A stretch of DNA of 64,000 bases, from NCBI GenBank assembly GCA_017599285.1, contig JAGFXX010000001.1:2756501-2820500 (forward strand), read 5' to 3'. The position numbers and the translations under genes were made by a program. Positions 1 to 64,000 of this stretch are shown one piece after another. Positions within the stretch are counted from its first letter, which is position 1; every line of letters starts with the position of its first letter. The DNA is from Cereibacter azotoformans (lineage in GTDB: Bacteria; Pseudomonadota; Alphaproteobacteria; Rhodobacterales; Rhodobacteraceae). The notes below the pieces were generated by a model. The model had not been told where the DNA came from. It made no database searches and saw nothing but the letters and a program-made list of their open reading frames with translations.

Positions 1-50
1 TAGACGGCGGTCGAGGGCGCATCGCCCTTCACGAAGCTGCGCGTGATCAT
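1..50 (-). CDS. 5' end of DUF1643-like protein (partial)
   Basis: Only the first 16 codons lie in the window; the gene runs off its left edge. The peptide begins MITRSFVKGDAPSTAV, which resembles the N-terminus of DUF1643 proteins as I remember them. A strong ribosome binding site (GGAGGG, four bases before the ATG) supports the start. It lies downstream of cysK on the same strand, separated by a stem-loop and a tandem repeat. The family function is not established. The assignment rests on very few residues. Confidence 0.5.
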   Translation of the reverse strand, partial: MITRSFVKGDAPSTAV

Positions 51-59
51 CTGCCCTCC

Positions 60-160
60 GGTTCGGCCGCCTCCACCTAGGCGGCCGCGCCGGGAAGGGC
101 AAGGGCGCGGGTTCGGCCGCCTCCACCCGGGCGGCCGCGCCGGCAAGGGCAGGGGCGCCG
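60..160. repeat. Two tandem copies of a 50-bp hairpin-forming repeat
   Basis: Positions 61-110 and 111-160 are direct tandem copies differing at 5 of 50 positions, and the next bases begin a third copy (gttcc). Each unit holds an inverted repeat: CGGCCGCCT at 64-72 pairs with AGGCGGCCG at 79-87. In copy two the A of the right arm is G, which still allows a G-U pair. It sits between cysK and the DUF1643-like gene. Confidence 0.8.
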
Positions 161-201
161 GTTCCGTAGCCGAGGCCCCGGATCGGTTCGTCCCCGGCAG
201 G

Positions 202-236
202 GCCGCGCGAGGGGGTTCGATGCCCCCTCGCGCGGC
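202..236 (-). terminator. Stem-loop downstream of cysK
   Basis: A 14-bp uninterrupted GC-rich inverted repeat (202-215 with 223-236) with a 7-base loop lies 23 bases after the cysK stop. There is no T-run after it in the minus direction, so it may act as an mRNA-stabilising 3' structure or a weak terminator. Confidence 0.55.
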
Positions 237-258
237 GCCTCCGCCCGGTCGGTCCGCC

Positions 259-1335
259 TCAGAGTTGGAAGCTCGGGGTCGAGGCCGAAAGCGCCTGTTC
301 TTCCTCGTCCATGTCCTCGCCGATGGCCTGGAAAAGCGGGGTGGACATGTAGCGCTCGCCCGTGTCGGGCAGCATCGCGAGGATCACCGACCCTTCCGGC
401 GCCCGCCTGGCCACCTCCAGCGCCACCGCAAAGGTCGAGCCGCCCGAGACCCCGGTGAGGATGCCCTCCCTGGCCGCCAGTTCCCTGGCCCACTTCATCC
501 CGTCCTCGCCCGAGACCGGGATCAGCTCGTCATAAGCCGCGGCGTCGAGCCCCTCCTGCAGCACCTTCGGGATGAAGTCCGGTGTCCAGCCCTGAATCGG
601 ATGCGGCTCGAAGGCCGGGTGGCCCGAGGCCGCCGTCCCGTCCGCATTCCGCTCCTGCGGCACGCCCGATCCGACGAGCTGGGCATTGGCGGGCTCGCTC
701 AGCACGATCTTCACCTCGGGGCGCTCGCGGCGCAGGACGCGCGCCACACCCGTCACCGTCCCGCCGGTGCCGTAGCCGGTCACGAACCAGTCGAGCCGCT
801 GACCCTCGAAATCCGCCACGATCTCGCGCGCAGTGGTCGATTCGTGGATGTCGGCGTTGGCGTCTGTCTCGAACTGGCTGGCGAGGAACCAGCCGTTCGC
901 CTCGGCCAGCTCCTGCGCCTTGCGATACATCCCGAAGCCCTTGCCCGCCCGTGGCGTCAGCACGACCTTGGCGCCCAGGAGCCGCATCAGCCGCCGCCGC
1001 TCGACCGAGAAGGCCTCGGACATGGTGATGACCAGCGGATAGCCCTTCTGCGCGCAGACCATCGCAAGGCCGATCCCGGTGTTGCCGCTGGTCGCCTCGA
1101 CCACCGTCATCCCCGGCTTCAGCTTGCCCGACCGTTCCGCCGCCTCGATGATGTTCAGCGCCAGCCGGTCCTTCACCGAAGCGGCGGGGTTGAAGAACTC
1201 GGCCTTCACATAGATCGTCACGCCCTTGGGCGAGAGATTGTTGATGCGGATGACGGGCGTGTTGCCCACCGTGTCGAGCACGCTGTCGTAGAGCCTGCCG
1301 CGGCCCTCGGTCGTCCGGATCTTCTGGGCATCCAT
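259..1335 (-). CDS. cysK: Cysteine synthase A (O-acetylserine sulfhydrylase)
   Basis: PLP enzyme that converts O-acetylserine and sulfide to cysteine in the cytoplasm. The 358-residue product shows the PLP-lysine context NPAASVKDR (Lys55), the substrate-loop motif EATSGNTGIGLA, and the phosphate-binding glycine run GYGTGGTVTG. It is longer than the roughly 310-325 residues of many CysK proteins because of an insertion before GWTPDFIP and an acidic C-terminal tail. This seems usual for alphaproteobacterial forms. It is last in a minus-strand series after rbfA, the DUF2233 gene and truB. A terminator-like stem follows. Family assignment is firm; whether it prefers sulfide or thiosulfate cannot be read from sequence. 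Confidence 0.93.
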   Translation of the reverse strand: MDAQKIRTTEGRGRLYDSVLDTVGNTPVIRINNLSPKGVTIYVKAEFFNPAASVKDRLALNIIEAAERSGKLKPGMTVVEATSGNTGIGLAMVCAQKGYPLVITMSEAFSVERRRLMRLLGAKVVLTPRAGKGFGMYRKAQELAEANGWFLASQFETDANADIHESTTAREIVADFEGQRLDWFVTGYGTGGTVTGVARVLRRERPEVKIVLSEPANAQLVGSGVPQERNADGTAASGHPAFEPHPIQGWTPDFIPKVLQEGLDAAAYDELIPVSGEDGMKWARELAAREGILTGVSGGSTFAVALEVARRAPEGSVILAMLPDTGERYMSTPLFQAIGEDMDEEEQALSASTPSFQL

Positions 1336-1518
1336 GATGCTTCTCCTGTCACTCTCGGTTGCCGCAGCTTAACCCGTTCCGGCGCGGCGTGTTTCCCCAT
1401 TTTCGCCGCGCCGGTGGAGGGTTGTTCCGAAGGGGCCGCCGCGCGTGGAACGCGGTTGCCCCGCCGCCCGCATCCGCGGCGGCCTCGGATGTGACGGAGT
1501 GCGGCCGCAGACTGCCGC

Positions 1519-2424
1519 TCAGAGGTTGAACACCCGCGTCGGATGCAGCTCTCCGGCCTTGTAGATCCCGACCGCGACCGGCTGGCCCTGAAAGCTGGCC
1601 CAGGCTTCCTCGCCGAACTCCACGTCCGAGGCGATCACCATGCCGGGGTTGCCGCACTTCAGCCGCGCGGCGCCCTCGGCCGTGGCGGGCAGCTCCGGCA
1701 GATCGGCCAGCCCGCAGGCCAGCGGCATCACATGCGTGAGCAGTTCCTCGCTCTTGGCCAGCTCGTCGATCGTCGCGACCGAGATCCCCTCCTCGGCCTC
1801 GAACGGCCCCGACCAGGTCCGGCGCAGCCACTCGACATGGCCGCGGCAGCCCAGCGCCTGCCCGAGATCGCGGGCGATCGAACGGACATAGCCGCCCTTG
1901 CCGCAGACCATCTCCAGTTCGACATGGTCCGCATCCGGCCGGGAGATCAGCTCGAGGCTCTCGACCCAGAGCGGCCGGGCGGCAAGATCCAGCCGCTCGC
2001 CCTCGCGCGCGAGATCATAGGCGCGCTCGCCCTCGACCTTCACCGCCGAGAACTGGGGCGGCACCTGCATGATCTCGCCGCGGAAGGCCGCCAGCGCCGC
2101 CTCGATCTCCGGGTCTTCCGGCCGCGCCTCCGAGGTGGCGATCACCTCGCCGCTCGCATCGTCCGTCCGCGTGCCCACGCCCAGCCGCACCATGAAGCGG
2201 TAGCATTTCAGCGCATCGGTGATGTAGGGAACGGTCTTGGTGGCTTCCCCCAGCGCGACGGCCAGAACCCCCGTCGCATCCGGGTCGAGCGTTCCCGCAT
2301 GGCCCGCCTTCTGCGCCCCGAGCGCCCAGCGCACCTTGTTCACGACCGCGGTCGAGGTCATGCCCGCGGGCTTGTCCACCACCAGCCAGCCAGAGATCGC
2401 CCGGCCCTTGCGCGTCCGTCCCAT
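1519..2424 (-). CDS. truB: tRNA pseudouridine-55 synthase TruB
   Basis: Makes pseudouridine 55 in the T-loop of tRNA. The 301-residue protein has the N-terminal [12 protein letters not shown] motif, the catalytic motif [14 protein letters not shown] with nucleophile Asp47, and KCYRF(M) further on, as in TruB. It lies downstream of rbfA, a common bacterial pairing. Here a DUF2233 gene is inserted between them. A 183-bp gap separates its end from the cysK start, so cysK may have its own promoter. Confidence 0.95.
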
Positions 2425-2491
2425 GCTCGTCCCTCCAGAAAGAAGGCCGCCTGCTAGCCCCTCGCGCCGGTCGCGTCAACGGCGCCCGAGG

Positions 2492-3229
2492 TCAGGGCGT
2501 AGGAACCACCAGCCCCACGATGGGGCCCATCGGCGTGCCCCAGTCCGACCGGCGCGCGCCGCGGTCGTAGAGGCGCGAGATCGAGCCGTCGAAATAGAGT
2601 GCGTCGGGCAGCTCCAGGGCATCCCGGAAGAGGCGTCCGAACTCGTGGAAGGTGATCGGGCGATTCGAGATCGCGAAGACGGCGCGGCTGCCGTCGGCGC
2701 TGACGCCCACGCCGTTGCGCACATAGCGCGAATCGCTGTCCACCAGAAAGCGCGGATGCAGCTTGCCCCCGATCACCAGCATCGGGCCCGACTGGCTGGC
2801 AAAGCGGCAGGCGGGCCGCTCGGCCGCAAAGGCGCGCGACTCGATCACGCGATAGCCCTCGCCCACGCAGAAGACGCCGTTGGGCAGCATCCCGAAATTG
2901 CCCGGCCCGGCCGAGGTCACGATCGGCGCACGCTCAAAGCCCTCCTCGACCAGCAGCCCCACCGGCCGGCGGTCGGCGTGATACATGCCCGCGTTCATCG
3001 CAAAGGCAAGCTGCCGCCCCTCGGGCGCCAGCGCGCTGTTGATCCGCTCGAAGCTGCCGTAGGGCTTGCCGTCGGGCGCGGTCTGGAACAGGCGGATGTC
3101 GTCGCCGGCCTGTGCTTCGCACAGGCTGTAGCGCGTGCCCTCGAAGGTCAGGTCACGGCAGGCCGGCTCGGCCGTCGCACAGGCCGCCGGCCAGAGCGCG
3201 AGGGCGAGCGCGACGAGCCTAGTCCTCAT
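2492..3229 (-). CDS. Exported DUF2233 / phosphodiester glycosidase-family protein
   Basis: The 245-residue product starts MRTRLVALALALWPAACATA, a Sec signal sequence, so it should be periplasmic. The body carries motifs of the DUF2233/NAGPA (phosphodiester glycosidase) family: AFAMNAGMYH, GPGNFGMLPNGVF, SQSGPMLV, RNGVGV and a late ALYFDGSISR. Homologues of this fold include the enzyme that uncovers GlcNAc from phosphate diesters; the bacterial substrate is unknown. I chose the start at 3229 because it gives the signal peptide and overlaps the rbfA stop by 11 bp. A longer reading frame upstream lies inside rbfA and looks non-coding. Confidence 0.8.
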   Translation of the reverse strand: MRTRLVALALALWPAACATAEPACRDLTFEGTRYSLCEAQAGDDIRLFQTAPDGKPYGSFERINSALAPEGRQLAFAMNAGMYHADRRPVGLLVEEGFERAPIVTSAGPGNFGMLPNGVFCVGEGYRVIESRAFAAERPACRFASQSGPMLVIGGKLHPRFLVDSDSRYVRNGVGVSADGSRAVFAISNRPITFHEFGRLFRDALELPDALYFDGSISRLYDRGARRSDWGTPMGPIVGLVVPTP

Positions 3230-3632
3230 CTCCGTCCCCGCTGCCGCGGATGTCGCGCTGCACCGTCTCGTCCGAGAACAGCCGTCTCGTCTCGTCCAGC
3301 CGGTCAAAGGTCTCGTCCGGCCGGAAGCGCAGGTCCGGCGCGTATTTCAGCGTCATCTGCCGGGTGATGTGGTGGCGCAGCTCGCCGCGGTGCTTCGACA
3401 GAAGCGCGATCGCTTCCTCCACATCCTTGCCGCCCAGCGGCATGACATGGACGGTCGCCACCTTCAGGTCGGGCGAGCAGCGCACCTCGCCCACGGTGAT
3501 CGACATCCGGTTCAGGTCAGGATCGTGGATCTCGCCACGGTTGAGCACGTCCGCAAGCGTGCGGCGGATCAGTTCGCCGACGCGAAGCTGGCGTTGCGAG
3601 GGGCCGGTGCCGGTGTGGGATCTGTGTGCCAT
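3219..3632 (-). CDS. rbfA: Ribosome-binding factor A
   Basis: Small KH-fold protein that helps mature the 16S rRNA 5' end and assemble the 30S subunit, important in the cold. The product of 137 residues begins MAHRSHTGTG and contains the family motifs QLRVGELIRRTLADVL and RHHITRQMTLKYAPDLRFRPDETFD. An in-frame ATG three codons earlier (3641) is equally possible, as neither has a clear ribosome binding site. Upstream in-frame sequence to 3809 is low-complexity Arg/Ala and unlikely to be translated. First gene of the minus-strand series; dapB diverges from it 189 bp away. Confidence 0.92.
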   Translation of the reverse strand: MAHRSHTGTGPSQRQLRVGELIRRTLADVLNRGEIHDPDLNRMSITVGEVRCSPDLKVATVHVMPLGGKDVEEAIALLSKHRGELRHHITRQMTLKYAPDLRFRPDETFDRLDETRRLFSDETVQRDIRGSGDGDED

Positions 3633-3820
3633 CCGGCCCATGTAGGCCGTTTCGCGCCGCCCCGCAACGCCGCTTGCAGGGACCGGTCTCGACGCAGCCG
3701 CACCCCCGTCCCCCACCCGTCCCCCCCCGTCCGCCGCCCGCCGGGCACGCCCCCGTCGCACCGCCCTTTGCGCGCGCCGTGCGAAGCCGCTAGGAAGGCG
3801 CAAAAGCAAGGGAGCGCGTC

Positions 3821-4630
3821 ATGTCGGATCTGCCGGGTATCGTCGTCACCGGGGCCTCGGGCCGGATGGGCCAGATGCTGATGAGGACCGTGCTCGCCTC
3901 GGACAAGGCCCGCCTCGTGGGCGCGGTCGAGCGGCCGGGCAGCGAGTGGGTCGGCCGCGACGCCGGCGCCGCCATGGGAGGCGCCGCGATCGGCGTCACC
4001 GTTACCGACGACCCGCTCGAGGCCTTCGCCCAGGCGCAGGCCGTGATCGACTTCACCTCCCCCGAGGCGACGGTGCATTTCGCCGAACTGGCGGCCCAGG
4101 CCCGCGCCGTCCATGTGATCGGCACCACCGGGCTCGATCCCGCCCATCTCGAAAAGCTCGAATGGGCGGCCCATCACGCGGTCATCGTGCGGGCCGGCAA
4201 CATGAGCCTCGGGGTGAACCTGCTCACCCGGCTCACGCAGAAGGTGGCCGAAGCTCTCGATGCCGACTGGGACATCGAGGTGGTCGAGGCGCACCATCGG
4301 ATGAAGGTGGACGCGCCCTCCGGCACGGCGCTGATGCTGGGCGAGGCCGCGGCCCGCGGCCGGGGGACGGATCTGGACCGCGCCCGTGTCTCGGGCCGCG
4401 ACGGCATCACCGGCCCCCGTGCGCCGGGAAGCATCGGCTTCTCGGCCATCCGAGGCGGCGACATCGTGGGCGAACATGACGTGATCTTCGCCGCGGCCGG
4501 AGAGCGCATCGTGCTGCGCCACGTCGCCACCGACCGGGCGATCTTCGCGCGCGGCGCCCTCAGGGCGGCGCTCTGGGGCCAGGACAAGCGTCCGGGCCAG
4601 TATGACATGATCGACGTCCTGGGCCTCTGA
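3821..4630 (+). CDS. dapB: 4-hydroxy-tetrahydrodipicolinate reductase
   Basis: Reduces the DapA product in the diaminopimelate/lysine pathway with NAD(P)H. The 269-residue protein has the N-terminal Rossmann motif GASGRMGQM, the hinge IGTTG, and the C-terminal substrate-binding signature [17 protein letters not shown] with the conserved Lys and SGT. The length matches the family. It is a single gene that faces the DUF1674 gene convergently; a copy of a repeated terminator-like element lies between them. Its presence shows the organism uses the DAP route, which bears on the saccharopine dehydrogenase near 22.6 kb. Confidence 0.95.
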
Positions 4631-4662
4631 CCCGCCCGAACCGTCGCGCGCTCGCCAGGCCT

Positions 4663-4723
4663 GCCCTTTCATTCTGGCGGAAATATCCCGGGGTCCGGGG
4701 CAGAGCCCCGGCGGCCGGCCCCT
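4663..4723 (-). repeat. Copy A of the convergent-junction repeat/terminator
   Basis: Read on the minus strand, a GC hairpin (CCGGGG at 4695-4700 with CCCCGG at 4706-4711) is followed by CCCCGGGATATTT and then CCAGAATGAAAGG. The same arrangement recurs at about 22511-22584 and 55527-55575. It sits between the ends of dapB and the DUF1674 gene. The hairpin followed by ATATTT suggests a bidirectional terminator, but conservation continues past the T stretch. Confidence 0.7.
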
Positions 4724-4732
4724 CGGGCGCGG

Positions 4733-4912
4733 TCAGAAGTCGATTGCGATCCCCTTCTTCTCCCAGTCGCCGAAACGCACCGGCTCGGGCCCGTTGCGCC
4801 CGCCGATCTCCTTCGGCAGGTCGAGCGCCTTGGCCTGCCGGCGGCGCTCCTCGGCCTCGGCCAGCGCGCGCAACGCCTCGGGCGGAAGGTCCTTGCGGGT
4901 CTCTTCGGTCAT
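4733..4912 (-). CDS. DUF1674 / SdhAF4-like succinate dehydrogenase assembly factor
   Basis: A 59-residue protein whose C-terminus GGRNGPEPVRFGDWEKKGIAIDF is the signature of DUF1674. This is the family of mitochondrial SDHAF4/Sdh8, which protects flavinated SdhA before it joins SdhB. Function in this bacterium is inferred from the family. The N-terminal half is a charged helix (EALRALAEAEERRRQAKALD). I chose the ATG at 4912; another in-frame ATG exists about 10 codons upstream. It diverges from rsmB, whose start is 67 bp away. It has no sdh genes nearby. Confidence 0.8.
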   Translation of the reverse strand: MTEETRKDLPPEALRALAEAEERRRQAKALDLPKEIGGRNGPEPVRFGDWEKKGIAIDF

Positions 4913-4979
4913 GTCGGGCTTCCTTGTAAGGGCTTGCCGCATGATATACCGCCGGAGAGCGGCGGAACAAGGAGGCGGC

Positions 4980-6209
4980 ATGGCGGACGAGGCGCGGGGC
5001 ATGGCGGTGGCGCTTCTCGATGCGGTGCTGGGCGAGCGGAGGCTCCTGTCGCAGGCGGTGGGCGAGCTTCCGTCCGCCGGCCCGGCCGAGCGCGCGCGGG
5101 CGCAGCGGCTGGCGCTGACGGCGCTGCGCCATCTCGACCCGGCCGACCGGCTGCTTTCAGCGCATCTCCGCAAGGCGCCCCCGCTCACGGTGCGCAACAT
5201 CCTGCGGCTCGCCGTGGTCGAGATGGCGGTCGAGGGCGCCGCTCCGCACGGCGTGGTCAATGCCGCCGTGGATCTGGCCCGGCGCGGGCGCCGCACGCAG
5301 CATCTGGCGGGGCTGGTCAATGCGGTGCTGCGCAAGATCGCGCCCGCCTCCTTTGCCGGCCTGCCCGCCCGGCCGATGCCGATGTGGCTCCGCCAGCCGC
5401 TCGTCCGGCGCTGGGGCCGCGGCGTGGTGGCGGCCATCGAGGCGGTGCAGGCCGCGGCACCTCCGCTCGACCTGACGGCGAAGCCGGGGCGCATCGCGCC
5501 GGGCGAGCCGCTGCCCACCGGCAGCTTCCGGCTGCGCGAGCCGGGGCAGGTCTCGGCCCTTCCGGGTTTCGAGGCGGGCGACTGGTGGGTGCAGGATGCG
5601 GCCGCGGCGCTGGCCGTGCGGCTGCTCGACCCGCAGCCGGGCGAGCGGATCGCCGATCTCTGCGCGGCCCCCGGGGGCAAGACGCTCCAGCTCGCCGCCG
5701 CGGGCGCCGAGGTGACGGCGCTCGACCTGTCCGAGCCACGCCTCGTCCGGCTGCGCGAGAACCTGGCCCGCACCGGGCTGCAGGCCGAGGTGGTGGCCGC
5801 CGATCTTCTGGCCTGGCAGGGCGGGCCGTTCGATGCGGTCCTGCTCGATGCGCCCTGCTCGGCCACCGGCACGATCCGCCGCCATCCCGACCTGCCCTTC
5901 GTCAAGGACGGCAGCGAACTGCCGGCGCTGGTCGCGCTTCAGTCCGCGATGCTGGACAGGGCGCTCGGGATGCTGAAGCCCGGTGGACGCCTCGTCTTCT
6001 GCACCTGCTCGCTCCTCGAGGAGGAGGGCGAGGCGCAGCTTTCGGCGCTTCTCGAACGTCACCCCGCCCTCAGGGTCGAGCCCCCGTCGCTGGCGGGGGT
6101 CGAGCCCGGCTGGGTCGGCCCCGAGGGCGGACTGCGCCTGCGCCCCGACCATTGGGCCGAGGCCGGGGGCATGGACGGCTTCTACATGGTGCGGGTGCGC
6201 AAACCATGA
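4980..6209 (+). CDS. rsmB: 16S rRNA (cytosine-967-C5)-methyltransferase RsmB/Fmu
   Basis: S-adenosylmethionine-dependent m5C methyltransferase for 16S rRNA. The 409-residue product has an N-terminal NusB-like RNA-binding domain (about residues 1-140) and a C-terminal catalytic domain. The latter shows the SAM motif DLCAAPGGKTLQLA and two functional cysteines: Cys293 in LDAPCSATGT and Cys343 in FCTCSLLEEEGE. The start at 4980 follows AAGGAGG by four bases; the longer open frame upstream overlaps the antisense DUF1674 gene and was discarded. The heparinase-fold gene begins 25 bp after its stop, so they are probably co-transcribed. Confidence 0.92.
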   Translation: MADEARGMAVALLDAVLGERRLLSQAVGELPSAGPAERARAQRLALTALRHLDPADRLLSAHLRKAPPLTVRNILRLAVVEMAVEGAAPHGVVNAAVDLARRGRRTQHLAGLVNAVLRKIAPASFAGLPARPMPMWLRQPLVRRWGRGVVAAIEAVQAAAPPLDLTAKPGRIAPGEPLPTGSFRLREPGQVSALPGFEAGDWWVQDAAAALAVRLLDPQPGERIADLCAAPGGKTLQLAAAGAEVTALDLSEPRLVRLRENLARTGLQAEVVAADLLAWQGGPFDAVLLDAPCSATGTIRRHPDLPFVKDGSELPALVALQSAMLDRALGMLKPGGRLVFCTCSLLEEEGEAQLSALLERHPALRVEPPSLAGVEPGWVGPEGGLRLRPDHWAEAGGMDGFYMVRVRKP

Positions 6210-6234
6210 GCCGGAAGAGCGGAGCGGGGGCAGT

Positions 6235-7932
6235 GTGAGCGAGGGCAGGGTCGCGCTTCTCGATCGGCTCGCGGTCTGGCGCGCGCGGCTCAGCCGCCCG
6301 GCGCGCCGCTTCACGCTTCTGCCAGAGCCCGGCTGCCTCGGCCTGCCCGAGCGCGGGCGCTGGCTGGTCGCGGGCACCCACCTTGTCGAGGGGCGGCTGG
6401 TGCAGGCGCCCGGCACGGCGCCGTGGGACCTGCCGGGGGCCGGCGCCGCCCAGCTTGCCGACGCCCATGGTTTCGGCTGGCTCGATGATCTCGCAGGGCT
6501 GGGCGACCGCCCCGCGCGGGCCCTTGCGCGCGACTGGACCTTCCGCTGGATCGCCCGCTTTGGCCGCGGCCGGGGACCGGGCTGGACCCCCGCGCTCGCG
6601 GCGCACCGGCTCGGGCGCTGGATGAGCCATGCGGCGCTGCTGGCCGAGGCCGGCGAGCGCGATCAGGCGACGCTGGCCCGCGCGGCCTCGCAGACGCTCC
6701 GCTTCCTCGAGCGGCGCTGGACCAGCGTCCGCGGCCCCGCCCGGATCGAGGCGCTGTCGGCGATCCTGCGCGCAGGCCTCGCGCTCGAGGGGATGGAGCG
6801 CCATGTGACCGCCGCCGCCGTGGCGCTGGGGCGAGAGGCCGAGGCGCAGGTCGATGCCCACGGCGCCGTCGCCTCGCGCAGCCCCGAGGAACTGGCCGAG
6901 CTGTTCGCCATCCTGGCCGAGGCCGAGGCGGCCCTTGTGGCCGCGGGCCGTCCGGTGGCCGAGGCCCACCGCGCGGCCATCCACCGGATAGTGCCCGTCC
7001 TGCGCGCCCTCAGGCATTCCGACGGCGGGCTCGCCCGGTTCCACGGCGGCGGCCGCACCGTGGCCGAGAGGGTGGAGCGCGCCCTCGCCACCGCGGCGGT
7101 GCCCGCCGTTCCCGCCGAGGGTGCGGCCATGGGCTTCCTGCGCCTCTCGGCCGGGCGGACGAGCGTGCTGGTCGATGCGGCGGACCCTCCGGCCGGTCCC
7201 CACGCCCATGCCTCGACGCTGGCCTTCGAGATGAGTTCGGGCCGGCGGCCGGTCGTCGTCTCCTGCGGTTCGGGCCGGGCATGGGGCACGGAATGGCACC
7301 GGGCGGGACGCGCGACTCCCTCGCATTCGACGCTGGCGATCGAAGGCTTTTCCTCGTCCCGTCTCGGCCGGTCGGGCGAGGAGATGACCGAGCGGGCCCG
7401 CGTCCTTTCCGCGCACCGCCAGCGCGGCGCGGCGGGGACGCAGCTCAGCCTGGTCCATGCCGGATGGGCCGAGACGCACGGCCTGACCCACCGGCGCGAG
7501 CTGCTGCTGGCGCCCGACGGGCGCAGCCTCTCGGGCTCGGACACGCTCGCCGCCCTGACGCCAGCCGAGAAGAAGCGGCTCGACGCCGTCCTCAAGTCGG
7601 CGCGCGGGCAGGGCATTTGCCTCGCCCTGCGGTTTCACCTGCATGCGGACGTGCGGGCGAGCCTCGAGCCCGCCGGGCTCGGCGTGGGGCTGACGCTCGC
7701 CAGCGGCGAGCGATGGACCTTCCGGTTCGAGGGCGCGGCGCGGCTGACGCTCGATCCTTCGGTCTATCTCGACCGTGCCCACATGCTCCCCCGCGCCACG
7801 AAGCAGATCGTCCTCCACGCCGTTCTTGTGGGGCACGAGGCCCGGATCGGCTGGACCTTGGCCAAGACAGAGGATACTCCGCTGGCCATTCGTGACCTGG
7901 ACCGGGACGATCCCCCCGCGACCCGGCCCTGA
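6235..7932 (+). CDS. Heparinase II/III-like protein
   Basis: Start GTG at 6235, preceded by GGAGCGGGGG; the resulting product is 565 residues. The N-terminal 300 residues are helical and rich in Ala/Arg, typical of the alpha/alpha-toroid of polysaccharide lyases. The C-terminal half (from about residue 300, HSDGGLARFHGGGRT) matches the heparinase II/III-like beta-sandwich domain, including HAHASTLAFEMSSGRRPVVVSCG. The family cleaves uronic-acid polysaccharides, but many bacterial members lack a known substrate. It has no signal peptide that I can see, which is odd for a secreted lyase. It lies between rsmB and purH in an apparent operon, a context I recall from other Rhodobacteraceae. Confidence 0.8.
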   Translation: MSEGRVALLDRLAVWRARLSRPARRFTLLPEPGCLGLPERGRWLVAGTHLVEGRLVQAPGTAPWDLPGAGAAQLADAHGFGWLDDLAGLGDRPARALARDWTFRWIARFGRGRGPGWTPALAAHRLGRWMSHAALLAEAGERDQATLARAASQTLRFLERRWTSVRGPARIEALSAILRAGLALEGMERHVTAAAVALGREAEAQVDAHGAVASRSPEELAELFAILAEAEAALVAAGRPVAEAHRAAIHRIVPVLRALRHSDGGLARFHGGGRTVAERVERALATAAVPAVPAEGAAMGFLRLSAGRTSVLVDAADPPAGPHAHASTLAFEMSSGRRPVVVSCGSGRAWGTEWHRAGRATPSHSTLAIEGFSSSRLGRSGEEMTERARVLSAHRQRGAAGTQLSLVHAGWAETHGLTHRRELLLAPDGRSLSGSDTLAALTPAEKKRLDAVLKSARGQGICLALRFHLHADVRASLEPAGLGVGLTLASGERWTFRFEGAARLTLDPSVYLDRAHMLPRATKQIVLHAVLVGHEARIGWTLAKTEDTPLAIRDLDRDDPPATRP

Positions 7933-7958
7933 CCTGGCTTTGACCTGGAGGCAATGTG

Positions 7959-9548
7959 ATGACGAATCTTGTTCCCGTTGGCCGCGCCCTTCTGTCGGTT
8001 TCCGACAAGTCGGGGCTCCTCGACCTCGCACGCGCCCTGGCCGAGCTGGAGGTGGAGCTGATCTCGACCGGCGGCACGGCCGCCACGCTGCGGGCCGCGG
8101 GGCTCAAGGTGCGCGACGTGGCCGAGGTCACGGGCTTCCCCGAGATGATGGACGGCCGGGTCAAGACGCTGCATCCGATGGTCCATGGCGGGCTTCTGGC
8201 GCTGCGCGACGATGACGAGCATCTGGTGGCGATGGCCGCGCACGGGATCGAGCCGATCGATCTGCTGGTGGTGAACCTCTATCCGTTCGAGGCGGCGGTG
8301 GCGCGCGGCGCCTCCTACGATGACTGCATCGAGAACATCGACATCGGCGGTCCGGCCATGATCCGGGCGGCGGCCAAGAACCACCGCTTCGTGAACGTCG
8401 TGACCGACACGGCCGACTACAAGGCGCTGCTCGACGAGCTGCGCGCGCACGACGGGGCCACGACGCTCGCCTTCCGGCAGAAGCTGGCGCTGACGGCCTA
8501 TTCGCGCACCGCCTCCTATGATGCGGCGGTGTCGGCCTGGATGGCCGGGGCGCTGAAGTCCGAGGCGCCGCGCCGCCGCACCTTTGCCGGCACACTGGCC
8601 CAGACCATGCGCTACGGCGAGAATCCGCACCAGAAGGCGGCCTTCTACACCGACGGCTCGCACCGGCCGGGCGTCGCCACCGCGAAACAGTGGCAGGGCA
8701 AGGAGCTCTCCTACAACAACATCAACGACACCGATGCGGCCTTCGAGCTGGTGGCCGAGTTCGATCCCTCCGAGGGTCCGGCCTGCGTGATCGTCAAGCA
8801 CGCCAACCCCTGCGGCGTGGCGCGGGGCGCGACGCTGGCCGAGGCCTACGGGCGCGCCTTCGACTGCGACCGCGTCTCGGCCTTCGGCGGCATCATCGCG
8901 CTGAACCAACCGCTCGACGCGGCGACCGCCGAGAAGATCACCGAGATCTTCACCGAGGTGGTGATCGCCCCCGGCGCCGACGAGGACGCCCGCGCGATCT
9001 TCGCCGCCAAGAAGAACCTGCGCCTGCTGACCACCGAGGCCCTGCCCGATCCGCTCGCGCCGGGGCTGGCGTTCAAGCAGGTGGCGGGCGGCTTCCTCGT
9101 GCAGGACCGCGACGCGGGCCATGTCGATGCGCTCGACCTGAAGGTGGTGACGAAGCGCGCGCCTTCGGACGCGGAACTGGCCGACCTGCTCTTCGCCTGG
9201 ACCGTGGCCAAGCATGTCAAATCCAACGCCATCGTCTATGTGAAGGACGGCGCCACCGTGGGCGTGGGTGCGGGCCAGATGAGCCGGGTCGATTCCACCC
9301 GCATCGCCGCGCGCAAGTCCCAAGACATGGCGCAGGCGCTCGGCCTCGCGCAGCCGCTGACGCAAGGCTCCGTCGTGGCCTCGGACGCCTTCTTCCCCTT
9401 CGCCGACGGCCTTCTCGCCGCGGCCGAGGCGGGGGCGACGGCCATCATCCAGCCCGGCGGCTCGATGCGCGACGACGAAGTGATCGCGGCGGCCGACGAG
9501 GCGGGCCTTGCGATGGTCTTTACCGGCCAGCGGCACTTCCGGCACTGA
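7959..9548 (+). CDS. purH: Bifunctional AICAR transformylase / IMP cyclohydrolase
   Basis: Catalyses the last two steps of purine synthesis: formylation of AICAR and ring closure to IMP. The 529-residue protein has the N-terminal IMP cyclohydrolase (MGS-like) domain with [15 protein letters not shown] and [17 protein letters not shown]. The transformylase domain carries the motif [10 protein letters not shown]. The ATG at 7959 lies seven bases after GGAGG; a GTG immediately before it in frame is a less likely start. lspA begins one base after its stop. Confidence 0.96.
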
Positions 9549-9549
9549 G

Positions 9550-10110
9550 ATGCGGCTGACGGCGCTCACGGCCCTCATCGTCTTTCTGATCGACCAGGCG
9601 ACGAAATGGATCGTCGTCTGGGGGCTCGGGCTGGCGCACCGGGGGGCGATCGACCTCGTCGCGCCCTGGCTGACCTTCCGCATGGCCTGGAACCGGGGCA
9701 TCAACTTCGGCATCGGCTCGTCCGATCAGGAGATCGTGCGCTGGGGCCTGATCGCGGTGTCGCTGGCGATCTCGGCCTGGGTCTGGCGCTGGGTCGGGCG
9801 CAGCGAGCCGTCGCGGATGGCGCGCGTTTCCGGCGGGCTGCTGATCGGCGGGGCGATCGGCAACGTGGTGGACCGCATTCTGTATGGCGCGGTGGCGGAC
9901 TTCCTCAACATGTCCTGCTGCGGGATCGAGAATCCCTATGCGTTCAACGTCGCCGACATCGCGATCTTTGCGGGCGCCTTCGGTCTGGTGCTCTTCACGC
10001 GCGAGACGAAGCCCGCGCCGGGCAAGGCCGCGGCTGGCGCCGCAAAACGCAAGCCCTCGGACGGCAAGTCGAACGGCACGGGCCGGCGCGGGGGCGGAAA
10101 GACCCCGTGA
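9550..10110 (+). CDS. lspA: Lipoprotein signal peptidase (signal peptidase II)
   Basis: Inner-membrane aspartyl protease that removes signal peptides from prolipoproteins. The 186-residue product has about four membrane segments and the paired catalytic Asp motifs [15 protein letters not shown] and [11 protein letters not shown]. The N-terminus has the family DQATKW motif. A charged Lys/Arg/Gly tail of about 30 residues follows the last membrane segment. Translation is likely coupled to purH, since its ATG begins one base after the purH stop. The next gene encodes a lipoprotein, a fitting substrate. Confidence 0.94.
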
Positions 10111-10163
10111 CGGCTCGGAACCTTTGCGCTAAAGACGGGCACGAGGCAGCAAGGAGACGAGGC

Positions 10164-10691
10164 ATGCGGGCAGCTCGAGGCGCAGGGGCGGGTGCGGCAC
10201 TGGCGATGCTCCTGCTGGCCGGCTGTGGCGGCGGAGATCCGAAGCTGATGAACCTGCGCGCCAGCGGACCCGGCCCGGACGAGTTCGGCATCCTGCCCGT
10301 CAAGCCGCTCGAGATCCCCGAGACGATCGGCGCGCTCCCGCCTCCGACGCCCGGTGGCGCGAACCGCGCCGACCCGAACCCGCTGGGCGATGCGGTCGCG
10401 GCGCTGGGTGGCAGCCCGGCGGCATCGGCCGCCATTCCCGCCGCGGATGCGCCGGTCGTGGCGCACGCCACCCGCTTCGGCCGCGACGCCACGATCCGCC
10501 CGACCCTCGCCGCCGAGGACTACCAGTGGCGGCGGGACAATGACGGCCGCCTGCTCGAGCGGGTGTTCAACGTGAACGTCTATTTCGACGCCTATCGCCC
10601 CATGGCGCTCGACCAGCAGGCCGAGCTGGCCCGCTGGCGTGCGGCGGGCGCGCGCAACCCCTCGGCGCCGCCTGTCGCCGGGCGCGAGTGA
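10164..10691 (+). CDS. DUF3035 (BamF-like) lipoprotein
   Basis: A 175-residue predicted lipoprotein: the signal sequence ends in LLLAGCG, giving a lipobox with lipidated Cys near residue 21. The mature part contains PDEFGILPVKPLEIPE, characteristic of DUF3035. This family includes the BamF lipoprotein of the alphaproteobacterial outer-membrane beta-barrel assembly complex. Function here is inferred from the family. The start at 10164 follows AAGGAGACGAGGC. The gene is 53 bp after lspA and before a periplasmic M16 protease pair, so the neighbourhood concerns the cell envelope. Confidence 0.8.
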   Translation: MRAARGAGAGAALAMLLLAGCGGGDPKLMNLRASGPGPDEFGILPVKPLEIPETIGALPPPTPGGANRADPNPLGDAVAALGGSPAASAAIPAADAPVVAHATRFGRDATIRPTLAAEDYQWRRDNDGRLLERVFNVNVYFDAYRPMALDQQAELARWRAAGARNPSAPPVAGRE

Positions 10692-10766
10692 TCACAAGCC
10701 CGTAGGGGGACTTGCGGCGCCGCGGCCCCACGGTAGCTTTCGCGCAGATCCATCTTCTGGAAGGAC

Positions 10767-12116
10767 ATGATGATGCTGCGCCGCCTGGCCCTTCCGGCCG
10801 CCACCTGGCTCATGCTCTCGCTCCCCGCGCTGGCCGAGACGGTGAGCGATTTCCGCCTGCCGAACGGGCTCGAGGTGGTGGTGATCGAGGATCACCGCGC
10901 CCCTGTCGTGACTCACATGGTCTGGTATCGCGTGGGCGCCGCGGACGAGCCGCCCGGCCATTCCGGCATCGCCCATTTCCTCGAGCATCTGATGTTCAAG
11001 GGCACGGACGAGCTGGCCGCGGGCGAGTTCTCGGCCACGGTCGAGGCGCAGGGCGGCGATGACAACGCCTTCACCTCGTGGGACTACACGGCCTACTTCC
11101 AGCGCGTCGCGGCCGACCGGCTCGATCTGATGATGAAGATGGAAGCCGACCGGATGCGCGACCTCGAGATGACCGAAGAGGATGTGCGCACCGAGCGGCA
11201 GGTGGTGCTGGAAGAGCGCAGCCAGCGCATCGACAGCGACCCCGGCTCGATCTTTTCCGAGCAGAGCCGCGCGGCGGCCTACCTGAACCACCCCTACGGC
11301 ATCCCGATCATCGGCTGGCGGCACGAGATCGAACAACTGGACCGCGAGGACGCCTTCAGCTTCTACCGGACCTACTACGCGCCGAACAACGCGATCCTCG
11401 TGGTTGCGGGCGACGTGGACCCGGCCGAGGTGCGGCGCATGGCCGAAGCGCATTACGGCCCGCTCCAGCCATCGGCGAACCTGCCCGAGCGGCTGCGCCC
11501 GCAGGAACCGCCGCAATTGTCCGAGCGGCGCCTGACCTTCACCGATCCGCGCGTGGCGCAGCCCTATGTCTCGCGCAGCTACCTTGCGCCCGCCCGTCAG
11601 AGCGGTGCGCAGGAGAAGGCGGCGGCCCTCACGATCCTGGCCGAACTTCTGGGGGGCAGCCCCACCACATCGCTTCTCGCGCGCGAGTTGCAGTTCGGCG
11701 AGCGGCCCCGCGCCGTCTGGGCGCAGGCCTGGTACAATGGCGGGGCGCTCGACTCGGGCAGCTTCGGGCTTGCGGTCGTGCCGGTGCCCGGCGTGCCGCT
11801 CGACGAGGCCGAGGAGGCGATGGATGCGGTCGTCGCGCGCTTCCTCGAGGAGGGGCCCGACCCCGAGGATTTCGAGCGGATCAAGATCCAGCTCGGCGCG
11901 CAGGACATATATTCGCGTGACAATGTGGACGGGCTGGCCCGCCGCTACGGCGCCGCTCTGACCACGGGGCTGACGGTCGAGGACGTGAAGGCCTGGCCCG
12001 ATGTGCTGCAGGCGGTGACGCCCGAGGACGTGATGGCCGCCGCGCGCGAGGTCTTCGACCGCCGCCGCGCCGTCACCGGCTGGCTGATGCAGGCCGACGA
12101 GGAGACAAGCCAATGA
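10767..12116 (+). CDS. M16 zinc metallopeptidase, catalytic subunit
   Basis: A 449-residue pitrilysin/processing-peptidase-type protease with an N-terminal signal peptide (hydrophobic to about residue 23, ending PALAE), so periplasmic. The zinc motif HFLEH (His70, Glu73, His74) is intact, with the distal Glu in LEERSQRIDSDPGS. Three ATGs in a row occur at 10767, 10770 and 10773; any could start. The next gene encodes a second M16 protein and overlaps it by four bases (ATGA). Such pairs form heterodimers resembling mitochondrial processing peptidase. The substrate is unknown. Confidence 0.9.
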   Translation: MMMLRRLALPAATWLMLSLPALAETVSDFRLPNGLEVVVIEDHRAPVVTHMVWYRVGAADEPPGHSGIAHFLEHLMFKGTDELAAGEFSATVEAQGGDDNAFTSWDYTAYFQRVAADRLDLMMKMEADRMRDLEMTEEDVRTERQVVLEERSQRIDSDPGSIFSEQSRAAAYLNHPYGIPIIGWRHEIEQLDREDAFSFYRTYYAPNNAILVVAGDVDPAEVRRMAEAHYGPLQPSANLPERLRPQEPPQLSERRLTFTDPRVAQPYVSRSYLAPARQSGAQEKAAALTILAELLGGSPTTSLLARELQFGERPRAVWAQAWYNGGALDSGSFGLAVVPVPGVPLDEAEEAMDAVVARFLEEGPDPEDFERIKIQLGAQDIYSRDNVDGLARRYGAALTTGLTVEDVKAWPDVLQAVTPEDVMAAAREVFDRRRAVTGWLMQADEETSQ

Positions 12117-13420
12117 TGCTGCGCCTGACCTTTGCGTTGATCCTGTTCGCCCTGCCGGTGCGGGCCGATGTCCAGATCCAGGATGTGACCTCGCCCGGCG
12201 GCATTCACGCCTGGCTGGTGGAATCGCACGACCTGCCCTTCACCGCGCTCGAGATCCGGTTCCGGGGCGGCACCTCGCTCGATCCCGAGGGCGCGCGGGG
12301 GGCCGTCAACCTGATGGCGGGCCTGCTCGAGGAAGGCGCGGGCGATCTCGACGCGCAGGGCTTTGCCCGGGCCCGCGACGGGCTGGCCGCCAGCTTTTCC
12401 TTCCGACCCAGCACGGATGCGGTGGCCGTCTCGGCCCGCTTCCTGACCGAGAACCGGGACGAGGCGGTGGATCTCCTGCGCCTCGCGCTGGTCGAGCCGC
12501 GGTTCGACGCCGACGCCATCGAGCGCGTGCGGGGGCAGGTGCTGTCGGGGCTGGCCTCGGATGCCAAGGATCCGACGCGGATCGCGGGCCGGACCTTCGA
12601 CGAAAAGGCCTTCGGCGCCCATCCCTACGGCAGCGACGGGTCAGGCACGCCCGACAGCGTCCGGGCGCTGATGCGCGACGACCTCGTGGCGGCGCATCGT
12701 GCCGCGCTCGCCCGCGACCGGATCTATGTCGCGGCGGCGGGCGACATCACGGCGGAAGACCTGGGCACGCTGCTCGACCGGCTGCTCGGCGACCTGCCGG
12801 CCGAGGGTGCCCCCATGCCCTCGCGGGCCGAGTGGCGGATCGGCGGCGGGGTGACGGTGGTCGAGTTTCCGACCCCGCAGGCCTCCGTGCGCTTCGGGCA
12901 TGAAGGGATCAAGCGCGACGATCCCGACTTCTTCCCGGCCTATGTCCTGAACGAGATCCTCGGCGGCGGCCGGTTCGGATCGCGCCTGATGACCGAGGTG
13001 CGCGAAAAGCGCGGGCTGACCTACGGGATCGGGTCCTATCTCGCGCCGATGGACCATGCCGAGCTGATGATGGGGCACTTCGCCAGTTCCAACGCAACGG
13101 TGGGGCAGGCCGTCGAGATCGTGCGCGAGGAATGGCGCCGCGCGGCGGCCGAAGGCGTGACGGCCGAGGAACTGGAGGCGACGAAGACCTACCTCACCGG
13201 CTCCTATCCGCTGCGCTTTGACGGAAACGGCCCGATCGCCAGCATCCTCGTCGGGATGCAGATGGAGGATCTGCCGATCGACTATCCGGTAACGCGCAAC
13301 GCAAAGGTCGAGGCGGTGACGCTCGAGGATGTCAAGCGCGTGGCCGCGCGCCTCCTCAAGCCCGAGGCGCTGCATTTCGTCGTGGTGGGCGAGCCCGAGG
13401 GGCTCGCGTCCGACGGCTGA
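12113..13420 (+). CDS. M16 family protein, non-catalytic partner
   Basis: The 435-residue product has a signal peptide (ends PVRAD) and the M16 fold, but the HxxEH zinc site is missing: the equivalent stretch reads [10 protein letters not shown]. It keeps the C-terminal substrate-binding Arg/Tyr motif ([14 protein letters not shown]). This is the expected division of labour in M16B heterodimers, where one subunit binds zinc and the other supplies the Arg-Tyr pair. The ATGA overlap with the preceding gene points to coupled translation and a stoichiometric complex. Confidence 0.88.
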
Positions 13421-13476
13421 GGCCGATCGGTTGTTCCCGGTGGCGAAGCGGCGGCTCTTCTGCTAAGGCTGGTAGC

Positions 13477-15315
13477 ATGACGCTCCTCAGCCCCAAGATA
13501 GGCGCCGCGCGCCCGGTAATCCGGCAGCTCGATGAAGCCGCCATCAACCGCATCGCGGCCGGCGAGGTGGTGGAGCGTCCGGCCTCGGCCGTCAAGGAAC
13601 TGGTCGAGAACGCGCTCGATGCCGGCGCGCGCCGGGTCTCGGTGGACATCGCCGACGGGGGCAAGACGCTCATCCGCGTGACCGATGACGGCTGCGGCAT
13701 GACGGCCGAGGATCTGCCGCTCGCCCTGTCACGCCACGCCACCTCGAAGATCGACGGCTCGGACCTGCTCGACATCCGCAGTTTCGGGTTCCGCGGCGAG
13801 GCGCTGCCCTCGCTGGCGGCGGTGGGGCGGCTTACGATCACCTCGCGGGTGGCCGGGGGCGAGGGGGCGGCGGTGACCGTCAGCGCCGGCCGGATGGAGC
13901 CCGTGCGCCCCGCCGCGCTGGGGGCGGGCACGGTGGTCGAGCTGCGCGACCTTTTCTTCGCCACGCCCGCGCGGCTCAAGTTCCTGCGCACCGACCGCGC
14001 CGAGACGCAGGCCATCGCCGAGGTCGTCCGCCGTCTGGCGCTGGCCGATCCCGAGGTGGGCTTTACCCTGACGGACCATTCCGCGGGCGAGCCGCGTCTG
14101 CTGTTCCGCGCCGAGGCCGAGGGGGGGGATCTCTTCGACGCCCTCCACCGCCGGGTGGCGCGGGTCGTGGGCGCCGATTTCGCCGAGAACGCGCTGCGCA
14201 TCGATGTCGCGCGCGAGGGGCTGCGCCTGCAGGGCTACGCCGCGCTGCCGACCTATTCGCGTGGCTCGGCCGTGGCGCAGTTCCTGTTCGTGAACGGCCG
14301 TCCGGTGCTCGACCGGATGCTGCTCGGCGCGCTTCGGGCGGGCTACATGGATGTGCTGAGCCGCGACCGCTATCCGGCGGCCGTGCTGAACCTGATCTGC
14401 GATCCGCAGCGGGTCGATGTGAACGTGCACCCCGCCAAGGCCGAGGTGCGGTTCCGCGAGTCGGGTGAGGTGCGTGGGCTGATCGTCACCGCGCTGCGTC
14501 ACGCGCTGGCGGGGGCGGGTCACCGGGCCTCGACCACGGTCGCCGGGGAAACGCTCGAGGCCTTCCGGCCCGAGGCCGCGGCCCCGCCCGCCGCGCGCAT
14601 CTACCAGATGGACCGCCCGTCCGCCGCCTCGGTCGCGCGCAGCTTCGCCTTTCAAGCGCCGCAGGCGGCCATGCCGGGACTGGCCGAGGCGCCCGCCGCA
14701 CGGGTTGAGGAGCCGCCCGTTGACGCGGCCGAGGATCGTCCGCTCGGGGCGGCGCGCGCGCAGATCCATGGCAACTGGATCCTTGCGCAGACCGCCCGCG
14801 GCCTCGTGATCGTGGATCAGCACGCGGCGCACGAGCGGCTGGTCTATGAAAGGCTCAAGCGGCAGCGCGACGGGTCAGGCATCGCGCGGCAGGTGCTGCT
14901 GATCCCCGAGATCGTCGAGTTGTCGCCCTCGGATGCCGCCCGGCTTCTCGAGGCGGCGGACGAGCTGGCGGCCCTCGGCCTCGTGCTCGAGCCCTTTGGC
15001 GGGGGCGCGGTCGCCGTGCGCGAGGTGCCCGCGATCCTCGGCAAGGTCGAGGCGGCGCCGCTCCTGCGCGACATTCTCGACGATCTGGCCGATCTGGGCA
15101 GCTCTGACCGGCTTCAGGCCCGTATGGATGCCGTGCTCTCGCGCATGGCCTGCCACGGATCGGTGCGCTCGGGCCGCGCCTTGCGGGCCGAAGAGATGAA
15201 CGCGCTTCTGCGCGAGATGGAGGCGACGCCCCTCTCGGGTCAGTGCAACCACGGCCGGCCCACCTATGTCGAGCTGAAGCTGGCCGACATCGAGCGGCTG
15301 TTCGGCCGGCGATGA
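13477..15315 (+). CDS. mutL: DNA mismatch repair protein MutL
   Basis: GHKL-type ATPase coordinating mismatch repair. The 612-residue product has ATP-binding motifs [20 protein letters not shown] and DDGCGM, then [14 protein letters not shown]. The C-terminal domain has [12 protein letters not shown] starting at Asp447, which fits the metal-dependent endonuclease motif DQHA(X)2E(X)4E. It also has the late [11 protein letters not shown]. It is thus the nicking type of MutL found in bacteria without MutH. A variable linker of low complexity runs from about residue 340 to 420. rmuC follows after 10 bp. Confidence 0.95.
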
Positions 15316-15325
15316 CCCGCCCGCA

Positions 15326-16462
15326 ATGATCCGCATCGGCGACCGGACCTTCGGCTGGGACGACCCGCTGGTGCTTGGCGTGGGCGCGGGACTGGTCCTT
15401 CTGGTGATGCTCCTGCTGATCCTGCGCGCGGCCGGGCGGTCGGCGCGGATGGTCGCGCCGATGCTGAACGAGCTGGGGTGGCTCGGCCAGCAGGTGCAGA
15501 TGCTCTCGGACGGGCAGGAGCGGCTGGCGGGCGGGCTGCATCATGTCTCCGAGGCGCAGGCCTCAAGCCAGGGCGCCATGCTGCAGCTGATGGAGCGGCG
15601 GCTCGCCGAGGTGCAGCGCGGCATGGCCGAGAGCCTGCACGGCACCGCGCTCCGCACGGCGCGCTCGCTTGGCGATCTGCATCAGCGGCTTGAGACCATC
15701 GACCGGGCGCAGGCCAACATCGAGAAGCTTTCGGGCGACGTGCTGGGGCTGCAGGACATCCTGTCCAACAAGCAGACGCGGGGCGCCTTCGGCGAGATCC
15801 AGCTGCATGACATCGTGCAGAAGGCCTTGCCCTCAGACAGTTACACGATGCAGGCGACGCTTTCGAACGGGCGGCGGGCCGATTGCCTGATCCATCTGCC
15901 CGAGCCGCCGGGGCCGATCGTGATCGACTCGAAGTTTCCGCTCGAAGCCTACGAGGCGCTGAGGGCGGCCGAGAATCCGGCCGCGCAGATGGAGGCGCAG
16001 CGGATGATGCGGGTGGCCGTTCGCGCCCATATCCGCGCCATCGCCGAGAAATACATCCTCGAGGGCGAGACGGCGGACGGGGCGATGATGTTCCTGCCCT
16101 CCGAGGCGGTCTATGCCGAGCTTCATGCCAACTTCGGCGACATCGTGCGCGAAGGCTTTGCGGCGCGGGTCTGGATCGTCTCGCCCACCACCTGCATGGC
16201 GGTGCTGAACACGATGCGGGCGGTGCTGAAGGACGCACGCATGCGGGCGCAGGCCGGGGCGATCCGGCGCGAGCTGGCCGAACTGGGCCGCGAGATCGAC
16301 CGGCTGACGGACCGGGTGGGCAACCTCGACCGCCACTTCACCCAGGCCGCGCGTGACGTGGAAGAGATCCGCATCTCGGCCGGCAAGGCGGGCAAGAAGG
16401 CGCGGAGGCTCGACAATTTCGACTTCGAGGACATGAGCCCGCGCACCGACGCGGCCGAATGA
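15326..16462 (+). CDS. rmuC: RmuC-family DNA recombination protein
   Basis: A 378-residue protein: one N-terminal membrane segment (about residues 18-37), a coiled-coil region with repeated Leu/Gln/Glu to about residue 130, and the RmuC domain with GAFGEIQLHDIVQKALP, VIDSKFPLEAYE and MMFLPSEAVYAEL. RmuC limits inversion at short repeats in E. coli and has a predicted nuclease fold; the mechanism is not settled. Ten bases separate it from mutL, so the two genome-stability genes are probably one transcript. It converges on chrR. Confidence 0.88.
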   Translation: MIRIGDRTFGWDDPLVLGVGAGLVLLVMLLLILRAAGRSARMVAPMLNELGWLGQQVQMLSDGQERLAGGLHHVSEAQASSQGAMLQLMERRLAEVQRGMAESLHGTALRTARSLGDLHQRLETIDRAQANIEKLSGDVLGLQDILSNKQTRGAFGEIQLHDIVQKALPSDSYTMQATLSNGRRADCLIHLPEPPGPIVIDSKFPLEAYEALRAAENPAAQMEAQRMMRVAVRAHIRAIAEKYILEGETADGAMMFLPSEAVYAELHANFGDIVREGFAARVWIVSPTTCMAVLNTMRAVLKDARMRAQAGAIRRELAELGREIDRLTDRVGNLDRHFTQAARDVEEIRISAGKAGKKARRLDNFDFEDMSPRTDAAE

Positions 16463-16523
16463 TCGCCCGCGTCATTCGCGCGTCGTGAAATGCACGGCCC
16501 CTCTGCCCACGACCAATGCGCGC

Positions 16524-17168
16524 TCAGATGCGGAAGAAGGGCTGCACCAGCTTGGGCAGGAAGCTGTTGAAGCGCAGCGGCGCGTCCGTGGCCGCAAGGC
16601 AGATGCAGTCGATCCCGGCCTCGGCCGCCGGCGTATGTTCCAGCTCCTGATCGGCAATCTCCAGATCGCCGGGGCCGAAGCGGTCCGTCTCGTCGCGGAA
16701 GGCGCCCTGCAGCACGAGCGTCAGCTCCATTCCCCGGTGGCCGTGGTCGGGCACGGCCTGACCGCCCGGTATCCACAGAAGCCGCGCGATGGCCTCGCCT
16801 CCGGTCGGCAGGATCGCCTGCCGCACGCCACCGCCGAGCGCCCGCCAGCGGACATCCTCGAGCCGGCCGCCCACATAATCGGCCAGAGGCGCGGGGGCGC
16901 GGGGATCGGCGCGGCGGGCAGGCCGCGCGGGCACCTCGATACGGCGGTCAAGCCGGGACATGACGGCGGCAAGGCTGCCCTCGGAGAGGGCGACCGGCGC
17001 CGCCTCTTCCATCAGCCGCCCGCCCACCGCATCGAGGGCCGCCGCCCGCGCGCGGCAGTCGTCGCAGAGCGAAAGATGCGTGGCCACCACCAGCGAGAAT
17101 GCCTCGGGAAGCGAGCCTGCCGCATAGGCCGTCAGAAGGGCGTCGGAAATATGGTGCCGGATCGTCAT
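16524..17168 (-). CDS. chrR: Anti-sigma factor ChrR (zinc, cupin)
   Basis: Holds RpoE inactive until singlet oxygen is present. Starting at the ATG at 17168 the protein is 214 residues and its N-terminal zinc ligands fall at His6, His31, Cys35 and Cys38 (HLSLCDDC), the numbering I recall from published ChrR work. This N-terminal anti-sigma domain binds RpoE. The C-terminal half is a cupin (HRGMELTLVLQGAF, GPGDLEIADQELEHTP) needed for the response to singlet oxygen. A frame extension to a TTG at 17180 is possible but less likely. The start is 8 bases past the rpoE stop: a classic sigma/anti-sigma operon. Confidence 0.95.
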   Translation of the reverse strand: MTIRHHISDALLTAYAAGSLPEAFSLVVATHLSLCDDCRARAAALDAVGGRLMEEAAPVALSEGSLAAVMSRLDRRIEVPARPARRADPRAPAPLADYVGGRLEDVRWRALGGGVRQAILPTGGEAIARLLWIPGGQAVPDHGHRGMELTLVLQGAFRDETDRFGPGDLEIADQELEHTPAAEAGIDCICLAATDAPLRFNSFLPKLVQPFFRI

Positions 17169-17176
17169 GGTCTCGT

Positions 17177-17722
17177 TCAACTCATGTGCTGGCGCAGACG
17201 TTCCAGCGCGAGCCGGATGCGCGACTTGATGGTGCCTAGGGGAAGCCCGGTCTCGACCGCAAGTTCCCGGTGGGTGAGGTCGCCGAAGAAGGCGCGCTCG
17301 ATAAGGGCGCGCTGCGCCTCGGGGAGGAGGGCGATCGCGCGGCCGAGGCGGTCGTTCTCCTGCTGCATTTCATAGACGTCGGCCTGATCGGGCTCGGCGT
17401 CCGGCCCCCAGAAGAGATCCTCGGGCTCTGGCTGGCGCGATTTCCGCAGCCCGTCGATCCGCCGGTTTCGCGCGATCGTGAAGATCCAGGTCGCGGCCGA
17501 CGCCCGCGACGGATCGAAGAGATGAGCCTTCTGCCACACCGTTGCCATCACATCCTGCGCACATTCCTCGGCCTGTGACTCCGTGCTGCCGGATTTCATC
17601 AGGAAGCCCTTCACCCTCGGCGCGAAGTGCTGGAACAGCTCCGCGAAGGCTGCCTCGTCCCGATGATCCCGGATCGCACGCATGAGTGCCACCCAGTCCG
17701 TCCCGTTACTCTTGTCCGTCAC
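17177..17722 (-). CDS. rpoE: ECF sigma factor RpoE (singlet-oxygen response, ECF11 type)
   Basis: Alternative sigma factor of 181 residues. Region 2 spans about 20-95 (ECAQDVMATVWQKAHLFDPSRASAAT..., RNRRIDGLRK) and region 4 about 125-178 (QRALIERAFFGDLTHRELAVETGLPLGTIKSRIRLALERLR). In R. sphaeroides it activates genes that protect against singlet oxygen, including its own operon. The chrR gene follows directly. A TGATCC-N18-TAAACA promoter lies upstream at 17851-17822, giving an untranslated leader of roughly 90 bases. It diverges from the ufaD operon, which has a matching promoter. Confidence 0.95.
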   Translation of the reverse strand: MTDKSNGTDWVALMRAIRDHRDEAAFAELFQHFAPRVKGFLMKSGSTESQAEECAQDVMATVWQKAHLFDPSRASAATWIFTIARNRRIDGLRKSRQPEPEDLFWGPDAEPDQADVYEMQQENDRLGRAIALLPEAQRALIERAFFGDLTHRELAVETGLPLGTIKSRIRLALERLRQHMS

Positions 17723-17821
17723 AGCAGGCCTTTCCCTCGTCGCCCGCGGGAGAGGATAGGCAACCGGTCGCCCGCTTGCATCCGTATTTTTCGGTCGGTC
17801 CCTGCCGTGGTCCTTACGCCC

Positions 17822-17851
17822 TGTTTACGCCCCGCGGGGCCGTCTGGATCA
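17822..17851 (-). promoter_or_regulatory. Candidate RpoE-dependent promoter of rpoE-chrR
   Basis: On the minus strand TGATCC (17851-17846) is followed by 18 bases and TAAACA (17827-17822). TGATCC is the -35 element I recall for R. sphaeroides RpoE promoters, with a TA-starting -10. Placement upstream of rpoE fits known autoregulation. Confidence 0.75.
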
Positions 17852-17883
17852 CTCGGGCGGATCGAGAAAAACTCCCGACCGAC

Positions 17884-17913
17884 TGATCCGGGCCGCGTGA
17901 CGCCGCGTATCAA
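17884..17913 (+). promoter_or_regulatory. Candidate RpoE-dependent promoter of the ufaD operon
   Basis: TGATCC (17884-17889), an 18-base spacer, then TATCAA (17908-17913). The spacing is identical to the divergent rpoE promoter, and the two -35 elements are 32 bases apart, back to back. Transcription would begin near 17920, shortly before the ribosome binding site GAGGGAAGG and the ATG at 17941. Confidence 0.7.
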
Positions 17914-17940
17914 CCGCACATAAGAGGGAAGGTGCAGGGC

Positions 17941-19233
17941 ATGCCATTCGAGACGTCTGAGTTCGCGCGCCGGCGCGTCGCTGTAATCGGTGGAGGGGTC
18001 TCGGGGATGGCGGCGGCGCATCTGCTCGCCCGCGATCACGCGGTGGTCCTGTTCGAGTCCGAGAAGCGCCTCGGCGGCCATGCAAGGACGGTTCTGGCCG
18101 GCAAGCGCGGCGATCAGCCGGTGGATACGGGCTTCATCGTCTTCAACAAGGTGAATTACCCGCACCTGACGCGGCTCTTCGACGAGCTCAAGGTGCCCGT
18201 CGTCAAGAGCGACATGAGCTTTGGCGCCTCGGTGCGCGGCGGGCGGCTGGAATACGGGCTCAAGGACCTGAAGGCCGTTTTTGCGCAGAAGCGGAACGCC
18301 CTCGATCCGCGCTTCCTGAACATGCTGATGGATGTGCTGCGCTTCAACGCGCACGCGATGGAGCATGCCGACGATCCCCGCATGACGATCGGCGAGCTTC
18401 TGGCGCGGCTCGAACTGGGCAACTGGTTCCGCGACTATTATCTGCTGCCGATCTCGGGGGCGATCTGGTCCACGCCCTCGCGCGGGATCCTGGATTTTCC
18501 CGCGCAGGCGATGCTGCGGTTCTTCGAGAATCACGCGCTGCTGTCGCACACCGGGCAGCATCAGTGGTACACGGTGGCGGGTGGCTCGATCGAATATGTG
18601 AGCCGCCTGCAGGCGTCGATGGCGTCGCGCGGGGTGGATCTGCGGCTCGGCGCTGGAGTGGCGGGCGTGCGGCGCGAAGGTGGCGGCGTGCGCGTGCGTG
18701 CCGAGGGCGGCGATTGGGAGGCGTTCGACGAGGTCATCTTCGCCACCCATTCCGACGATACGCTGCGGCTGCTGTCGGATGCGACCGAGGCCGAGCGCTC
18801 GGCGCTCGGGTCGGTGCGCTATCAGCCGAACCGGGCGGTGCTCCATTCGGACACGTCGGTCATGCCCAAGCGTCGGGCGGCCTGGGCCTCGTGGGTCTAT
18901 CTTGAGCCCGAGGATCCGCAGGCGCCGATCGACATCACCTACTGGATGAACTCGCTTCAGCCGATCCCCGAGGACGATCCGCTGTTCGTGACGCTGAACG
19001 GCAACCGGCAGGTGCGCGAAGAGCTGGTCCATGACGTCGTGACCTTCCGCCATCCGGTCTATGATCTGGCCGCGCAGCTGGGCGTCGCGGCGCTGCGGAT
19101 GATGAACGGCGAGCGGCAGACCTGGTTCGCCGGGGCCTGGATGCGGAACGGCTTCCACGAGGACGGCTTTGCAAGCGCCGTGGATGTGGTCGAGGCGATG
19201 CGCCGCCGCGCCGCCACCCCGGTCGCGGCCTGA
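17941..19233 (+). CDS. ufaD: FAD-dependent amine oxidase-like protein, probable fatty-acid desaturase UfaD
   Basis: A 430-residue flavoprotein of the NAD/FAD-binding amine-oxidase type: N-terminal dinucleotide motif VAVIGGGVSGMAAAHLLA with ELEK-like FESEKRLGGHARTV, VDTGFIVFN, and a C-terminal WFAGAWMRNGFHEDGF flavin motif. From memory, the rpoE-adjacent gene of R. sphaeroides (RSP_1091) is UfaD, which introduces a second double bond into a methylated phospholipid acyl chain during furan fatty acid synthesis. The sequence shows the flavoprotein family; the specific reaction is recalled knowledge. The ATG at 17941 follows GAGGGAAGG; an in-frame GTG at 17932 is a poorer start. First gene of a five-gene operon. 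Confidence 0.8.
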   Translation: MPFETSEFARRRVAVIGGGVSGMAAAHLLARDHAVVLFESEKRLGGHARTVLAGKRGDQPVDTGFIVFNKVNYPHLTRLFDELKVPVVKSDMSFGASVRGGRLEYGLKDLKAVFAQKRNALDPRFLNMLMDVLRFNAHAMEHADDPRMTIGELLARLELGNWFRDYYLLPISGAIWSTPSRGILDFPAQAMLRFFENHALLSHTGQHQWYTVAGGSIEYVSRLQASMASRGVDLRLGAGVAGVRREGGGVRVRAEGGDWEAFDEVIFATHSDDTLRLLSDATEAERSALGSVRYQPNRAVLHSDTSVMPKRRAAWASWVYLEPEDPQAPIDITYWMNSLQPIPEDDPLFVTLNGNRQVREELVHDVVTFRHPVYDLAAQLGVAALRMMNGERQTWFAGAWMRNGFHEDGFASAVDVVEAMRRRAATPVAA

Positions 19234-19241
19234 GGCGCGCC

Positions 19242-19991
19242 ATGTGGGCCGAGCATGTTCAGGGTGAGACCTTTCATGAGCGCAAGGGCGCGCTCGGGAA
19301 CAGCTTCCGCTACGGGGTGGATTACCTGATCGTCGATCCCGAGGCGGTCGAGGGGCCCGCGCTCTTCTCGCGGAACCGGGCCAACCTGATCGCGCTGCAC
19401 GACCGCGACTACGGCGGTGAGCCGGGGCAGGGCCGGGGCGTCGCCTGGGTGCGCGAGGTGCTGGCGGCGCAGGGGATGGCTCCGGCCGCACGCATCCTTC
19501 TGCTGACACAGCCGCGGGTGATGGGGCATGTGTTCAACCCGGTCAGCTTCTGGCTCTGCCACGATGCCGAGGGGGCGCTGCGCACCGTCATCGCCGAGGT
19601 GAGCAACACCTTCGGCGACCGTCACTGGTATCTCTGCGCCAAGGAAGACGGCTCGGTCATCGAGCGGACGGATACGCTGACGGCGGCCAAGATCATGCAT
19701 GTCTCGCCCTTCCAGCCGATCGAGGGCGGCTACCGCTTCCGCTTCGACATCCGCGAGGACCGGGTGGGGGTCTGGATCGACTACAACTTCGCCGAGGGCG
19801 GGCTCTATGCCACACTGACGGGGCGCCGGGCGCCGCTGACGAACGCCGGCATCCTGCGGGCCTGCCTGCGCCGGCCCTTCGGCTCGCGGCGGGTGCTGGC
19901 GCTGATCCACTGGCAGGCGCTGAAGCTCGCGCTGAAGGGCGCCCGCTACCGCAGCCGGCCGGCGCCGCCGCTGCAAGACGTGACCCGGTGA
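19242..19991 (+). CDS. ufaO: DUF1365 protein, probable furan fatty acid enzyme UfaO
   Basis: A 249-residue DUF1365 protein with the family motifs YGVDYLIVD, RVMGHVFNPVSFWLC, EVSNTFGDRH and HVSPFQPIEGGYRF. His and Asp residues in these conserved blocks could bind metal. DUF1365 genes usually follow a COG2907-type flavoprotein, as here. I recall the R. sphaeroides protein (RSP_1090) as UfaO, implicated in putting an O2-derived oxygen into the furan ring of a phospholipid acyl chain; its chemistry was inferred rather than shown in vitro. It starts 8 bases after ufaD and overlaps the next gene by 4 bases. Confidence 0.78.
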   Translation: MWAEHVQGETFHERKGALGNSFRYGVDYLIVDPEAVEGPALFSRNRANLIALHDRDYGGEPGQGRGVAWVREVLAAQGMAPAARILLLTQPRVMGHVFNPVSFWLCHDAEGALRTVIAEVSNTFGDRHWYLCAKEDGSVIERTDTLTAAKIMHVSPFQPIEGGYRFRFDIREDRVGVWIDYNFAEGGLYATLTGRRAPLTNAGILRACLRRPFGSRRVLALIHWQALKLALKGARYRSRPAPPLQDVTR

Positions 19992-21193
19992 CGGCGAGGC
20001 TTCTGCCGTGGTCGCTTCTTGCGGGGCTGATCGCGGCTGCGGGCCTGCCGATCTACATCCATGCGCCGAAGGTCTATGTGGACGAATACGGCCTGAGCCT
20101 GGGTGCGCTGGGCGCGGTGCTGGCCGCGCTCCGGCTGGTGGATGTGGTGCAGGATCCCGCGCTGGGATGGCTGGCCGAGGTGACGCGCCGACGCAGGGCC
20201 GGCATGGTGGCGGGGGCGGTGCTGCTGCTCGCGCTGGCGATGGTGGGCCTCTTTGCCGTGACGCCGCCGGTCGCGCCGCTCCTGTGGTTCGCGCTGATGC
20301 TGGTCGTGCTCTTCTCGGCCTTTTCCTTTCTCACCATCGCCTTCTACTCCGAAGGGGTGGGCAAGGCCGCGCGGCTGGGACCGGGCGGGCATCTGCGGCT
20401 GGCCGGCTGGCGCGAGGCCGGGGCCTTGGCGGGCGTCTCTCTGGCGGCTGTCGCGCCGGTCGTGCTGGGCAGCTTTGCCCTCTTTGCCTGGGGCTTTGCG
20501 GGGCTTGCGCTGGTGGCATGGTTCGCCATGCGCCGTGAATGGGCGGGCCTGGCCGAGCCGCCGCGGCCCGACCTGCGGGCGGTGCTGCGCGATCCGATGA
20601 TCCGGCGGCTTCTGCTGCTGGCTCTGGTCAATGCGGCGCCGGTGGCGGTGACCTCGACGCTTTTCCTGTTCTTCGTCGAAAGCCGCCTCGACGCCGCCGG
20701 CTGGGAGGGACCGCTGCTTCTGCTGTTCTTCCTCGCCGCCGCGGCGAGCGCGCCCGGCTGGAGCCGCGCCGCCCGCACCCGAGGCGCGAAACCCGTGCTG
20801 CTGGCGGGCATGGCGCTGGCCGTGGCCTCCTTCGTCTTCGCCTTCACGCTGGGGCCGGGCGAGATCGTGGGTTTCGCGCTGATCTGCGCGGCGTCGGGTG
20901 CGGCGCTTGGGGCCGACATGGTGCTGCTGCCCGCGATCTTCGCGCGCCATCTCGCACGCACGGGATCGGGAGAGGCCACGGCCTTCGGCCTCTGGTCCTT
21001 CGCCTCGAAACTCGCGCTTGCGCTGGCGGCGGCCTCGGTCCTGCCGCTGCTGCAACTGGCCGGCTTCACGCCGGGCAGCACCGGGCCCGAGGGCGCGCTC
21101 CTCCTTCTGTCGGTGCTCTACGCCCTCGTGCCCTGCGCGCTGAAGGTCTTCGCCATCCTCCTCCTGCTTGCCACCCCCATTCCGGAGAGCTGA
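19988..21193 (+). CDS. MFS transporter in the RpoE/furan fatty acid operon
   Basis: GTG start overlapping the ufaO stop (GTGA). The 401-residue product is highly hydrophobic with about 12 membrane segments. Loop residues DVVQDPALGWLAEVTRRRRAG resemble the GPH (glycoside-pentoside-hexuronide:cation) branch of the major facilitator superfamily, which includes MelB and the lysolipid flippases related to it. No substrate can be read from sequence. Its place between the lipid-modifying ufaDO genes and a DUF3833 gene suggests movement of a lipid or lipid-derived product, which is inference only. Confidence 0.82.
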   Translation: MTARLLPWSLLAGLIAAAGLPIYIHAPKVYVDEYGLSLGALGAVLAALRLVDVVQDPALGWLAEVTRRRRAGMVAGAVLLLALAMVGLFAVTPPVAPLLWFALMLVVLFSAFSFLTIAFYSEGVGKAARLGPGGHLRLAGWREAGALAGVSLAAVAPVVLGSFALFAWGFAGLALVAWFAMRREWAGLAEPPRPDLRAVLRDPMIRRLLLLALVNAAPVAVTSTLFLFFVESRLDAAGWEGPLLLLFFLAAAASAPGWSRAARTRGAKPVLLAGMALAVASFVFAFTLGPGEIVGFALICAASGAALGADMVLLPAIFARHLARTGSGEATAFGLWSFASKLALALAAASVLPLLQLAGFTPGSTGPEGALLLLSVLYALVPCALKVFAILLLLATPIPES

Positions 21194-21196
21194 CCC

Positions 21197-21757
21197 GTGA
21201 CCCCGTTCCTGTTCCTCGTCCTCGGTGCCCTCGTGATCCTCGGCCTTGCCCTCGTGCGTCACCGGACGCTGGCCTTCGCGGCGCAGCGGCCGGCGGATTA
21301 TGCCGGCAAGGGGCCGGTGCTTGACCCGCGGCGTGATCTGGCCGGGCCCCTGCTGTGCGAGGGCGTGATCTACGGGCCGACCGGCCGCGTCACCTCGCGG
21401 TTCGTTGCGGACATGGAGGGGCGCTGGGACGGAACCTCGGGCGTGCTGACCGAGCACTTCCGCTACGACAGCGGCGCCACCGACCGGCGCGAGTGGCGCT
21501 TCACCCTCGGCAACGATGGGACGCTGCGTGCACAGGCCGATGACGTCGTGGGCACGGGACTGGGAAAGGCCGAAGGATCAGCCCTTTGCCTGCGCTACCG
21601 GCTGCGGCTTCAAGATGACGCAGGGGGGCATGTGCTGGATGTGATTGACTGGATGTACCGTCTGGAGAATGGCACGATCATCAATCGGAGCCAGTTCCGC
21701 AAGTTCGGGATCAAGGTGGCCGAGCTTGTGGCGACACTGAGACGGATCGAGAGATGA
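21197..21757 (+). CDS. DUF3833 family protein
   Basis: A 186-residue protein with GTG start, a hydrophobic N-terminal segment (PFLFLVLGALVILGLALV) that acts as signal anchor, and a beta-rich domain containing GVIYGPTGRVTSRF, WDGTSGVLTEHFRYDSGATDRREWRF and a C-terminal INRSQFRKFGIKVAELVATLRR. This matches DUF3833, a lipocalin-like family often found with COG2907/DUF1365/SDR genes. A lipid-binding role is plausible but unproven. It starts 3 bases after the transporter stop and overlaps the SDR gene (ATGA). Confidence 0.75.
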   Translation: MTPFLFLVLGALVILGLALVRHRTLAFAAQRPADYAGKGPVLDPRRDLAGPLLCEGVIYGPTGRVTSRFVADMEGRWDGTSGVLTEHFRYDSGATDRREWRFTLGNDGTLRAQADDVVGTGLGKAEGSALCLRYRLRLQDDAGGHVLDVIDWMYRLENGTIINRSQFRKFGIKVAELVATLRRIER

Positions 21758-22491
21758 GAGACTTTGTAGGTAAGCGGTATTGGCTCATCGGCGGAAGCGA
21801 GGGCCTCGGTCTCGCGCTGGCGAAGAAACTGAGCGGGGCCGGGGCGCGGGTCATCCTGTCGGGCCGCGACGAGGCGCGTCTGGCGGAAGCGGTCGAGGCG
21901 ATGCCCGCCCCGGCCGAAGCCGTCGTGATGGATGTGACCTCGGAGGCCTCGATCGAGGCGGCGCTGGCCAAGGTCGGGGCCTTCGACGGCGTGGTCTATC
22001 TCGCGGGGACCTACTGGCCGATGAAGGCGCAGGAGTGGGAGACGGCCAAGGTCGAGGCGATGATCGACACCAACCTGTCGGGGCTCGTGCGGCTGGTCTC
22101 GGCGACCCTGCCGGGCATGATCGCCGCGAACCGCGGGCATCTTGTGGTGGTGGGCAGCATCGGCGGCTATCGCGGCCTGCCCGGCGCCATCGGCTATTCC
22201 GCGAGCAAGGCGGGCGTCATGGCGCTGACCGAGTCGCTCTACGCCGACCTGCGCGGCACGGGCGTCGAGGTGCAGCTGGTGAACCCCGGCTTCATCCGCA
22301 CGCGGCTGACGGAGAAGAACAGGTTCCGCATGCCCTCGATCATGGAGCCGGAGAAGGCCGCGCAGCACATGTTCGAGCATATGTGCTCGGACAATTTCCG
22401 CATGAACTTCCCGCTGATGTTCGCCTCGTTCTTCCGCTTCTCGCAGTTGCTGCCGGACGGGCTGTTCTACCGGCTGCTCGGGAAGGGCTGA
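21754..22491 (+). CDS. Short-chain dehydrogenase/reductase
   Basis: A 245-residue classical SDR with a cofactor-binding motif near residue 12 (GGSEGLGLALAKKL), catalytic Ser in VVVGSIGGYRG and YSASK active-site Tyr/Lys. The arginine after the second strand (SGRDEARL) favours NADP(H). Last gene of the five-gene rpoE-adjacent operon; a repeated terminator-like element follows. A role in reducing or oxidising an acyl-chain intermediate or peroxide breakdown product is a guess. Confidence 0.85.
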   Translation: MRDFVGKRYWLIGGSEGLGLALAKKLSGAGARVILSGRDEARLAEAVEAMPAPAEAVVMDVTSEASIEAALAKVGAFDGVVYLAGTYWPMKAQEWETAKVEAMIDTNLSGLVRLVSATLPGMIAANRGHLVVVGSIGGYRGLPGAIGYSASKAGVMALTESLYADLRGTGVEVQLVNPGFIRTRLTEKNRFRMPSIMEPEKAAQHMFEHMCSDNFRMNFPLMFASFFRFSQLLPDGLFYRLLGKG

Positions 22492-22510
22492 GCGCGCGCC
22501 TGCGGAACGG

Positions 22511-22584
22511 CGGGGGGCTGTCTGCCCCCCGCGCCCGTCCGGGGGACGGGCTCCCCCCGAGGATATTTGTGCCAGAATGAAAGG
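22511..22584 (+). repeat. Copy B of the convergent-junction repeat/terminator
   Basis: Hairpin CGGGGGGC (22511-22518)/GCCCCCCG (22524-22531) is followed by a second one, CCCGTCC (22534-22540)/GGACGGG (22544-22550). The conserved core then runs CCCCGAGGATATTTG and GCCAGAATGAAAGG. It lies between the SDR stop and the saccharopine dehydrogenase stop, again a convergent junction. Confidence 0.72.
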
Positions 22585-22596
22585 CGCGGGGGCCGG

Positions 22597-23652
22597 CTAG
22601 AGAGCGGCCGCGTGGCGGTCGAACTCGACCTTTGCGCGGGCCCAGACGCCTTCGTCGAGGCGGTCGAGCGCCAGAAGCGAGGGAAGCAGCTGGGCCGCAT
22701 AATCCTCGCTGCTCTCGACGGGCAGGAGCGAGGGCAGGTTGTCGATCGCCATCACGTCGAGCACCGGGTCGGCATGGACGCGAAGCGCCGGCGCCGACCA
22801 GCGGGTAACGCGGTCATAGACCCTGATCGGCGAGAAGTCCGAGGTCGGGTCGCAGGCGATGTCTCCGATGACGCGCAGCGCGCGCGGGGCGTCGAGCGCC
22901 TCGGCCGGCACGAAGACCGGGCAGCCCGGCCGCGCGAGGATGCAGTTGAGAAAGATCTCGTGCTCCAGCACCTCGGGGAAGGGGCCGCCGTGCGCGGTTT
23001 CGGCCATGTCCCAGCGGGTGACGGCGAGGCCCATGGACTCGCAGAGGTCGGCCGCGCCGGTGCCGACGCGGCCCTGCGCGCCGATCACCAGCGCACGCGG
23101 CTGCTGTGCATTGGAAGCGGTCAGTTCGGCGGCGAGATCGGCCAGCAGACCCTCTCGTCCGGGCCAGGTCGAGACGGGATCGCAGATCCCGCCCCGCGCC
23201 TGCGCCGCCCAGCATTTCAGCGCGACGGCGGCCCCGGCGTAGCCCGCCCAGTAGCCGAAGGCGGCGACGCGGCGTCCGGTCTCGTCCACCAGCGACTCAA
23301 GATCGTAGAGCGTACCGCCGGCCGCCTTGAACCGCTGGAGGAGGATGCGCCCTGCGGGCTGGCCCTTGTAGGCGTGGCCGAAGAGGATGTGGCGGTGGGG
23401 GAGGGGGCTGCCGTCCTCGGGCAGCTCCTTCAGGCCGAAGATGATCGCGTCGGCGGGTGCGGAGGGCCAGGAGTTCTCGGGGGCGATGGCGCAGCCCGCG
23501 GCGGCGTAGCCTTCGATCGAGAGGGCGCGGACGCGGCTGGCCTCGACCGTCACCCGGATGCCTTTGGCCACCAGCGCCGCTGCGCCTGCGGGCGTGAGCC
23601 CCACGCGTTCCTCGTTCGGCCGCTGTTCGGCCCTCACCCACAGATGCGTCAT
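22597..23652 (-). CDS. Saccharopine dehydrogenase (L-lysine-forming, LYS1 type)
   Basis: A 351-residue protein that aligns by eye along its whole length with yeast Lys1. Shared blocks include the N-terminal LRAE/VRAE-type strand, GLKELPE with the active-site Lys, FGHAYK with the active-site His, GTLYDLE, GRRVAAFGYWAGYAGAA, VIGAQGRVGTGA, ETAHGGPF and the C-terminal IDNLPSLLP. The known reaction interconverts saccharopine with lysine and 2-oxoglutarate using NAD. Since dapB shows lysine is made by the DAP route, a catabolic or other role is likely. The stop of the WGR gene overlaps its start by four bases. Confidence 0.85.
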   Translation of the reverse strand: MTHLWVRAEQRPNEERVGLTPAGAAALVAKGIRVTVEASRVRALSIEGYAAAGCAIAPENSWPSAPADAIIFGLKELPEDGSPLPHRHILFGHAYKGQPAGRILLQRFKAAGGTLYDLESLVDETGRRVAAFGYWAGYAGAAVALKCWAAQARGGICDPVSTWPGREGLLADLAAELTASNAQQPRALVIGAQGRVGTGAADLCESMGLAVTRWDMAETAHGGPFPEVLEHEIFLNCILARPGCPVFVPAEALDAPRALRVIGDIACDPTSDFSPIRVYDRVTRWSAPALRVHADPVLDVMAIDNLPSLLPVESSEDYAAQLLPSLLALDRLDEGVWARAKVEFDRHAAAL

Positions 23653-23894
23653 GCGCTGCCTTCGATGGTGGTGCGGTAGCCGCGCCGCCGGGCGCGCTGG
23701 TGCCAGCGCTCCGCCGCAAGGCAGGCATCCCGCAGGTTGGAAAACCAGGTGACGAGCCTCCGGCCGGCCCGCCCGGGGCTGCGGCGGCCCCATTCGCGCA
23801 GGACGGTGTATTCGCCGAAGAGGTTGTAGGCGAGTTCCACCCGGTAGAAGCGGGCGGGGCCGTCGGTGTCGCTCAGACAGAGATATGTCAGCAT
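23649..23894 (-). CDS. WGR-domain protein
   Basis: An 81-residue protein that is essentially one WGR domain: FYRVELAYNLFGEYTVLREWGRRSPGRAGRRLVTWFSNLRDACLAAERW. WGR domains occur in PARPs and in short bacterial proteins, and bind nucleic acid in PARP. The start follows GGAGGCCCCAG. It overlaps the saccharopine dehydrogenase gene by 4 bp, so the two are translated together. The function of single-domain bacterial WGR proteins is not known to me. Confidence 0.8.
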   Translation of the reverse strand: MLTYLCLSDTDGPARFYRVELAYNLFGEYTVLREWGRRSPGRAGRRLVTWFSNLRDACLAAERWHQRARRRGYRTTIEGSA

Positions 23895-23979
23895 CTGGGG
23901 CCTCCGGTGGCGGTCTTGTTGCCAGAGATACCAGATCTGCCACGGCTGGACAGGGGGGAAAGGCTGCCCGGCCGGGGGA

Positions 23980-24195
23980 TCAGGCCGGAAAGCGGCCGCC
24001 CTGCCTCATGCCGAGGGGGCGTTCGCGGCGCTCGGCGCAGGGTTGGGACAACTCGGAGGAGAAAAGCTCTTTCAGCTCTTCGCGTGTCAGGATCTTGGGT
24101 GTCTTGAGGCTGATGGCGGGCTGGCGTGGGGCCCTGAGAAAGAAGGGCCAGCCCAGGCGGAAGGCGGGTTTCTCGCCGTCGTGGATAAGTGTCAT
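23980..24195 (-). CDS. Small hypothetical protein
   Basis: A 71-residue protein starting MTLIHDGEKPAFRLGWPFFLRAPR, with an EELKELF helix in the middle and a basic tail. GGGGAGAC eight bases before the ATG supports translation. I do not recognise the family. It lies upstream of the WGR and saccharopine dehydrogenase genes on the same strand, 85 bp from the former, and may belong to their transcript. Confidence 0.5.
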   Translation of the reverse strand: MTLIHDGEKPAFRLGWPFFLRAPRQPAISLKTPKILTREELKELFSSELSQPCAERRERPLGMRQGGRFPA

Positions 24196-24521
24196 TCCAT
24201 CGTCTCCCCAGAACGAAGCGCTTGCGCGAGCCCTCTCCATCATCCTGCAGCGCGTGGCAGCCACTGCTCATCCGGATAATGATTCGTTACCCACTCTACC
24301 CTCAAACAGGTACTAAGCGGATTTGTGCCGATTATGCGAAAGGGGGTAAAAGCTCCATCCGTCCGATAATTTCGGCCCGTCCTTGCAAAAAAGTCACAGA
24401 TGAAGAAAGCGAGCGACGCCAACAGGTTGCGAAATTTTTTGTGGCACAACTAAAAGGTGTTCAGCTTCCGCCGTTTCCCTCCTTGAGCGCAAATCCAGCC
24501 GTTCGACAGGAGACCGACAGA
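24196..24521. other. Gap with unusually AT-rich sequence
   Basis: A 326-bp stretch between the small minus-strand gene and the small plus-strand gene. From about 24260 to 24480 it is much richer in A and T than its surroundings, including A6 and T6 runs (24397-24402; near 24436). It probably holds divergent promoters. I found no tRNA, no long inverted repeat and no convincing reading frame. Confidence 0.5.
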
Positions 24522-24725
24522 ATGACGGCTGCCCTGATCCAGCTTGCCCGGACACGCCGTCTGCGCGCACTTCGATATCTTCATCGGGAAGGTCTCGAGA
24601 CGCGGAACGTGTTCGTGGCCGATCCGTCGCCCGAACGGATCCGGGAACGCGCGCCGCGCACGGCGGAACCTTCAGGCGTTGCCTCTCAGGGAAAACACGC
24701 TAAGGTTGTTTCGATGGTCAGGTGA
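24522..24725 (+). CDS. Small hypothetical basic protein
   Basis: A 67-residue candidate starting MTAALIQLARTRRLRALRYLHREGL, with AGGAGA ahead of the ATG (about 9-base spacing). It is Arg-rich with an amphipathic N-terminal helix. It ends 18 bases before the response regulator gene, suggesting a shared transcript. No family is recognised. The in-frame extension upstream to 24189 crosses the AT-rich gap and is unlikely to be translated. Confidence 0.4.
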   Translation: MTAALIQLARTRRLRALRYLHREGLETRNVFVADPSPERIRERAPRTAEPSGVASQGKHAKVVSMVR

Positions 24726-24743
24726 CGGAAGTCGGAGTAACGG

Positions 24744-25442
24744 ATGGTCCCGTGCGTCCTTGCACTCGATGACGAGACCTCGGTGCTGACAGTGGTGCAG
24801 GAAGTGCTGGAAGAGCGCGGGTTCCGGGTGATCACGGCCAAGACCCTGGCGCAGTTCCGCCGGATCCACGCGCAGGAGCAGGTGGATCTCTTTCTGATCG
24901 ACACGTCGCTGCCGGACGGAAACGGGCTCTCGCTGGTGCGCGAATTGCGGCAGGTCACGGATCGCGGCATCATCCTTCTCGCGCCCCGCCGCGACGAAGG
25001 CGATGGCGTCCTGGGGCTGGAGCTTGGCGCGGATGACTCGCTCACCAAGCCGTTCCTCGGGCGGGAACTGGCTGCACGGGTCGGGGCGGTCTTCCGCCGG
25101 ACGGGCCGGGCGGCGGCCCTTCCCGCCGGGCGCCCCCGCGTCGATCACGAATTCGAAGGCTATGGCATGAGCCTTCAGGCGCGGAAGGTCTGGTCATCCG
25201 ACGGCGTCGAGATCGAGCTGACCACCTCGGAGTTCGAGCTGCTGGCGGCGCTTCTGGCGCGGCGGGGGCAGGTTCTCAGCCGCGACCAGATCATGAACGC
25301 GATCAAGGGGCGGAGCTGGGAGAGCTACGATCGCGTGGTGGACGGAATCGTCAGCCGGCTGCGCCGGAAGATGCCCTCGACGAAGAGCGGAAGCCACTTC
25401 ATCCGCACCGTCCACGGGGTGGGCTACGCCTTCACGGCCTGA
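24744..25442 (+). CDS. Orphan OmpR/PhoB-type response regulator
   Basis: A 232-residue two-domain regulator. The receiver domain (about 1-120) has the acidic pair Asp9/Asp10, phospho-acceptor Asp53 (FLIDTSLPDGNG) and Lys in LTKPF. The C-terminal winged helix has LTTSEFELLAALLARRGQVLSRDQIMNAIKG and SRLRRKM, ending IRTVHGVGYAFTA. No histidine kinase is next to it. It converges on otsA, with a hairpin between. Target genes cannot be told from sequence; otsAB and the small gene upstream are candidates by position only. Confidence 0.9.
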   Translation: MVPCVLALDDETSVLTVVQEVLEERGFRVITAKTLAQFRRIHAQEQVDLFLIDTSLPDGNGLSLVRELRQVTDRGIILLAPRRDEGDGVLGLELGADDSLTKPFLGRELAARVGAVFRRTGRAAALPAGRPRVDHEFEGYGMSLQARKVWSSDGVEIELTTSEFELLAALLARRGQVLSRDQIMNAIKGRSWESYDRVVDGIVSRLRRKMPSTKSGSHFIRTVHGVGYAFTA

Positions 25443-25449
25443 GGCGCTT

Positions 25450-25475
25450 GCCGCCCGCGGATCGGTGCGGGCGGC
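25450..25475. terminator. Bidirectional stem-loop between regulator and otsA
   Basis: GCCGCCCGC (25450-25458) pairs perfectly with GCGGGCGGC (25467-25475) across an 8-base loop. It sits in the 36-bp space between two convergent genes, as a terminator would. No T-tract follows on either strand. Confidence 0.6.
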
Positions 25476-25478
25476 GTC

Positions 25479-26891
25479 TCAGGCTTCGTCCCGGACGAGG
25501 GCGCCGTTGTCCACCGGCGCATCGCGCAGGGCGCCGAGGAAGGTCCGGCACCACCAGAGCACGTCATGCGCCTCGAGATGGTCCATCATCCGCCTCCAGC
25601 GCGCCATCCTCTCGTCGAGCGGCATGGAGAGCGCGCGTCCGATCGCGTTTGCCGTCTGCTCGGTGTCATAGGGGTTGATCAGGATCGCCCCGTCGAGCTC
25701 GCGCGCGGCGCCCGCAAAGCGCGACAGCACGAGGACGCCGGGATCCGCCGGATCCTGCGAGGCGATATATTCCTTGGCAACCAGGTTCATCCCGTCCCGC
25801 AGCGGCGTCACCAGACCGACCTTGGCCAGCCGGTAGAGACCGGCCAGCACCGGCCGCGTCAGCGACTGGTTCACATAGCGGATCGGCACCCATTCGATCG
25901 TGCCGTGGGCGCCGTTCACCCGTCCGCAATGCGACTCGACCTGCCCCTGCATCTCGAGATACTCGGGCACGTCCGAGCGCGAGTGCGGTGCCACCTGAAG
26001 CAGCGTGACCTTGCCGGCCTGGTCGGGATTGCGGGTGAGATACCGCTCGAACGCGTCGATCCGGGCGGCGATCCCCTTGGAATAATCCAGCCGGTCCACC
26101 CCGATGATGAGGGAGCTGCCGTGCAGGCTCTGCTGCATGTCGGTGACCAGATCGATCCCGTCGGTCTTGGCCGCAAGACGGGCGAAATCCTCGGTCTCGA
26201 TCCCGATGGGGAAGGCCGCCGCCGCCACCTCCTTGTCGAAGGCGGTGAGCCAGCCGGGCGCGGACCAGTCGCCCCAGCCCTCGCGGCGCAGGCAGCCCAC
26301 GAAATTGTCGAGGTCGTAGTCGGTCTGGAAGCCCACGAGATCGTAGGCCGCAAGACCGCGCATGATGATCTCATAGACGGGCAGGGCGGTGAGGATGTCG
26401 GCCGGCGGCCAGGGGATGTGAAGGAAGAAGCCGATCCGGTTGCGCACCCCGCGCTTGCGCAACTCCTGCGCCAGGGGGATCAGGTGGTAGTCATGCACCC
26501 AGATCACGTCGTCCGGTTCCAGCATCGGCACCAGCCGGTCGGCAAAGAGGCGGTTCACGCGGAAATAGCCCGCCATCTCCTGCCGGGCATATTCGGCCAG
26601 ATCGAGCCGGCAGTGGAAGATCGGCCAGAGCACCCGGTTGGCGAAGCCGTTGTAATATTCGTCGAGATCGGCCTGCGACAGATCCGTCAGCACATAGCTG
26701 ATCCCGTCCTGCTCGAGCGTGCTGAGGCCCTGCGGCTCGCCCTCGCCGGTCGAGCGGCCGGACCAGCCCATCCAGATCCCGCCGTTCTTCCGCAGCGCCG
26801 CATGGACGGCGACCGCAAGCCCTCCGGGCGGGGGATTTCCATTCTCGTCCGGCAGCGGCACGCGATTCGAGACGACGACCAGCCGGCTCAT
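25479..26891 (-). CDS. otsA: Trehalose-6-phosphate synthase
   Basis: GT20 glycosyltransferase joining UDP-glucose (or another NDP-glucose) and glucose-6-phosphate. The 470-residue product has the N-terminal SNRVPLP and [11 protein letters not shown] motifs, the VWVHDYHL signature, [11 protein letters not shown], and a late [14 protein letters not shown]. Length fits the family. It overlaps otsB by four bases (otsB is upstream in transcription), so the two are translationally coupled. Trehalose serves as osmoprotectant; a GH13 trehalose synthase-like gene is at the other end of the window. Confidence 0.95.
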
Positions 26892-27670
26892 GCCGCAAGC
26901 TCCGCCACGAGATCCCGGAGCGTCTGCGGCGAGTTCAGCCGCGCGGCGGCCAGCGTCGGCGCCTCGGTCTCGCAGATCCTGACCGAGAGGCCGCCGCGGG
27001 CGTTGGCAACCCGGAACATCTCTTCGTCGGTCACGTCGTCGCCCACGGCAACGGGGCGGCGGCCCGCGAAGGGCGACTCGGTCAGAAAGGCCTCGACCGC
27101 CGTGCCCTTGTTGGCCGAGGCCGGTCGAAGTTCCACCACCATCTTGCCGTGCTGCAACACCCAGCCGTCACCCATTACCTTCAACGCCATCTCCATCATC
27201 GCCCGCACGTCCCGCTCCCGTTCGGGTGCCTGACGGTAATGCAGCGCCACCGCCGCCACCTTGTCCTCGAGCAGCACCCCCGGCATCCGCGCCGTGCGCC
27301 GCCCGAGATCCTTGCGCAGCGCATTGAGCGAGGGGGTCAGCGCCGCCCTGTCCAGCTCGCCCGAGGCCCGCCGCCGTTCTACGCCATGCAACCCTGCGGC
27401 CGGGAACAGGTGAGGGCCGAAGTTCGCGTCGATCCAGTCCACGCGCCGCCCCGTCACAAGGGCGAGCGCGCCGCCCATGCGATCGGCCAGGCTTGCCAGA
27501 TCCTGGGGCAGGCCGGGCTCGACCCGGACATCGTGCGGCTGCTCGGCAATGTCCACCAGCGTCCCGTCGATGTCGAGAAACAGGGCCCACTCTCCGGGAG
27601 CATCGCGCAAGGCCGCGCGGAGGATGGCTTTGCCGTCATCATGTTCGGGATGCAGGGCGGGTTGATTCAT
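26888..27670 (-). CDS. otsB: Trehalose-6-phosphate phosphatase
   Basis: HAD-superfamily phosphatase releasing trehalose from trehalose-6-phosphate. The 260-residue product shows motif I FLDIDGTLVDIA (nucleophile Asp and acid/base Asp), motif II ALVTGRR, and motif IV VGDDVTDEEMF. The ATG at 27670 was chosen because the family N-terminus begins shortly before motif I; the open frame extends upstream for 143 more codons of unlikely sequence. Its stop overlaps the otsA start. Confidence 0.93.
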   Translation of the reverse strand: MNQPALHPEHDDGKAILRAALRDAPGEWALFLDIDGTLVDIAEQPHDVRVEPGLPQDLASLADRMGGALALVTGRRVDWIDANFGPHLFPAAGLHGVERRRASGELDRAALTPSLNALRKDLGRRTARMPGVLLEDKVAAVALHYRQAPERERDVRAMMEMALKVMGDGWVLQHGKMVVELRPASANKGTAVEAFLTESPFAGRRPVAVGDDVTDEEMFRVANARGGLSVRICETEAPTLAAARLNSPQTLRDLVAELAA

Positions 27671-28006
27671 GGTGCCTCCGGCGGATGTTGCGGACAGGGG
27701 GGAACGCATGAGGGGGCGATCCGGTTCACGAAAAAGTTCGCGGCAGCCGCGGAAGATTGCCACATCTTTCATGCGCACCGCGCAGTCTGGCGCTCCGAGG
27801 CGCGAGGTGACGGCGTCGATCGGACGGCACAGCAAGGGCGTGGAGCGGACGATTGCGCCCTCGGCGCGATCCTGCCTGTCCTTCCGATCTGGCGAGGGAG
27901 CGGCGTGATGTCGCCCATGGCCCGATGAGGCGCTCGGCGACTTGACGCAGCCGCGCCCCGGCGGCAACGGTGAGGACTGGCCCAGCTTGCATGTATGGAG
28001 GCACAC
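27671..28006. other. Gap upstream of otsB and the small membrane protein gene
   Basis: A 336-bp divergent intergenic region that must hold the otsBA promoter and that of the plus-strand small gene. I see no repeat, RNA gene or clear promoter consensus; a TTGACG near 27938 lacks a convincing -10. Confidence 0.4.
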
Positions 28007-28168
28007 ATGCCCGAAGTCTCTGAACTCGCCTTTCGCCTGATGATGGCCGCGGTAATCTTCGTCGGCGTGGGCATCATGTTCGCCTTTGCCGGCGGTCACT
28101 GGTTCGTCGGCATGGTGGTGGGCGGCCTCGTCGCCGCGCTGTTCGCCGCGACCCCGCCCAAGCAGTAA
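28007..28168 (+). CDS. 53-residue two-helix membrane protein
   Basis: A short gene with GGAGG seven bases before its ATG. The product, [20 protein letters not shown] and onward, has two hydrophobic helices (about residues 8-29 and 32-48) joined by a GGHW turn and ends PPKQ. I do not recognise a named family. Codon use (GC-rich third positions) and the ribosome binding site argue it is real. It stands alone; a small hairpin CCGGC-AAA-GCCGG lies just after the stop (28172-28184). Confidence 0.65.
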
Positions 28169-28544
28169 GTCCCGGCAAAGCCGGTTCCGGCAGCGTCAGC
28201 GCCATCTTGCGGAACGCTGACGGCCCGACGGATCTCCACTGCGGTTTCGCGGTGGGTCCGAACATTCCTGCCACACATACTCTGGCAGATCCGGCGAGGG
28301 GCGCGGCAGCCCTTCGCTGAACCGCTGCTCTCGGCGCGCATCCATCGCGCGAGTTCCCGCCGAGATCATGGCAGCCCGCGGTTGAATCCCGCGCGCAGGG
28401 CGGTTCAAGTGGAACTCTCACGCTCGAAAGCGTTTGTCTCCGGCAGGTCTCTCTGCCTAACCTGTCCGTGCAGCCTGCACGCTCGCCACGGCGAGGAGCG
28501 GCGGCGGTTTTGACCTATCGCTTTTTCTTCAGGATCTTTTCAAC
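28169..28544. other. Gap with several inverted repeats
   Basis: A 376-bp non-coding stretch. It holds a hairpin at 28172-28184, a longer stem CGTCAGCG (28194-28201)/CGCTGACG (28215-28222), and a near-perfect palindrome GTGCAG-C-CTGCAC at 28468-28480 that could bind a dimeric regulator of the glycosyltransferase gene. No reading frame of note. Confidence 0.45.
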
Positions 28545-29552
28545 ATGAGAACGGCGATCATCATTCCCTTTTACCAGAGGGACAGGGGAATCCTGTCGCG
28601 CGCCCTCGACTCGGTCGAGGCGCAGCGTCTGCGTGACGACGACAGTCTGACGGTCTTCGTGATCGACGACGAGTCTCCCGTTCCCGCCCGATCCGAGCTG
28701 GCCGCCTGGCAGGGCAAGGTGCCCGTGCGGCTTATCGAGCAGAAGAACGGCGGGCCCGGCGCGGCGCGCAACGCCGGGCTCGACGCCGTCGAGGCCGAGG
28801 GCTACGACCATGTGGCCTTCCTCGACTCCGACGACATCTGGCAGCCCACGCACCTGCGGGACGCGCTGGACCTGCTTGAACAGGGCTATGACTTCCACTT
28901 CTGCGACCACCAGCGGACCGACGACGACATCACCTATTTCGAGCGGACACCGGCGCTGCGGGAGATGCGCGAGGCCCGCCATGCGGGCGTGACGGTGATC
29001 GACGCCGAGATCCCGATCCTCGCCTTCGACCAGCCGTCGATCATGACCGCCTCGATCGGCACCTATCTCAGCCAGACCTCGACGGTCGTGGTGCGGCAGA
29101 GCTTCGTGCGCCAGCTGAGGTTCGAGCCGCGCCTGCGCAACGCGGGTGAGGACCAGCTCTTCTGGTTGTCGCTCATCGAGGCAGGGGCGCGAACGGTCGT
29201 TTCGTGGAAGCTGAACGTCCTGTGCGGGCGCGGCGTGAACGTCTATTTCGACGCGTTCGACTGGCGCTCGACCAAGGTGGTGGACCGCACCGGCTACATG
29301 CTGATGTTCTTTCACACCGTCGCCCGGAGGCTCTCGCTGTCGCCCGAGGATCGCAGCATCGTGGCGGACCGTGTCCGGCGCTATCGGCGCGCCTACAGCT
29401 ATCTCTTCCTGCGCGCCCTGCTTCAGCGCCGGGTTCCGTCCCTGTCCCTTGCATGGAAGCTCGTCGCGCTTGATCCGGGCCTTCTGCCGGCCATGCCGAT
29501 CCGGTTTCTCGCCGTCCTGCCCCACCGCGAGCAGGAAAGCCTGCAGTGGTAG
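28545..29552 (+). CDS. Family 2 glycosyltransferase
   Basis: A 335-residue GT-A fold transferase: nucleotide-binding N-terminus RTAIIIPFYQRDRGILSRALDS, VIDDESP, KNGGPGAARNAGLDA and the metal-binding motif AFLDSDDIW. The remaining part lacks membrane segments, so it is cytoplasmic or peripheral. Donor and acceptor are unknown. The ATG at 28545 has only a weak AGGA 11 bases upstream. It converges on a cytidylyltransferase gene for CDP-glucose, which may or may not be the same pathway. Confidence 0.85.
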   Translation: MRTAIIIPFYQRDRGILSRALDSVEAQRLRDDDSLTVFVIDDESPVPARSELAAWQGKVPVRLIEQKNGGPGAARNAGLDAVEAEGYDHVAFLDSDDIWQPTHLRDALDLLEQGYDFHFCDHQRTDDDITYFERTPALREMREARHAGVTVIDAEIPILAFDQPSIMTASIGTYLSQTSTVVVRQSFVRQLRFEPRLRNAGEDQLFWLSLIEAGARTVVSWKLNVLCGRGVNVYFDAFDWRSTKVVDRTGYMLMFFHTVARRLSLSPEDRSIVADRVRRYRRAYSYLFLRALLQRRVPSLSLAWKLVALDPGLLPAMPIRFLAVLPHREQESLQW

Positions 29553-29586
29553 GCCGGTCCCGGTGACCTGCGGCACCGGGACCGGC
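29553..29586. terminator. 13-bp perfect stem-loop between convergent genes
   Basis: GCCGGTCCCGGTG (29553-29565) is the exact reverse complement of 29574-29586, with an 8-base loop. It begins right after the GT2 stop and ends 8 bases before the cytidylyltransferase stop, the position of a shared bidirectional terminator. There is no T-run. Confidence 0.7.
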
Positions 29587-29594
29587 ACTCCGGG

Positions 29595-30368
29595 CTAGTC
29601 CCAGATCTTCCAGGGCGCCTTGCCCTTCTCCCACATGCCCTGCAAGAGGGTCTTGTCGCGGAGCGTGTCCATGTTCTGCCAGAAGCCGTCGTGGCGATAG
29701 ACGGCCAGCTGGCCATCCTGCACCAGCCCCTGCAGCGGCTCTTCCTCCCAGACGGTGCTGTCGCCCTCGATATAGTCGAAGACCGACGGCTCCAGCACGA
29801 AGAAGCCGCCGTTGATGGTCTGGCCATCCATCACGCTCTTCTCGCGCAGGCGGTTCACGCGCGTGCCATTGGAGAGGTCCAGCGCCCCGAAGCGGCCGGG
29901 CAGGCGGACGGCGGTCACCGTGCCCGCCACGCCCTGTTCCTTGTGGAAGGCCACCAGCTTGCCGATGTCGATGTCGGACACGCCGTCGCCGTAGGTCAGG
30001 CAGAAGGGCTCGTCGCCGATATGGTCGCGGATGCGCTTGATGCGTCCGCCGGTCATCGTCTCCAGCCCGGTATCGACCATCGTCACGCGCCACGGCTCCG
30101 AGACGGGGCGGTGCAGTTCGATCTCGTTGGTGCGGACGTCGATGGTGATGTCGCTGTTGCGGTGGAAGTAGCTCAGGAAGTAATCCTTGATCATGTGCCC
30201 CTTGTAGCCACAGCAGATCACGAAGTCCGTGATGCCGTGGGCGGCATAGATCTTCATGATGTGCCAGAGGATCGGCCGGCCTCCGATCTCGACGAGGGGC
30301 TTGGGCACGACGCCCGTCTCCTCGCTCAACCGCGTTCCATAGCCACCCGCAAGCAAAACGGCCTTCAT
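29595..30368 (-). CDS. rfbF: Glucose-1-phosphate cytidylyltransferase
   Basis: Makes CDP-glucose from CTP and glucose-1-phosphate, first step to CDP-linked deoxysugars. The 257-residue length equals the known RfbF/DdhA size. Motifs: KAVLLAGGYGTRLSEETGVVPKPLVEIGG, FVICCGYKGHMIKDYF, LTYGDGVSDID and NGGFFVLEP. The ATG at 30368 gives the family N-terminus; the frame extends 11 codons further. The next steps (CDP-glucose dehydratase and so on) are not in this window, so downstream use is unknown. Confidence 0.92.
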   Translation of the reverse strand: MKAVLLAGGYGTRLSEETGVVPKPLVEIGGRPILWHIMKIYAAHGITDFVICCGYKGHMIKDYFLSYFHRNSDITIDVRTNEIELHRPVSEPWRVTMVDTGLETMTGGRIKRIRDHIGDEPFCLTYGDGVSDIDIGKLVAFHKEQGVAGTVTAVRLPGRFGALDLSNGTRVNRLREKSVMDGQTINGGFFVLEPSVFDYIEGDSTVWEEEPLQGLVQDGQLAVYRHDGFWQNMDTLRDKTLLQGMWEKGKAPWKIWD

Positions 30369-30749
30369 GCAAATGCTCCTGTCAAAGGGTCGTGGTCTCA
30401 ATGAAGCCCGGTCGGGGAAAGCGCGCGGTCCGGGCGGCCCGCATCGGAAACTGGTCGTTCAGGGTCTGTGGCACCTCGCGTCCTGCGGTGCGGCCGCGAT
30501 GCACAGCTCAAATACAGGTCTCTCATCTCAAATCCCGCGGTCGCAACAGACTGCACCCGGCCCAAGGGAAAAGCCCGTCGGAGAGGCCGACGCCGGGTCA
30601 CATGGAGAAAGATACGCGCCCCGGGCTTCAGGGCGAGTGCTTTCTGCAAAAGGGCGGAAACTTTTTGGCGGGACTGGCCCGTGGCGGCGAGGGCGCGAGG
30701 CGCTCCGGTCCCGCAGCGGCGGGGGGGCGCGCCCCCCGCCGGCATCGCG
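30369..30749. other. Gap between rfbF and hslU
   Basis: A 381-bp stretch on the upstream side of rfbF and downstream side of hslU (both minus strand). Except for the stem-loop at its right end I see no gene, repeat or clear promoter. Confidence 0.4.
30718..30740 (-). terminator. Stem-loop downstream of hslU
   Basis: GGCGGGGGG (30718-30726) pairs with CCCCCCGCC (30732-30740) over a 5-base loop, ten bases past the hslU stop. No T-run follows in the minus direction. Confidence 0.5.
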
Positions 30750-32051
30750 TCAAAGGACGTAGCGGCTCAGATCGGTCGAGCGGGCCAGTTCGCCAAGGTT
30801 CTTCTCGACATAGGCCGCATCCACCGTGACCTCCTCGCCCGAGCGGTCAGGCGCGTGGAAGGACAGCTCCTCGAACACCCGCTCCATGACCGTATAGAGG
30901 CGCCGGGCGCCGATGTTCTCGACCGAGCGGTTGACCTCGGCCGCGATCGAGGCGAGCGCCTTGATCCCGTCCTCGGTGAAGGTGATCCCCACCTTCTCGG
31001 TCTTCATCAACGCCTTGTATTGCCGTGTCAGCGCATTGTCCGTCTCCGAGAGGATGCGGACGAAATCCTCTTCGGTCAGCGCGCGCAGTTCCACCCGGAT
31101 CGGCAGGCGGCCCTGAAGCTCGGGCAACAGGTCCGAGGGCTTGGCGATGTGGAAGGCGCCGCTCGCGATGAAGAGGATGTGGTCGGTCTTGACCGGGCCA
31201 TACTTGGTCGAGACCGTCGTGCCCTCGATCAGCGGCAGCAGGTCGCGCTGCACGCCCTCGCGGCTGACGTCCGCCCCCCGCATGTCCGACCGCGCGCAGA
31301 CCTTGTCGATCTCGTCGATGAAGACGATGCCGTTCTCCTGCACGGCCTCGAGCGCGGTGGCCTTCACCACCTCATCGTCGAGAAGCTTGTCGGCCTCCTC
31401 GTTCATCAGGATGTCGTGGCTTTCGGCCACCGTCATCCTGCGCCGGGTGGTGCGGCCGCCGAAGGCCTTCCCGAAGATCTCGCCCAGGTTCATCATCCCC
31501 ATCTGGCCCTGGCCGGTCGGGTCGAGCATCTGCATCGGGTTCGAGGTGTCGGCCACCTCCACCTCGATCACGGTCGCGTCCAGTTCGCCCCGCTTCAGCT
31601 TGCCGCGGAACATCTCGCGAGTCTGCTCGCGCGCATCCCGGCCCGCGATCGCCTCGATCACGCGATCCTCGGCGGCCTTCACCGCGCGGCTCTTCACATC
31701 CTCACGCATCCGGGCGCGGGTCTCGACGATGGCGGCATCGACCAGATCGCGGATGATGCTGTCCACGTCGCGGCCGACATAGCCCACCTCGGTGAACTTG
31801 GTGGCCTCGACCTTCAGGAAGGGCGCCTTCGCCAGCCGGGCCAGACGGCGCGAGATCTCGGTCTTGCCGACGCCGGTCGGGCCGATCATCAGGATGTTCT
31901 TCGGGTAAACTTCGTCGCGGATGTCGTCGGACAGCTGCTTCCTGCGCCAGCGGTTGCGCAGCGCCACGGCCACGGCGCGCTTGGCGTCCTTCTGGCCGAT
32001 GATGAAGCGGTCAAGCTCCGAGACGATCTCGCGCGGGGTCAGGTCGGTCAT
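30750..32051 (-). CDS. hslU: ATP-dependent protease ATPase subunit HslU
   Basis: AAA+ unfoldase of the HslUV (ClpYQ) protease. The 433-residue protein has the N-terminal [16 protein letters not shown], Walker [16 protein letters not shown], Walker B IVFIDEID with the I-domain insert between them (about residues 105-230), sensor motif ending in the C-terminal activating tail DLSRYVL. Its start overlaps the hslV stop by four bases, so the two are made together. Confidence 0.96.
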
Positions 32052-32605
32052 TTCGAGATACGCTCCACCGTCAGGTTGCCGTTGGTATAGACGCAGATGT
32101 CGGCCGCGATCGCCATGGCCTTGCGGGCGACCTCCTCGGCCGGCAGGTCGGTGGCCATCAGCCCCCGCGCCGCCGCCAGGGCGAAGTTGCCGCCCGAGCC
32201 GATCGCCGTCACGTCATGCTCGGGCTCGAGCACGTCGCCCGCGCCGGTGATGACGAGAAGCGTCTCACCGTCGGTCACGATCAGCATGGCCTCGAGGTTG
32301 CGCAGATACTTGTCCATGCGCCAGTCCTTGGCCAGTTCGACGCAGGCGCGGGCCAGCTGGCCCGGCGCCGCTTCGAGCTTCTTTTCCAGCCGTTCGAGCA
32401 GCGTGAAGGCGTCGGCCGTCGAGCCCGCGAAGCCCGCCACAACCTCGTGCCCGCCGGGCGACAGCCGGCGTACCTTGCGCGCCGTGCCCTTGATGACCGT
32501 CTGCCCGAGGCTCACCTGCCCGTCGCCCGCGACGACGACCTCGCCACCCCGGCGCACGGCGAGGATGGTGGTGCCGTGCCAGCCGGGAAACCTGTCTTCT
32601 GCCAT
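32048..32605 (-). CDS. hslV: ATP-dependent protease peptidase subunit HslV
   Basis: Threonine protease forming a double hexamer capped by HslU. The 185-residue protein carries an 11-residue N-terminal extension ([11 protein letters not shown]) before TTILAV, so Thr12 would be the mature nucleophile after processing. Such propeptides are seen in alphaproteobacterial HslV, while E. coli HslV begins MTT. Other motifs: [21 protein letters not shown] and [10 protein letters not shown], with [18 protein letters not shown] precedes the start. A promoter candidate overlaps the short leader. Confidence 0.95.
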
Positions 32606-32624
32606 GAAACCCTCCGTTTGCGCC

Positions 32625-32653
32625 TATATGGAGCCCCGCCGCGGGGGGCACAA
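32625..32653 (-). promoter_or_regulatory. Candidate (heat-shock-like) promoter of hslVU
   Basis: On the minus strand TTGTGC (32653-32648), 17 bases, then CATATA (32630-32625), within CTCCATATAG. The -10 resembles the CCATAT type used by RpoH sigma factors, which control hslVU in many bacteria. The leader would be only about 13 bases but contains GGAGGG. Confidence 0.45.
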
Positions 32654-32803
32654 CCCGAGCGACGGCGGTTCACTCCGTCCGCGTCGTCAGGTGCATCTCG
32701 GCCTTCTTGGCGCATCGTCCGGGGCCGTCGGAAGGGGAAAGATGCCGCAGAGCCCCGATCCCGACCTGTCCGCCGACCGCGGCCAAGAGCCCGCGGAACA
32801 ACG

Positions 32804-32825
32804 AAAAGGGCGCCCGAAGGCGCCC
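32804..32825 (-). terminator. Intrinsic terminator of trxA
   Basis: On the minus strand GGGCGCC-TTCG-GGCGCCC (32825-32808) is followed directly by TTTT and further T-rich sequence. The UUCG tetraloop, strong stem and T-run make this the clearest Rho-independent terminator in the window. It lies 25 bases after the trxA stop. Confidence 0.9.
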
Positions 32826-32850
32826 CGCGTCGGTTGATCCCGGGCCCTGC

Positions 32851-33171
32851 TCAGAGGGCGGAGGCGATCCAGCTCGCCAGCGCGGCCTTGGGCGCGGCGC
32901 CGACCTTGTTCGAGACCACCTGGCCGTCCTTGAACAGGAACAGCGCCGGAATGCCGCGCACGCCCAGCATGGCCGGGCTTTCCGGGTTCTCGTCCACGTT
33001 GACCTTCACGATCTTGACCTTGCCGGCGTATTCGTTCGACAGTTCCTCGAGCGCCGGGCCGATCTGCCGGCAGGGGCCGCACCATTCGGCCCAGAAATCG
33101 ACGACGACGGGCACGTCGGACTTGCGCACTTCGGTGTCGAAGGTGGCGTCCGTCACGGGAACGGTGGACAT
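32851..33171 (-). CDS. trxA: Thioredoxin
   Basis: General cytoplasmic dithiol reductant. The 106-residue product has the active site WCGPC (Cys31, Cys34) in [18 protein letters not shown], the cis-Pro region [13 protein letters not shown], and the usual length. The start at 33171 gives [15 protein letters not shown]; an in-frame extension of 27 codons upstream is non-family. It follows addA by 58 bp on the same strand and ends at a good terminator. Confidence 0.95.
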
Positions 33172-33229
33172 ATTCAATTCTCCTGATCCGTAGGGCTTGG
33201 TTGGAAGGTAAGGACCGCCCGTCGCCGCG

Positions 33230-36200
33230 TCAAGTTGTCGTGGCTCGGGCAAGGGCCGACCTCACGATATCGCGTGGCAGCCGCATCAGGCTCGCCGTCC
33301 GCGTCCAGAGGATCGCGGTCTCGACCTCGCGATCCGGGTAGATCCGGGCCAGGGCTTCGGCGTAGGCGCCCATCTGGCGCAGGATGCCCTCCGGCACCTC
33401 CTCGGGACGCGCCGGCACCACCATGTTGGTCTTGTAGTCCACGGCCAGCACCCGGTCCGGGTCCACCACCAGCCGGTCGATCGTGCCGAAGAGCCGCCGC
33501 CCGGCAACCTCGGCCGTCACCTGCACCTCGATAAGCGCATGGGGCACCAGCGCCGCGCCCAGATCCTCGGCCGAAAGAATCGCCCGAACCTCCTCGAGCA
33601 CGTCCCCGAGATCCCCCAGGTCGGGCAGAAGCCCCCGTGCCACCTCGTCCCACGTCTCCGGCGGATGGAGCGGCAGATGCTCGAGCAGCCGGTGAACGGC
33701 CGAGCCGCGGGCCAGCGCCAGTTCGGTGGGTAGGGCCTCGCCCGGCAGCGCCTTTGCCCCGCCCAGATCCGACGGCAAGAGCAGCCCCGGCGCGGCCACG
33801 GGTGCGGCCGCATGGGTCCGGGCCCAGGCGGGCAAGGCGGGGCGCCCGGCCTCGGCCACGGCGGGGCGCGGCGCGGGGGCGGGCCAGTCGCCTTCGACGA
33901 GCAGCAGCGTGCCGTCCGCCCGCCGTTCAGCGCCCGCGGCCTCCATCCCCTGCCGGATCAGGTCGTGCCAGGCGCCGCCGCTCTCGAGCTTGCCGGCCGC
34001 CGCCGCGATCAGCCAGCATTGCGCCCGCGTCATGGCCACATAGAGCAGCCGCAGGTTCTCGGCCGCGTCCCGCGCCCGCCGGGCCTCACGCGCGGCGGCG
34101 ATCTGCGGCGGGCTCTCGGGGGCCGGCGTCTTCCAGACCCGCGCGCCGCAATCGAGCGTGAAGATCTCGTCATGCTCGCGTGGCTTGCGGTCGGCCGTGT
34201 CGGGCAGGATCACGATCGGCGCCTCGAGCCCCTTCGAGCCATGCACCGTCATCACCCGGATGCGCCCGCCCGCGGCCTCCATCTGCCGCTTCACCTCGAC
34301 CTCGTCGGTCTGCAGCCACGTCAGGAAGCCGGTCAGGCTCGGCACGTCGGTCCGCTCGTAGGCCAGCGCCTGGCTCAGAAGTTCGTCGATGCCATCCTCG
34401 GCCTCTTCGCCCAGCCGCGCCAGCAGCCGGCGGCGGCCGTCGTGGCGCGTCAGCGCGCGCTCGATCAGGTCGAACGGGCGCAGGAAGTCGGCCTGATCGC
34501 GCAGGTCGCGCAGGATGGCGACCGTCTCGGGATGGGTCGCCTCGCGCTCGCGCAGCCGGCGCCAGAGATAGCCCTCGCGCCCGTGCGCCAGATCGAACAG
34601 CTCCGCCTCGCTCCAGCCGAAGAGCGGCGAGCGCAGCACGGCCGCGAGCGAGAGATCGTCCTCGGGCGTCGCGAGAAAGGCCAGGAGCGCCGACAGGTCG
34701 CGCACCGCAAGCTCGGCCCCCAGCTTCAGCCGGTCGGCCCCGGCGATGGGCAGGCGCGCCTCCTTGCAGGCGCGGATGATCTCGCCAAAGATGTCCGACC
34801 GCCGCTGCACGAGGATCAGGAAATCGCCCGCCGCGACGGGGCGGAAACCGCCCGGCTGCGGGATCTGCACGCCCTCCTCGATCATGGCGCGGATGCGGGC
34901 GGCTACCTGCCGCGCCAGCCGCGCCGCGTGATGCTCGTCCGAGACGAGATCGACCGGATCGAACCAGTTCTCGGGTTCGGGCTCGGTCGCGGCCTCGACC
35001 AGCGGCCAGAGTTCGGCCCGCCCCGGCATGTCCGAGCGGAAGGCGATGTGACGGACCTCGCCGCCCAGATCCTGCCGGCGCCGCTCGTCGAAGGTCAGAT
35101 CCACCAGCCGCAGGATCGCAGGCGAGGAGCGGAAGGAATGGAGCAGGTCCAGCTCTTCCAGCCGCCGCTCGGCCCCGGCGAGGCGCTCGCCGAACTCGGC
35201 CCGCATCCGGTCGAAGGCCGCCACGTCCGCGCCCTGAAAGGAATAGATCGACTGCTTCTTGTCGCCCACGACGAAGATCGTCCGCTCGACCTCGCGCGCG
35301 CCGCGGCCGGCGGTGAACTCCTGCGCCAGAAGCTCGATCACCTTCCACTGGTCGGGGCTGGTGTCCTGCGCTTCGTCCACGAGGATGTGGTCGATGCCGC
35401 CGTCAAGCCGGAACAGCACCCACTGCGCCACGGACGGATCGGTCAGCAGCCCCTTGGCGCGCTGGATCAGGTCGTCGAAATCGAGCCAGCCGCGCGCGGC
35501 CTTGCGTGCCTCGTAGAGCGGCAGGAAGACGCCCGCGAAGGCGTGGATCAGCCGCGCGCGCTCAGCCGCCAACAGGCAGCAGCGGACCGGGCGCGCCGCC
35601 TCGACCCGGCGCATGAGCGCCTCGAGCCGGTCGGCGAGCGGCCCGAGCGCGCCGCGCGTGGCCTTGGTCGGAAAGCTGCCGATCTTGGCCGTGTAGGGCT
35701 CCTTTGCCGAGGCGCCCGTCAGCAGCACCCCCTCGAGCCCCGCCAGCGTCGCGGTCGTCGGCGCCGAGAAGGACAGAAGCCGCAGCTTCGCCGCCGCCTT
35801 CTGGTCGTTGGCCGATCCCGCCTCGAGCGCGGCGATCAGGCCGGGCATCCACTCCTCTTCGCCGCCGAGGAAGACCTGCGCCAGCAGCTCGTCCGCCCCG
35901 CCCGTCACGCCATAGAGCGCGCGGCAGGCGGCGGCGTCCAGCGGCGGCACGAGGCCCGCCCGGTTGCGCGCCACCTCTTCGGCCAGCGCGCCGAACTCCT
36001 CGCCCGTGTAGGCGCGGGCCAGCTCGGCCACCAGCGCGGGCGCGGTGCGGTCGGCCATCTCTTCAAGGATCTCGTCGCGCAAGAGGCGCGCCGCGCGGTC
36101 GTCGAGTTCGGTGAATTGCGGCGAGACGCCCGCCTCGAGCGGGAAGCGGCGCAAGAGCGTCGCGCAGAAGGAGTGGATCGTCTGGATCCGCAACCCGCCC

Positions 36201-36547
36201 GGCGTCTCGATGGCGCGGGCGAAGAGCCGGCGGGCCTGCGCCAGAACCTCGTGCCCGACCGCCTCCACCCCCAGCGCATCGAGCGCGGCGCGCAACGCGG
36301 CGTCCTCGAGCATCGCCCATTCGCCCAGCCGCCGGAACAGCCGGTTCTGCATCTCGGAGGCGGCGGCCTTGGTGTAGGTCAGGCAGAGGATGCGCTGCGG
36401 CTCGACCCCGTCCAGCAGCAGCCGCGCCACCCGGTCGGTCAGCACCCGTGTCTTGCCCGAGCCCGCGTTGGCCGAAAGCCACGTCGAGGCCCGCGGGTCG
36501 GCGGCCTGCACCTGCCGCTCGGACGCCTCGTCCCTGCGGCGGCTCAT
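33230..36547 (-). CDS. addA: AddA, helicase-nuclease subunit for double-strand break repair
   Basis: UvrD-like superfamily 1 helicase with RecB-type nuclease, working with AddB in resection of broken ends. The 1105-residue product has Walker [15 protein letters not shown] near residue 25, [11 protein letters not shown] (Walker B), [19 protein letters not shown], and the C-terminal nuclease motif [11 protein letters not shown]. The ATG at 36547 has GGAG seven bases upstream. An alternative in-frame ATG at 36589 lies within the addB end and has its Shine-Dalgarno sequence directly abutting. A 12-codon frame bridges the addB stop and this start. Confidence 0.93.
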
Positions 36548-36582
36548 GGCGCGGCTCCGGCGGACTCGGACGGGCGTCTCAT
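36544..36582 (-). other. 12-codon minicistron linking addB to addA (candidate)
   Basis: ATG at 36582 overlaps the addB TGA (ATGA) and lies seven bases after GGAGG. It reads [12 protein letters not shown] and ends in TGA at 36546-36544, which overlaps the addA ATG at 36547 (ATGA again). The chain could couple translation of addA to addB. It may also be chance overlap in GC-rich DNA. Confidence 0.4.
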
Positions 36583-39581
36583 GCGGCATCCTCCGGGCGT
36601 GTCCTGTCGCGTGGGCGGGCCTCGCCGGACGGCGCGCCCGCCTCTTCCCCCACCGGCACCGGCACGGGGCTGTCGCTCATCTCCCACTCGCCGAACCGCG
36701 CGAGATGGTCGTAGTCGCCGGGGAACCGCTCGCCGAACATGGCCCGGCGCGAGACATAGCCCTGCTCGCGTCGCAGGTAGCGGCCGACAAGGGCGTGAAG
36801 CCCCTCCCAGACCTGCCCCAGAAGGGCTGCGTCGGTCTCGACACTCTCCACCTTGGGGCTCGATCCGAGGCCGATGTAGCTGATCCGCGCCACGTCCGTG
36901 GACCCCAGTTTGCGAAAGCCGCCGTGCTCGGCCATCGCCGCCTCGAGCAGAAGCTGCTTGTCGAACTGCTCCTGCTGCTTCCTGGTGGGCGGGGTTCCGG
37001 TCTTGTAGTCGAGGATATGCAGCCGGCCATCGGGCAGCCTGTCGATCCGGTCCGGCTTGGCCGTCAGCGTGAAGCGCAGGGGCGCGAGGTCCACGCGGCC
37101 CTCCTCTTCCAGCACGACCGGGGTTCCGCCATGCGCCGCCTCGGTCTCGAGGAAGAAATCCGCCGCCCGGTCGAGCCGGGCAAGCCACAGTGCGCGGGCG
37201 GCGGGCCATGGCACCTCGTCCGTCAGCACCGTTTCGGCGATCCGCATCAGGCGCGCGCGCTCGGCGGCGCGGTCGGTCCCCGGCGCGCGGTCCTTCACGA
37301 ACTCCTCGAGGATGCGGTGCAGGATCGAGCCGCGCAGCCGGGCATCCGGCGCCCGGTGCAGCGGATCGAGCGGATAGAGCCGCAGGATGTGGCGGGCATA
37401 GATCGCGTAAGGGTCGCGGATCAGCGTGCGGATGCCGGTCACGGCCAGCCGGTCGGGCCGCGCCGAAACGGGCGGCTGCGGCGCGGGCCGCGCGGCCAGC
37501 GGCACCGGCGCCTCGGGCTGCTCCAGCGCCGAGGCGAGCGCCAGCCAGCCGCGTCCCCGCGCGCGCATCGCCTCCAGCGCCTCGGGCCCGCCCTGCGTCT
37601 TCAGCCCGCTCATCAGGTTCATCAGCCGGTTCAGCCAGCGCGACGGCACCGTTTCGGCCTCGGCGTTGCGGGTGGCGCGGGTCAGCACCACCTCGGGCGC
37701 GGCGACCGCCTGGCTGTAGTCGTGCGCCGAGAGGCCGATCCGCCGTTCGGGGAGAAGAAGCCCCGCCCGGAGCCGCATCTGCCGGTTGAGCCACGGATCG
37801 GGCGGCGGCAGTTGCGGCCATGTCCCGTCATTGAGGCCGCCGAGGATCACGAGATCGGCCCCCTGCACGCGCGCCTCGAGCGTGCCCCAGATCATCAGGC
37901 CGGGGTGGGCCTGCACCGCCTCGCGCACCTCGCCGCGGGCGAGGATCGCGTCGAAGAGGTCGGTGTAGTCCGCGGTGGTCAGTTCGCCCCCGTGCGGTGC
38001 CTCGCGGCGCAACTCCTCGACGGCGGCGCGCGCGGCCTCACCCGCCTCCTTCAGCCACAGCTCGCCCGTGTCCGTGCCGGCTGGTCCCGCGGCCAGCGCC
38101 TCGGCCAGCGCCAGATGGGCGGCGACATGATCGGACAGGGGACGGGTGCCCGCCGCATCGAGCCCCTCGATCCGTCCGCCCAGCCAGCGCGCCCAGTCCG
38201 CCACCCCGTCGTCGGGCCGCGCCCCGGCCCAGAGATCCAGATCGGTGCCCGTCGGGAAGGGCGGCCCCTTGCGCCGCAGGTGCAACTCCAGATCCCGCGT
38301 CCAGCGCAGGTGGTTGCCGCGGTCCGAGCCGGTGGCCGTCAGCGGATGCTTGAGCAGCGTGAGCAGCGCCTCGCCGGTCAGCCGCTGTCCGAAGAGGCGC
38401 GCCACATGCCGCAGGAACCGCCCCGGCGCCGAGAGCGCAAGCGGGCGGCCCGCGGAATCGTCCGGCACGATCCCCCAGCGGTCGAGCGCCGCCGCCACCT
38501 GCCGCGTGAGCCCCCGGTCCGAGGTGATGAGAGCCGCGCGCCGGCCCTCTTCGGCGGCCTTGCGCAGGATGATCGCCACGGCCAGCGCCTCGGCCCGCGG
38601 CCCTGCGGCCTCGATCAGCGTCATGCCCTCGGCCGCAAGCGCGAGATCGGTCAGGCGCTGCCCCTCGGTCAGCCACTGGTCCGTCACCGGCGCGGGCCGC
38701 AGCGAGAGCGAGATCAGCCGGTTCCGCGCCGGGCTCGGCGGGTCCTCGTCGGTCCAGCGGTGCACCTGAGAAGGCGCAGCCCCCACGAGACCCATCAGCC
38801 GGTGAAAGCGGAACTGGGGATGGTCCTCGGCGGTCAGCGCATCGCCCAGCCCGTCCCAGACCTCGGCGGGCAGGTCGAAGTCGAAGCCGGGCAGCACCAG
38901 CGCGCCCTGCGGCAGCCGCGCCACCGCCTGCATGAAGAGCGCCGTCGTCCCGCGCGAGCCGGTGGAGCCCGCGACGATCACCGGATGATCGGGGGGCGCC
39001 TCGGCCCAGCGGGCGGCGATCCGCTCGACCGTCATCCGCGCCAGCGCCTGCGCGTCGGGTGCGTCCGCCCCGAACATCGGCGCCACGATCGCCATGAAGG
39101 TCTGCGTCCGCTGCCAGTGCGCCGAATGGTCGGCGACGTCGAGCCGCGCGATGGCCTCGGGCGGCACGCCCTCGCCCTGCATCTCGTCGATCAGGTCGGC
39201 AAGGCTGTCCGAGAGGTCAAAGAGCGCCGAGCGGGGCGCGATGTCGGGCTGCGCCTCGATCAGCCGCGCCACGAGCTGCGCAAGCTCCAGCCGCCGGCGC
39301 AGCGGCGGAACCGGGGCGGGCAGGCCGGGCACCGGCGGCAGTTCGGTCACGAGGCGGATGCGCGGCAGGAAGCCCGCGCCCTCGGCCGTCATCAGCTCGA
39401 CGACCCGCCGCCGCATCCGCTGCGTGTTGACGTAAAGCTCGACCCGCGCCATCGCCTCGGGTGGGGCGCCGGCCATCCGGGCGCGCAGACCCCGCACCAG
39501 CGCCGCCGGGAAATCCACGCCGGGCGGCAGCCCGAAGAGGCGGGGGCCCGGCCCTTCGAACAGGGAAGACGCGTCAAGCAT
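36579..39581 (-). CDS. addB: AddB, nuclease subunit for double-strand break repair
   Basis: Partner of AddA. The 1000-residue product starts MLDASSLFEGPGPRLFGLPPGVDF, typical of alphaproteobacterial AddB. It has helicase-remnant sequences and a C-terminal RecB-family nuclease domain containing LHILDYKTGTPPTRKQQEQFDKQ. I chose the start at 39581, overlapping the murU stop by 8 bp; a start 16 codons upstream at 39629 would overlap more. It ends in an ATGA overlap with a minicistron just before addA. Confidence 0.92.
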   Translation of the reverse strand: MLDASSLFEGPGPRLFGLPPGVDFPAALVRGLRARMAGAPPEAMARVELYVNTQRMRRRVVELMTAEGAGFLPRIRLVTELPPVPGLPAPVPPLRRRLELAQLVARLIEAQPDIAPRSALFDLSDSLADLIDEMQGEGVPPEAIARLDVADHSAHWQRTQTFMAIVAPMFGADAPDAQALARMTVERIAARWAEAPPDHPVIVAGSTGSRGTTALFMQAVARLPQGALVLPGFDFDLPAEVWDGLGDALTAEDHPQFRFHRLMGLVGAAPSQVHRWTDEDPPSPARNRLISLSLRPAPVTDQWLTEGQRLTDLALAAEGMTLIEAAGPRAEALAVAIILRKAAEEGRRAALITSDRGLTRQVAAALDRWGIVPDDSAGRPLALSAPGRFLRHVARLFGQRLTGEALLTLLKHPLTATGSDRGNHLRWTRDLELHLRRKGPPFPTGTDLDLWAGARPDDGVADWARWLGGRIEGLDAAGTRPLSDHVAAHLALAEALAAGPAGTDTGELWLKEAGEAARAAVEELRREAPHGGELTTADYTDLFDAILARGEVREAVQAHPGLMIWGTLEARVQGADLVILGGLNDGTWPQLPPPDPWLNRQMRLRAGLLLPERRIGLSAHDYSQAVAAPEVVLTRATRNAEAETVPSRWLNRLMNLMSGLKTQGGPEALEAMRARGRGWLALASALEQPEAPVPLAARPAPQPPVSARPDRLAVTGIRTLIRDPYAIYARHILRLYPLDPLHRAPDARLRGSILHRILEEFVKDRAPGTDRAAERARLMRIAETVLTDEVPWPAARALWLARLDRAADFFLETEAAHGGTPVVLEEEGRVDLAPLRFTLTAKPDRIDRLPDGRLHILDYKTGTPPTRKQQEQFDKQLLLEAAMAEHGGFRKLGSTDVARISYIGLGSSPKVESVETDAALLGQVWEGLHALVGRYLRREQGYVSRRAMFGERFPGDYDHLARFGEWEMSDSPVPVPVGEEAGAPSGEARPRDRTRPEDAA

Positions 39582-40239
39582 GGGTGAGCATCGCCTCGGC
39601 CTCGGCGATCCCCTCGGGGCGTCCGACATCGCACCAGCCGCCGCGGTGCACGAGACCGAAGGCCGTGCCGGCCTCGATCATCTGGTCCCAGATCAGGTTG
39701 AGCGAGAATGCGCGCGCGTTGACGGCCGCCAACCGCTCTGTCCGCAGGATCTGCGCCCCGAGATAGGTGTAACCCGGCGCGCCCTGCGGGCGGGCGATCC
39801 GGCCCCCGGCATCCATGGTGAAGTCGCCCCGCGCCGCCCCGGAGGGCGCAAGCAGGAGAAGCGCCTCCATCCCCTCGCTCCAGCCCTGTGCGAGCCGGTC
39901 CAGAGGGTTCTCGCCCGTCCAGACCGCGTCGCTGTTCAGCGTGAAGACCGGCCCCCGCCCCAGCAGCGGCAGGGCGTGACGGAGGCCGCCGCCGGTCTCG
40001 AGGATCTCCTCCTCGTGCGAGATGTGGGCGCGGCCGGCCAGATGGGCCTGAAGCGTCGCGGGCAGATAGTGGGTGTTGGCCACGATGCGCGCCACGCCCG
40101 CCGCCTCGGCCAGCGCCAGTGCATGGTCGATGAGCGGGCGGCCCGCCACCTCGATCATCGGCTTGGGCCGGGTGGCGGTCAAGGCGCCCATGCGCGTCCC
40201 GAAGCCCGCCGCGAAGATCATCACCGCATCTGGCCGCAT
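39574..40239 (-). CDS. murU: Nucleotidyltransferase, probable MurNAc-1-phosphate uridylyltransferase MurU
   Basis: A 221-residue sugar-1-phosphate nucleotidyltransferase with IFAAGFGTRMGALTATRPKPMIEVAGRPLIDH, HEEEILETGGGLRHALP, FTLNSDAVW and CDVGRPEGIAEAEA. The small size and the AmgK-like kinase gene just upstream (overlap 19 bp) identify it as MurU of the cell-wall recycling route: MurNAc to MurNAc-1-phosphate to UDP-MurNAc, bypassing de novo synthesis. A mannose-1-phosphate guanylyltransferase annotation would be the common automatic alternative. An internal ATG (40221) is a possible start. Confidence 0.85.
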   Translation of the reverse strand: MRPDAVMIFAAGFGTRMGALTATRPKPMIEVAGRPLIDHALALAEAAGVARIVANTHYLPATLQAHLAGRAHISHEEEILETGGGLRHALPLLGRGPVFTLNSDAVWTGENPLDRLAQGWSEGMEALLLLAPSGAARGDFTMDAGGRIARPQGAPGYTYLGAQILRTERLAAVNARAFSLNLIWDQMIEAGTAFGLVHRGGWCDVGRPEGIAEAEAMLTHA

Positions 40240-41249
40240 TGCGCGCGGATCCTTTCCAGAACGGCCGGAGCGGGCTCCGGCAGAAGGGCGCGGCACTCGG
40301 CCGCCAGCGGCGCCAGCGCCGGATGCGCGAGGTTGCGCCAGAGCTGGCCCCAGACCCGCGGGATCAGCGCGACATAGCCCGGCTTGCCCGCGACGAGGCA
40401 GAGCCGCGCGAAGATGCCCAGGATGCGCAGCGCCCGCTGCGCGCCGAGAACCGCATGGGCCGCCTCGAAGGCCTCCGGCTCGGCGCCGGTGGCTGCGGCG
40501 AAGCGGCGGATCATGGCGCGTTCCATGGCCTCGGGCACATCGCGCCGCGCGTCCTGCACCAGCGAGACGAGATCGTAGCCCGGCTGCCCCATCTGGGCGA
40601 GCTGGAAATCCAGCAGGCCGACCCGCGCAAGGCCCGCCCTCCCGGGCAGCCAGAGCAGGTTCTCGGCGTGATAATCCCGCAGGATCAGCACGCGCGGCCC
40701 GTCGGCATGGCGGCGGAGCGCCTCCTCGAGCAGGGTCGTGAAGCGCGCGGCATCGGGGGCCGTTCCGGTCGCGGCGCGCGCATACCAGTCGGGCGCCATC
40801 GCCGCGGCCTGCGCCCATTCCGCCGCCGACAGGTCGGGCAGGCCCGCGGGCGGGGCCGCGCGCTGAAGGTGGATCAGCACATCGGTCGCCGCTTCGTAGA
40901 GCGCGGGCTCGGCCGGGCCACCGGCGCCGGAGAGAAGGCGGGCGAAGAGCGCGTCCCCCAGATCCTCGAGGAGCAGGAAGCCGTTCGCCAGATCGCAGGC
41001 CAGCACCTCGGGCGCCGAGAGGCCAAGGCGGCGCAGATGGGCGGCGATGGCCACGAAGGCGGCCGGATCGTCGCCCCTGCCGGGCGGCGCATCCATCAGG
41101 ACCGCCGTCTCGGGCCCCCGCTGCAGCCGCTGGTAACTCCGGTCCGAGGCGTCGCCCGCCAGATGGTGCCGCAGCGCCGTGCCCCAGCCCGAGCGCGCGA
41201 GAAAGGCCTGTGCCAGCGCCTCGCGCGTGGCGGGTGCCGCATCATCCAT
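40221..41249 (-). CDS. amgK: Aminoglycoside phosphotransferase-family sugar kinase, probable AmgK
   Basis: A 342-residue kinase of the APH/choline kinase fold: P-loop-like DASDRSYQRL, AVLMDAPPG, LLLEDLGDALF, the catalytic loop LILRDYHAENLLWLPG (Asp and Asn) and metal-binding VGLLDFQLAQMGQPGYDLVSL. AmgK phosphorylates MurNAc and GlcNAc at the anomeric carbon in peptidoglycan recycling; pairing with murU supports this. It overlaps tsaE by 8 bp at the chosen start and murU by 19 bp. Confidence 0.85.
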   Translation of the reverse strand: MDDAAPATREALAQAFLARSGWGTALRHHLAGDASDRSYQRLQRGPETAVLMDAPPGRGDDPAAFVAIAAHLRRLGLSAPEVLACDLANGFLLLEDLGDALFARLLSGAGGPAEPALYEAATDVLIHLQRAAPPAGLPDLSAAEWAQAAAMAPDWYARAATGTAPDAARFTTLLEEALRRHADGPRVLILRDYHAENLLWLPGRAGLARVGLLDFQLAQMGQPGYDLVSLVQDARRDVPEAMERAMIRRFAAATGAEPEAFEAAHAVLGAQRALRILGIFARLCLVAGKPGYVALIPRVWGQLWRNLAHPALAPLAAECRALLPEPAPAVLERIRAQCGQMR

Positions 41250-41715
41250 GCCAGTCATGCTCCAGCTGTGCGAGCAGGCCCGGCCGACCGCCCGAGAAGA
41301 CCGCGCGCCGCCCCTCGCCCTCGGCCTCGAGCCGCAGGCGAAGCGCGTCGGGTGGGGCAAGACCGCCCAGCCGGTCCGGCCATTCCACGAGACAGACCGC
41401 CGTCGCGAAGGCCGCTTCAAGGCCCAGTTCCAGCACTTCGTCGGGGTGGGTCAGGCGGTAGAGGTCGGCGTGCCAGATCTCGTGATCCGCGGCCTCGTAG
41501 GTCTGGACGAGCGTGAAGGTCGGCGAGGGCACCTCTTCCTCGCGGCCGAGCGCGCTGCGGATCAGCGCGCGCGAGAGATGGGTCTTGCCGGCGCCGATCG
41601 GCCCTTCGAGCAACAGCACGTCGCCGGGCTGCAGCCGCCGGGCCAGCCGCGCGCCCAGCTCGGCGGTCGCGTCTTCCGAGGGAAGGGAGAGGGTGAGGGA
41701 GGCGGGCGCGGACAT
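41242..41715 (-). CDS. tsaE: tRNA threonylcarbamoyladenosine biosynthesis ATPase TsaE
   Basis: P-loop ATPase needed with TsaB and TsaD to make t6A37 in ANN-decoding tRNAs. The 157-residue product has Walker A LLLEGPIGAGKTHLSRALI, the switch motif SPTFTLVQTYE and HADLYRL with VEWPDRLG. The start at 41715 (MSAPASLTL) suits the family; 12 earlier codons are possible. First gene of the tightly packed tsaE-amgK-murU-addB-addA series. Confidence 0.93.
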   Translation of the reverse strand: MSAPASLTLSLPSEDATAELGARLARRLQPGDVLLLEGPIGAGKTHLSRALIRSALGREEEVPSPTFTLVQTYEAADHEIWHADLYRLTHPDEVLELGLEAAFATAVCLVEWPDRLGGLAPPDALRLRLEAEGEGRRAVFSGGRPGLLAQLEHDWHG

Positions 41716-41778
41716 GGGCGCGACCATGCCCAGAGCCGCGTCCGGGCGCAAGGGCCGCAGGCGGGTCGGCCGTGGCGC

Positions 41779-43341
41779 TCACGCGCGGCGGAGGGTGGCC
41801 GCCTCGGCGGAAGCGCCCTCATCGGGCCGGTTGATGCGGAAGAGAACCAGCGTCGCCCCGCCCGTCAGCGGCGAGAAGCGGCAGGAGATCAGGCGGCCGT
41901 CGTCCAGCCGGACCTCGCCGCTCCAGGGGCGCCGGCTGCCGAGGTCGGCCACGAACCGCTCGGCCTCGGACCAGAGCGGCGAAGGGGCGGTGCGGGCGCG
42001 CCATTGCTCACAGAGTTGCACGATCGAGCCGCTGCCCACCGTCTCGACCGGATCGTGCCCCCAGAGGGCGCCGTAGGCCGCGTTGGTCATCACCAGTTCC
42101 CCCGCCTGCGAAAAGACGGCGATCGCCTCGTCCATCGCATCGACCACGGCCTGCCCGAGTTCGAGATCCGCCCGATAGCGCCGGGTCCGGCTCATCTCGG
42201 TCGAGATGTCCTCGAACATCAGCGCGAGGGCCCCGTTCGGGTGGGGCCGCCCGATCACGCGGTAGGTCTGGCCCGAAGGCAGGCTCCAGGTCTCGGTGTA
42301 AAGGCCGCTGGAGGCCGCCTTCTCCAGTTCGAGGATCTGGCGGCGCCAGCTGGGATAGTCCTTCGGCTCGGGGATCATCTGCCGGTCGCGCAGCGCCTCG
42401 AGGAAGGAGAACAGCGAGGGTTGCAGCGCCAGCATGTCGGGCGGCAGGCTGGTGAGGTCGAGCAGGGCCGGGTTGAAGAGCGCCAGCTTGCGGTGCTGGT
42501 CGAAGATCGCAAGCCCGATCGGCAGGTGCGCGAAGGTCTTGGCCAGCGTCTGCATGAAGTCGCGCAGCGAGGCCTCGGCCTGCACGGCGGCATCGGCGGG
42601 CAGCGCGAAGAGAAGCCGGCCCTCGCCCTCGGCAAAGCCCACCAGCTCGAACCAGCGGGCGGTGCCCTGCGTCTCGAGCTTCTGGCGCTGCCCCGGCGCG
42701 CCCTGCGCGGTGGCGGCGCGCTCGAAGAGGCGGGGGAGTGGCCAGCTCAGGTCTTCGCCGGCGTCGAGCCGTTTCGCCGCCTCAAGGAGATAGGCCGCGT
42801 TGGCCCAGATCACCTCGCCCCGCCCGCTCTCGCGCCACATCATCAGCGGCGCCTGCGAGACGGTCGCGCGGAGCTGGTCCAGCTCTTCCACCAGCGCGCG
42901 CTGCGCCAGATGGTCCAGCCGGGGCCGCTCGGCGCTGGTGGGATCGTCGAGCGTCAGGCGCGTCACGCCGCCCCGCATCTCGGCCATCAGGAGGAGCGGA
43001 TCGGCCTCGCCCGTCGAGGCGAGCGTGAGCCGCCCGTCCCCCGCCAGCGTGGCAAGGCGGGATTCGAGATCGGGAAAGCGTGGCACGAGATAGGCGAGCA
43101 GCCGCAGCCACGGCCCGCCGCGGGCGGGCGAGAGGGCGAGAATGGCCCGCGCCCCGGGCGTCGCGTCCAGAAGCGTCTCGCCGTCGAACAGGAAGACCGT
43201 GCCGGACTGCGGGTCGGAGAAGATCCCGCCCGTCCGCCGACCGGACCGAGCCTGCAGCACGCCCGCCAGCACGATCGCGGCAGAGGCGGCCATTGCTGCG
43301 GTCAGGATAAGCCCGAGCGCGAGTGCCCAGTCAAACTCCAT
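41779..43341 (-). CDS. Membrane-anchored PAS-domain protein without kinase domain
   Basis: A 520-residue protein with one N-terminal membrane helix (about 7-28) and at least two PAS domains in the C-terminal half. One is around residues 275-380, LPIGLAIFDQHRKLALFNPALLDLTSL; another follows, VVDAMDEAIAVFSQAGELVMTNAAY, ending LVLFRINRPDEG. There are no H-box, HATPase, GGDEF or EAL motifs, so it would sense or interact rather than signal by phosphorylation. It lies immediately downstream of prrB (106 bp) on the same strand, suggesting a link to redox control, which is inference. Confidence 0.8.
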   Translation of the reverse strand: MEFDWALALGLILTAAMAASAAIVLAGVLQARSGRRTGGIFSDPQSGTVFLFDGETLLDATPGARAILALSPARGGPWLRLLAYLVPRFPDLESRLATLAGDGRLTLASTGEADPLLLMAEMRGGVTRLTLDDPTSAERPRLDHLAQRALVEELDQLRATVSQAPLMMWRESGRGEVIWANAAYLLEAAKRLDAGEDLSWPLPRLFERAATAQGAPGQRQKLETQGTARWFELVGFAEGEGRLLFALPADAAVQAEASLRDFMQTLAKTFAHLPIGLAIFDQHRKLALFNPALLDLTSLPPDMLALQPSLFSFLEALRDRQMIPEPKDYPSWRRQILELEKAASSGLYTETWSLPSGQTYRVIGRPHPNGALALMFEDISTEMSRTRRYRADLELGQAVVDAMDEAIAVFSQAGELVMTNAAYGALWGHDPVETVGSGSIVQLCEQWRARTAPSPLWSEAERFVADLGSRRPWSGEVRLDDGRLISCRFSPLTGGATLVLFRINRPDEGASAEAATLRRA

Positions 43342-43447
43342 CTGCCGTAACCCCGGACTGAATGGTCAAGCGCCCGCACCTTGCGGCGCAGAGGGTTAAC
43401 AGCCCGTTAAGGCAGCAACAACCGCAGGCTGCGGCGTGTGCCGCCGT

Positions 43448-44836
43448 TCACCCCTGGATCAGGACGTTTTCGCCCAGCGGCGCATTGTGCACCACCACGA
43501 GCCGGCCCACCGGCCAGATCACCTCGACGATGGCGCCGCAACGCTCGGGGCGCTCGTGGCTGCGCAGGAACGGATCGGCGGCATTGGCAAAGCTGAGTTC
43601 GGCGCCCGACCGCTCGAGCAGCGTCTTGGCGATGAAGAGACCGAGGCCCATGCCCTCGTAGCCCGGACGGCGCGACTGGCTCTCTTCGCTGCGGCGCTGG
43701 CGGACGAACGGGTCGCCGATACGGCCGATGATCGCGGGCGGATAGCCCTCGCCATCGTCCACGATGCGGATGGCGATCCGGTCGCCCGTCCATTCGCCGT
43801 CGATCCAGACCGTCGAGCGGGCGAAATCCACCGCGTTCTGGATCAGGTTGCGCAGCCCGTGGATCACCTCGGGTCGGCGCAGGATCACCGGCTGGCGTTC
43901 GTCACCGTCGCGGCTGGGATAGAGGTCGAACTCGACTCGCTTGCCGCGACCGACATGCGGCTCGGCCGCCTCGCGCAGCACCTCGCCCAGGGGCGCCTGC
44001 CGCATCTGGAGATCGTCCTTCCCGGCGCGCCCCATCGAACGCAGGATATCGCGGCACCGATCCGCCTGCGCGCGGATCAGCTCGGCATCGTCGCGCAGCG
44101 ACGGCTGGTCCGACAGCTCTTCGGCCAGTTCCGAGCTGACGAGCTTGATCGTCGCGAGCGGCGTGCCCAGCTCATGCGCGGCCGCGGCCACCACGCCGCC
44201 GAGGTCGGTCAGCTTCTGCTCGCGGTCGAGCGCCATCTGGGTCGCCAGAAGCGCGTCGGACATCGAGCGGATCTCGATCGCCACCCGCCGCGAATAGAGG
44301 CCGAGAAACAGGATGCCGATGACGATGGCGAGCCAGAAGCCGAACTCGAACATGCGCGGCACCGTCAGGCTCGACCCGTCCGACAGGATCAGCGGCAGGT
44401 GGAAATAGGCGGTGAAGGTCAGAAGGCCGATGGCGATCGCGCCGAGGATCACCGTGGTGCGCAGCTCGAGCGCAAGCGCCGAGATGGTGACGGGCGCGAG
44501 GATCAGCAGCGCGAACGGATTGGTCAGCCCGCCCGTCAGGAACAACAGGAACGACAGCTGCGTGAGGTCGAAGAGCAGGATCATCAGCGCCTGGAACTCG
44601 GTCAGGCGGCGGTTCTGCGGGAAGACGAAGGTGGCGATGACGTTGGCGATGACCGAGGCGCCGACGGCCATGAAGCAGAGCCCCATGGGCAGGCGCACGC
44701 CCAGATACCAGTCGGTCACGATGATGGCGGCCAGCTGGCCCGCCACCGCCATCCAGCGCAGCAGGATCAGCGTGCGCAGCCGGACCCAGTCGCCGCGGGT
44801 GTCACGGTTCAGAATGCCGTCGGGACCGAGTATCAT
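43448..44836 (-). CDS. prrB: Redox sensor histidine kinase PrrB (RegB)
   Basis: Membrane kinase of the PrrBA system that activates photosynthesis, CO2 and nitrogen fixation genes when oxygen falls. Starting at 44836 it is 462 residues, the size I recall for PrrB. Six membrane segments fill residues 25-180. The second periplasmic loop has the quinone-site motif GGLTNPF (102-108). Phospho-acceptor His221 is in AAAAHELGTPLA, the redox-box Cys261 in CRDILRSMGRAGKDD, and the ATPase domain has GLRNLIQNAVDFA and GMGLGLFIAKTLL. It diverges from prrC-prrA. Confidence 0.97.
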   Translation of the reverse strand: MILGPDGILNRDTRGDWVRLRTLILLRWMAVAGQLAAIIVTDWYLGVRLPMGLCFMAVGASVIANVIATFVFPQNRRLTEFQALMILLFDLTQLSFLLFLTGGLTNPFALLILAPVTISALALELRTTVILGAIAIGLLTFTAYFHLPLILSDGSSLTVPRMFEFGFWLAIVIGILFLGLYSRRVAIEIRSMSDALLATQMALDREQKLTDLGGVVAAAAHELGTPLATIKLVSSELAEELSDQPSLRDDAELIRAQADRCRDILRSMGRAGKDDLQMRQAPLGEVLREAAEPHVGRGKRVEFDLYPSRDGDERQPVILRRPEVIHGLRNLIQNAVDFARSTVWIDGEWTGDRIAIRIVDDGEGYPPAIIGRIGDPFVRQRRSEESQSRRPGYEGMGLGLFIAKTLLERSGAELSFANAADPFLRSHERPERCGAIVEVIWPVGRLVVVHNAPLGENVLIQG

Positions 44837-44928
44837 TGCAGCCCATGTCACTTTGCCTGTATCGGGACCTTGTTAGGTTGCCGGGCCCGCGGGATCAATC
44901 GGCAACCGCAAGCGTGGAGGAACATCTC

Positions 44929-45624
44929 ATGACGAAGCTCTATGCCGGTGCTGCCGCGGTGGCTGTCGTCGCGCTTCTGGCAGGGTCGGCGGCATGGGTG
45001 CTGCTGCGCCAGCCCGAGGACCGTTTCGCGCAATGCGGAGCCAATCAGGTGGCCGGCGGCGCGATCGGCGGAGCCTTCACGCTGGTGAACCAGGACGGCG
45101 AGACCGTGACCGACCGCGAGGTGCTGGCCAAGCCCGCGCTGGTCTATTTCGGCTATACCTTCTGTCCCGATGTCTGCCCCTTCGACATGGCGCGCAACGC
45201 GCAGGCCGTGGACATCCTGACCGAGTGGGGCATCGACGTGACGCCGGTCTTCATCTCGGTCGATCCCGCCCGCGACACGCCCGAGCAGCTGAAGTTCTTT
45301 GCCGAGGCGATCCATCCAGCGACGGTGGCGCTGACCGGATCCGAGGAGCAGGTCAAGGCGGCGTCACAGGCCTACAAGACCTTCTTCCGCGTGCAGGAGG
45401 CCGAGGATGAGTATTATCTGATTGATCATTCCACCTTCACCTACTTCATGCTACCCGGCGTTGGTTTCGTGGACTTCTTCAAGCGTGACGACACGCCCGA
45501 ACAGATCGCGGAGCGAGTTTCGTGCTTCGTGAATGACAGCCATGTGTCAACTTCCTTTGACGCTCGGCGGCAGAAGTCCTATCAAGCATCGAGGGGAACG
45601 CAGATGGGCGACAATCATGGCTGA
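44929..45624 (+). CDS. prrC: SCO1/SenC-family protein PrrC
   Basis: A 231-residue membrane-anchored thioredoxin-fold copper protein, equal to the known PrrC length. N-terminal anchor at about residues 5-25. The copper ligands are Cys79 and Cys83 in FGYTFCPDVCPFD with His167 in LIDHSTFTYF. SCO proteins deliver copper or reduce thiols for cytochrome oxidase CuA assembly; PrrC affects the signal from cbb3 oxidase to PrrB in this species. GGAGG lies 8 bases before the ATG. It overlaps prrA by 8 bp. Confidence 0.96.
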   Translation: MTKLYAGAAAVAVVALLAGSAAWVLLRQPEDRFAQCGANQVAGGAIGGAFTLVNQDGETVTDREVLAKPALVYFGYTFCPDVCPFDMARNAQAVDILTEWGIDVTPVFISVDPARDTPEQLKFFAEAIHPATVALTGSEEQVKAASQAYKTFFRVQEAEDEYYLIDHSTFTYFMLPGVGFVDFFKRDDTPEQIAERVSCFVNDSHVSTSFDARRQKSYQASRGTQMGDNHG

Positions 45625-46171
45625 GGATCTGGTATTCGAACTCGGGGCCGATCGGTCCCTTCTTCTCGTGGACGATGACGAGCCCTTCCTGAAGCGGCTT
45701 GCCAAGGCGATGGAGAAGCGGGGCTTCGTGCTGGAAACCGCGCAGAGTGTCGCCGAGGGCAAGTCCATCGCGCAGGCGCGTCCGCCGGCCTATGCGGTGG
45801 TGGACCTGCGTCTCGAGGATGGCAACGGGCTCGACGTGGTCGAGGTGCTGCGCGAGCGGCGGCCGGATTGCCGCATCGTCGTCCTGACGGGCTATGGCGC
45901 GATCGCGACCGCGGTCGCCGCGGTGAAGATCGGCGCGACGGATTATCTGTCCAAGCCGGCCGACGCCAACGAGGTGACCCACGCGCTGCTCGCCAAGGGC
46001 GAGAGCCTGCCGCCGCCTCCCGAGAATCCGATGTCGGCCGACCGCGTGCGGTGGGAGCATATCCAGCGCATCTACGAGATGTGCGATCGCAACGTCTCGG
46101 AGACCGCACGGCGGCTGAACATGCACCGCAGGACGCTCCAGCGGATCCTGGCCAAGCGCAGCCCGCGCTGA
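45617..46171 (+). CDS. prrA: Response regulator PrrA (RegA)
   Basis: Global redox response regulator of 184 residues. The receiver domain has the acidic pocket SLLLVDDDEPF, phospho-acceptor Asp63 (VVDLRLEDGNG), TGYGAIATAV and YLSKPAD. A run of prolines (PPPPENP) links it to a short Fis-type helix-turn-helix (YEMCDRNVSETARRLNMHRRTLQRILAKRSPR), the RegA family arrangement. The start at 45617 gives the published length; upstream codons belong to prrC. A small hairpin at 46273-46289 lies about 100 bp after the stop. Confidence 0.97.
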   Translation: MAEDLVFELGADRSLLLVDDDEPFLKRLAKAMEKRGFVLETAQSVAEGKSIAQARPPAYAVVDLRLEDGNGLDVVEVLRERRPDCRIVVLTGYGAIATAVAAVKIGATDYLSKPADANEVTHALLAKGESLPPPPENPMSADRVRWEHIQRIYEMCDRNVSETARRLNMHRRTLQRILAKRSPR

Positions 46172-46770
46172 GGCGACCGCCGTCGAACCGGCGCCCGTGC
46201 CTCTCTGTGTCCGGTGCCGCGCCGAGGTCGCCCGGAACGAGGAGGGTGCGCGTCCCGAACGGCCGGCCCGTTCGTCCCTTGAAGGGACGTCATGACCATG
46301 GCAGCCGTCCCGGGGCGCTGCCCGCCTTGAGGCGGCGCGCCGCTGGGGCGGGTGCCGTTCACGCGACCTGAGGGCCGGTTGGGGCCTCGGGCGTCCGAGC
46401 GACGCATATCCCTACAGGCTCTTGCCCGGCCGGCCGCGGGGCATCCTGAACCGGGGTGCCGGTGCAAGACGGCGCGGAGCGTTCAATACTCTGAACAGGC
46501 GGCGGCAATACCTCAGTCGCATTTCAGCGGTCATGGGGCTGCATGCCGTGGAAAGCGGTTCTTCCGGGCGAGACTGTTTCTAGCGCAGGGTGAATAATCC
46601 AGCCTTCCAAAGGCGTGCCATTCCGGCATCTCCTACCTGAAAGTATAAGGCTTGATGGAATTCCTGTGACGCAATCGGTCGAAAATCAAAATTTTTCCTG
46701 TAATCCGATTGACCTTTGCCTCCCGTCGTAAAAGTAATTGACTGCATGGTTTGTATGACGGGAAGAATGA
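46172..46770. other. 599-bp non-coding region between prrA and spb
   Basis: The largest gene-free stretch. The left part is GC-rich and has a small hairpin CGTCCC (46273-46278)/GGGACG (46284-46289). From about 46600 it becomes AT-rich with A and T runs near 46681-46696, ending at the H-NS-like gene. Frames in it lack ribosome binding sites and family features. It could hold the prrA 3' end, an sRNA and the spb promoter; only the composition shift is directly visible. Confidence 0.5.
46709..46737 (+). promoter_or_regulatory. Weak candidate promoter of spb
   Basis: TTGACC at 46709-46714, 17 bases, then AAGTAA at 46732-46737. The -35 is good but the -10 poor. It lies in the AT-rich part of the gap, 34 bp from the start codon. 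Confidence 0.3.
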
Positions 46771-47085
46771 ATGGATATCGATCTCGACTCCATGAGCCTC
46801 AAGGAACTCAAATCGCTGCAGGCGCAGGTTGCCAAGGCAATCTCGACTTATGAGGACCGGCGGAAGCGGGATGCACTGGCCGAACTGGAAGAAAAGGCCC
46901 GTGAGCTCGGTTTCTCGCTATCGGAACTGACGGGCGCCGCCGCCACCAGACGCCGCGCGGCGGCCCAACCCAAATATGCCAATCCGGAAAACCCCTCGGA
47001 CACCTGGTCCGGCCGGGGTCGCAAACCGCGCTGGTTCGAGGCCGCGATCAAGGCCGGAAAGCCGGCCGAAAGCATGGCGATCTGA
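46771..47085 (+). CDS. spb: H-NS-family DNA-binding protein (Spb/HvrA-like)
   Basis: A 104-residue protein with an N-terminal oligomerising helix region (MSLKELKSLQAQVAKAISTYEDRRKRDALAELEEKARELG) and the C-terminal DNA-binding motif NPSDTWSGRGRKPRWFEAAIKAG, close to the TWTGRGRxPxW consensus. R. capsulatus HvrA and R. sphaeroides Spb adjust photosystem genes to light and lie close to regA/prrA, as here. The gene is 599 bp after prrA on the same strand with AT-rich upstream DNA. Confidence 0.85.
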   Translation: MDIDLDSMSLKELKSLQAQVAKAISTYEDRRKRDALAELEEKARELGFSLSELTGAAATRRRAAAQPKYANPENPSDTWSGRGRKPRWFEAAIKAGKPAESMAI

Positions 47086-47087
47086 CT

Positions 47088-47681
47088 TCAACGGCGATCC
47101 AGCGCCAATTGAAGCTCCTTGTGTCGGGCGGTGAAGGCCGCCCGCACTTCAACCGGCGGCCGCAGACGGATCTGCAGGCCACCGAGCAGCGCCTCGGCGG
47201 GGCGCCCGAAGAAGCGATCCGCTTCGGCCTCGGTAAATCCGGCGATCTGCACCGCTTCCAGCCAGGCCGAGATACGATCAGCCCTCTTGATGTCCCGCTT
47301 GACCTGCAGGGGCAATTGCGCGGGAAGGCCGAAGCGGATGTGAATGGCCGCCGCAAGGCGTGCATCCAGATCGCCATATTGTGCCCCGATGGCATCCTTT
47401 ACCGGGCTGATCATGTCGCCGATGACATATTCCGGCGCATCGTGCAGCAGGGCCGCCAGACGCCAGCGCATCGCCGCTCGCGGGTGGCAGCGGCTGAAGA
47501 TCTCCTCGACCAGAAGGGAATGTTCGGCGACCGAAAAGGCGTAGTCGCCGCGTGTCTGGCCGTTCCAGCGCGCCACGAAGGCGAGACCATGCGCAATGTC
47601 CTCGATCTCGATATCCACGGGCGTCGGGTCCAGCAGGTCCAGCCGCCGCCCCGACAGCATCCTCTGCCACGCGCGTTTCAT
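47088..47681 (-). CDS. HD-domain phosphohydrolase (YfbR-like 5'-deoxynucleotidase)
   Basis: A 197-residue HD protein: metal ligands in DYAFSVAEHSLLVEEI (His) and LAALLHDAPEYVIGDMISPVK (His-Asp), with KRADRISAWLEA later (Asp). This pattern matches the YfbR/HDDC2 group that dephosphorylates deoxynucleoside monophosphates. The N-terminus MKRAWQRMLSGRRLDLLDP reads like a region adapted to this branch. It overlaps the GT8 gene by 4 bp (start 47681, GT8 stop 47678) and converges on spb with only 2 bp between. Confidence 0.85.
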   Translation of the reverse strand: MKRAWQRMLSGRRLDLLDPTPVDIEIEDIAHGLAFVARWNGQTRGDYAFSVAEHSLLVEEIFSRCHPRAAMRWRLAALLHDAPEYVIGDMISPVKDAIGAQYGDLDARLAAAIHIRFGLPAQLPLQVKRDIKRADRISAWLEAVQIAGFTEAEADRFFGRPAEALLGGLQIRLRPPVEVRAAFTARHKELQLALDRR

Positions 47682-48637
47682 GGGCCTACCGTCAGGTCCG
47701 AAGGGAAACGCTCGAGATAGCGTGCAAGTCTCCCGGAGGAGAGAAGGTGCTTCATCAGCATTCGACGCATGGCGAGAGAGTCGGGGCGCATTCCGGGGCC
47801 AAGGGGAAGGGGTGGATGATTGGGGAAATGGCGGGCGAGGAAGATTTGCAGATCCCGTGCGAACTGCGGAGAGAGGAGATTGTCCGGGTCGCACCACGGT
47901 TTGCACCGGCCGATGAAATGGATGATGTTCGGGCCGAGCATGGCGGCGAACAGCCGTGAGGACCATGTATATTGCCAGTTCCAGGATGGGCTGAGTTCGG
48001 CCCAGTTACCCAGCATGGTTGCATTCAGCAGGGACTGGTCGTGTCGAACAAGCTGCCGGCCTTGGGATCGTCCGATGCGGAGCGCCTCCTGCAACAGGTT
48101 GGCTGCGCGAAAGGCAGGAACGTCAAAGAGCAGGACGCCCGAGTTGAAATAGGGCCTTTGAGGCAATCCCAGCCGGTCGAAATCGACCATGCGTCGTGAG
48201 GGCGTCCGCCACTGCTTGTTGTCGCGCACCGCCGCCAGGGGGCGTGCTGCCAACGGCAGGGCGAGCAGGGCCGCAAGGTCTCCTCCCTGTATATAGATGT
48301 CCGAGTCCAGATAGAGGATCCGGTCATAGTCCTCTGAAAAGGCATCGGGCAGCACGAGCCGCAGATAGGTGACGGCCGTCCGGCGATCGTCGAGCCCGAA
48401 ATCGGCAAAGAGGTGAGCGGCGTCTATCGTGCAATGCCGCACCGCCAGTTCCGAGAGGGAATGCGGTTCTTCGATCGCCTCCAGGGATGCGATGCAGATG
48501 TCGAAGCCGCGATCCGGATGCCGCCCTGCGATCTGCGCCGCCGCGAACATGGCATAGGGATAATAGTTCCGGTCGCAGCAGAAGATCACTGCCTGCCGCG
48601 CCCGCGCCGGCCGCGATGCTTCCACATTCAGGGCCAT
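47678..48637 (-). CDS. Family 8 glycosyltransferase
   Basis: A 319-residue retaining GT-A transferase: DYDRILYLDSDIYI (metal-binding DxD), YFNSGVLLFDV, HDQSLLN and the C-terminal HFIGRCKPW. These are the conserved blocks of GT8 (LPS galactosyl/glucosyltransferases, glycogenin). No signal or membrane segment. It likely adds hexose to LPS or another surface glycan. It is translated before, and overlaps with, the HD phosphohydrolase; the pairing has no obvious metabolic logic. Confidence 0.85.
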   Translation of the reverse strand: MALNVEASRPARARQAVIFCCDRNYYPYAMFAAAQIAGRHPDRGFDICIASLEAIEEPHSLSELAVRHCTIDAAHLFADFGLDDRRTAVTYLRLVLPDAFSEDYDRILYLDSDIYIQGGDLAALLALPLAARPLAAVRDNKQWRTPSRRMVDFDRLGLPQRPYFNSGVLLFDVPAFRAANLLQEALRIGRSQGRQLVRHDQSLLNATMLGNWAELSPSWNWQYTWSSRLFAAMLGPNIIHFIGRCKPWCDPDNLLSPQFARDLQIFLARHFPNHPPLPLGPGMRPDSLAMRRMLMKHLLSSGRLARYLERFPSDLTVGP

Positions 48638-48755
48638 GATCGTCCTTTCGTCCTTGCGGCCCGCATTGCTTCGAAAGCCGCAGGGTGCGCGGATTGCTCC
48701 GATCCCGCGTCGATGCTAAGGCAGGGCCGACTTAGTGATCAGGAGCCGAAAGCCC

Positions 48756-50147
<1,392 letters not shown>

Positions 50148-50167
50148 GCGCGCCCGCCGCGCGAGAA

Positions 50168-50193
50168 GCGCCGCCCGGGAGACCGGGCGGCGC
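50168..50193. terminator. Stem-loop between ahcY and trpB
   Basis: GCGCCGCCCGG (50168-50178) pairs fully with CCGGGCGGCGC (50183-50193) around a GAGA tetraloop, between convergent genes. A weak CTTGCATTA follows on the plus strand. Confidence 0.75.
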
Positions 50194-50199
50194 CTTGCA

Positions 50200-51405
50200 T
50201 TACAGCCCGTCGCCGAATCCGTGGGTCTCGGTCACATAGTCGATGTCCTTGTCGCCCCGGCCCGAGAGGTTGATCAGGATCGACTTGCCCGGATGGTTCT
50301 TCGCCTCGCGCATGGCGAAGGCGACGGCATGGGCGCTTTCCAGCGCCGGAATGATGCCTTCGTGCCGCGACAGGGCATAGAAGGCTGCCAGCGCCTCCTT
50401 GTCGTCGGCGCCCGTATAGGTCACGCGGCCCGAGCGGTGCAGGAAGGCGTGTTCCGGCCCGACGCCGGGATAGTCGAGGCCCGAGGCCACGGTATGCACC
50501 GGCGCCGGGTTCCCCTCGGCGTCCTTCAGCACCATCGTGCGGAAGCCGTGGATGTCGCCATCCTCGCCGTAGGTGATGGTCGCCGCGTGCTCGCCCAGCT
50601 TTGACGAGGTGCCGCAGGGCTCGATCCCGTAAAGCGCCACGTCGTCGTCGATGAAGCCCGAGAAGATGCCCATCGCGTTCGACCCGCCGCCGACGCAGGC
50701 CGCCACCATGTCGGGCAACTCGCCCGTCATCTCGAGGAACTGTTCGCGCGCCTCGACGCCCACGACATGTTGGAAGTCACGCACCATCATCGGGAAGGGG
50801 TGCGGCCCCACGACCGAGCCGATGGCGAAGAGCGCGGTGTCGGCCTGGCTCAGGTAGCTCTGGAAGCAGCTGTCCACCGCCTCCTTCAGCGAGCGGCCGC
50901 CAAAGCCCACCGGCACCACCGTCGCGCCCAAGAGCTTCATGCGGGTGACGTTCGGCGCCTCCTTGGCAATGTCGATCTCGCCCATGTGGATCTCGCACTC
51001 CATGCCGAAATAGGCGGCGGCCGTCGCCAGAGCCACGCCGTGCTGGCCGGCCCCGGTCTCGGCCATCAGCTTCTTCTTGCCCATGAAGCGCGCCAGAAGC
51101 CCCTCGGCCATGCAGTGGTTCAGCTTGTGCGCGCCGGTGTGGTTCAGATCCTCGCGCTTTGCGTAGATCTGCGCCCCGCCGCACTGGCCCGAGAGGTTCT
51201 TGAGGTAGGAGACGGGCGTCGGCCGGCCCTGGAAATGCTTGCGGATGTAGCGCAGCTCGTTAATGAAGTCGGCCGATTTCGAGATCCGGTCGTAGGCCTC
51301 GCGGATCGCCGCGAAATGCGGCTCGAGCGGCGGGGGCAGCATGGCGCCGCCGTAGGGGCCGAAGAAGCCTTCGCGCGTGGGATGGGATTTCATGTAGGCG
51401 CTCAT
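50200..51405 (-). CDS. trpB: Tryptophan synthase beta chain (stand-alone TrpB)
   Basis: A 401-residue PLP enzyme joining indole and serine. The PLP-lysine motif [37 protein letters not shown], the phosphate loop [12 protein letters not shown] and [14 protein letters not shown] are intact. There is no trpA or trpF next to it, unlike the usual operon. The N-terminal region ([18 protein letters not shown]) is typical TrpB1. It may be the housekeeping gene, separated from trpA, or a second TrpB that salvages free indole. Neighbours (ahcY, DUF4142) do not decide this. Confidence 0.88.
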
Positions 51406-51650
51406 TCGGCCCCTCCTGCTCTGGGTTGGTCGCAGGGACTATCTGCCGCCCAACGCGCGGCTTCCAGCCGGATCGTCGTCGCAGGGAAGAACGGGCGCTC
51501 GCTGCCGGATGGCCGCTTGCATTCGACTCGAATACCGGAAGCTTCGCCTTTGCGCAGCGCCGCTCGCCGCGCTAACTTGACCTCATCAGGGCAGGACGCC
51601 CGGGGACCTTCAGAGACACATGTGGTGCCGGATGGGAGCATGTGGGGTGG

Positions 51651-51682
51651 ATGGAGGGCCCCTCTGGGGTGGGGCCCTCCAT
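51651..51682. terminator. 12-bp perfect stem-loop after the DUF4142 gene
   Basis: ATGGAGGGCCCC (51651-51662) pairs exactly with 51671-51682 over an 8-base loop, 18 bp past the DUF4142 stop and about 245 bp upstream of trpB. It likely ends the DUF4142 transcript. The rest of the 295-bp gap shows nothing else clear. Confidence 0.65.
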
Positions 51683-51700
51683 TTCAGGATCCTGGCCGTC

Positions 51701-52225
51701 TCAGCCGGAGGGTGACGTCAGGGCGCGCACCTCTTCCTGGCCTGCAACCATGCCCGGAAGCAGTTCACCGGCGGTGTCTCTAAGGGCGCCCGCCTGACCC
51801 GCCGTGGCAAACCCCTGATAGAGTGTCACCTCCTCATCCATGGCGCGGCGCTGGCCCGCGAGATAGAGGTCATCGAACAACTGGTCATTGGCGGCGCGCA
51901 GCGTCTGGGCCTCGGCCTCGTGACGGGGCGACATGCGGGCATTGAGGGACAGGCTGTCCTGTTCGGCCGCCTTCACAAGCCGCTCCGCCGTGGCGCGGCG
52001 TTCGGCCAGCACCTTCTCGGCAAAGGCACGGACCTGCTCGTTCCGCGTGCGCTGGAGGGCGGTTTCGCTGGCCTCAACGCTGAAGAGCGCGGTGGACACC
52101 GCCATTCCGGCGAAGACTTCGGCATTGTCCACGACGACGAGCGGCGGCCCTATCGCATCGGACTGCGAGAAGGCCACCGGCGTGGCAAGCAGCAGGGCCC
52201 CAAGGGCCATCGGCACAAGTCTCAT
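51701..52225 (-). CDS. DUF4142 exported protein
   Basis: A 174-residue protein with a signal peptide (MRLVPMALGALLLATPVAFS) and a mature helical domain with ETALQRTRNEQVRAFAEKVLAERRATAERL, fitting DUF4142, a ferritin-like four-helix family of periplasmic or outer-membrane proteins. GGAG eight bases before the ATG at 52225 supports the start. Function is unknown; such genes are often stress-induced. It diverges from the DUF3008 gene with 210 bp between them. Confidence 0.75.
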   Translation of the reverse strand: MRLVPMALGALLLATPVAFSQSDAIGPPLVVVDNAEVFAGMAVSTALFSVEASETALQRTRNEQVRAFAEKVLAERRATAERLVKAAEQDSLSLNARMSPRHEAEAQTLRAANDQLFDDLYLAGQRRAMDEEVTLYQGFATAGQAGALRDTAGELLPGMVAGQEEVRALTSPSG

Positions 52226-52435
52226 CTTCAGGCTCCGGCAGTTCTTCGAGTCATTCCCGCTCTTGTCCGGCTCAACCGCTGCCGTGACGCTCGGTTCCGA
52301 CGGGGGCACGGTCGGCGGCTGTCCGCCGAGGCTGTCCCGCAGGGGCCGCCGCCCTCTGGAACAAGGCCGGCGCGACGCCGTTGCCCCCGCGAACCGGCCG
52401 CCTTCCACCCCATCGACGCAATCCGAGGTCTCGTC

Positions 52436-52621
52436 ATGCCAGCCAGATCCAAGGCTCAGCAGAAGGCTGCCGGAGCAGCCCTGTCGGCGAAGCGCGGTGA
52501 CACGAAGAAGACCGAGCTGAAAGGCGCGTCAAGAAGCATGGAAAAATCCATGTCCGAGAGCCAGCTCGAGGAAATGGCCTCGACACCGCGGAAGGGCAAG
52601 CCGGAGCACAAGTCCGGCTGA
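52436..52621 (+). CDS. DUF3008 small protein
   Basis: A 61-residue basic, hydrophilic protein: MPARSKAQQKAAGAALSAKR at the start and KSMSESQLEEMASTPRKGKP near the end, matching DUF3008. It looks intrinsically disordered, with Lys/Ser/Ala repeats. The role is unknown; proteins of this kind are small and often highly expressed in stress or stationary phase. A strong intrinsic terminator follows 18 bases after its stop. Confidence 0.8.
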   Translation: MPARSKAQQKAAGAALSAKRGDTKKTELKGASRSMEKSMSESQLEEMASTPRKGKPEHKSG

Positions 52622-52639
52622 TCCGCTTGTCCGAGGCCC

Positions 52640-52680
52640 GCGCCGCGCCGTCGCTCCCCGGCGCGGCGCCGTTTGCCTTT
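52640..52680 (+). terminator. Intrinsic terminator of the DUF3008 gene
   Basis: GCGCCGCGCCG (52640-52650) and CGGCGCGGCGC (52659-52669) form an 11-bp stem with an 8-base loop, followed by a T-rich CGTTTGCCTTTG on the plus strand. It also separates the gene from the convergent topoisomerase. Confidence 0.8.
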
Positions 52681-52688
52681 GTGGGCGA

Positions 52689-53723
52689 TCAGGAGCGCAG
52701 GAAGCCCAGCATGATCCGCTCTTCGCGGCGCAGTTCGGCCAGATCGGTCGGCTCCATCGCGGCGAGCTGGTCCCGCCTGTCCTCGGGCTTCAGGTCCGCG
52801 AGGCCGAGAATGCGGGGATGGATGTAGGAGGTGCGGCTGATCGTGGGCGTGTTGTGCAGCCGCTCGGCTGCGGCCTCGGCCATCATCTTCACGGTCAGCC
52901 GCCCTTCTGTGGCGCGGGCCAGACCGAAGGCCGCGAGCGACCCGCCCCAGGTGCGGAAGGTCTTGGCGCTCGCGCCGGGAAGCTCGGTGGCTTCGACCAG
53001 ATAGTCGTTCACATGGTGCGAGGCCACGCGGCGGACCTGACCTTCCTCGTCGATCCAGGTGAAGAGGTTGCGGCCGGGGAGATCCTCGATCTCCTGCAGG
53101 ATGCGGTGCAGGCGGCGGTCCTTCAGCACCTGCCGCACGCGCTTGCCCCCCTTGGCGCGGAAGTCGAGGCGGACCTCGCCCTCGCGAAGCTTCACATGGC
53201 GGGAGAGGAGCGTGGTGGCGCCGAAGGTGCGGTTCGCTTCGGCGTAGGCCGAACTTCCGACGCGCAGCCAGGTCCGGTCGATCAGCATGGTGAGGGCGGC
53301 CAGCGAAAAGGCAAGCTCGCCGGCCTCGGCCTTGAGGTCGTGCGACACGCGGCGGCGCAGCCGTGGCAGCGCCTCGCCGAAGGCGGGCAGCAGGGCGTAT
53401 TTTGCCTGGGATCGCCAGCTTCCCCAGTCGGGGTGGTAGCGATACTGCTTGCGGCCGCGCGCGTCGAACCCGGTCGCCTGAAGGTGCCCGTTCTCGAGCG
53501 GGCAGATCCAGACCTTCTCGTAGGCGGGCGGCACCCCCAGCTTCAGGATCCGTGCCCGCTCTTCGCGCCCGAGAATCCGACCGTCGGGGCCGCGATAGAC
53601 AAACCCCCGTCCGCAGCGGCGCCGCGTGATGCCGGGCGCGGAGTCGGTGACATAGACGAGACCGCGGGGCACCGATGCCTGGGTGCCGTCCGCCATTTCG
53701 ACGAGAACGCAGCCGTCCTTCAC
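52689..53723 (-). CDS. DNA topoisomerase IB (poxvirus type)
   Basis: Relaxes supercoils through a 3'-phosphotyrosyl link. The GTG start at 53723 follows GGAGGACGGAAG and gives 344 residues, the typical bacterial TopIB length. Catalytic residues: the Arg-Lys region WLRVGSSAYAEANRTFGATTLLSRHV and FRAKGGKRV, and nucleophile Tyr300 in SRTSYIHPRIL. The N-terminal domain has TDSAPGITRRRCGRGFVY and PPAYEKVWIC. Bacterial TopIB is sporadic and non-essential. It diverges from an MFS exporter. Confidence 0.9.
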   Translation of the reverse strand: MKDGCVLVEMADGTQASVPRGLVYVTDSAPGITRRRCGRGFVYRGPDGRILGREERARILKLGVPPAYEKVWICPLENGHLQATGFDARGRKQYRYHPDWGSWRSQAKYALLPAFGEALPRLRRRVSHDLKAEAGELAFSLAALTMLIDRTWLRVGSSAYAEANRTFGATTLLSRHVKLREGEVRLDFRAKGGKRVRQVLKDRRLHRILQEIEDLPGRNLFTWIDEEGQVRRVASHHVNDYLVEATELPGASAKTFRTWGGSLAAFGLARATEGRLTVKMMAEAAAERLHNTPTISRTSYIHPRILGLADLKPEDRRDQLAAMEPTDLAELRREERIMLGFLRS

Positions 53724-53898
53724 CTTCCGTCCTCCTGTCGCGGCCCTGGTCCCTGGGCAGGCCGTCGCGGTCAACCGGCGGAACGGGTGCCGGTTCCCGG
53801 CGTTGTCGGAGGATTTCGGGCGGCCTTCGGGGCATCCCTTGCCAGCCGCGCCCGCGCGCCCTACCCATTGGGCAGCCGGCCCGACAGAAGGTTGTCCC

Positions 53899-55524
53899 TT
53901 GCCCGACCGTGTCTCACCCCTCGCGCCCTTCCGCCTTCCGACCTACCGCAACCTGTGGATGGCGAGCATCGTCTCGAACTTCGGCGGGCTGGTGCAGGCC
54001 GTGGGCGCAGGCTGGATGATGACGGAACTCACCCATTCCGCGGGAATGGTGGCGCTGGTGCAGGCCTCGACCACGCTGCCGATCATGCTCTTCTCGCTGC
54101 CGTCGGGCGCCCTGGCCGACAGCCTGAACCGGCGGCGCCTCATGCTGACGGCGCAGCTGTTCATGCTGACCGTCTCGGCGGCGCTGGCATTTGCGGCCTT
54201 TGCCGGGCTGCTCACGCCCTGGCTGCTGCTGACCTTCACCTTCCTGATCGGCGTGGGGGTGGCGCTGCACAATCCCTCATGGCAGGCCTCGGTCGGAGAT
54301 ATCGTCCCGCGTGCGGACCTGCCGTCGGCGGTCGCGCTCAACAGCATGGGCTTCAACCTGATGCGCAGCGTCGGGCCGGCGCTGGGCGGGCTGATCGTCG
54401 CCGCCGGCGGCGCGGCCGCAGCCTTTGCAATCAATGCGGCGAGCTACCTGCCGCTGGTCCTCGCGCTGTTCTTCTGGCGGCCGGACTATGCGCCGCGCCG
54501 CCTTCCGCGCGAGGCGCTGGGATCGGCCGTCGCGGCGGGTCTGCGCTATGTCTCGATGTCGCCGGTGCTGCTGAAGGTGCTGTTCCGGGGCTTTCTCTTC
54601 GGACTGGCCGCGGTCAGCCTGCTTGCGCTTCTGCCCATCGTGGCCCGCGACCTGGTGGCCGGGGGCGCCTTCACCTACGGGGCGCTGCTGGGCTGCTTCG
54701 GGGTGGGGGCGATCGGCGGGGCCTTTGCCGGTGCCCGCCTGCGCGAACGGTTCCAGAACGAGACCATCGTGCGCGCGGGCTTCCTGCTCTTTGCGGCGGC
54801 GCTGGTGGGCCTCGGCCTTTCGCGGGACCTCTGGCTGTCGGGGCTGATGCTGTTGCCGGCCGGTGCGGCCTGGGTGCTGGCGCTGTCGCTCTTCAATGTG
54901 AGCGTGCAGCTGGCGACTCCGCGGTGGGTCGTCGGGCGAGCCCTTGCGCTCTATCAGACGGCGACCTTCGGCGGGATGGCAGCGGGCAGCTTCCTCTGGG
55001 GTCAGGCCGCCGAGGCGGGCGGCGTGGCCCAGGCGCTGTTCGGCGCCGCGGCCGTGCTGGTGGTGGGGGCGATCGTTGGCCTGCGGATGCCGTTGCCCGC
55101 CTTCGGGATGGAGGACCTCGATCCGCTCGGCCGCTTTGTCGAGCCGAAGCTGCCGGTCGATCTGAGGACGCGGTCGGGCCCGATCATGGTGACGGTGGAA
55201 TATGATGTCGCACCGGAGAATGTGGAGCCGTTCCTCGCCGCGATGGCCGACCGGCGCCGGATCCGGATCCGGGACGGGGCCCGGCAGTGGGTGCTGCTGC
55301 GGGATCTGGAACGGCCCGGGATCTGGGCCGAAAGCTATCATGTGGCCACCTGGGCCGAATATCTGCGCCACCACGAGCGGCGGACGAAGGCGGATGCCGA
55401 GGTGACCGACCGGCTGTTGGCGCTGCATGAGGGGCCGGGCAAGCCGCGCGTCCGCCGGATGATCGAGCGCCAGACGGTGCCGCTGCACGACGATCTGCCG
55501 CTGAAGCCCGAGGAGCTGACCTGA
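53899..55524 (+). CDS. MFS exporter (MFS_3/EntS-like) with C-terminal soluble domain
   Basis: The frame has no ATG before the family N-terminus; TTG at 53899 is preceded by AGAAGG at seven bases and gives MPDRVSPLAPFRLPTYRNLW (541 residues). About 12 membrane segments span residues 15-410, with motif SLPSGALADSLNRRRLM. A soluble C-terminal region (about 420-541, MVTVEYDVAPENVEPFLAAMADRRRIR) resembles the antibiotic-monooxygenase-like tail of PF05977 transporters. Substrate unknown; relatives export siderophores such as enterobactin. A repeat/terminator follows. Confidence 0.82.
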   Translation: MPDRVSPLAPFRLPTYRNLWMASIVSNFGGLVQAVGAGWMMTELTHSAGMVALVQASTTLPIMLFSLPSGALADSLNRRRLMLTAQLFMLTVSAALAFAAFAGLLTPWLLLTFTFLIGVGVALHNPSWQASVGDIVPRADLPSAVALNSMGFNLMRSVGPALGGLIVAAGGAAAAFAINAASYLPLVLALFFWRPDYAPRRLPREALGSAVAAGLRYVSMSPVLLKVLFRGFLFGLAAVSLLALLPIVARDLVAGGAFTYGALLGCFGVGAIGGAFAGARLRERFQNETIVRAGFLLFAAALVGLGLSRDLWLSGLMLLPAGAAWVLALSLFNVSVQLATPRWVVGRALALYQTATFGGMAAGSFLWGQAAEAGGVAQALFGAAAVLVVGAIVGLRMPLPAFGMEDLDPLGRFVEPKLPVDLRTRSGPIMVTVEYDVAPENVEPFLAAMADRRRIRIRDGARQWVLLRDLERPGIWAESYHVATWAEYLRHHERRTKADAEVTDRLLALHEGPGKPRVRRMIERQTVPLHDDLPLKPEELT

Positions 55525-55526
55525 GA

Positions 55527-55575
55527 GCGGGGGCGCTGCCCCCGCACCCCCGGGATATTTGGGCAGAGTGAAAGG
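55527..55575 (+). repeat. Copy C of the convergent-junction repeat/terminator
   Basis: GCGGGGGC (55527-55534)/GCCCCCGC (55538-55545) with a 3-base loop, then CCCCCGGGATATTTG and GGCAGAGTGAAAGG. It starts two bases after the transporter stop and lies before the purU stop, the same convergent context as copies A and B. Confidence 0.72.
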
Positions 55576-55593
55576 GGCAGGCTTTCGGGCGGC

Positions 55594-56478
55594 TCAGCCC
55601 ATGCGTTCGGAGGCGTGGGCGCCGGGCGAGGCGGGAAAGACCACCGTCTTGTTGCCGTTCAGGAAGACCCGGTGGTGGATGTGGGCGTGGATCGCGCGGG
55701 CGAGCACCGAGGCTTCCACGTCGCGGCCGAGGCTCACATAATCGTCCGGGCTCTGGGCGTGGGTGATGCGGACCGTATCCTGCTCGATGATCGGGCCTTC
55801 GTCGAGGTCGGCGGTGACATAATGGGCCGTGGCCCCGATCAGCTTCACGCCGCGCTGGTAGGCCTGCTTGTAGGGGTTCGCGCCCTTGAAGGAGGGCAGG
55901 AAGGAATGGTGAATGTTGATGATCCGGCCCGACATCCGTTCGCAGAAGGAATCCGACAGGACCTGCATGTAGCGGGCGAGGACCACCAGTTCGGCGCCCG
56001 TCTCTTCCACCAGCGCAAGCAGGCGCGCCTCGGCGTCGGGCTTGTTCTCCTTCGTGACCCGGATGAGGTGGAAGGGAATGTCGTGGTTCACCACGAGCTT
56101 CTGGTAGGTCAGGTGGTTCGAGACGACGCCCACGATCTCGATCGGCAGCGCCCCGATCCGCCAACGGTAGAGCAGGTCGTTCAGGCAGTGGCCGAAGTTC
56201 GACACCATCAGCAGGACCTTGAGTTTCCGGGAGCTGTCGAAGATCTGCCAGCCCATCTCGAAGTCCGGGGCGATGCGGGCGAAGCTGTCGTTCAGCGCAT
56301 CAAGGGTGGCGCCGGTCTCGGACTGGAAGCCCACGCGCATGAAGAAGCGCCCGGTTTCCTGATCGTCGAACTGCGCCGAGTCGGTGATGTTGCAGCCATT
56401 GTCGGCGAGGAAGTTCGAGATGGCGGCGACGATGCCCCGGCGGGTCGGGCAGGTGACGGTGAGGACGAACTTCGACAT
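55594..56478 (-). CDS. purU: Formyltetrahydrofolate deformylase
   Basis: Hydrolyses 10-formyl-THF to formate and THF, balancing one-carbon units and supplying formate for purine synthesis. The 294-residue product has an N-terminal ACT domain (FVLTVTCPTRRGIVAAISNFLADNGCNI) and a formyltransferase domain with LVLARYMQVLS, INIHHSFLPSFKGANPYKQA and HYVTADLDEGPIIEQD. The start at 56478 (MSKFVLTV) matches the family. Monocistronic on the minus strand, downstream of the aminotransferase gene. Confidence 0.94.
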   Translation of the reverse strand: MSKFVLTVTCPTRRGIVAAISNFLADNGCNITDSAQFDDQETGRFFMRVGFQSETGATLDALNDSFARIAPDFEMGWQIFDSSRKLKVLLMVSNFGHCLNDLLYRWRIGALPIEIVGVVSNHLTYQKLVVNHDIPFHLIRVTKENKPDAEARLLALVEETGAELVVLARYMQVLSDSFCERMSGRIINIHHSFLPSFKGANPYKQAYQRGVKLIGATAHYVTADLDEGPIIEQDTVRITHAQSPDDYVSLGRDVEASVLARAIHAHIHHRVFLNGNKTVVFPASPGAHASERMG

Positions 56479-56614
56479 GGGGCTCCCTCGGATTGGTCTT
56501 TCCGAAGGGGCTATAGCGCCGAGGCCCGCACGGCACATCACAAAGCGACGTGCGAAACGCGAAATCTGACATCGGGTCGCAGGCGCCCGAGGCCATGCCC
56601 CGGGCGCCGCTGTT

Positions 56615-57997
56615 TCAGCCGAAGACGCGGGTCAGGGCGCGGTCGATCGCATCCGTGATCTGGTCGATGTCGTCGGGCGTGGCGATCAGCGCCGGAGACA
56701 GGCAGAGCGTGTTGTTGAAGCCCGGCAGGCTTCGGTTGGTCATGCCGATGATGACGCCCTGTGCGTTCACGTCGGCCACCACGGCCGCCACGCGCCTTTC
56801 GTCCATCGGCTCCTTCGTGGCCCGGTCGGCCACCAGTTCCGCCCCGCAGAACAGGCCCTTGCCGCGCACGTCACCGATCACGGCGTGCTTCTCCTGCAGC
56901 GCGGTGAGGTTCGCGATCACGCGCGCGCCCATCTTCAGCGTGTTCTCGAGAAGGCCCTCCTCCTCGATGATCCGCATGTTCTCGAGCGCCGCGACCGGCC
57001 CTGCGGTGCAGCCGCCGAAGGTCGAGATGTCGCGGAAGTAGCTCATCGGATCGTCCGGGTTGTCCTTGAACATCTCGAACACGGCCTCGGTCGTGACCGT
57101 GCAGGAGATGGCGGCGTAGCCCGAGGCCACGCCCTTGGCCATGGTCACGAAATCGGGCTTCACCCCGAAGTTCTGGTAGCCGAACCAGGTACCGGTGCGG
57201 CCGAGACCGCAGACCACCTCGTCGATGTGCAGAAGGATCTCGTATTTCCGGCAGATCTCCTGCACCCGCTCCCAGTAGCCGGCCGGGGGCACGATCACGC
57301 CGCCGCCCGCCGTCACAGGCTCGAGGCAGAGCGCGCCGATCGTGTCGGGGCCCTCGCGCAGGATCACCTCTTCGATCGCGTCGGCCGCCCGCTCGCCGTA
57401 GTTCTCGACGTCCCATTGCTTGCGGTATTCGAGGCAGTGCGGGACCATCACGAAGCCCGGCGTCAGGGGGCCGTACTGCTCGGCGCGCTGGGGCTGGCCG
57501 GAGGTGGCGAGCGCGGTGATCGTGGTGCCGTGGTAGTCGCGTTCGCGGAACAGGATCTTGTTCTTGCGCCCGCCGTGGTGCCGGTGCGAGATCTGGCGCA
57601 CCATCTTGTAGACCTTCTCGTTCGCCTCGGAGCCCGAGTTCGAATAATAGACGCGCGAGAGGCCCGGCATCTTCTCGATCAGCCGCTTCGAGAAGAGCGA
57701 GGCCGGGATCGAGCCCGCGGAATGGGCGAAATAGTTCATGCGGATCAGCTGGTCGCGCACGGCGTTGGCGATGCTCTCGCGGCCATAGCCCACGTTGACC
57801 GTCCAGACGCCGCCCGAGACCGCGTCGAGATACTCCTTGCCCGCCGCGTCCCAGACGCGCATGCCCTTGCCTTCGACGATGATCCGGGGATCGACCGTCT
57901 CATACTGCTTGTGCTGGCTCAGGTGGTGCCACATGTGCGCGCGGTCGGCCTCGATGACCTCGCTGAGGTCGTTCGCCTGTGCCAAGCCTTCCATCAT
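56615..57997 (-). CDS. tpa: Class III aminotransferase, probable taurine:pyruvate aminotransferase
   Basis: A 460-residue PLP aminotransferase. The N-terminus HMWHHLSQHKQYETVDPRI, WTVNVGYGRESIA, YYSNSGSEANEKVYKMVRQISHRHHGGRKNKI, RERDYHGTT and LEPVTAGGGV closely match taurine:pyruvate aminotransferase (Tpa) as I remember it from related Rhodobacteraceae. PLP Lys lies in VTMAKGVASGYA with Asp in HIDEVVCGLGRTG. Two adjacent ATGs (57997, 57994) follow GGGAG. A sulfonate/nitrate-type ABC transporter lies upstream, separated by a terminator. It may be a paralogue for another omega-amine. Confidence 0.75.
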   Translation of the reverse strand: MMEGLAQANDLSEVIEADRAHMWHHLSQHKQYETVDPRIIVEGKGMRVWDAAGKEYLDAVSGGVWTVNVGYGRESIANAVRDQLIRMNYFAHSAGSIPASLFSKRLIEKMPGLSRVYYSNSGSEANEKVYKMVRQISHRHHGGRKNKILFRERDYHGTTITALATSGQPQRAEQYGPLTPGFVMVPHCLEYRKQWDVENYGERAADAIEEVILREGPDTIGALCLEPVTAGGGVIVPPAGYWERVQEICRKYEILLHIDEVVCGLGRTGTWFGYQNFGVKPDFVTMAKGVASGYAAISCTVTTEAVFEMFKDNPDDPMSYFRDISTFGGCTAGPVAALENMRIIEEEGLLENTLKMGARVIANLTALQEKHAVIGDVRGKGLFCGAELVADRATKEPMDERRVAAVVADVNAQGVIIGMTNRSLPGFNNTLCLSPALIATPDDIDQITDAIDRALTRVFG

Positions 57998-58054
57998 CCG
58001 TGCTCCCTGTCGGTGTGTCCGGTCGAGTTTGAGGGGCGATCCGCTGAAAAGGCA

Positions 58055-58077
58055 ACAGGCCGGTTGAGCCGGCCTGT
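58055..58077 (-). terminator. Intrinsic terminator between ABC permease and aminotransferase genes
   Basis: ACAGGCCGG and CCGGCCTGT form a 9-bp stem around a 5-base loop. On the minus strand TTGCCTTTTC follows directly. It lies 21 bases after the permease stop. Confidence 0.75.
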
Positions 58078-58098
58078 GCATTTCGCGCTTCGTGAATG

Positions 58099-58863
58099 TC
58101 AGTGCTGCGGACGCTCGGCCCAGCCGGCGAAGATCCGCTCGAGCGCGACCACGGCGTAGTAGAGCAGGATCCCGAGGAAGGCGAGCGCGATGAGGACGGC
58201 GAACATCAGGGGATAGTCGCCGTTCGTCTCGCCCGACTTGAAGAGCGCGCCGAGGCCGCGACCGTGCGGGCTGACGATCTCGACGAGGTTCGTGCCGATG
58301 AAGGCGAGCGTGACCGAGACCTTCAGCGCGCCGAAGAACTCGGGCAGGGTCTTGGGCAGGGCGATCTTCCAGAAGATCGTGAGCTTCGAGGCGCCGAGCG
58401 ACCGGAGGATGTCGCGGTATTCCGGCTCGAGCGTGGAAAGGCCGATGCCGACCGAGACCGCGATCGGGAAGAACGAGATCAGGAAGGCCATCAGCACGGT
58501 GTTGAAATCGTGCTGGCCGATGAAGATCAGCGCCAGCACCGGCACCAGCGTGGCCTTGGGAATGGCGTTGAAGCCTACCAGCAGCGGATAGAGCCCGTCG
58601 CGGGCGATGCGCGAGAAGCCCATCACCATGCCCAGAAGCGTGCCGAACAGGACGGCGAGCCCGAGGCCCGCCACCGTCCGCCACAGCGTCTGCCAGCCCA
58701 TCGTCAGGAACAGCTCCCAGTAGCGGGCGTAGGCGGGCGGCAGGTCCGAGGGCGAGGCCATCTTGTAGTTGGGCCAGCCGTTCCACCAGACGATCCCCTC
58801 CCAGAGCGCGAGGAACATCAGGATCGCGGCGAGGGGCACGCCGATCTTGCGGGCGACTTCCAT
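58099..58863 (-). CDS. ABC transporter permease (NitT/TauT/Ssu type)
   Basis: A 254-residue inner-membrane permease with about six membrane segments and the ABC-contact loop EYRDILRSLGASKLTIFWKIALPKTLPEFFGALKV, which is the EAA motif of this subfamily. The ATG at 58863 overlaps the ATPase stop by one base (TGATG). It completes an ATPase-permease-binding protein set. Likely cargo: a small sulfonate, nitrogenous ring compound or riboflavin/thiamine precursor; the sequence does not decide. Confidence 0.9.
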   Translation of the reverse strand: MEVARKIGVPLAAILMFLALWEGIVWWNGWPNYKMASPSDLPPAYARYWELFLTMGWQTLWRTVAGLGLAVLFGTLLGMVMGFSRIARDGLYPLLVGFNAIPKATLVPVLALIFIGQHDFNTVLMAFLISFFPIAVSVGIGLSTLEPEYRDILRSLGASKLTIFWKIALPKTLPEFFGALKVSVTLAFIGTNLVEIVSPHGRGLGALFKSGETNGDYPLMFAVLIALAFLGILLYYAVVALERIFAGWAERPQH

Positions 58864-59651
58864 CAGTGCACCTCCCCCTCGCGCCCCTGCGCGATGCGGA
58901 TCTGGTCGCGCAGGATGTGCAGCATGTCGGTCGCCTCGGGCGTGTAGAGGACGTCGATGCGCCGGTCGGCGGGCAGGCCCACGTTCAGGATGAACTGGGT
59001 GCTGGCCGGGCGGCCCGACAGCACGATCACCTGATCGCCGAGGAAGACGCTCTCGCGCAGGTCGTGGGTGATCAGCACGCAGGTGAAGGGCTCGGCGGCG
59101 CGCAGGTCGCGCATCGTCTGCCACAGATCCTCGCGGGTGAAATTGTCGAGCGCGCCGAAGGGCTCATCCATGATCAGCACGTCGGGCTTGTGCACGATCG
59201 CGCGGCAGAGTGAGGCGCGCTGGCGCATCCCCCCCGAAAGCTGGCTCGGGCGCTTGGCCTCGAAGCCCTTGAGGCCCACCATTTCCAGCAGCGCCATCGC
59301 GCGGTCCACCCGGTCCTTGCGTGGCATCCGCGGGGCCACGATCTCGAGGGGCAGGATCACGTTCTCGAGGATCGTGCGCCATTCGAGCAGCACCGGGTTC
59401 TGGAACGCCATCCCCACCGTCCGGCGCGGCGAGGTCACGCGCTCGCCATGCAGCCAGACCTCGCCGCGGTCGGGCTTCATCAGCCCCGCCACCAGCCGTG
59501 TGAGGGTGGACTTGCCGCAGCCCGAGGGGCCCACGACGGCGCAGAACTCGCCTTCGGGAACGGCGATGTTCAGATCCTCCAGCACCGGCAGCGGGCCGAG
59601 CGGCGTCCGATAGGCGTGGGTCACGCCCCTGATGTCGATGAGATTGGCCAT
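58863..59651 (-). CDS. ABC transporter ATP-binding protein (NitT/TauT/Ssu type)
   Basis: A 262-residue ATPase: Walker A VVGPSGCGKSTLTRL, Q-loop AFQNPVLLEWRTILENV, signature LSGGMRQRASLCRA, Walker B VLIMDEPFGALD and the H-loop VLITHDLRESVFLGD. This is the SsuB/TauB-like subfamily. It sits between the binding-protein gene (51 bp upstream, with a stem-loop between) and the permease gene (1-bp overlap). Confidence 0.92.
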   Translation of the reverse strand: MANLIDIRGVTHAYRTPLGPLPVLEDLNIAVPEGEFCAVVGPSGCGKSTLTRLVAGLMKPDRGEVWLHGERVTSPRRTVGMAFQNPVLLEWRTILENVILPLEIVAPRMPRKDRVDRAMALLEMVGLKGFEAKRPSQLSGGMRQRASLCRAIVHKPDVLIMDEPFGALDNFTREDLWQTMRDLRAAEPFTCVLITHDLRESVFLGDQVIVLSGRPASTQFILNVGLPADRRIDVLYTPEATDMLHILRDQIRIAQGREGEVH

Positions 59652-59668
59652 GCGCTTTCCGGCAGGGA

Positions 59669-59688
59669 GGGACGCCGGGCGGCGTCCC
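59669..59688 (-). other. Intercistronic stem-loop after the binding-protein gene
   Basis: GGGACGCC (59669-59676) pairs with GGCGTCCC (59681-59688) over GGGC. Such stems between a binding-protein gene and its ATPase gene often stabilise the upstream message so more binding protein is made; this is inference. Confidence 0.5.
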
Positions 59689-59702
59689 CGATCATTCGAA
59701 GG

Positions 59703-60716
59703 TCACTCGAAGGTCAGGCTGCCGTCGGCGGGCAGCCACTGCGGATCGAAATAGAGCGCGGCATCGGGCGCGTTCTGGAACTCATAGACGGATTTCGTCT
59801 GCTCGATGGCGCGCGCCATCCGGTCCGGGTCGATGTTGCCCATGCCGTTGGCCTTCACCCAGTCGGTCACGACATTGTCCGCGATCGACATCTGCAGCCG
59901 GCGCTCTTCCAGCGCGGCATCGGCCGCCGGGTTGCGCTGGATCAGCGCGGCGATGGCGGCCTCGGGATCGGCGACGCTGTCCTTCCAGCCCTTGGCCACG
60001 GCGCGCAGGAAGCCGGTCACCGCCTCGGGATTGGCCTCGGCGAAGTCGGTGTTGACGATGATCGCATTGCCATAGAGCGCCACGCCATGATCAGCCATCA
60101 GCAGGGTCGAGATGTCGTCCTCGGGCACGCCCAGCCGGATCAGGTTGAGCGTGGACGAGAAGGAGAAGCCCGTCACCGCATCGACCTGACCCTCGGCCAG
60201 CATCGGCTCGCGCGTGGGGAAGCCCACCGGCTCGACCGTGATGGCGGCCATGTCGAGACCGTTCTCGGCGGCAAAGATCGGGAACTGCGCCCAGGCGCCA
60301 TCGGGCGGCGGCGCGCCGAGCTTGCGGCCCTCGAGATCCTTCGGCGCCTCGATCCCCTGCGACTTTCGCCCCACCACCGCGAAGGGGGGCTTGTCATAGA
60401 TCATCATGGCGGCGATCACCGGCGCGCCGGGGTTCTGGTCGAGGAACTTCATCAGGCTGTTGATGTCGGCAAACCCCACCGGAAAGGCGCCGGTCGCGAC
60501 CTTCGGAATGGCGTCGAGCGAACCCGCCCCCTCGGAGATCTGCACCGAGAGATCCTCGGCGGCGAAATGGCCTTCGTCGAGGGCCACGAAGTAGGGCGCC
60601 GCGGGGCCCTCGAACTTCCAGTCGAGCGCGAAGGGCATCGCGGTCTCGGCCCCGGCCGTGGCGGCAGTGACGGTAAGGGCCGCGGCAAGGGCGGCGGCGG
60701 AGGCGCGGAACATCAC
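59703..60716 (-). CDS. ABC transporter periplasmic substrate-binding protein (NMT1/THI5-like)
   Basis: A 337-residue exported binding protein with signal peptide (about residues 1-23, ending TAGAE). The mature part has PFALDWKFEGPAAPYFVALDEGHFAAEDL, the NMT1/THI5-like start in which W and YF line the ligand cleft. SsuA, TauA, ThiY and RibY belong here. First gene of the three-gene ABC operon. A role with the Tpa-like aminotransferase downstream would suggest taurine or another amino compound. Confidence 0.88.
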   Translation of the reverse strand: MMFRASAAALAAALTVTAATAGAETAMPFALDWKFEGPAAPYFVALDEGHFAAEDLSVQISEGAGSLDAIPKVATGAFPVGFADINSLMKFLDQNPGAPVIAAMMIYDKPPFAVVGRKSQGIEAPKDLEGRKLGAPPPDGAWAQFPIFAAENGLDMAAITVEPVGFPTREPMLAEGQVDAVTGFSFSSTLNLIRLGVPEDDISTLLMADHGVALYGNAIIVNTDFAEANPEAVTGFLRAVAKGWKDSVADPEAAIAALIQRNPAADAALEERRLQMSIADNVVTDWVKANGMGNIDPDRMARAIEQTKSVYEFQNAPDAALYFDPQWLPADGSLTFE

Positions 60717-60863
60717 TCTCTCCTCATGCGCGAAATCACAAGCGAAGCTGCCCTCCTGTGGCGCAGGTGCAAGGCGGGCACCCGTCCGGCGGACAGCACA
60801 TGGCCCAAGGTGCCCAAAAAGACTGCAGATGTCGATGGTTTGCCTGCACGGCGGGCGGCTTGT

Positions 60864-61643
60864 TCAGGAGGTGCGACGGATCAGCGCCTCGGCCGCCACC
60901 GGATTCGCTGCCTTGAAGCCGGAGATCACATAGAGAAAGACCTCGCACGGGCGCGAGCCGGTCTGCGCGAGGCGAGAGAGGCCTTCGGGCGCACGACCGG
61001 CCTCGAGGCTGCGGGCGCGCTCGGCCCAGCGGTCGAGCAGGTCGGGCGGGTAGCCCTCGGGCTCTCCCTCGCGGGTGCCCATGAGGCGCAGATAGGCAAA
61101 GTCGGCGGTCTGGTCCGCGATCTGGGGGTGCTCGCTGTCGCCCGCCAGGACCACCGCCACGCCCCTTTCGGCGGCCATCTCGACAAAGGCGGGATCGCGG
61201 AAGCTGTCGTGCCGGACCTCGACGGCATGGCGCAGGCGCCGGCCCCGATGCTCGGGCGGCAGCAGGGCGAGGAAGGCCGCGAAATCCTGCCGGTCGAAGG
61301 CCTTGGTGGGAAGGAACTGCCAGTTGATCGGCCCGAGCTTGTCGCCCAGCCGCAGGAGGCCGCTGTCGAGGAACCGGGAGACCGACTCGCCCGCCTCGGC
61401 AAGACGTTTGCGGTTGGTGGCAAAGCGCGGGGCCTTCAGCGCGAAGATGAAATCTTCGGGCACCTCGTCGTGCCAGCGCGCGAAGCTGTCGGGCTTCTGC
61501 GAGCGGTAGTAGGTGCCGTTGATCTCGATGGTGGTAAGGCGGCGCGCGGCGTGCTCCAGCTCGCGCTTTTGCGGAAGGCCCGCGGGATAGAAGCTGCCCC
61601 TCCACGGCGGGTAAACCCAGCCGCCGATGCCTGCGCGGATCAT
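60864..61643 (-). CDS. DUF72 protein
   Basis: A 259-residue TIM-barrel-like DUF72 protein: IRAGIGGWVYPPWRGSFYPAGLPQKRELEHAARRLTTIEINGTYYR at the N-terminus, FIFALKAPRFATN, FLDSG and AVEVRHDSFRDPAFV. A C-terminal YVISGFKAANPVAAEALI completes the family pattern. Its biochemical role is unknown; structure-based proposals include a nuclease or sugar isomerase-like activity. The start at 61643 is supported by the family N-terminus. Confidence 0.85.
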   Translation of the reverse strand: MIRAGIGGWVYPPWRGSFYPAGLPQKRELEHAARRLTTIEINGTYYRSQKPDSFARWHDEVPEDFIFALKAPRFATNRKRLAEAGESVSRFLDSGLLRLGDKLGPINWQFLPTKAFDRQDFAAFLALLPPEHRGRRLRHAVEVRHDSFRDPAFVEMAAERGVAVVLAGDSEHPQIADQTADFAYLRLMGTREGEPEGYPPDLLDRWAERARSLEAGRAPEGLSRLAQTGSRPCEVFLYVISGFKAANPVAAEALIRRTS

Positions 61644-61773
61644 CTGTCGCTTGCCTCCGAAGGATGGCGGCTCGTGCTGGGGCAGGGGTTGGGCCCGCGC
61701 AGCGTGGCCGGGATGCGGCACGGATGCGAACGGGCGCAGAGCGATCCGCGCCCGCGCGCCCGTCCCTGCCGCC

Positions 61774-62055
61774 TCACTTGCGGTCGGGGTCGTGCGTGTG
61801 GTGGCGATCCTTCTCGCCGCCTCCGCCCGACACCTTGCTGTGGTGGCGCTCGTCGCTGTCGGCGGGCGGCTTCGTGACCTCCGGCGGCTCCTTGGCGTTT
61901 TCGTGCGCGGCACCGGGGCTGCCGTGCCTGCCGCGCTTGTCGCGGTTGGACAGCACCGAGTTCGCCGGGATCTCGGTCATGTCGGCCTCGGCTCCTGCGC
62001 CGTCGCCCTTGCCCTGCACGCCCTGACCGAAGTGCTTCTTGTCCGCATGTGCCAT
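61774..62055 (-). CDS. Small hydrophilic Gly/His/Asp-rich protein
   Basis: A 93-residue protein with GAGGAACCT before its ATG. It has no hydrophobic stretch; the C-terminus is rich in His, Asp, Lys and Gly (DERHHSKVSGGGG, RHHTHDPDRK), suggesting disorder and possible metal binding. I do not recognise a family. It lies between the DUF72 and GH13 genes on the same strand. Confidence 0.55.
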   Translation of the reverse strand: MAHADKKHFGQGVQGKGDGAGAEADMTEIPANSVLSNRDKRGRHGSPGAAHENAKEPPEVTKPPADSDERHHSKVSGGGGEKDRHHTHDPDRK

Positions 62056-62151
62056 AGGTTCCTCACTTCGGCGCCGTTCCGGGCGCCGTCAGAGCGAAAC
62101 CGGGGGCACGGGCCGATGTTCCCGGCGACCCCAGCCCTGCCTCCGTGGCGG

Positions 62152-63798
62152 TCAGACCTCGAACCGGACCCAGCGGAGGCCGTAGCCCTCGAGTTCGACC
62201 GTCAGTTCGGTCTTCTTCACCGAGATCTTGCCGCTGCCGAGGATCGGGCGGAGCGTGCCGATCGAGTCGATGTCGGAGAGGGAACAGGTCACGGTCTGCT
62301 CCTGGCTGCCCAGGTTCGCGAGCGCGATCAGTGTCCGATCCTGCCAGTCATGGCGGATGGCGAAGACGGGGGCCTCGGCCATCGGCAGGACGGCATGGGT
62401 GCCGAAGGCGATCTCGGGACATTCCCGCCGCCGCCGCATGAGCTGCTCCATGAACTTGAAGAACGAATCCGGCCGGTCCTGCTGCTCGGCGACGTTGACG
62501 CGGGCAGGGGACCAGCGGCCCTCGGACACCACCGGGCGCAACAGCCTGTCGGCCGGCGCGGGCGAGAAGCCGCCGTTGTGCCCGCTCTCCCACTGCATCG
62601 GCGCCCGCACCGCGAGACGACCGGGGATGTCGAGGTTCTCGGCCATGCCGATCTCTTCCCCGTAGAAGAGCACCGGCGCCCCCGGCATCGAGGTCATCAG
62701 CGCATAGGCCATCCGCATCCGCGCCTCGTTACCCTTGAGCATCGTCGGCATCCGCCGGCGCAGCCCGCGCCCGAAGAGCTGCATGTCGGGATCCGGCCCG
62801 AAGCTGGCAAAGACCTCCTGACGCTCGGCCTCGGTCAGCTTGTCGAGCGACCATTCGTCATGGTTGCGCAGGAAATGCGCCCAGCCGTCATCCGGCGCCA
62901 GCTCGGGCATGTGGCGCAGCCCGTGCACGATCGGCCCCGCATCTTCGCGCGCCAGCGCCAGCGCCATGGCCTGATTGAGGTTGAAGTCGAGACACATGTG
63001 CAGCTCGTCGCCGTCCTCGTCGCCGAAGAAGCGCCGCACGTCGGGATAGTCGAGGTTCACCTCGCCCAGCAGCACCGCCTCGCCTGAGCGCCGGTTGATG
63101 AAGGCGCGCAGGTCGCGCAGCCAGCGGTGGGGCGCAAAGCCCTTGTCCTCGGTGGACATCTGCTCGAGCAGGAAGGGCACGGCGTCCACCCGAAATCCCG
63201 ACAGGCCGAGCTGCAGCCAGAAGCCGACGATGCGGCGGATCTCGTCCCGCACCGCGGGGTTCTCGACATTGAGGTCGGGCTGGTGGCTGTAGAAGCGGTG
63301 CAGGTAGTATTTCCGGGCCTTCGGGTCCCAGCTCCAGCTGCTGTCTTCCTCGCCCGGGAAGATCAGCGACGAGGCGTCCTCCTCGGGCTTCTCGTCGCGC
63401 CAGACATACCAGTCGTGGTAGGGCGAGGCCGGATCCGAGCGCGCCGCCTGAAACCAGGGATGCTCGCGCGAGGTGTGGTTCACGACAAGGTCGGCGATGA
63501 CTCGCATCCCGCGATCCCGTGCGCTCCGAAGAAACTCCACGAGATCGCCCATCGTGCCGAGCCGCGGATCGACGGCGTAATAGTCGGTCACATCGTAGCC
63601 GTCGTCGTGGTTGGGGCTCGGGTAGAAGGGCATCAGCCAGATACAGCTCACGCCAAGGCGGTCCAGATGGTCGAGCCGCCGGGTCAAGCCGGCAAAGTCG
63701 CCGACTCCGTCACCGTTGCTGTCCTGGAATGTCTCGACATCAAGGCAGTAGAAGACCGCGTTCTTCCACCAGACATCACTCGTGCGGCTGATATCCAT
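62152..63798 (-). CDS. GH13 alpha-amylase family enzyme, trehalose synthase (TreS)-like
   Basis: A 548-residue glycoside hydrolase 13 enzyme. The N-terminus WWKNAVFYCLDVETFQDSNG resembles TreS/GH13_16. Catalytic residues are visible: nucleophile Asp205 (GFRVDAVPF), acid Glu246 (LLGEVNLD), and Asp314 (RNHDEW). Region I is DLVVNHTS. TreS interconverts maltose and trehalose. The product is somewhat shorter than TreS of mycobacteria and has no maltokinase fusion. It could also be a glucosidase or sucrose-type transferase. otsAB elsewhere in the window also concern trehalose. Confidence 0.82.
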   Translation of the reverse strand: MDISRTSDVWWKNAVFYCLDVETFQDSNGDGVGDFAGLTRRLDHLDRLGVSCIWLMPFYPSPNHDDGYDVTDYYAVDPRLGTMGDLVEFLRSARDRGMRVIADLVVNHTSREHPWFQAARSDPASPYHDWYVWRDEKPEEDASSLIFPGEEDSSWSWDPKARKYYLHRFYSHQPDLNVENPAVRDEIRRIVGFWLQLGLSGFRVDAVPFLLEQMSTEDKGFAPHRWLRDLRAFINRRSGEAVLLGEVNLDYPDVRRFFGDEDGDELHMCLDFNLNQAMALALAREDAGPIVHGLRHMPELAPDDGWAHFLRNHDEWSLDKLTEAERQEVFASFGPDPDMQLFGRGLRRRMPTMLKGNEARMRMAYALMTSMPGAPVLFYGEEIGMAENLDIPGRLAVRAPMQWESGHNGGFSPAPADRLLRPVVSEGRWSPARVNVAEQQDRPDSFFKFMEQLMRRRRECPEIAFGTHAVLPMAEAPVFAIRHDWQDRTLIALANLGSQEQTVTCSLSDIDSIGTLRPILGSGKISVKKTELTVELEGYGLRWVRFEV

Positions 63799-63903
63799 CC
63801 TCAGCCTGCCCGAACACGCATGAAAACCTCCGCTTCTTTACGGAAGAGAACGCGGGCCGCGCGCAGGAGGTTCCCGGCAACCCTCAGACTGTTCTGGAAG
63901 AAA

Positions 63904-63978
63904 TGGTGAGCGGGGTGGGTATCGAACCCACGACCAGCTGATTAAAAGTCAGCTGCTCTACCACTGAGCTACCCGCCC
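63904..63978 (-). tRNA. tRNA-Lys (anticodon TTT)
   Basis: A complete 75-nt cloverleaf with encoded CCA (63906-63904). Acceptor stem GGGCGGG/CCCGCTC (one G-U), D-stem GCTC/GAGC, anticodon stem GCTGA/TCAGC with loop CTTTTAA, T-arm GTGGG-TTCGATA-CCCAC. The anticodon TTT reads AAA and AAG. No variable long arm. It lies 106 bp upstream of the GH13 gene on the same strand. Confidence 0.97.
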
Positions 63979-64000
63979 TCACCATGTCGGAAGCGGCGGT

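Follow-up and report, generated by a model that had tools for sequence, protein, structure and literature searches.

What do the three genes that follow ufaD and ufaO in Cereibacter azotoformans contribute to a cell that makes furan fatty acids? The question was approached in a window of 64,000 nucleotides, the whole stretch of DNA analysed, in which scans of the ORFs with Pfam and TIGRFAM place rpoE-chrR divergent from an array of five genes, ufaD-ufaO-MFS-DUF3833-SDR. The reverse strand carries chrR, the anti-sigma factor of sigma-E (16524..17162; TIGR02451 261 bits, Cupin_7; the ORF start is uncertain and the coordinates are those scanned), and rpoE, an ECF-type sigma factor (17177..17722; Sigma70_r2 and r4_2). 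The forward strand carries ufaD (17932..19233; Amino_oxidase/NAD_binding_8), the counterpart of RSP1091 of R. sphaeroides and a FAD-dependent fatty acyl desaturase by the function given in PMC7380195, and ufaO (19242..19991; DUF1365 E 7e-72), the counterpart of RSP1090, for the furan-forming monooxygenase. These are followed by an MFS_2 transporter gene (19988..21193; MFS_2 E 7e-50; RSP1089), a DUF3833 gene (21197..21757; E 2e-51; RSP1088) and a classical SDR gene (21754..22491; adh_short E 1e-41; RSP1087). By ORF coordinates, ufaO overlaps the MFS gene by 4 bp, 3 bp separate MFS from DUF3833, and DUF3833 overlaps the SDR gene by 4 bp. A sequence-only reading had described genes for a transporter, for a DUF3833 protein with a membrane anchor and for an SDR, tightly joined behind ufaD-ufaO, a description with which ORFs, Pfam matches and spacings agree.

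The arrangement is conserved among close relatives. A DUF3833 query of genome contigs returned at least 551 relatives, the best 80 of which were taken for locus comparison; as these loci were picked for closeness to the window's DUF3833, the sample is not independent. The order ufaD-ufaO-MFS-DUF3833-SDR beside rpoE is kept in 69 of the 80, five Rhodobacterales-type loci lack MFS alone and six are broken by a contig end. Median spacing is -4 bp for ufaO-MFS (n = 70), +1 bp for MFS-DUF3833 (n = 74) and -4 bp for DUF3833-SDR (n = 78). Coupling of the three genes to ufaDO exceeds chance, and the earlier view of the five genes as one operon is upheld; a sigma-E motif lies upstream.

This motif, TGATCC-N16-CGTA, was matched twice in the window against 0.02 expected, once on the forward strand for the five-gene operon (17884..17909) and once on the reverse strand for rpoE-chrR (17826..17851). 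Four perfect copies occur in the 3.15-Mb genome and none in the reversed control, preceding the five-gene operon, rpoE-chrR, a photolyase-UfaM-type pair and an rpoH-type gene (the photolyase and rpoH-type genes were named by eye). Upstream of ufaD, a sigma-E-type motif is present in 34 of 68 relatives, against a mean of 0.04 in mononucleotide shuffles, and the strict-type pattern is absent from the other 34; across 74 loci (185 kb), 12 matches to the sigma-E pattern fall within operons. When the promoter pattern was relaxed, ufaO itself showed a second match, on the opposite strand, which was judged to be chance; the strict pattern has no match there. Transcript data for R. sphaeroides agree in direction, as all five genes rise under singlet oxygen in a table of PMC7074977, with log2 fold changes in the first of two columns of 1.9 for RSP1089, 1.1 for RSP1088 and 0.9 for RSP1087, the last of which carries no significance mark in that column and is marked at 0.7 in the second.

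Judged from gene order and lengths, the window's operon looks like the same operon as RSP1091-1087 of R. sphaeroides. Order and rpoE-chrR neighbourhood are the same in both, ufaO (750 bp) and the genes corresponding to RSP1089 (1206 bp), RSP1088 (561 bp) and RSP1087 (738 bp) have identical lengths in PMC7380195, and by order and these four lengths no difference was found. The closest named DUF3833 protein among the matches listed, from Cereibacter johrii, is 87% identical to the window's. A core sigma-E regulon (Dufour et al. 2008, tabled for P. syringae in PMC5507510) shares rpoE, chrR, phr and ufaM (cfaS), and that table also holds counterparts of RSP1087, RSP1088, RSP1090 and RSP1091, whereas the MFS (RSP1089) is missing from it; the P. 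syringae RSP1088 counterpart is an unlinked lipoprotein. The suggestion that this is an incompletely described system thus needs reducing, since the operon, its regulation and deletions have already been published. No phenotype of RSP1087, RSP1088 or RSP1089 was found in the parts of the literature surveyed, which counts against the lipid-handling reading given below.

In R. sphaeroides, UfaM, UfaD and UfaO have been shown to build the furan fatty acid on the acyl chains of phospholipids. When RSP1087, RSP1088 or RSP1089 was deleted singly and in frame, no change in the fatty acid profile could be detected (PMC7380195), contrary to the proposal that the genes finish modified acyl chains. In a whole-operon deletion, ufaD and ufaO alone restored wild-type singlet-oxygen resistance in one plate assay (PMC3818230), so the three-gene module is dispensable in that assay. 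Of the outcomes that the sequence-only reading had named as contrary to it, an unchanged lipid profile is on record for the single deletions, and unchanged singlet-oxygen tolerance for this one assay of a complemented operon deletion. Because single deletions leave the profile unchanged and ufaD with ufaO suffices for resistance, a role in furan lipid synthesis is unlikely, and it was set aside on the published single deletions (PMC7380195). The genes might still serve synthesis through substrate delivery, provision of reductant to UfaO or acyl editing, redundancy having masked the single deletions; tight coupling to ufaDO and co-occurrence with UfaO would be expected of such a role, and PMC7380195 gives the UfaO reductant as unknown. 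Set against this is the statement in the same paper that ufaM, ufaD and ufaO are sufficient, made for a strain in which, by its strain table, the three genes were still present. We regard synthesis as very unlikely.

As each of the three genes is dispensable, by single deletion, for making furan lipid, they probably act on it afterwards. Furan fatty acid vanishes rapidly under singlet oxygen (PMC7380195), so its remains may be dealt with by something; no account of the fate of furan acyl chains after such damage was found in the parts of the literature surveyed. The reading we favour, tentatively and at somewhat less than an even chance, is that the three genes are an accessory part of the sigma-E/ChrR singlet-oxygen regulon, a module that handles lipid after its synthesis and acts on oxidised furan lipid. 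Singlet oxygen would destroy the furan ring and leave a reactive oxidised acyl chain, which the membrane-anchored DUF3833 barrel may bind, either as such or as a lysolipid or free acid cut from that lipid; an MFSD2A-like symporter would carry the bound product across the inner membrane, driven by a Na+ or H+ gradient, and the SDR would reduce the product's carbonyls with NAD(P)H. The predicted protein types of the three genes fit lipid handling.

Co-occurrence of the genes with UfaO, a check that the sequence-only reading had set beforehand, bears out the association. In 200 Pseudomonadota genomes, the window's own included, DUF3833 was found in 36 and UfaO in 52, and 34 of the 36 DUF3833 genomes have UfaO; MFS was found in 16, of which 15 have UfaO. 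Counted by genus, UfaO accompanies DUF3833 in 28 of 29 and MFS in 14 of 15; Fisher tests of this co-occurrence ignore phylogeny. Conversely, MFS went unmatched at 1e-10 in 37 of the 52 UfaO genomes, and DUF3833 went unmatched in 18, which also tells against a role in synthesis. Within 8 kb of ufaO (51 loci, with neighbourhood profiles built from those same loci) an SDR of this type is present at 35, DUF3833 at 17 and MFS at nine; one genome, G123, has only a 45-residue DUF1365 match and is included in the 52 UfaO genomes and not in the 51 loci. That 42 of the 51 loci lack MFS and 34 lack DUF3833 within this distance, and that 14 of 42 UfaO genera are without DUF3833 in the genomes sampled, counts against reading the genes as a module, as does the absence of MFS from five of the 80 close loci. 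Nor are the DUF3833 copies near ufaO monophyletic, with nine changes on the tree compared with 17.7 in shuffles.

In the wider clusters, for which 83 regions were listed and the first 80 taken, recurrent neighbours include proteins of a chalcone-isomerase-like and of a SnoaL type. The chalcone-isomerase-like gene had no match in the window's genome, in a search that was also silent in 14 of 14 control genomes and is thus no evidence of absence. Such company raises the alternative that the three genes handle another light-stress molecule, a diffusible photoprotectant or envelope lipid, with nothing but the regulon in common. SDR, SnoaL-like, chalcone-isomerase-like and DUF2878 genes lie beside photolyase in the wider cluster, the spirocyclases OssO and OlmO are among the predicted structural neighbours of DUF3833, and pairs of MFS with DUF3833 and of the chalcone-isomerase-like gene with MFS occur away from ufaO as well (G091, G067, G135), all of which would suit another substrate; the retention of UfaO in nearly every DUF3833 and MFS genome would not. 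We consider this alternative unlikely, while giving it more weight than a role in synthesis.

In the proposed handling of oxidised furan lipid, the transporter would be the symporter. Over residues 14-399 it scores 170 bits on PF13347 (MFS_2), where the cut-off is 27, and on the GPH model TIGR00792 it scores 45 bits, far under the cut-off of 231. A profile of 60 MFS relatives searched against solved structures gave MFSD2A at 5e-9 (38.8 bits) and MelB at 0.04 (16.1 bits), placing MFSD2A ahead by 22.7 bits; by profile, the best solved relative of the window's MFS is thus MFSD2A, a lysolipid symporter, an observation new here. MFSD2A is the human carrier of omega-3 lysolipid. A Na+-dependent lysophosphatidylcholine symporter, it shares 16% identity with the window's MFS. 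In structural comparison MelB follows it closely: the predicted structure has MFSD2A as its top match (Z 40.8, 394 residues, rmsd 2.4) and MelB at Z 39.4, so that the two cannot be told apart from the modelled fold by itself. Searched singly, the window's sequence ranks MelB (1e-4) before MFSD2A (0.003), which counts against the lipid reading. The linked MFS of a distant genome (G019) found MFSD2A at 2e-7 and no MelB, and for an MFS_2 relative without such linkage (G139) neither of them came up, a weak control of one protein each by single-sequence search.

Residue conservation bears on the same choice. Among the 60 relatives, D52 and K341 are invariant and D56 is at least 90% conserved; these putative cation-site residues align with Asp55, Asp59 (the MelB Na+ site) and Lys377 of MelB, by eye, D52/D56 with Asp55/Asp59 and K341 with Lys377, the lysine pair in a low-scoring stretch. 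Against MFSD2A, K341 pairs with the helix-XI lysine within a scoring stretch, and the RxxDxxxDP motif is aligned within a low-scoring one. Were the MFS simply a symporter of sugars or solutes like MelB, in an operon only co-regulated for stress recovery, this would account for the GPH annotation, the MelB-type fold and the rank of MelB in the single-sequence search. It would account poorly for the profile preference and for helix I (residues 6-27), in which no Lys or Asp matches MelB Lys18/Asp19, the sugar-binding pair of that helix (PMC12851581); a low-scoring alignment also places Trp at MelB Gln372. With the pair missing and the profile preferring MFSD2A, we lowered the plain sugar symporter to a distinctly improbable reading.

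The DUF3833 protein had been labelled lipocalin-like, which agrees with the calycin-type fold now predicted. In its model (pLDDT 94.6) a single helix at the N terminus (residues 2-24) is followed by a calycin-type barrel of 10 strands (residues 50-183), and the model resembles nitrobindins at Z 14 and palmitate-bound FABP3 at Z 10.5. Nitrobindin/FABP-like barrels (THAP4, Rv2717c, Rv0813, FABP3) are likewise 10-stranded and align at Z 10 to 14 over 114-141 residues; DUF3833 differs from them in its 12-19% identity and in having a membrane anchor or lipobox. As regards a haem-ligating His like that of nitrobindins, no histidine is invariant in the alignment of 28 diverse DUF3833 members, and at least 90% of the 80 close members (best 80 of at least 551) share H145. 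By sequence, nothing credible was found among solved structures (best 0.016, a sybody), and no paper on DUF3833 function was found in the literature as far as surveyed (including PMC8465259). We predict a nitrobindin/FABP-like barrel with putative ligand binding, a prediction new here, although such a fold by itself points to no particular ligand. OssO and OlmO, noted above, are spirocyclases.

The anchor differs between lineages. A regular expression found a lipobox in 27 of 39 DUF3833 rows of a diverse set and none in 12, five of which, the window's copy among them, are of the Rhodobacteraceae type and linked to ufaO. Of the remainder, L096 has a lipobox after its start is corrected by eye, the ORF of L143 is over-long with its start uncorrected, and L148, L149, L150 (twice) and L152 remain without one; L133 duplicates the genome of L120, and L094, outside this list, has a lipobox by eye. 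Topology was counted in 79 of the 80 close loci (L193, with no start codon, was dropped), taking in each the start codon nearest to that of the window. In Rhodobacterales-type loci the anchor predicts a cytoplasmic barrel, and most copies elsewhere have a lipobox, a distinction new here.

A broader conjecture, which we hold to be improbable, is that furan-lipid bacteria carry an MFSD2A-like flippase and a FABP-like partner that clear lipids broken by singlet oxygen, with the partner turned inside out in Rhodobacterales. If so, a partner that is a lipoprotein in most other bacteria having it would have become a cytoplasm-facing anchored barrel, and product capture would have moved from the periplasm to the membrane side on which UfaD, UfaO and the SDR presumably act. 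If the three genes do deal with broken furan acyl chains, as in the reading we favour, they would offer a genetic handle on how bacteria clear oxidised membrane lipid, together with a simple relative of MFSD2A from bacteria.

The last gene of the operon would serve the reductive step proposed. Basal nodes of the SDR tree are weakly supported by the one support measure used. Residues N107, S135, Y148 and K152, the catalytic Asn-Ser-Tyr-Lys of classical SDRs, are invariant in 30 members, the window's and 29 of 79 SDR sequences.

The five open reading frames called in the window agree in coordinates and junctions with the sequence-only reading: ufaD (17932-19233), ufaO (19242-19991), an MFS transporter gene (19988-21193), a DUF3833 gene (21197-21757) and an SDR gene (21754-22491), all on the forward strand and divergent from rpoE (17177-17722) and chrR (16524-17162). 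Profile matches also bear out the families it had named, FAD amine-oxidase-type UfaD, DUF1365 UfaO, MFS_2, DUF3833 and classical SDR. The last four genes are 750, 1206, 561 and 738 bp long, lengths identical to those of RSP1090, RSP1089, RSP1088 and RSP1087 in R. sphaeroides 2.4.1 (PMC7380195), and the closest named DUF3833 among the matches listed is from Cereibacter johrii, at 87%. The locus thus most likely corresponds to RSP1091-1087, from C. sphaeroides or a close relative, so that genetic findings in R. sphaeroides should carry over directly. The observation is confirmed and, in outline, ordinary, the operon being already published.

The strict sigma-E motif TGATCC-N16-CGTA, a form given for the P. 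syringae homologue in PMC5507510, has two matches in the window, placed back to back in the rpoE-ufaD interval (0.02 expected), and four in the whole genome (3.15 Mb, rated 83.66% complete), with no match to the reversed control. One copy precedes rpoE-chrR and a second the five-gene operon, so that the MFS, DUF3833 and SDR genes belong to one of four perfect-motif operons. The third precedes a photolyase-type ORF, named by eye, followed by a UfaM-type gene (locus L164) that gives the only strong CMAS match in the genome; the motif lies inside the over-long 5' end of the photolyase-type ORF, ahead of its likely start. The fourth (G000:C1:1960683-1960708) is 41 bp upstream of a gene (L245 2265-3143) for a sigma factor that reads by eye as RpoH type, perhaps rpoHII. 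The photolyase-type ORF and UfaM-type gene (L164 8953-11668) make up the other sigma-E operon with a furan link; NUDIX-like and cysK-like ORFs, read by eye, lie nearby. In R. sphaeroides, singlet oxygen raises all five operon genes according to a table in PMC7074977, with fold change falling towards the operon end (2.2, 2.4, 1.9, 1.1 and 0.9 in the first of its two columns).

Co-occurrence, suggested earlier as a check, was observed in an even sample of 200 Pseudomonadota genomes that includes the window's own. DUF3833 is present in 36 genomes and UfaO (DUF1365) in 52, with both in 34, while MFS (E up to 1e-10) is present in 16, 15 of which carry UfaO and 12 DUF3833. Across 110 genera, UfaO accompanies DUF3833 in 28 of 29 and MFS in 14 of 15 (Fisher p 1e-14 and 3e-6, respectively, phylogeny ignored). 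Pairs lie within 10 kb in 17 (DUF3833-UfaO), 8 (MFS-DUF3833) and 9 (MFS-UfaO) cases. Among the best 80 of at least 551 DUF3833 relatives, picked for closeness to the window's DUF3833, full gene order is retained in 69, only MFS is missing in 5 and 6 are cut. We take 74 of these 80 titles to name Rhodobacterales taxa, by genus placement; the other 6 read merely bacterium, Proteobacteria, Pseudomonadota or Alphaproteobacteria.

Within 8 kb of 51 UfaO loci we observed ufaD (51), CFA/UfaM type (46), SDR (35), chrR (25), rpoE (24), SnoaL-type (23), DUF2878 (19), photolyase (18), DUF3833 (17), merR (10), MFS (9) and chalcone-isomerase type (CHI, 9) genes. The fullest cluster, ufaD-ufaO-ufaM-CHI-MFS-DUF3833-SDR-SnoaL, is found in G019 and G196, which belong to another family, and the same cluster without SnoaL in G115, of the window's own family. 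Because of these fuller clusters, the window operon looks like a trimmed form of a more extensive light-stress lipid cluster, with the UfaM- and photolyase-type genes residing in another sigma-E operon. The CHI-like gene repeatedly adjoins DUF3833 or MFS inside and outside ufa clusters (L093, L096, L125), matches Chalcone_3 in both copies scanned and, by eye, has a signal peptide in many copies; its product may be an additional lipid-binding component. CHI-MFS pairs (L154 in G067, L155 in G135) and a DUF3833-MFS pair (L148 in G091) lie away from ufaO, which is elsewhere in each genome. Four UfaO loci (L080, L081, L082, L083) each contain two CFA/UfaM-type methyltransferases, and some of these loci also have a DUF2878 or DUF1295-type gene; the doubled methyltransferases may relate to dimethyl furan fatty acids.

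The experiments suggested in the sequence-only reading have largely been performed, as indicated by published deletions and a second group's complementation, and were negative for synthesis and acute tolerance. Lemke et al. 2020 (PMC7380195) made in-frame deletions of the individual genes in a chrR background. Loss of ufaD or ufaO altered the fatty acid profile; loss of RSP1087, RSP1088 or RSP1089 did not detectably do so, which argues against a role in synthesis for these three. UfaM, UfaD and UfaO are reported there as sufficient in vivo, in a strain that, per the strain table, retained RSP1087-1089. In PMC3818230, whole-operon deletion causes singlet-oxygen sensitivity and ufaD plus ufaO restore the wild-type inhibition zone, arguing against a need for the three genes in acute tolerance. 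R. capsulatus apparently lacks the operon (PMC7074977). The one-pathway proposal stands with respect to shared regulation, co-inheritance and lipid-like parts but not synthesis. Furan lipid is stated to vanish rapidly under singlet oxygen (PMC7380195). We tentatively assign the three genes to post-synthetic lipid handling, most likely of oxidised furan lipid, a role we regard as plausible though short of probable. Newest here are the transporter's affinity to MFSD2A and the switch of membrane side that the DUF3833 barrel seems to have undergone; each can be tested in a standard laboratory strain.

A profile of 60 MFS relatives (the window's and 59 of 73 MFS reads) matched MFSD2A of vertebrates (5e-9 to 1e-6), and MelB at just 0.04. 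As single sequences, the window protein matched MelB first (1e-4; MFSD2A 0.003), the linked G019 protein matched MFSD2A (2e-7) with no MelB match, and one unlinked relative matched neither. The AlphaFold2 model (pLDDT 91.5) resembles MFSD2A (Z 40.8) and MelB (Z 39.4), values so close that fold by itself does not separate them. D52 and K341 are invariant among the 60 relatives and D56 is at least 90% conserved. Aligned by eye, D52 and D56 correspond to Asp55 and Asp59 of the MelB Na+ site, and K341 to MelB Lys377 in a low-scoring stretch and to an MFSD2A lysine in a scoring one. In the window protein, helix I contains no Lys/Asp counterpart of the MelB sugar-binding pair Lys18/Asp19, and an invariant Trp occupies the position of MelB Gln372 in the low-scoring alignment. 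This residue pattern favours a cation-coupled carrier whose cargo would be less polar than sugar.

The DUF3833 model (pLDDT 94.6) comprises an N-terminal helix, two short helices and ten strands. A designed barrel tops the structural matches (Z 15.3), the best natural ones being BFA1 (14.7), OssO (14.3) and a human nitrobindin domain (14.2), followed by plant nitrobindins, a DUF3598 protein, Rv2717c, Rv0813 and phycobiliprotein lyase; palmitate-bound FABP3 scores 10.5. In all 79 readable proteins of the 80 close loci, a lipobox is absent and no Lys/Arg precedes the hydrophobic stretch, with 1 to 4 in the next 12 residues. Read by the positive-inside rule, from charge alone, this pattern would put the barrel on the cytoplasmic side, with the N-terminus outside. 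A lipobox is present in 27 of 39 rows of the diverse set, and in L094 and L096 as well, carriers including ufaO-linked copies of other families, second, unlinked copies of G083, G099 and G115 (window's family) and single unlinked copies of G135 and G183. A tree of 53 rows (41 diverse-set, 12 close-locus) unites the linked copies from the window's group in a single clade (100/100) whose branch is long (1.84), and unlinked copies of G083, G099, G115 and G135 in a separate one (100/99); near-ufaO copies taken together are not one clade. Two loci, L149 (G159) and L150 (G035), each hold two DUF3833 copies ∼2.2 kb apart, a stop codon breaking the search frame in both G035 copies.

The SDR is classical, N107, S135, Y148 and K152 being invariant in 30 members. 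Among solved proteins, its closest matches are mostly 3-oxoacyl-ACP reductases (best 6e-22), too broad a resemblance to point to a substrate. In a 53-member SDR tree, weak at its base, ufa-run members cluster, requiring 4 changes compared with 13.2 in shuffles (0 of 500 as low). A second, divergent SDR-like family (f68) adjoins DUF3833 in L125 and L131, covering the window's family and a distant genome.
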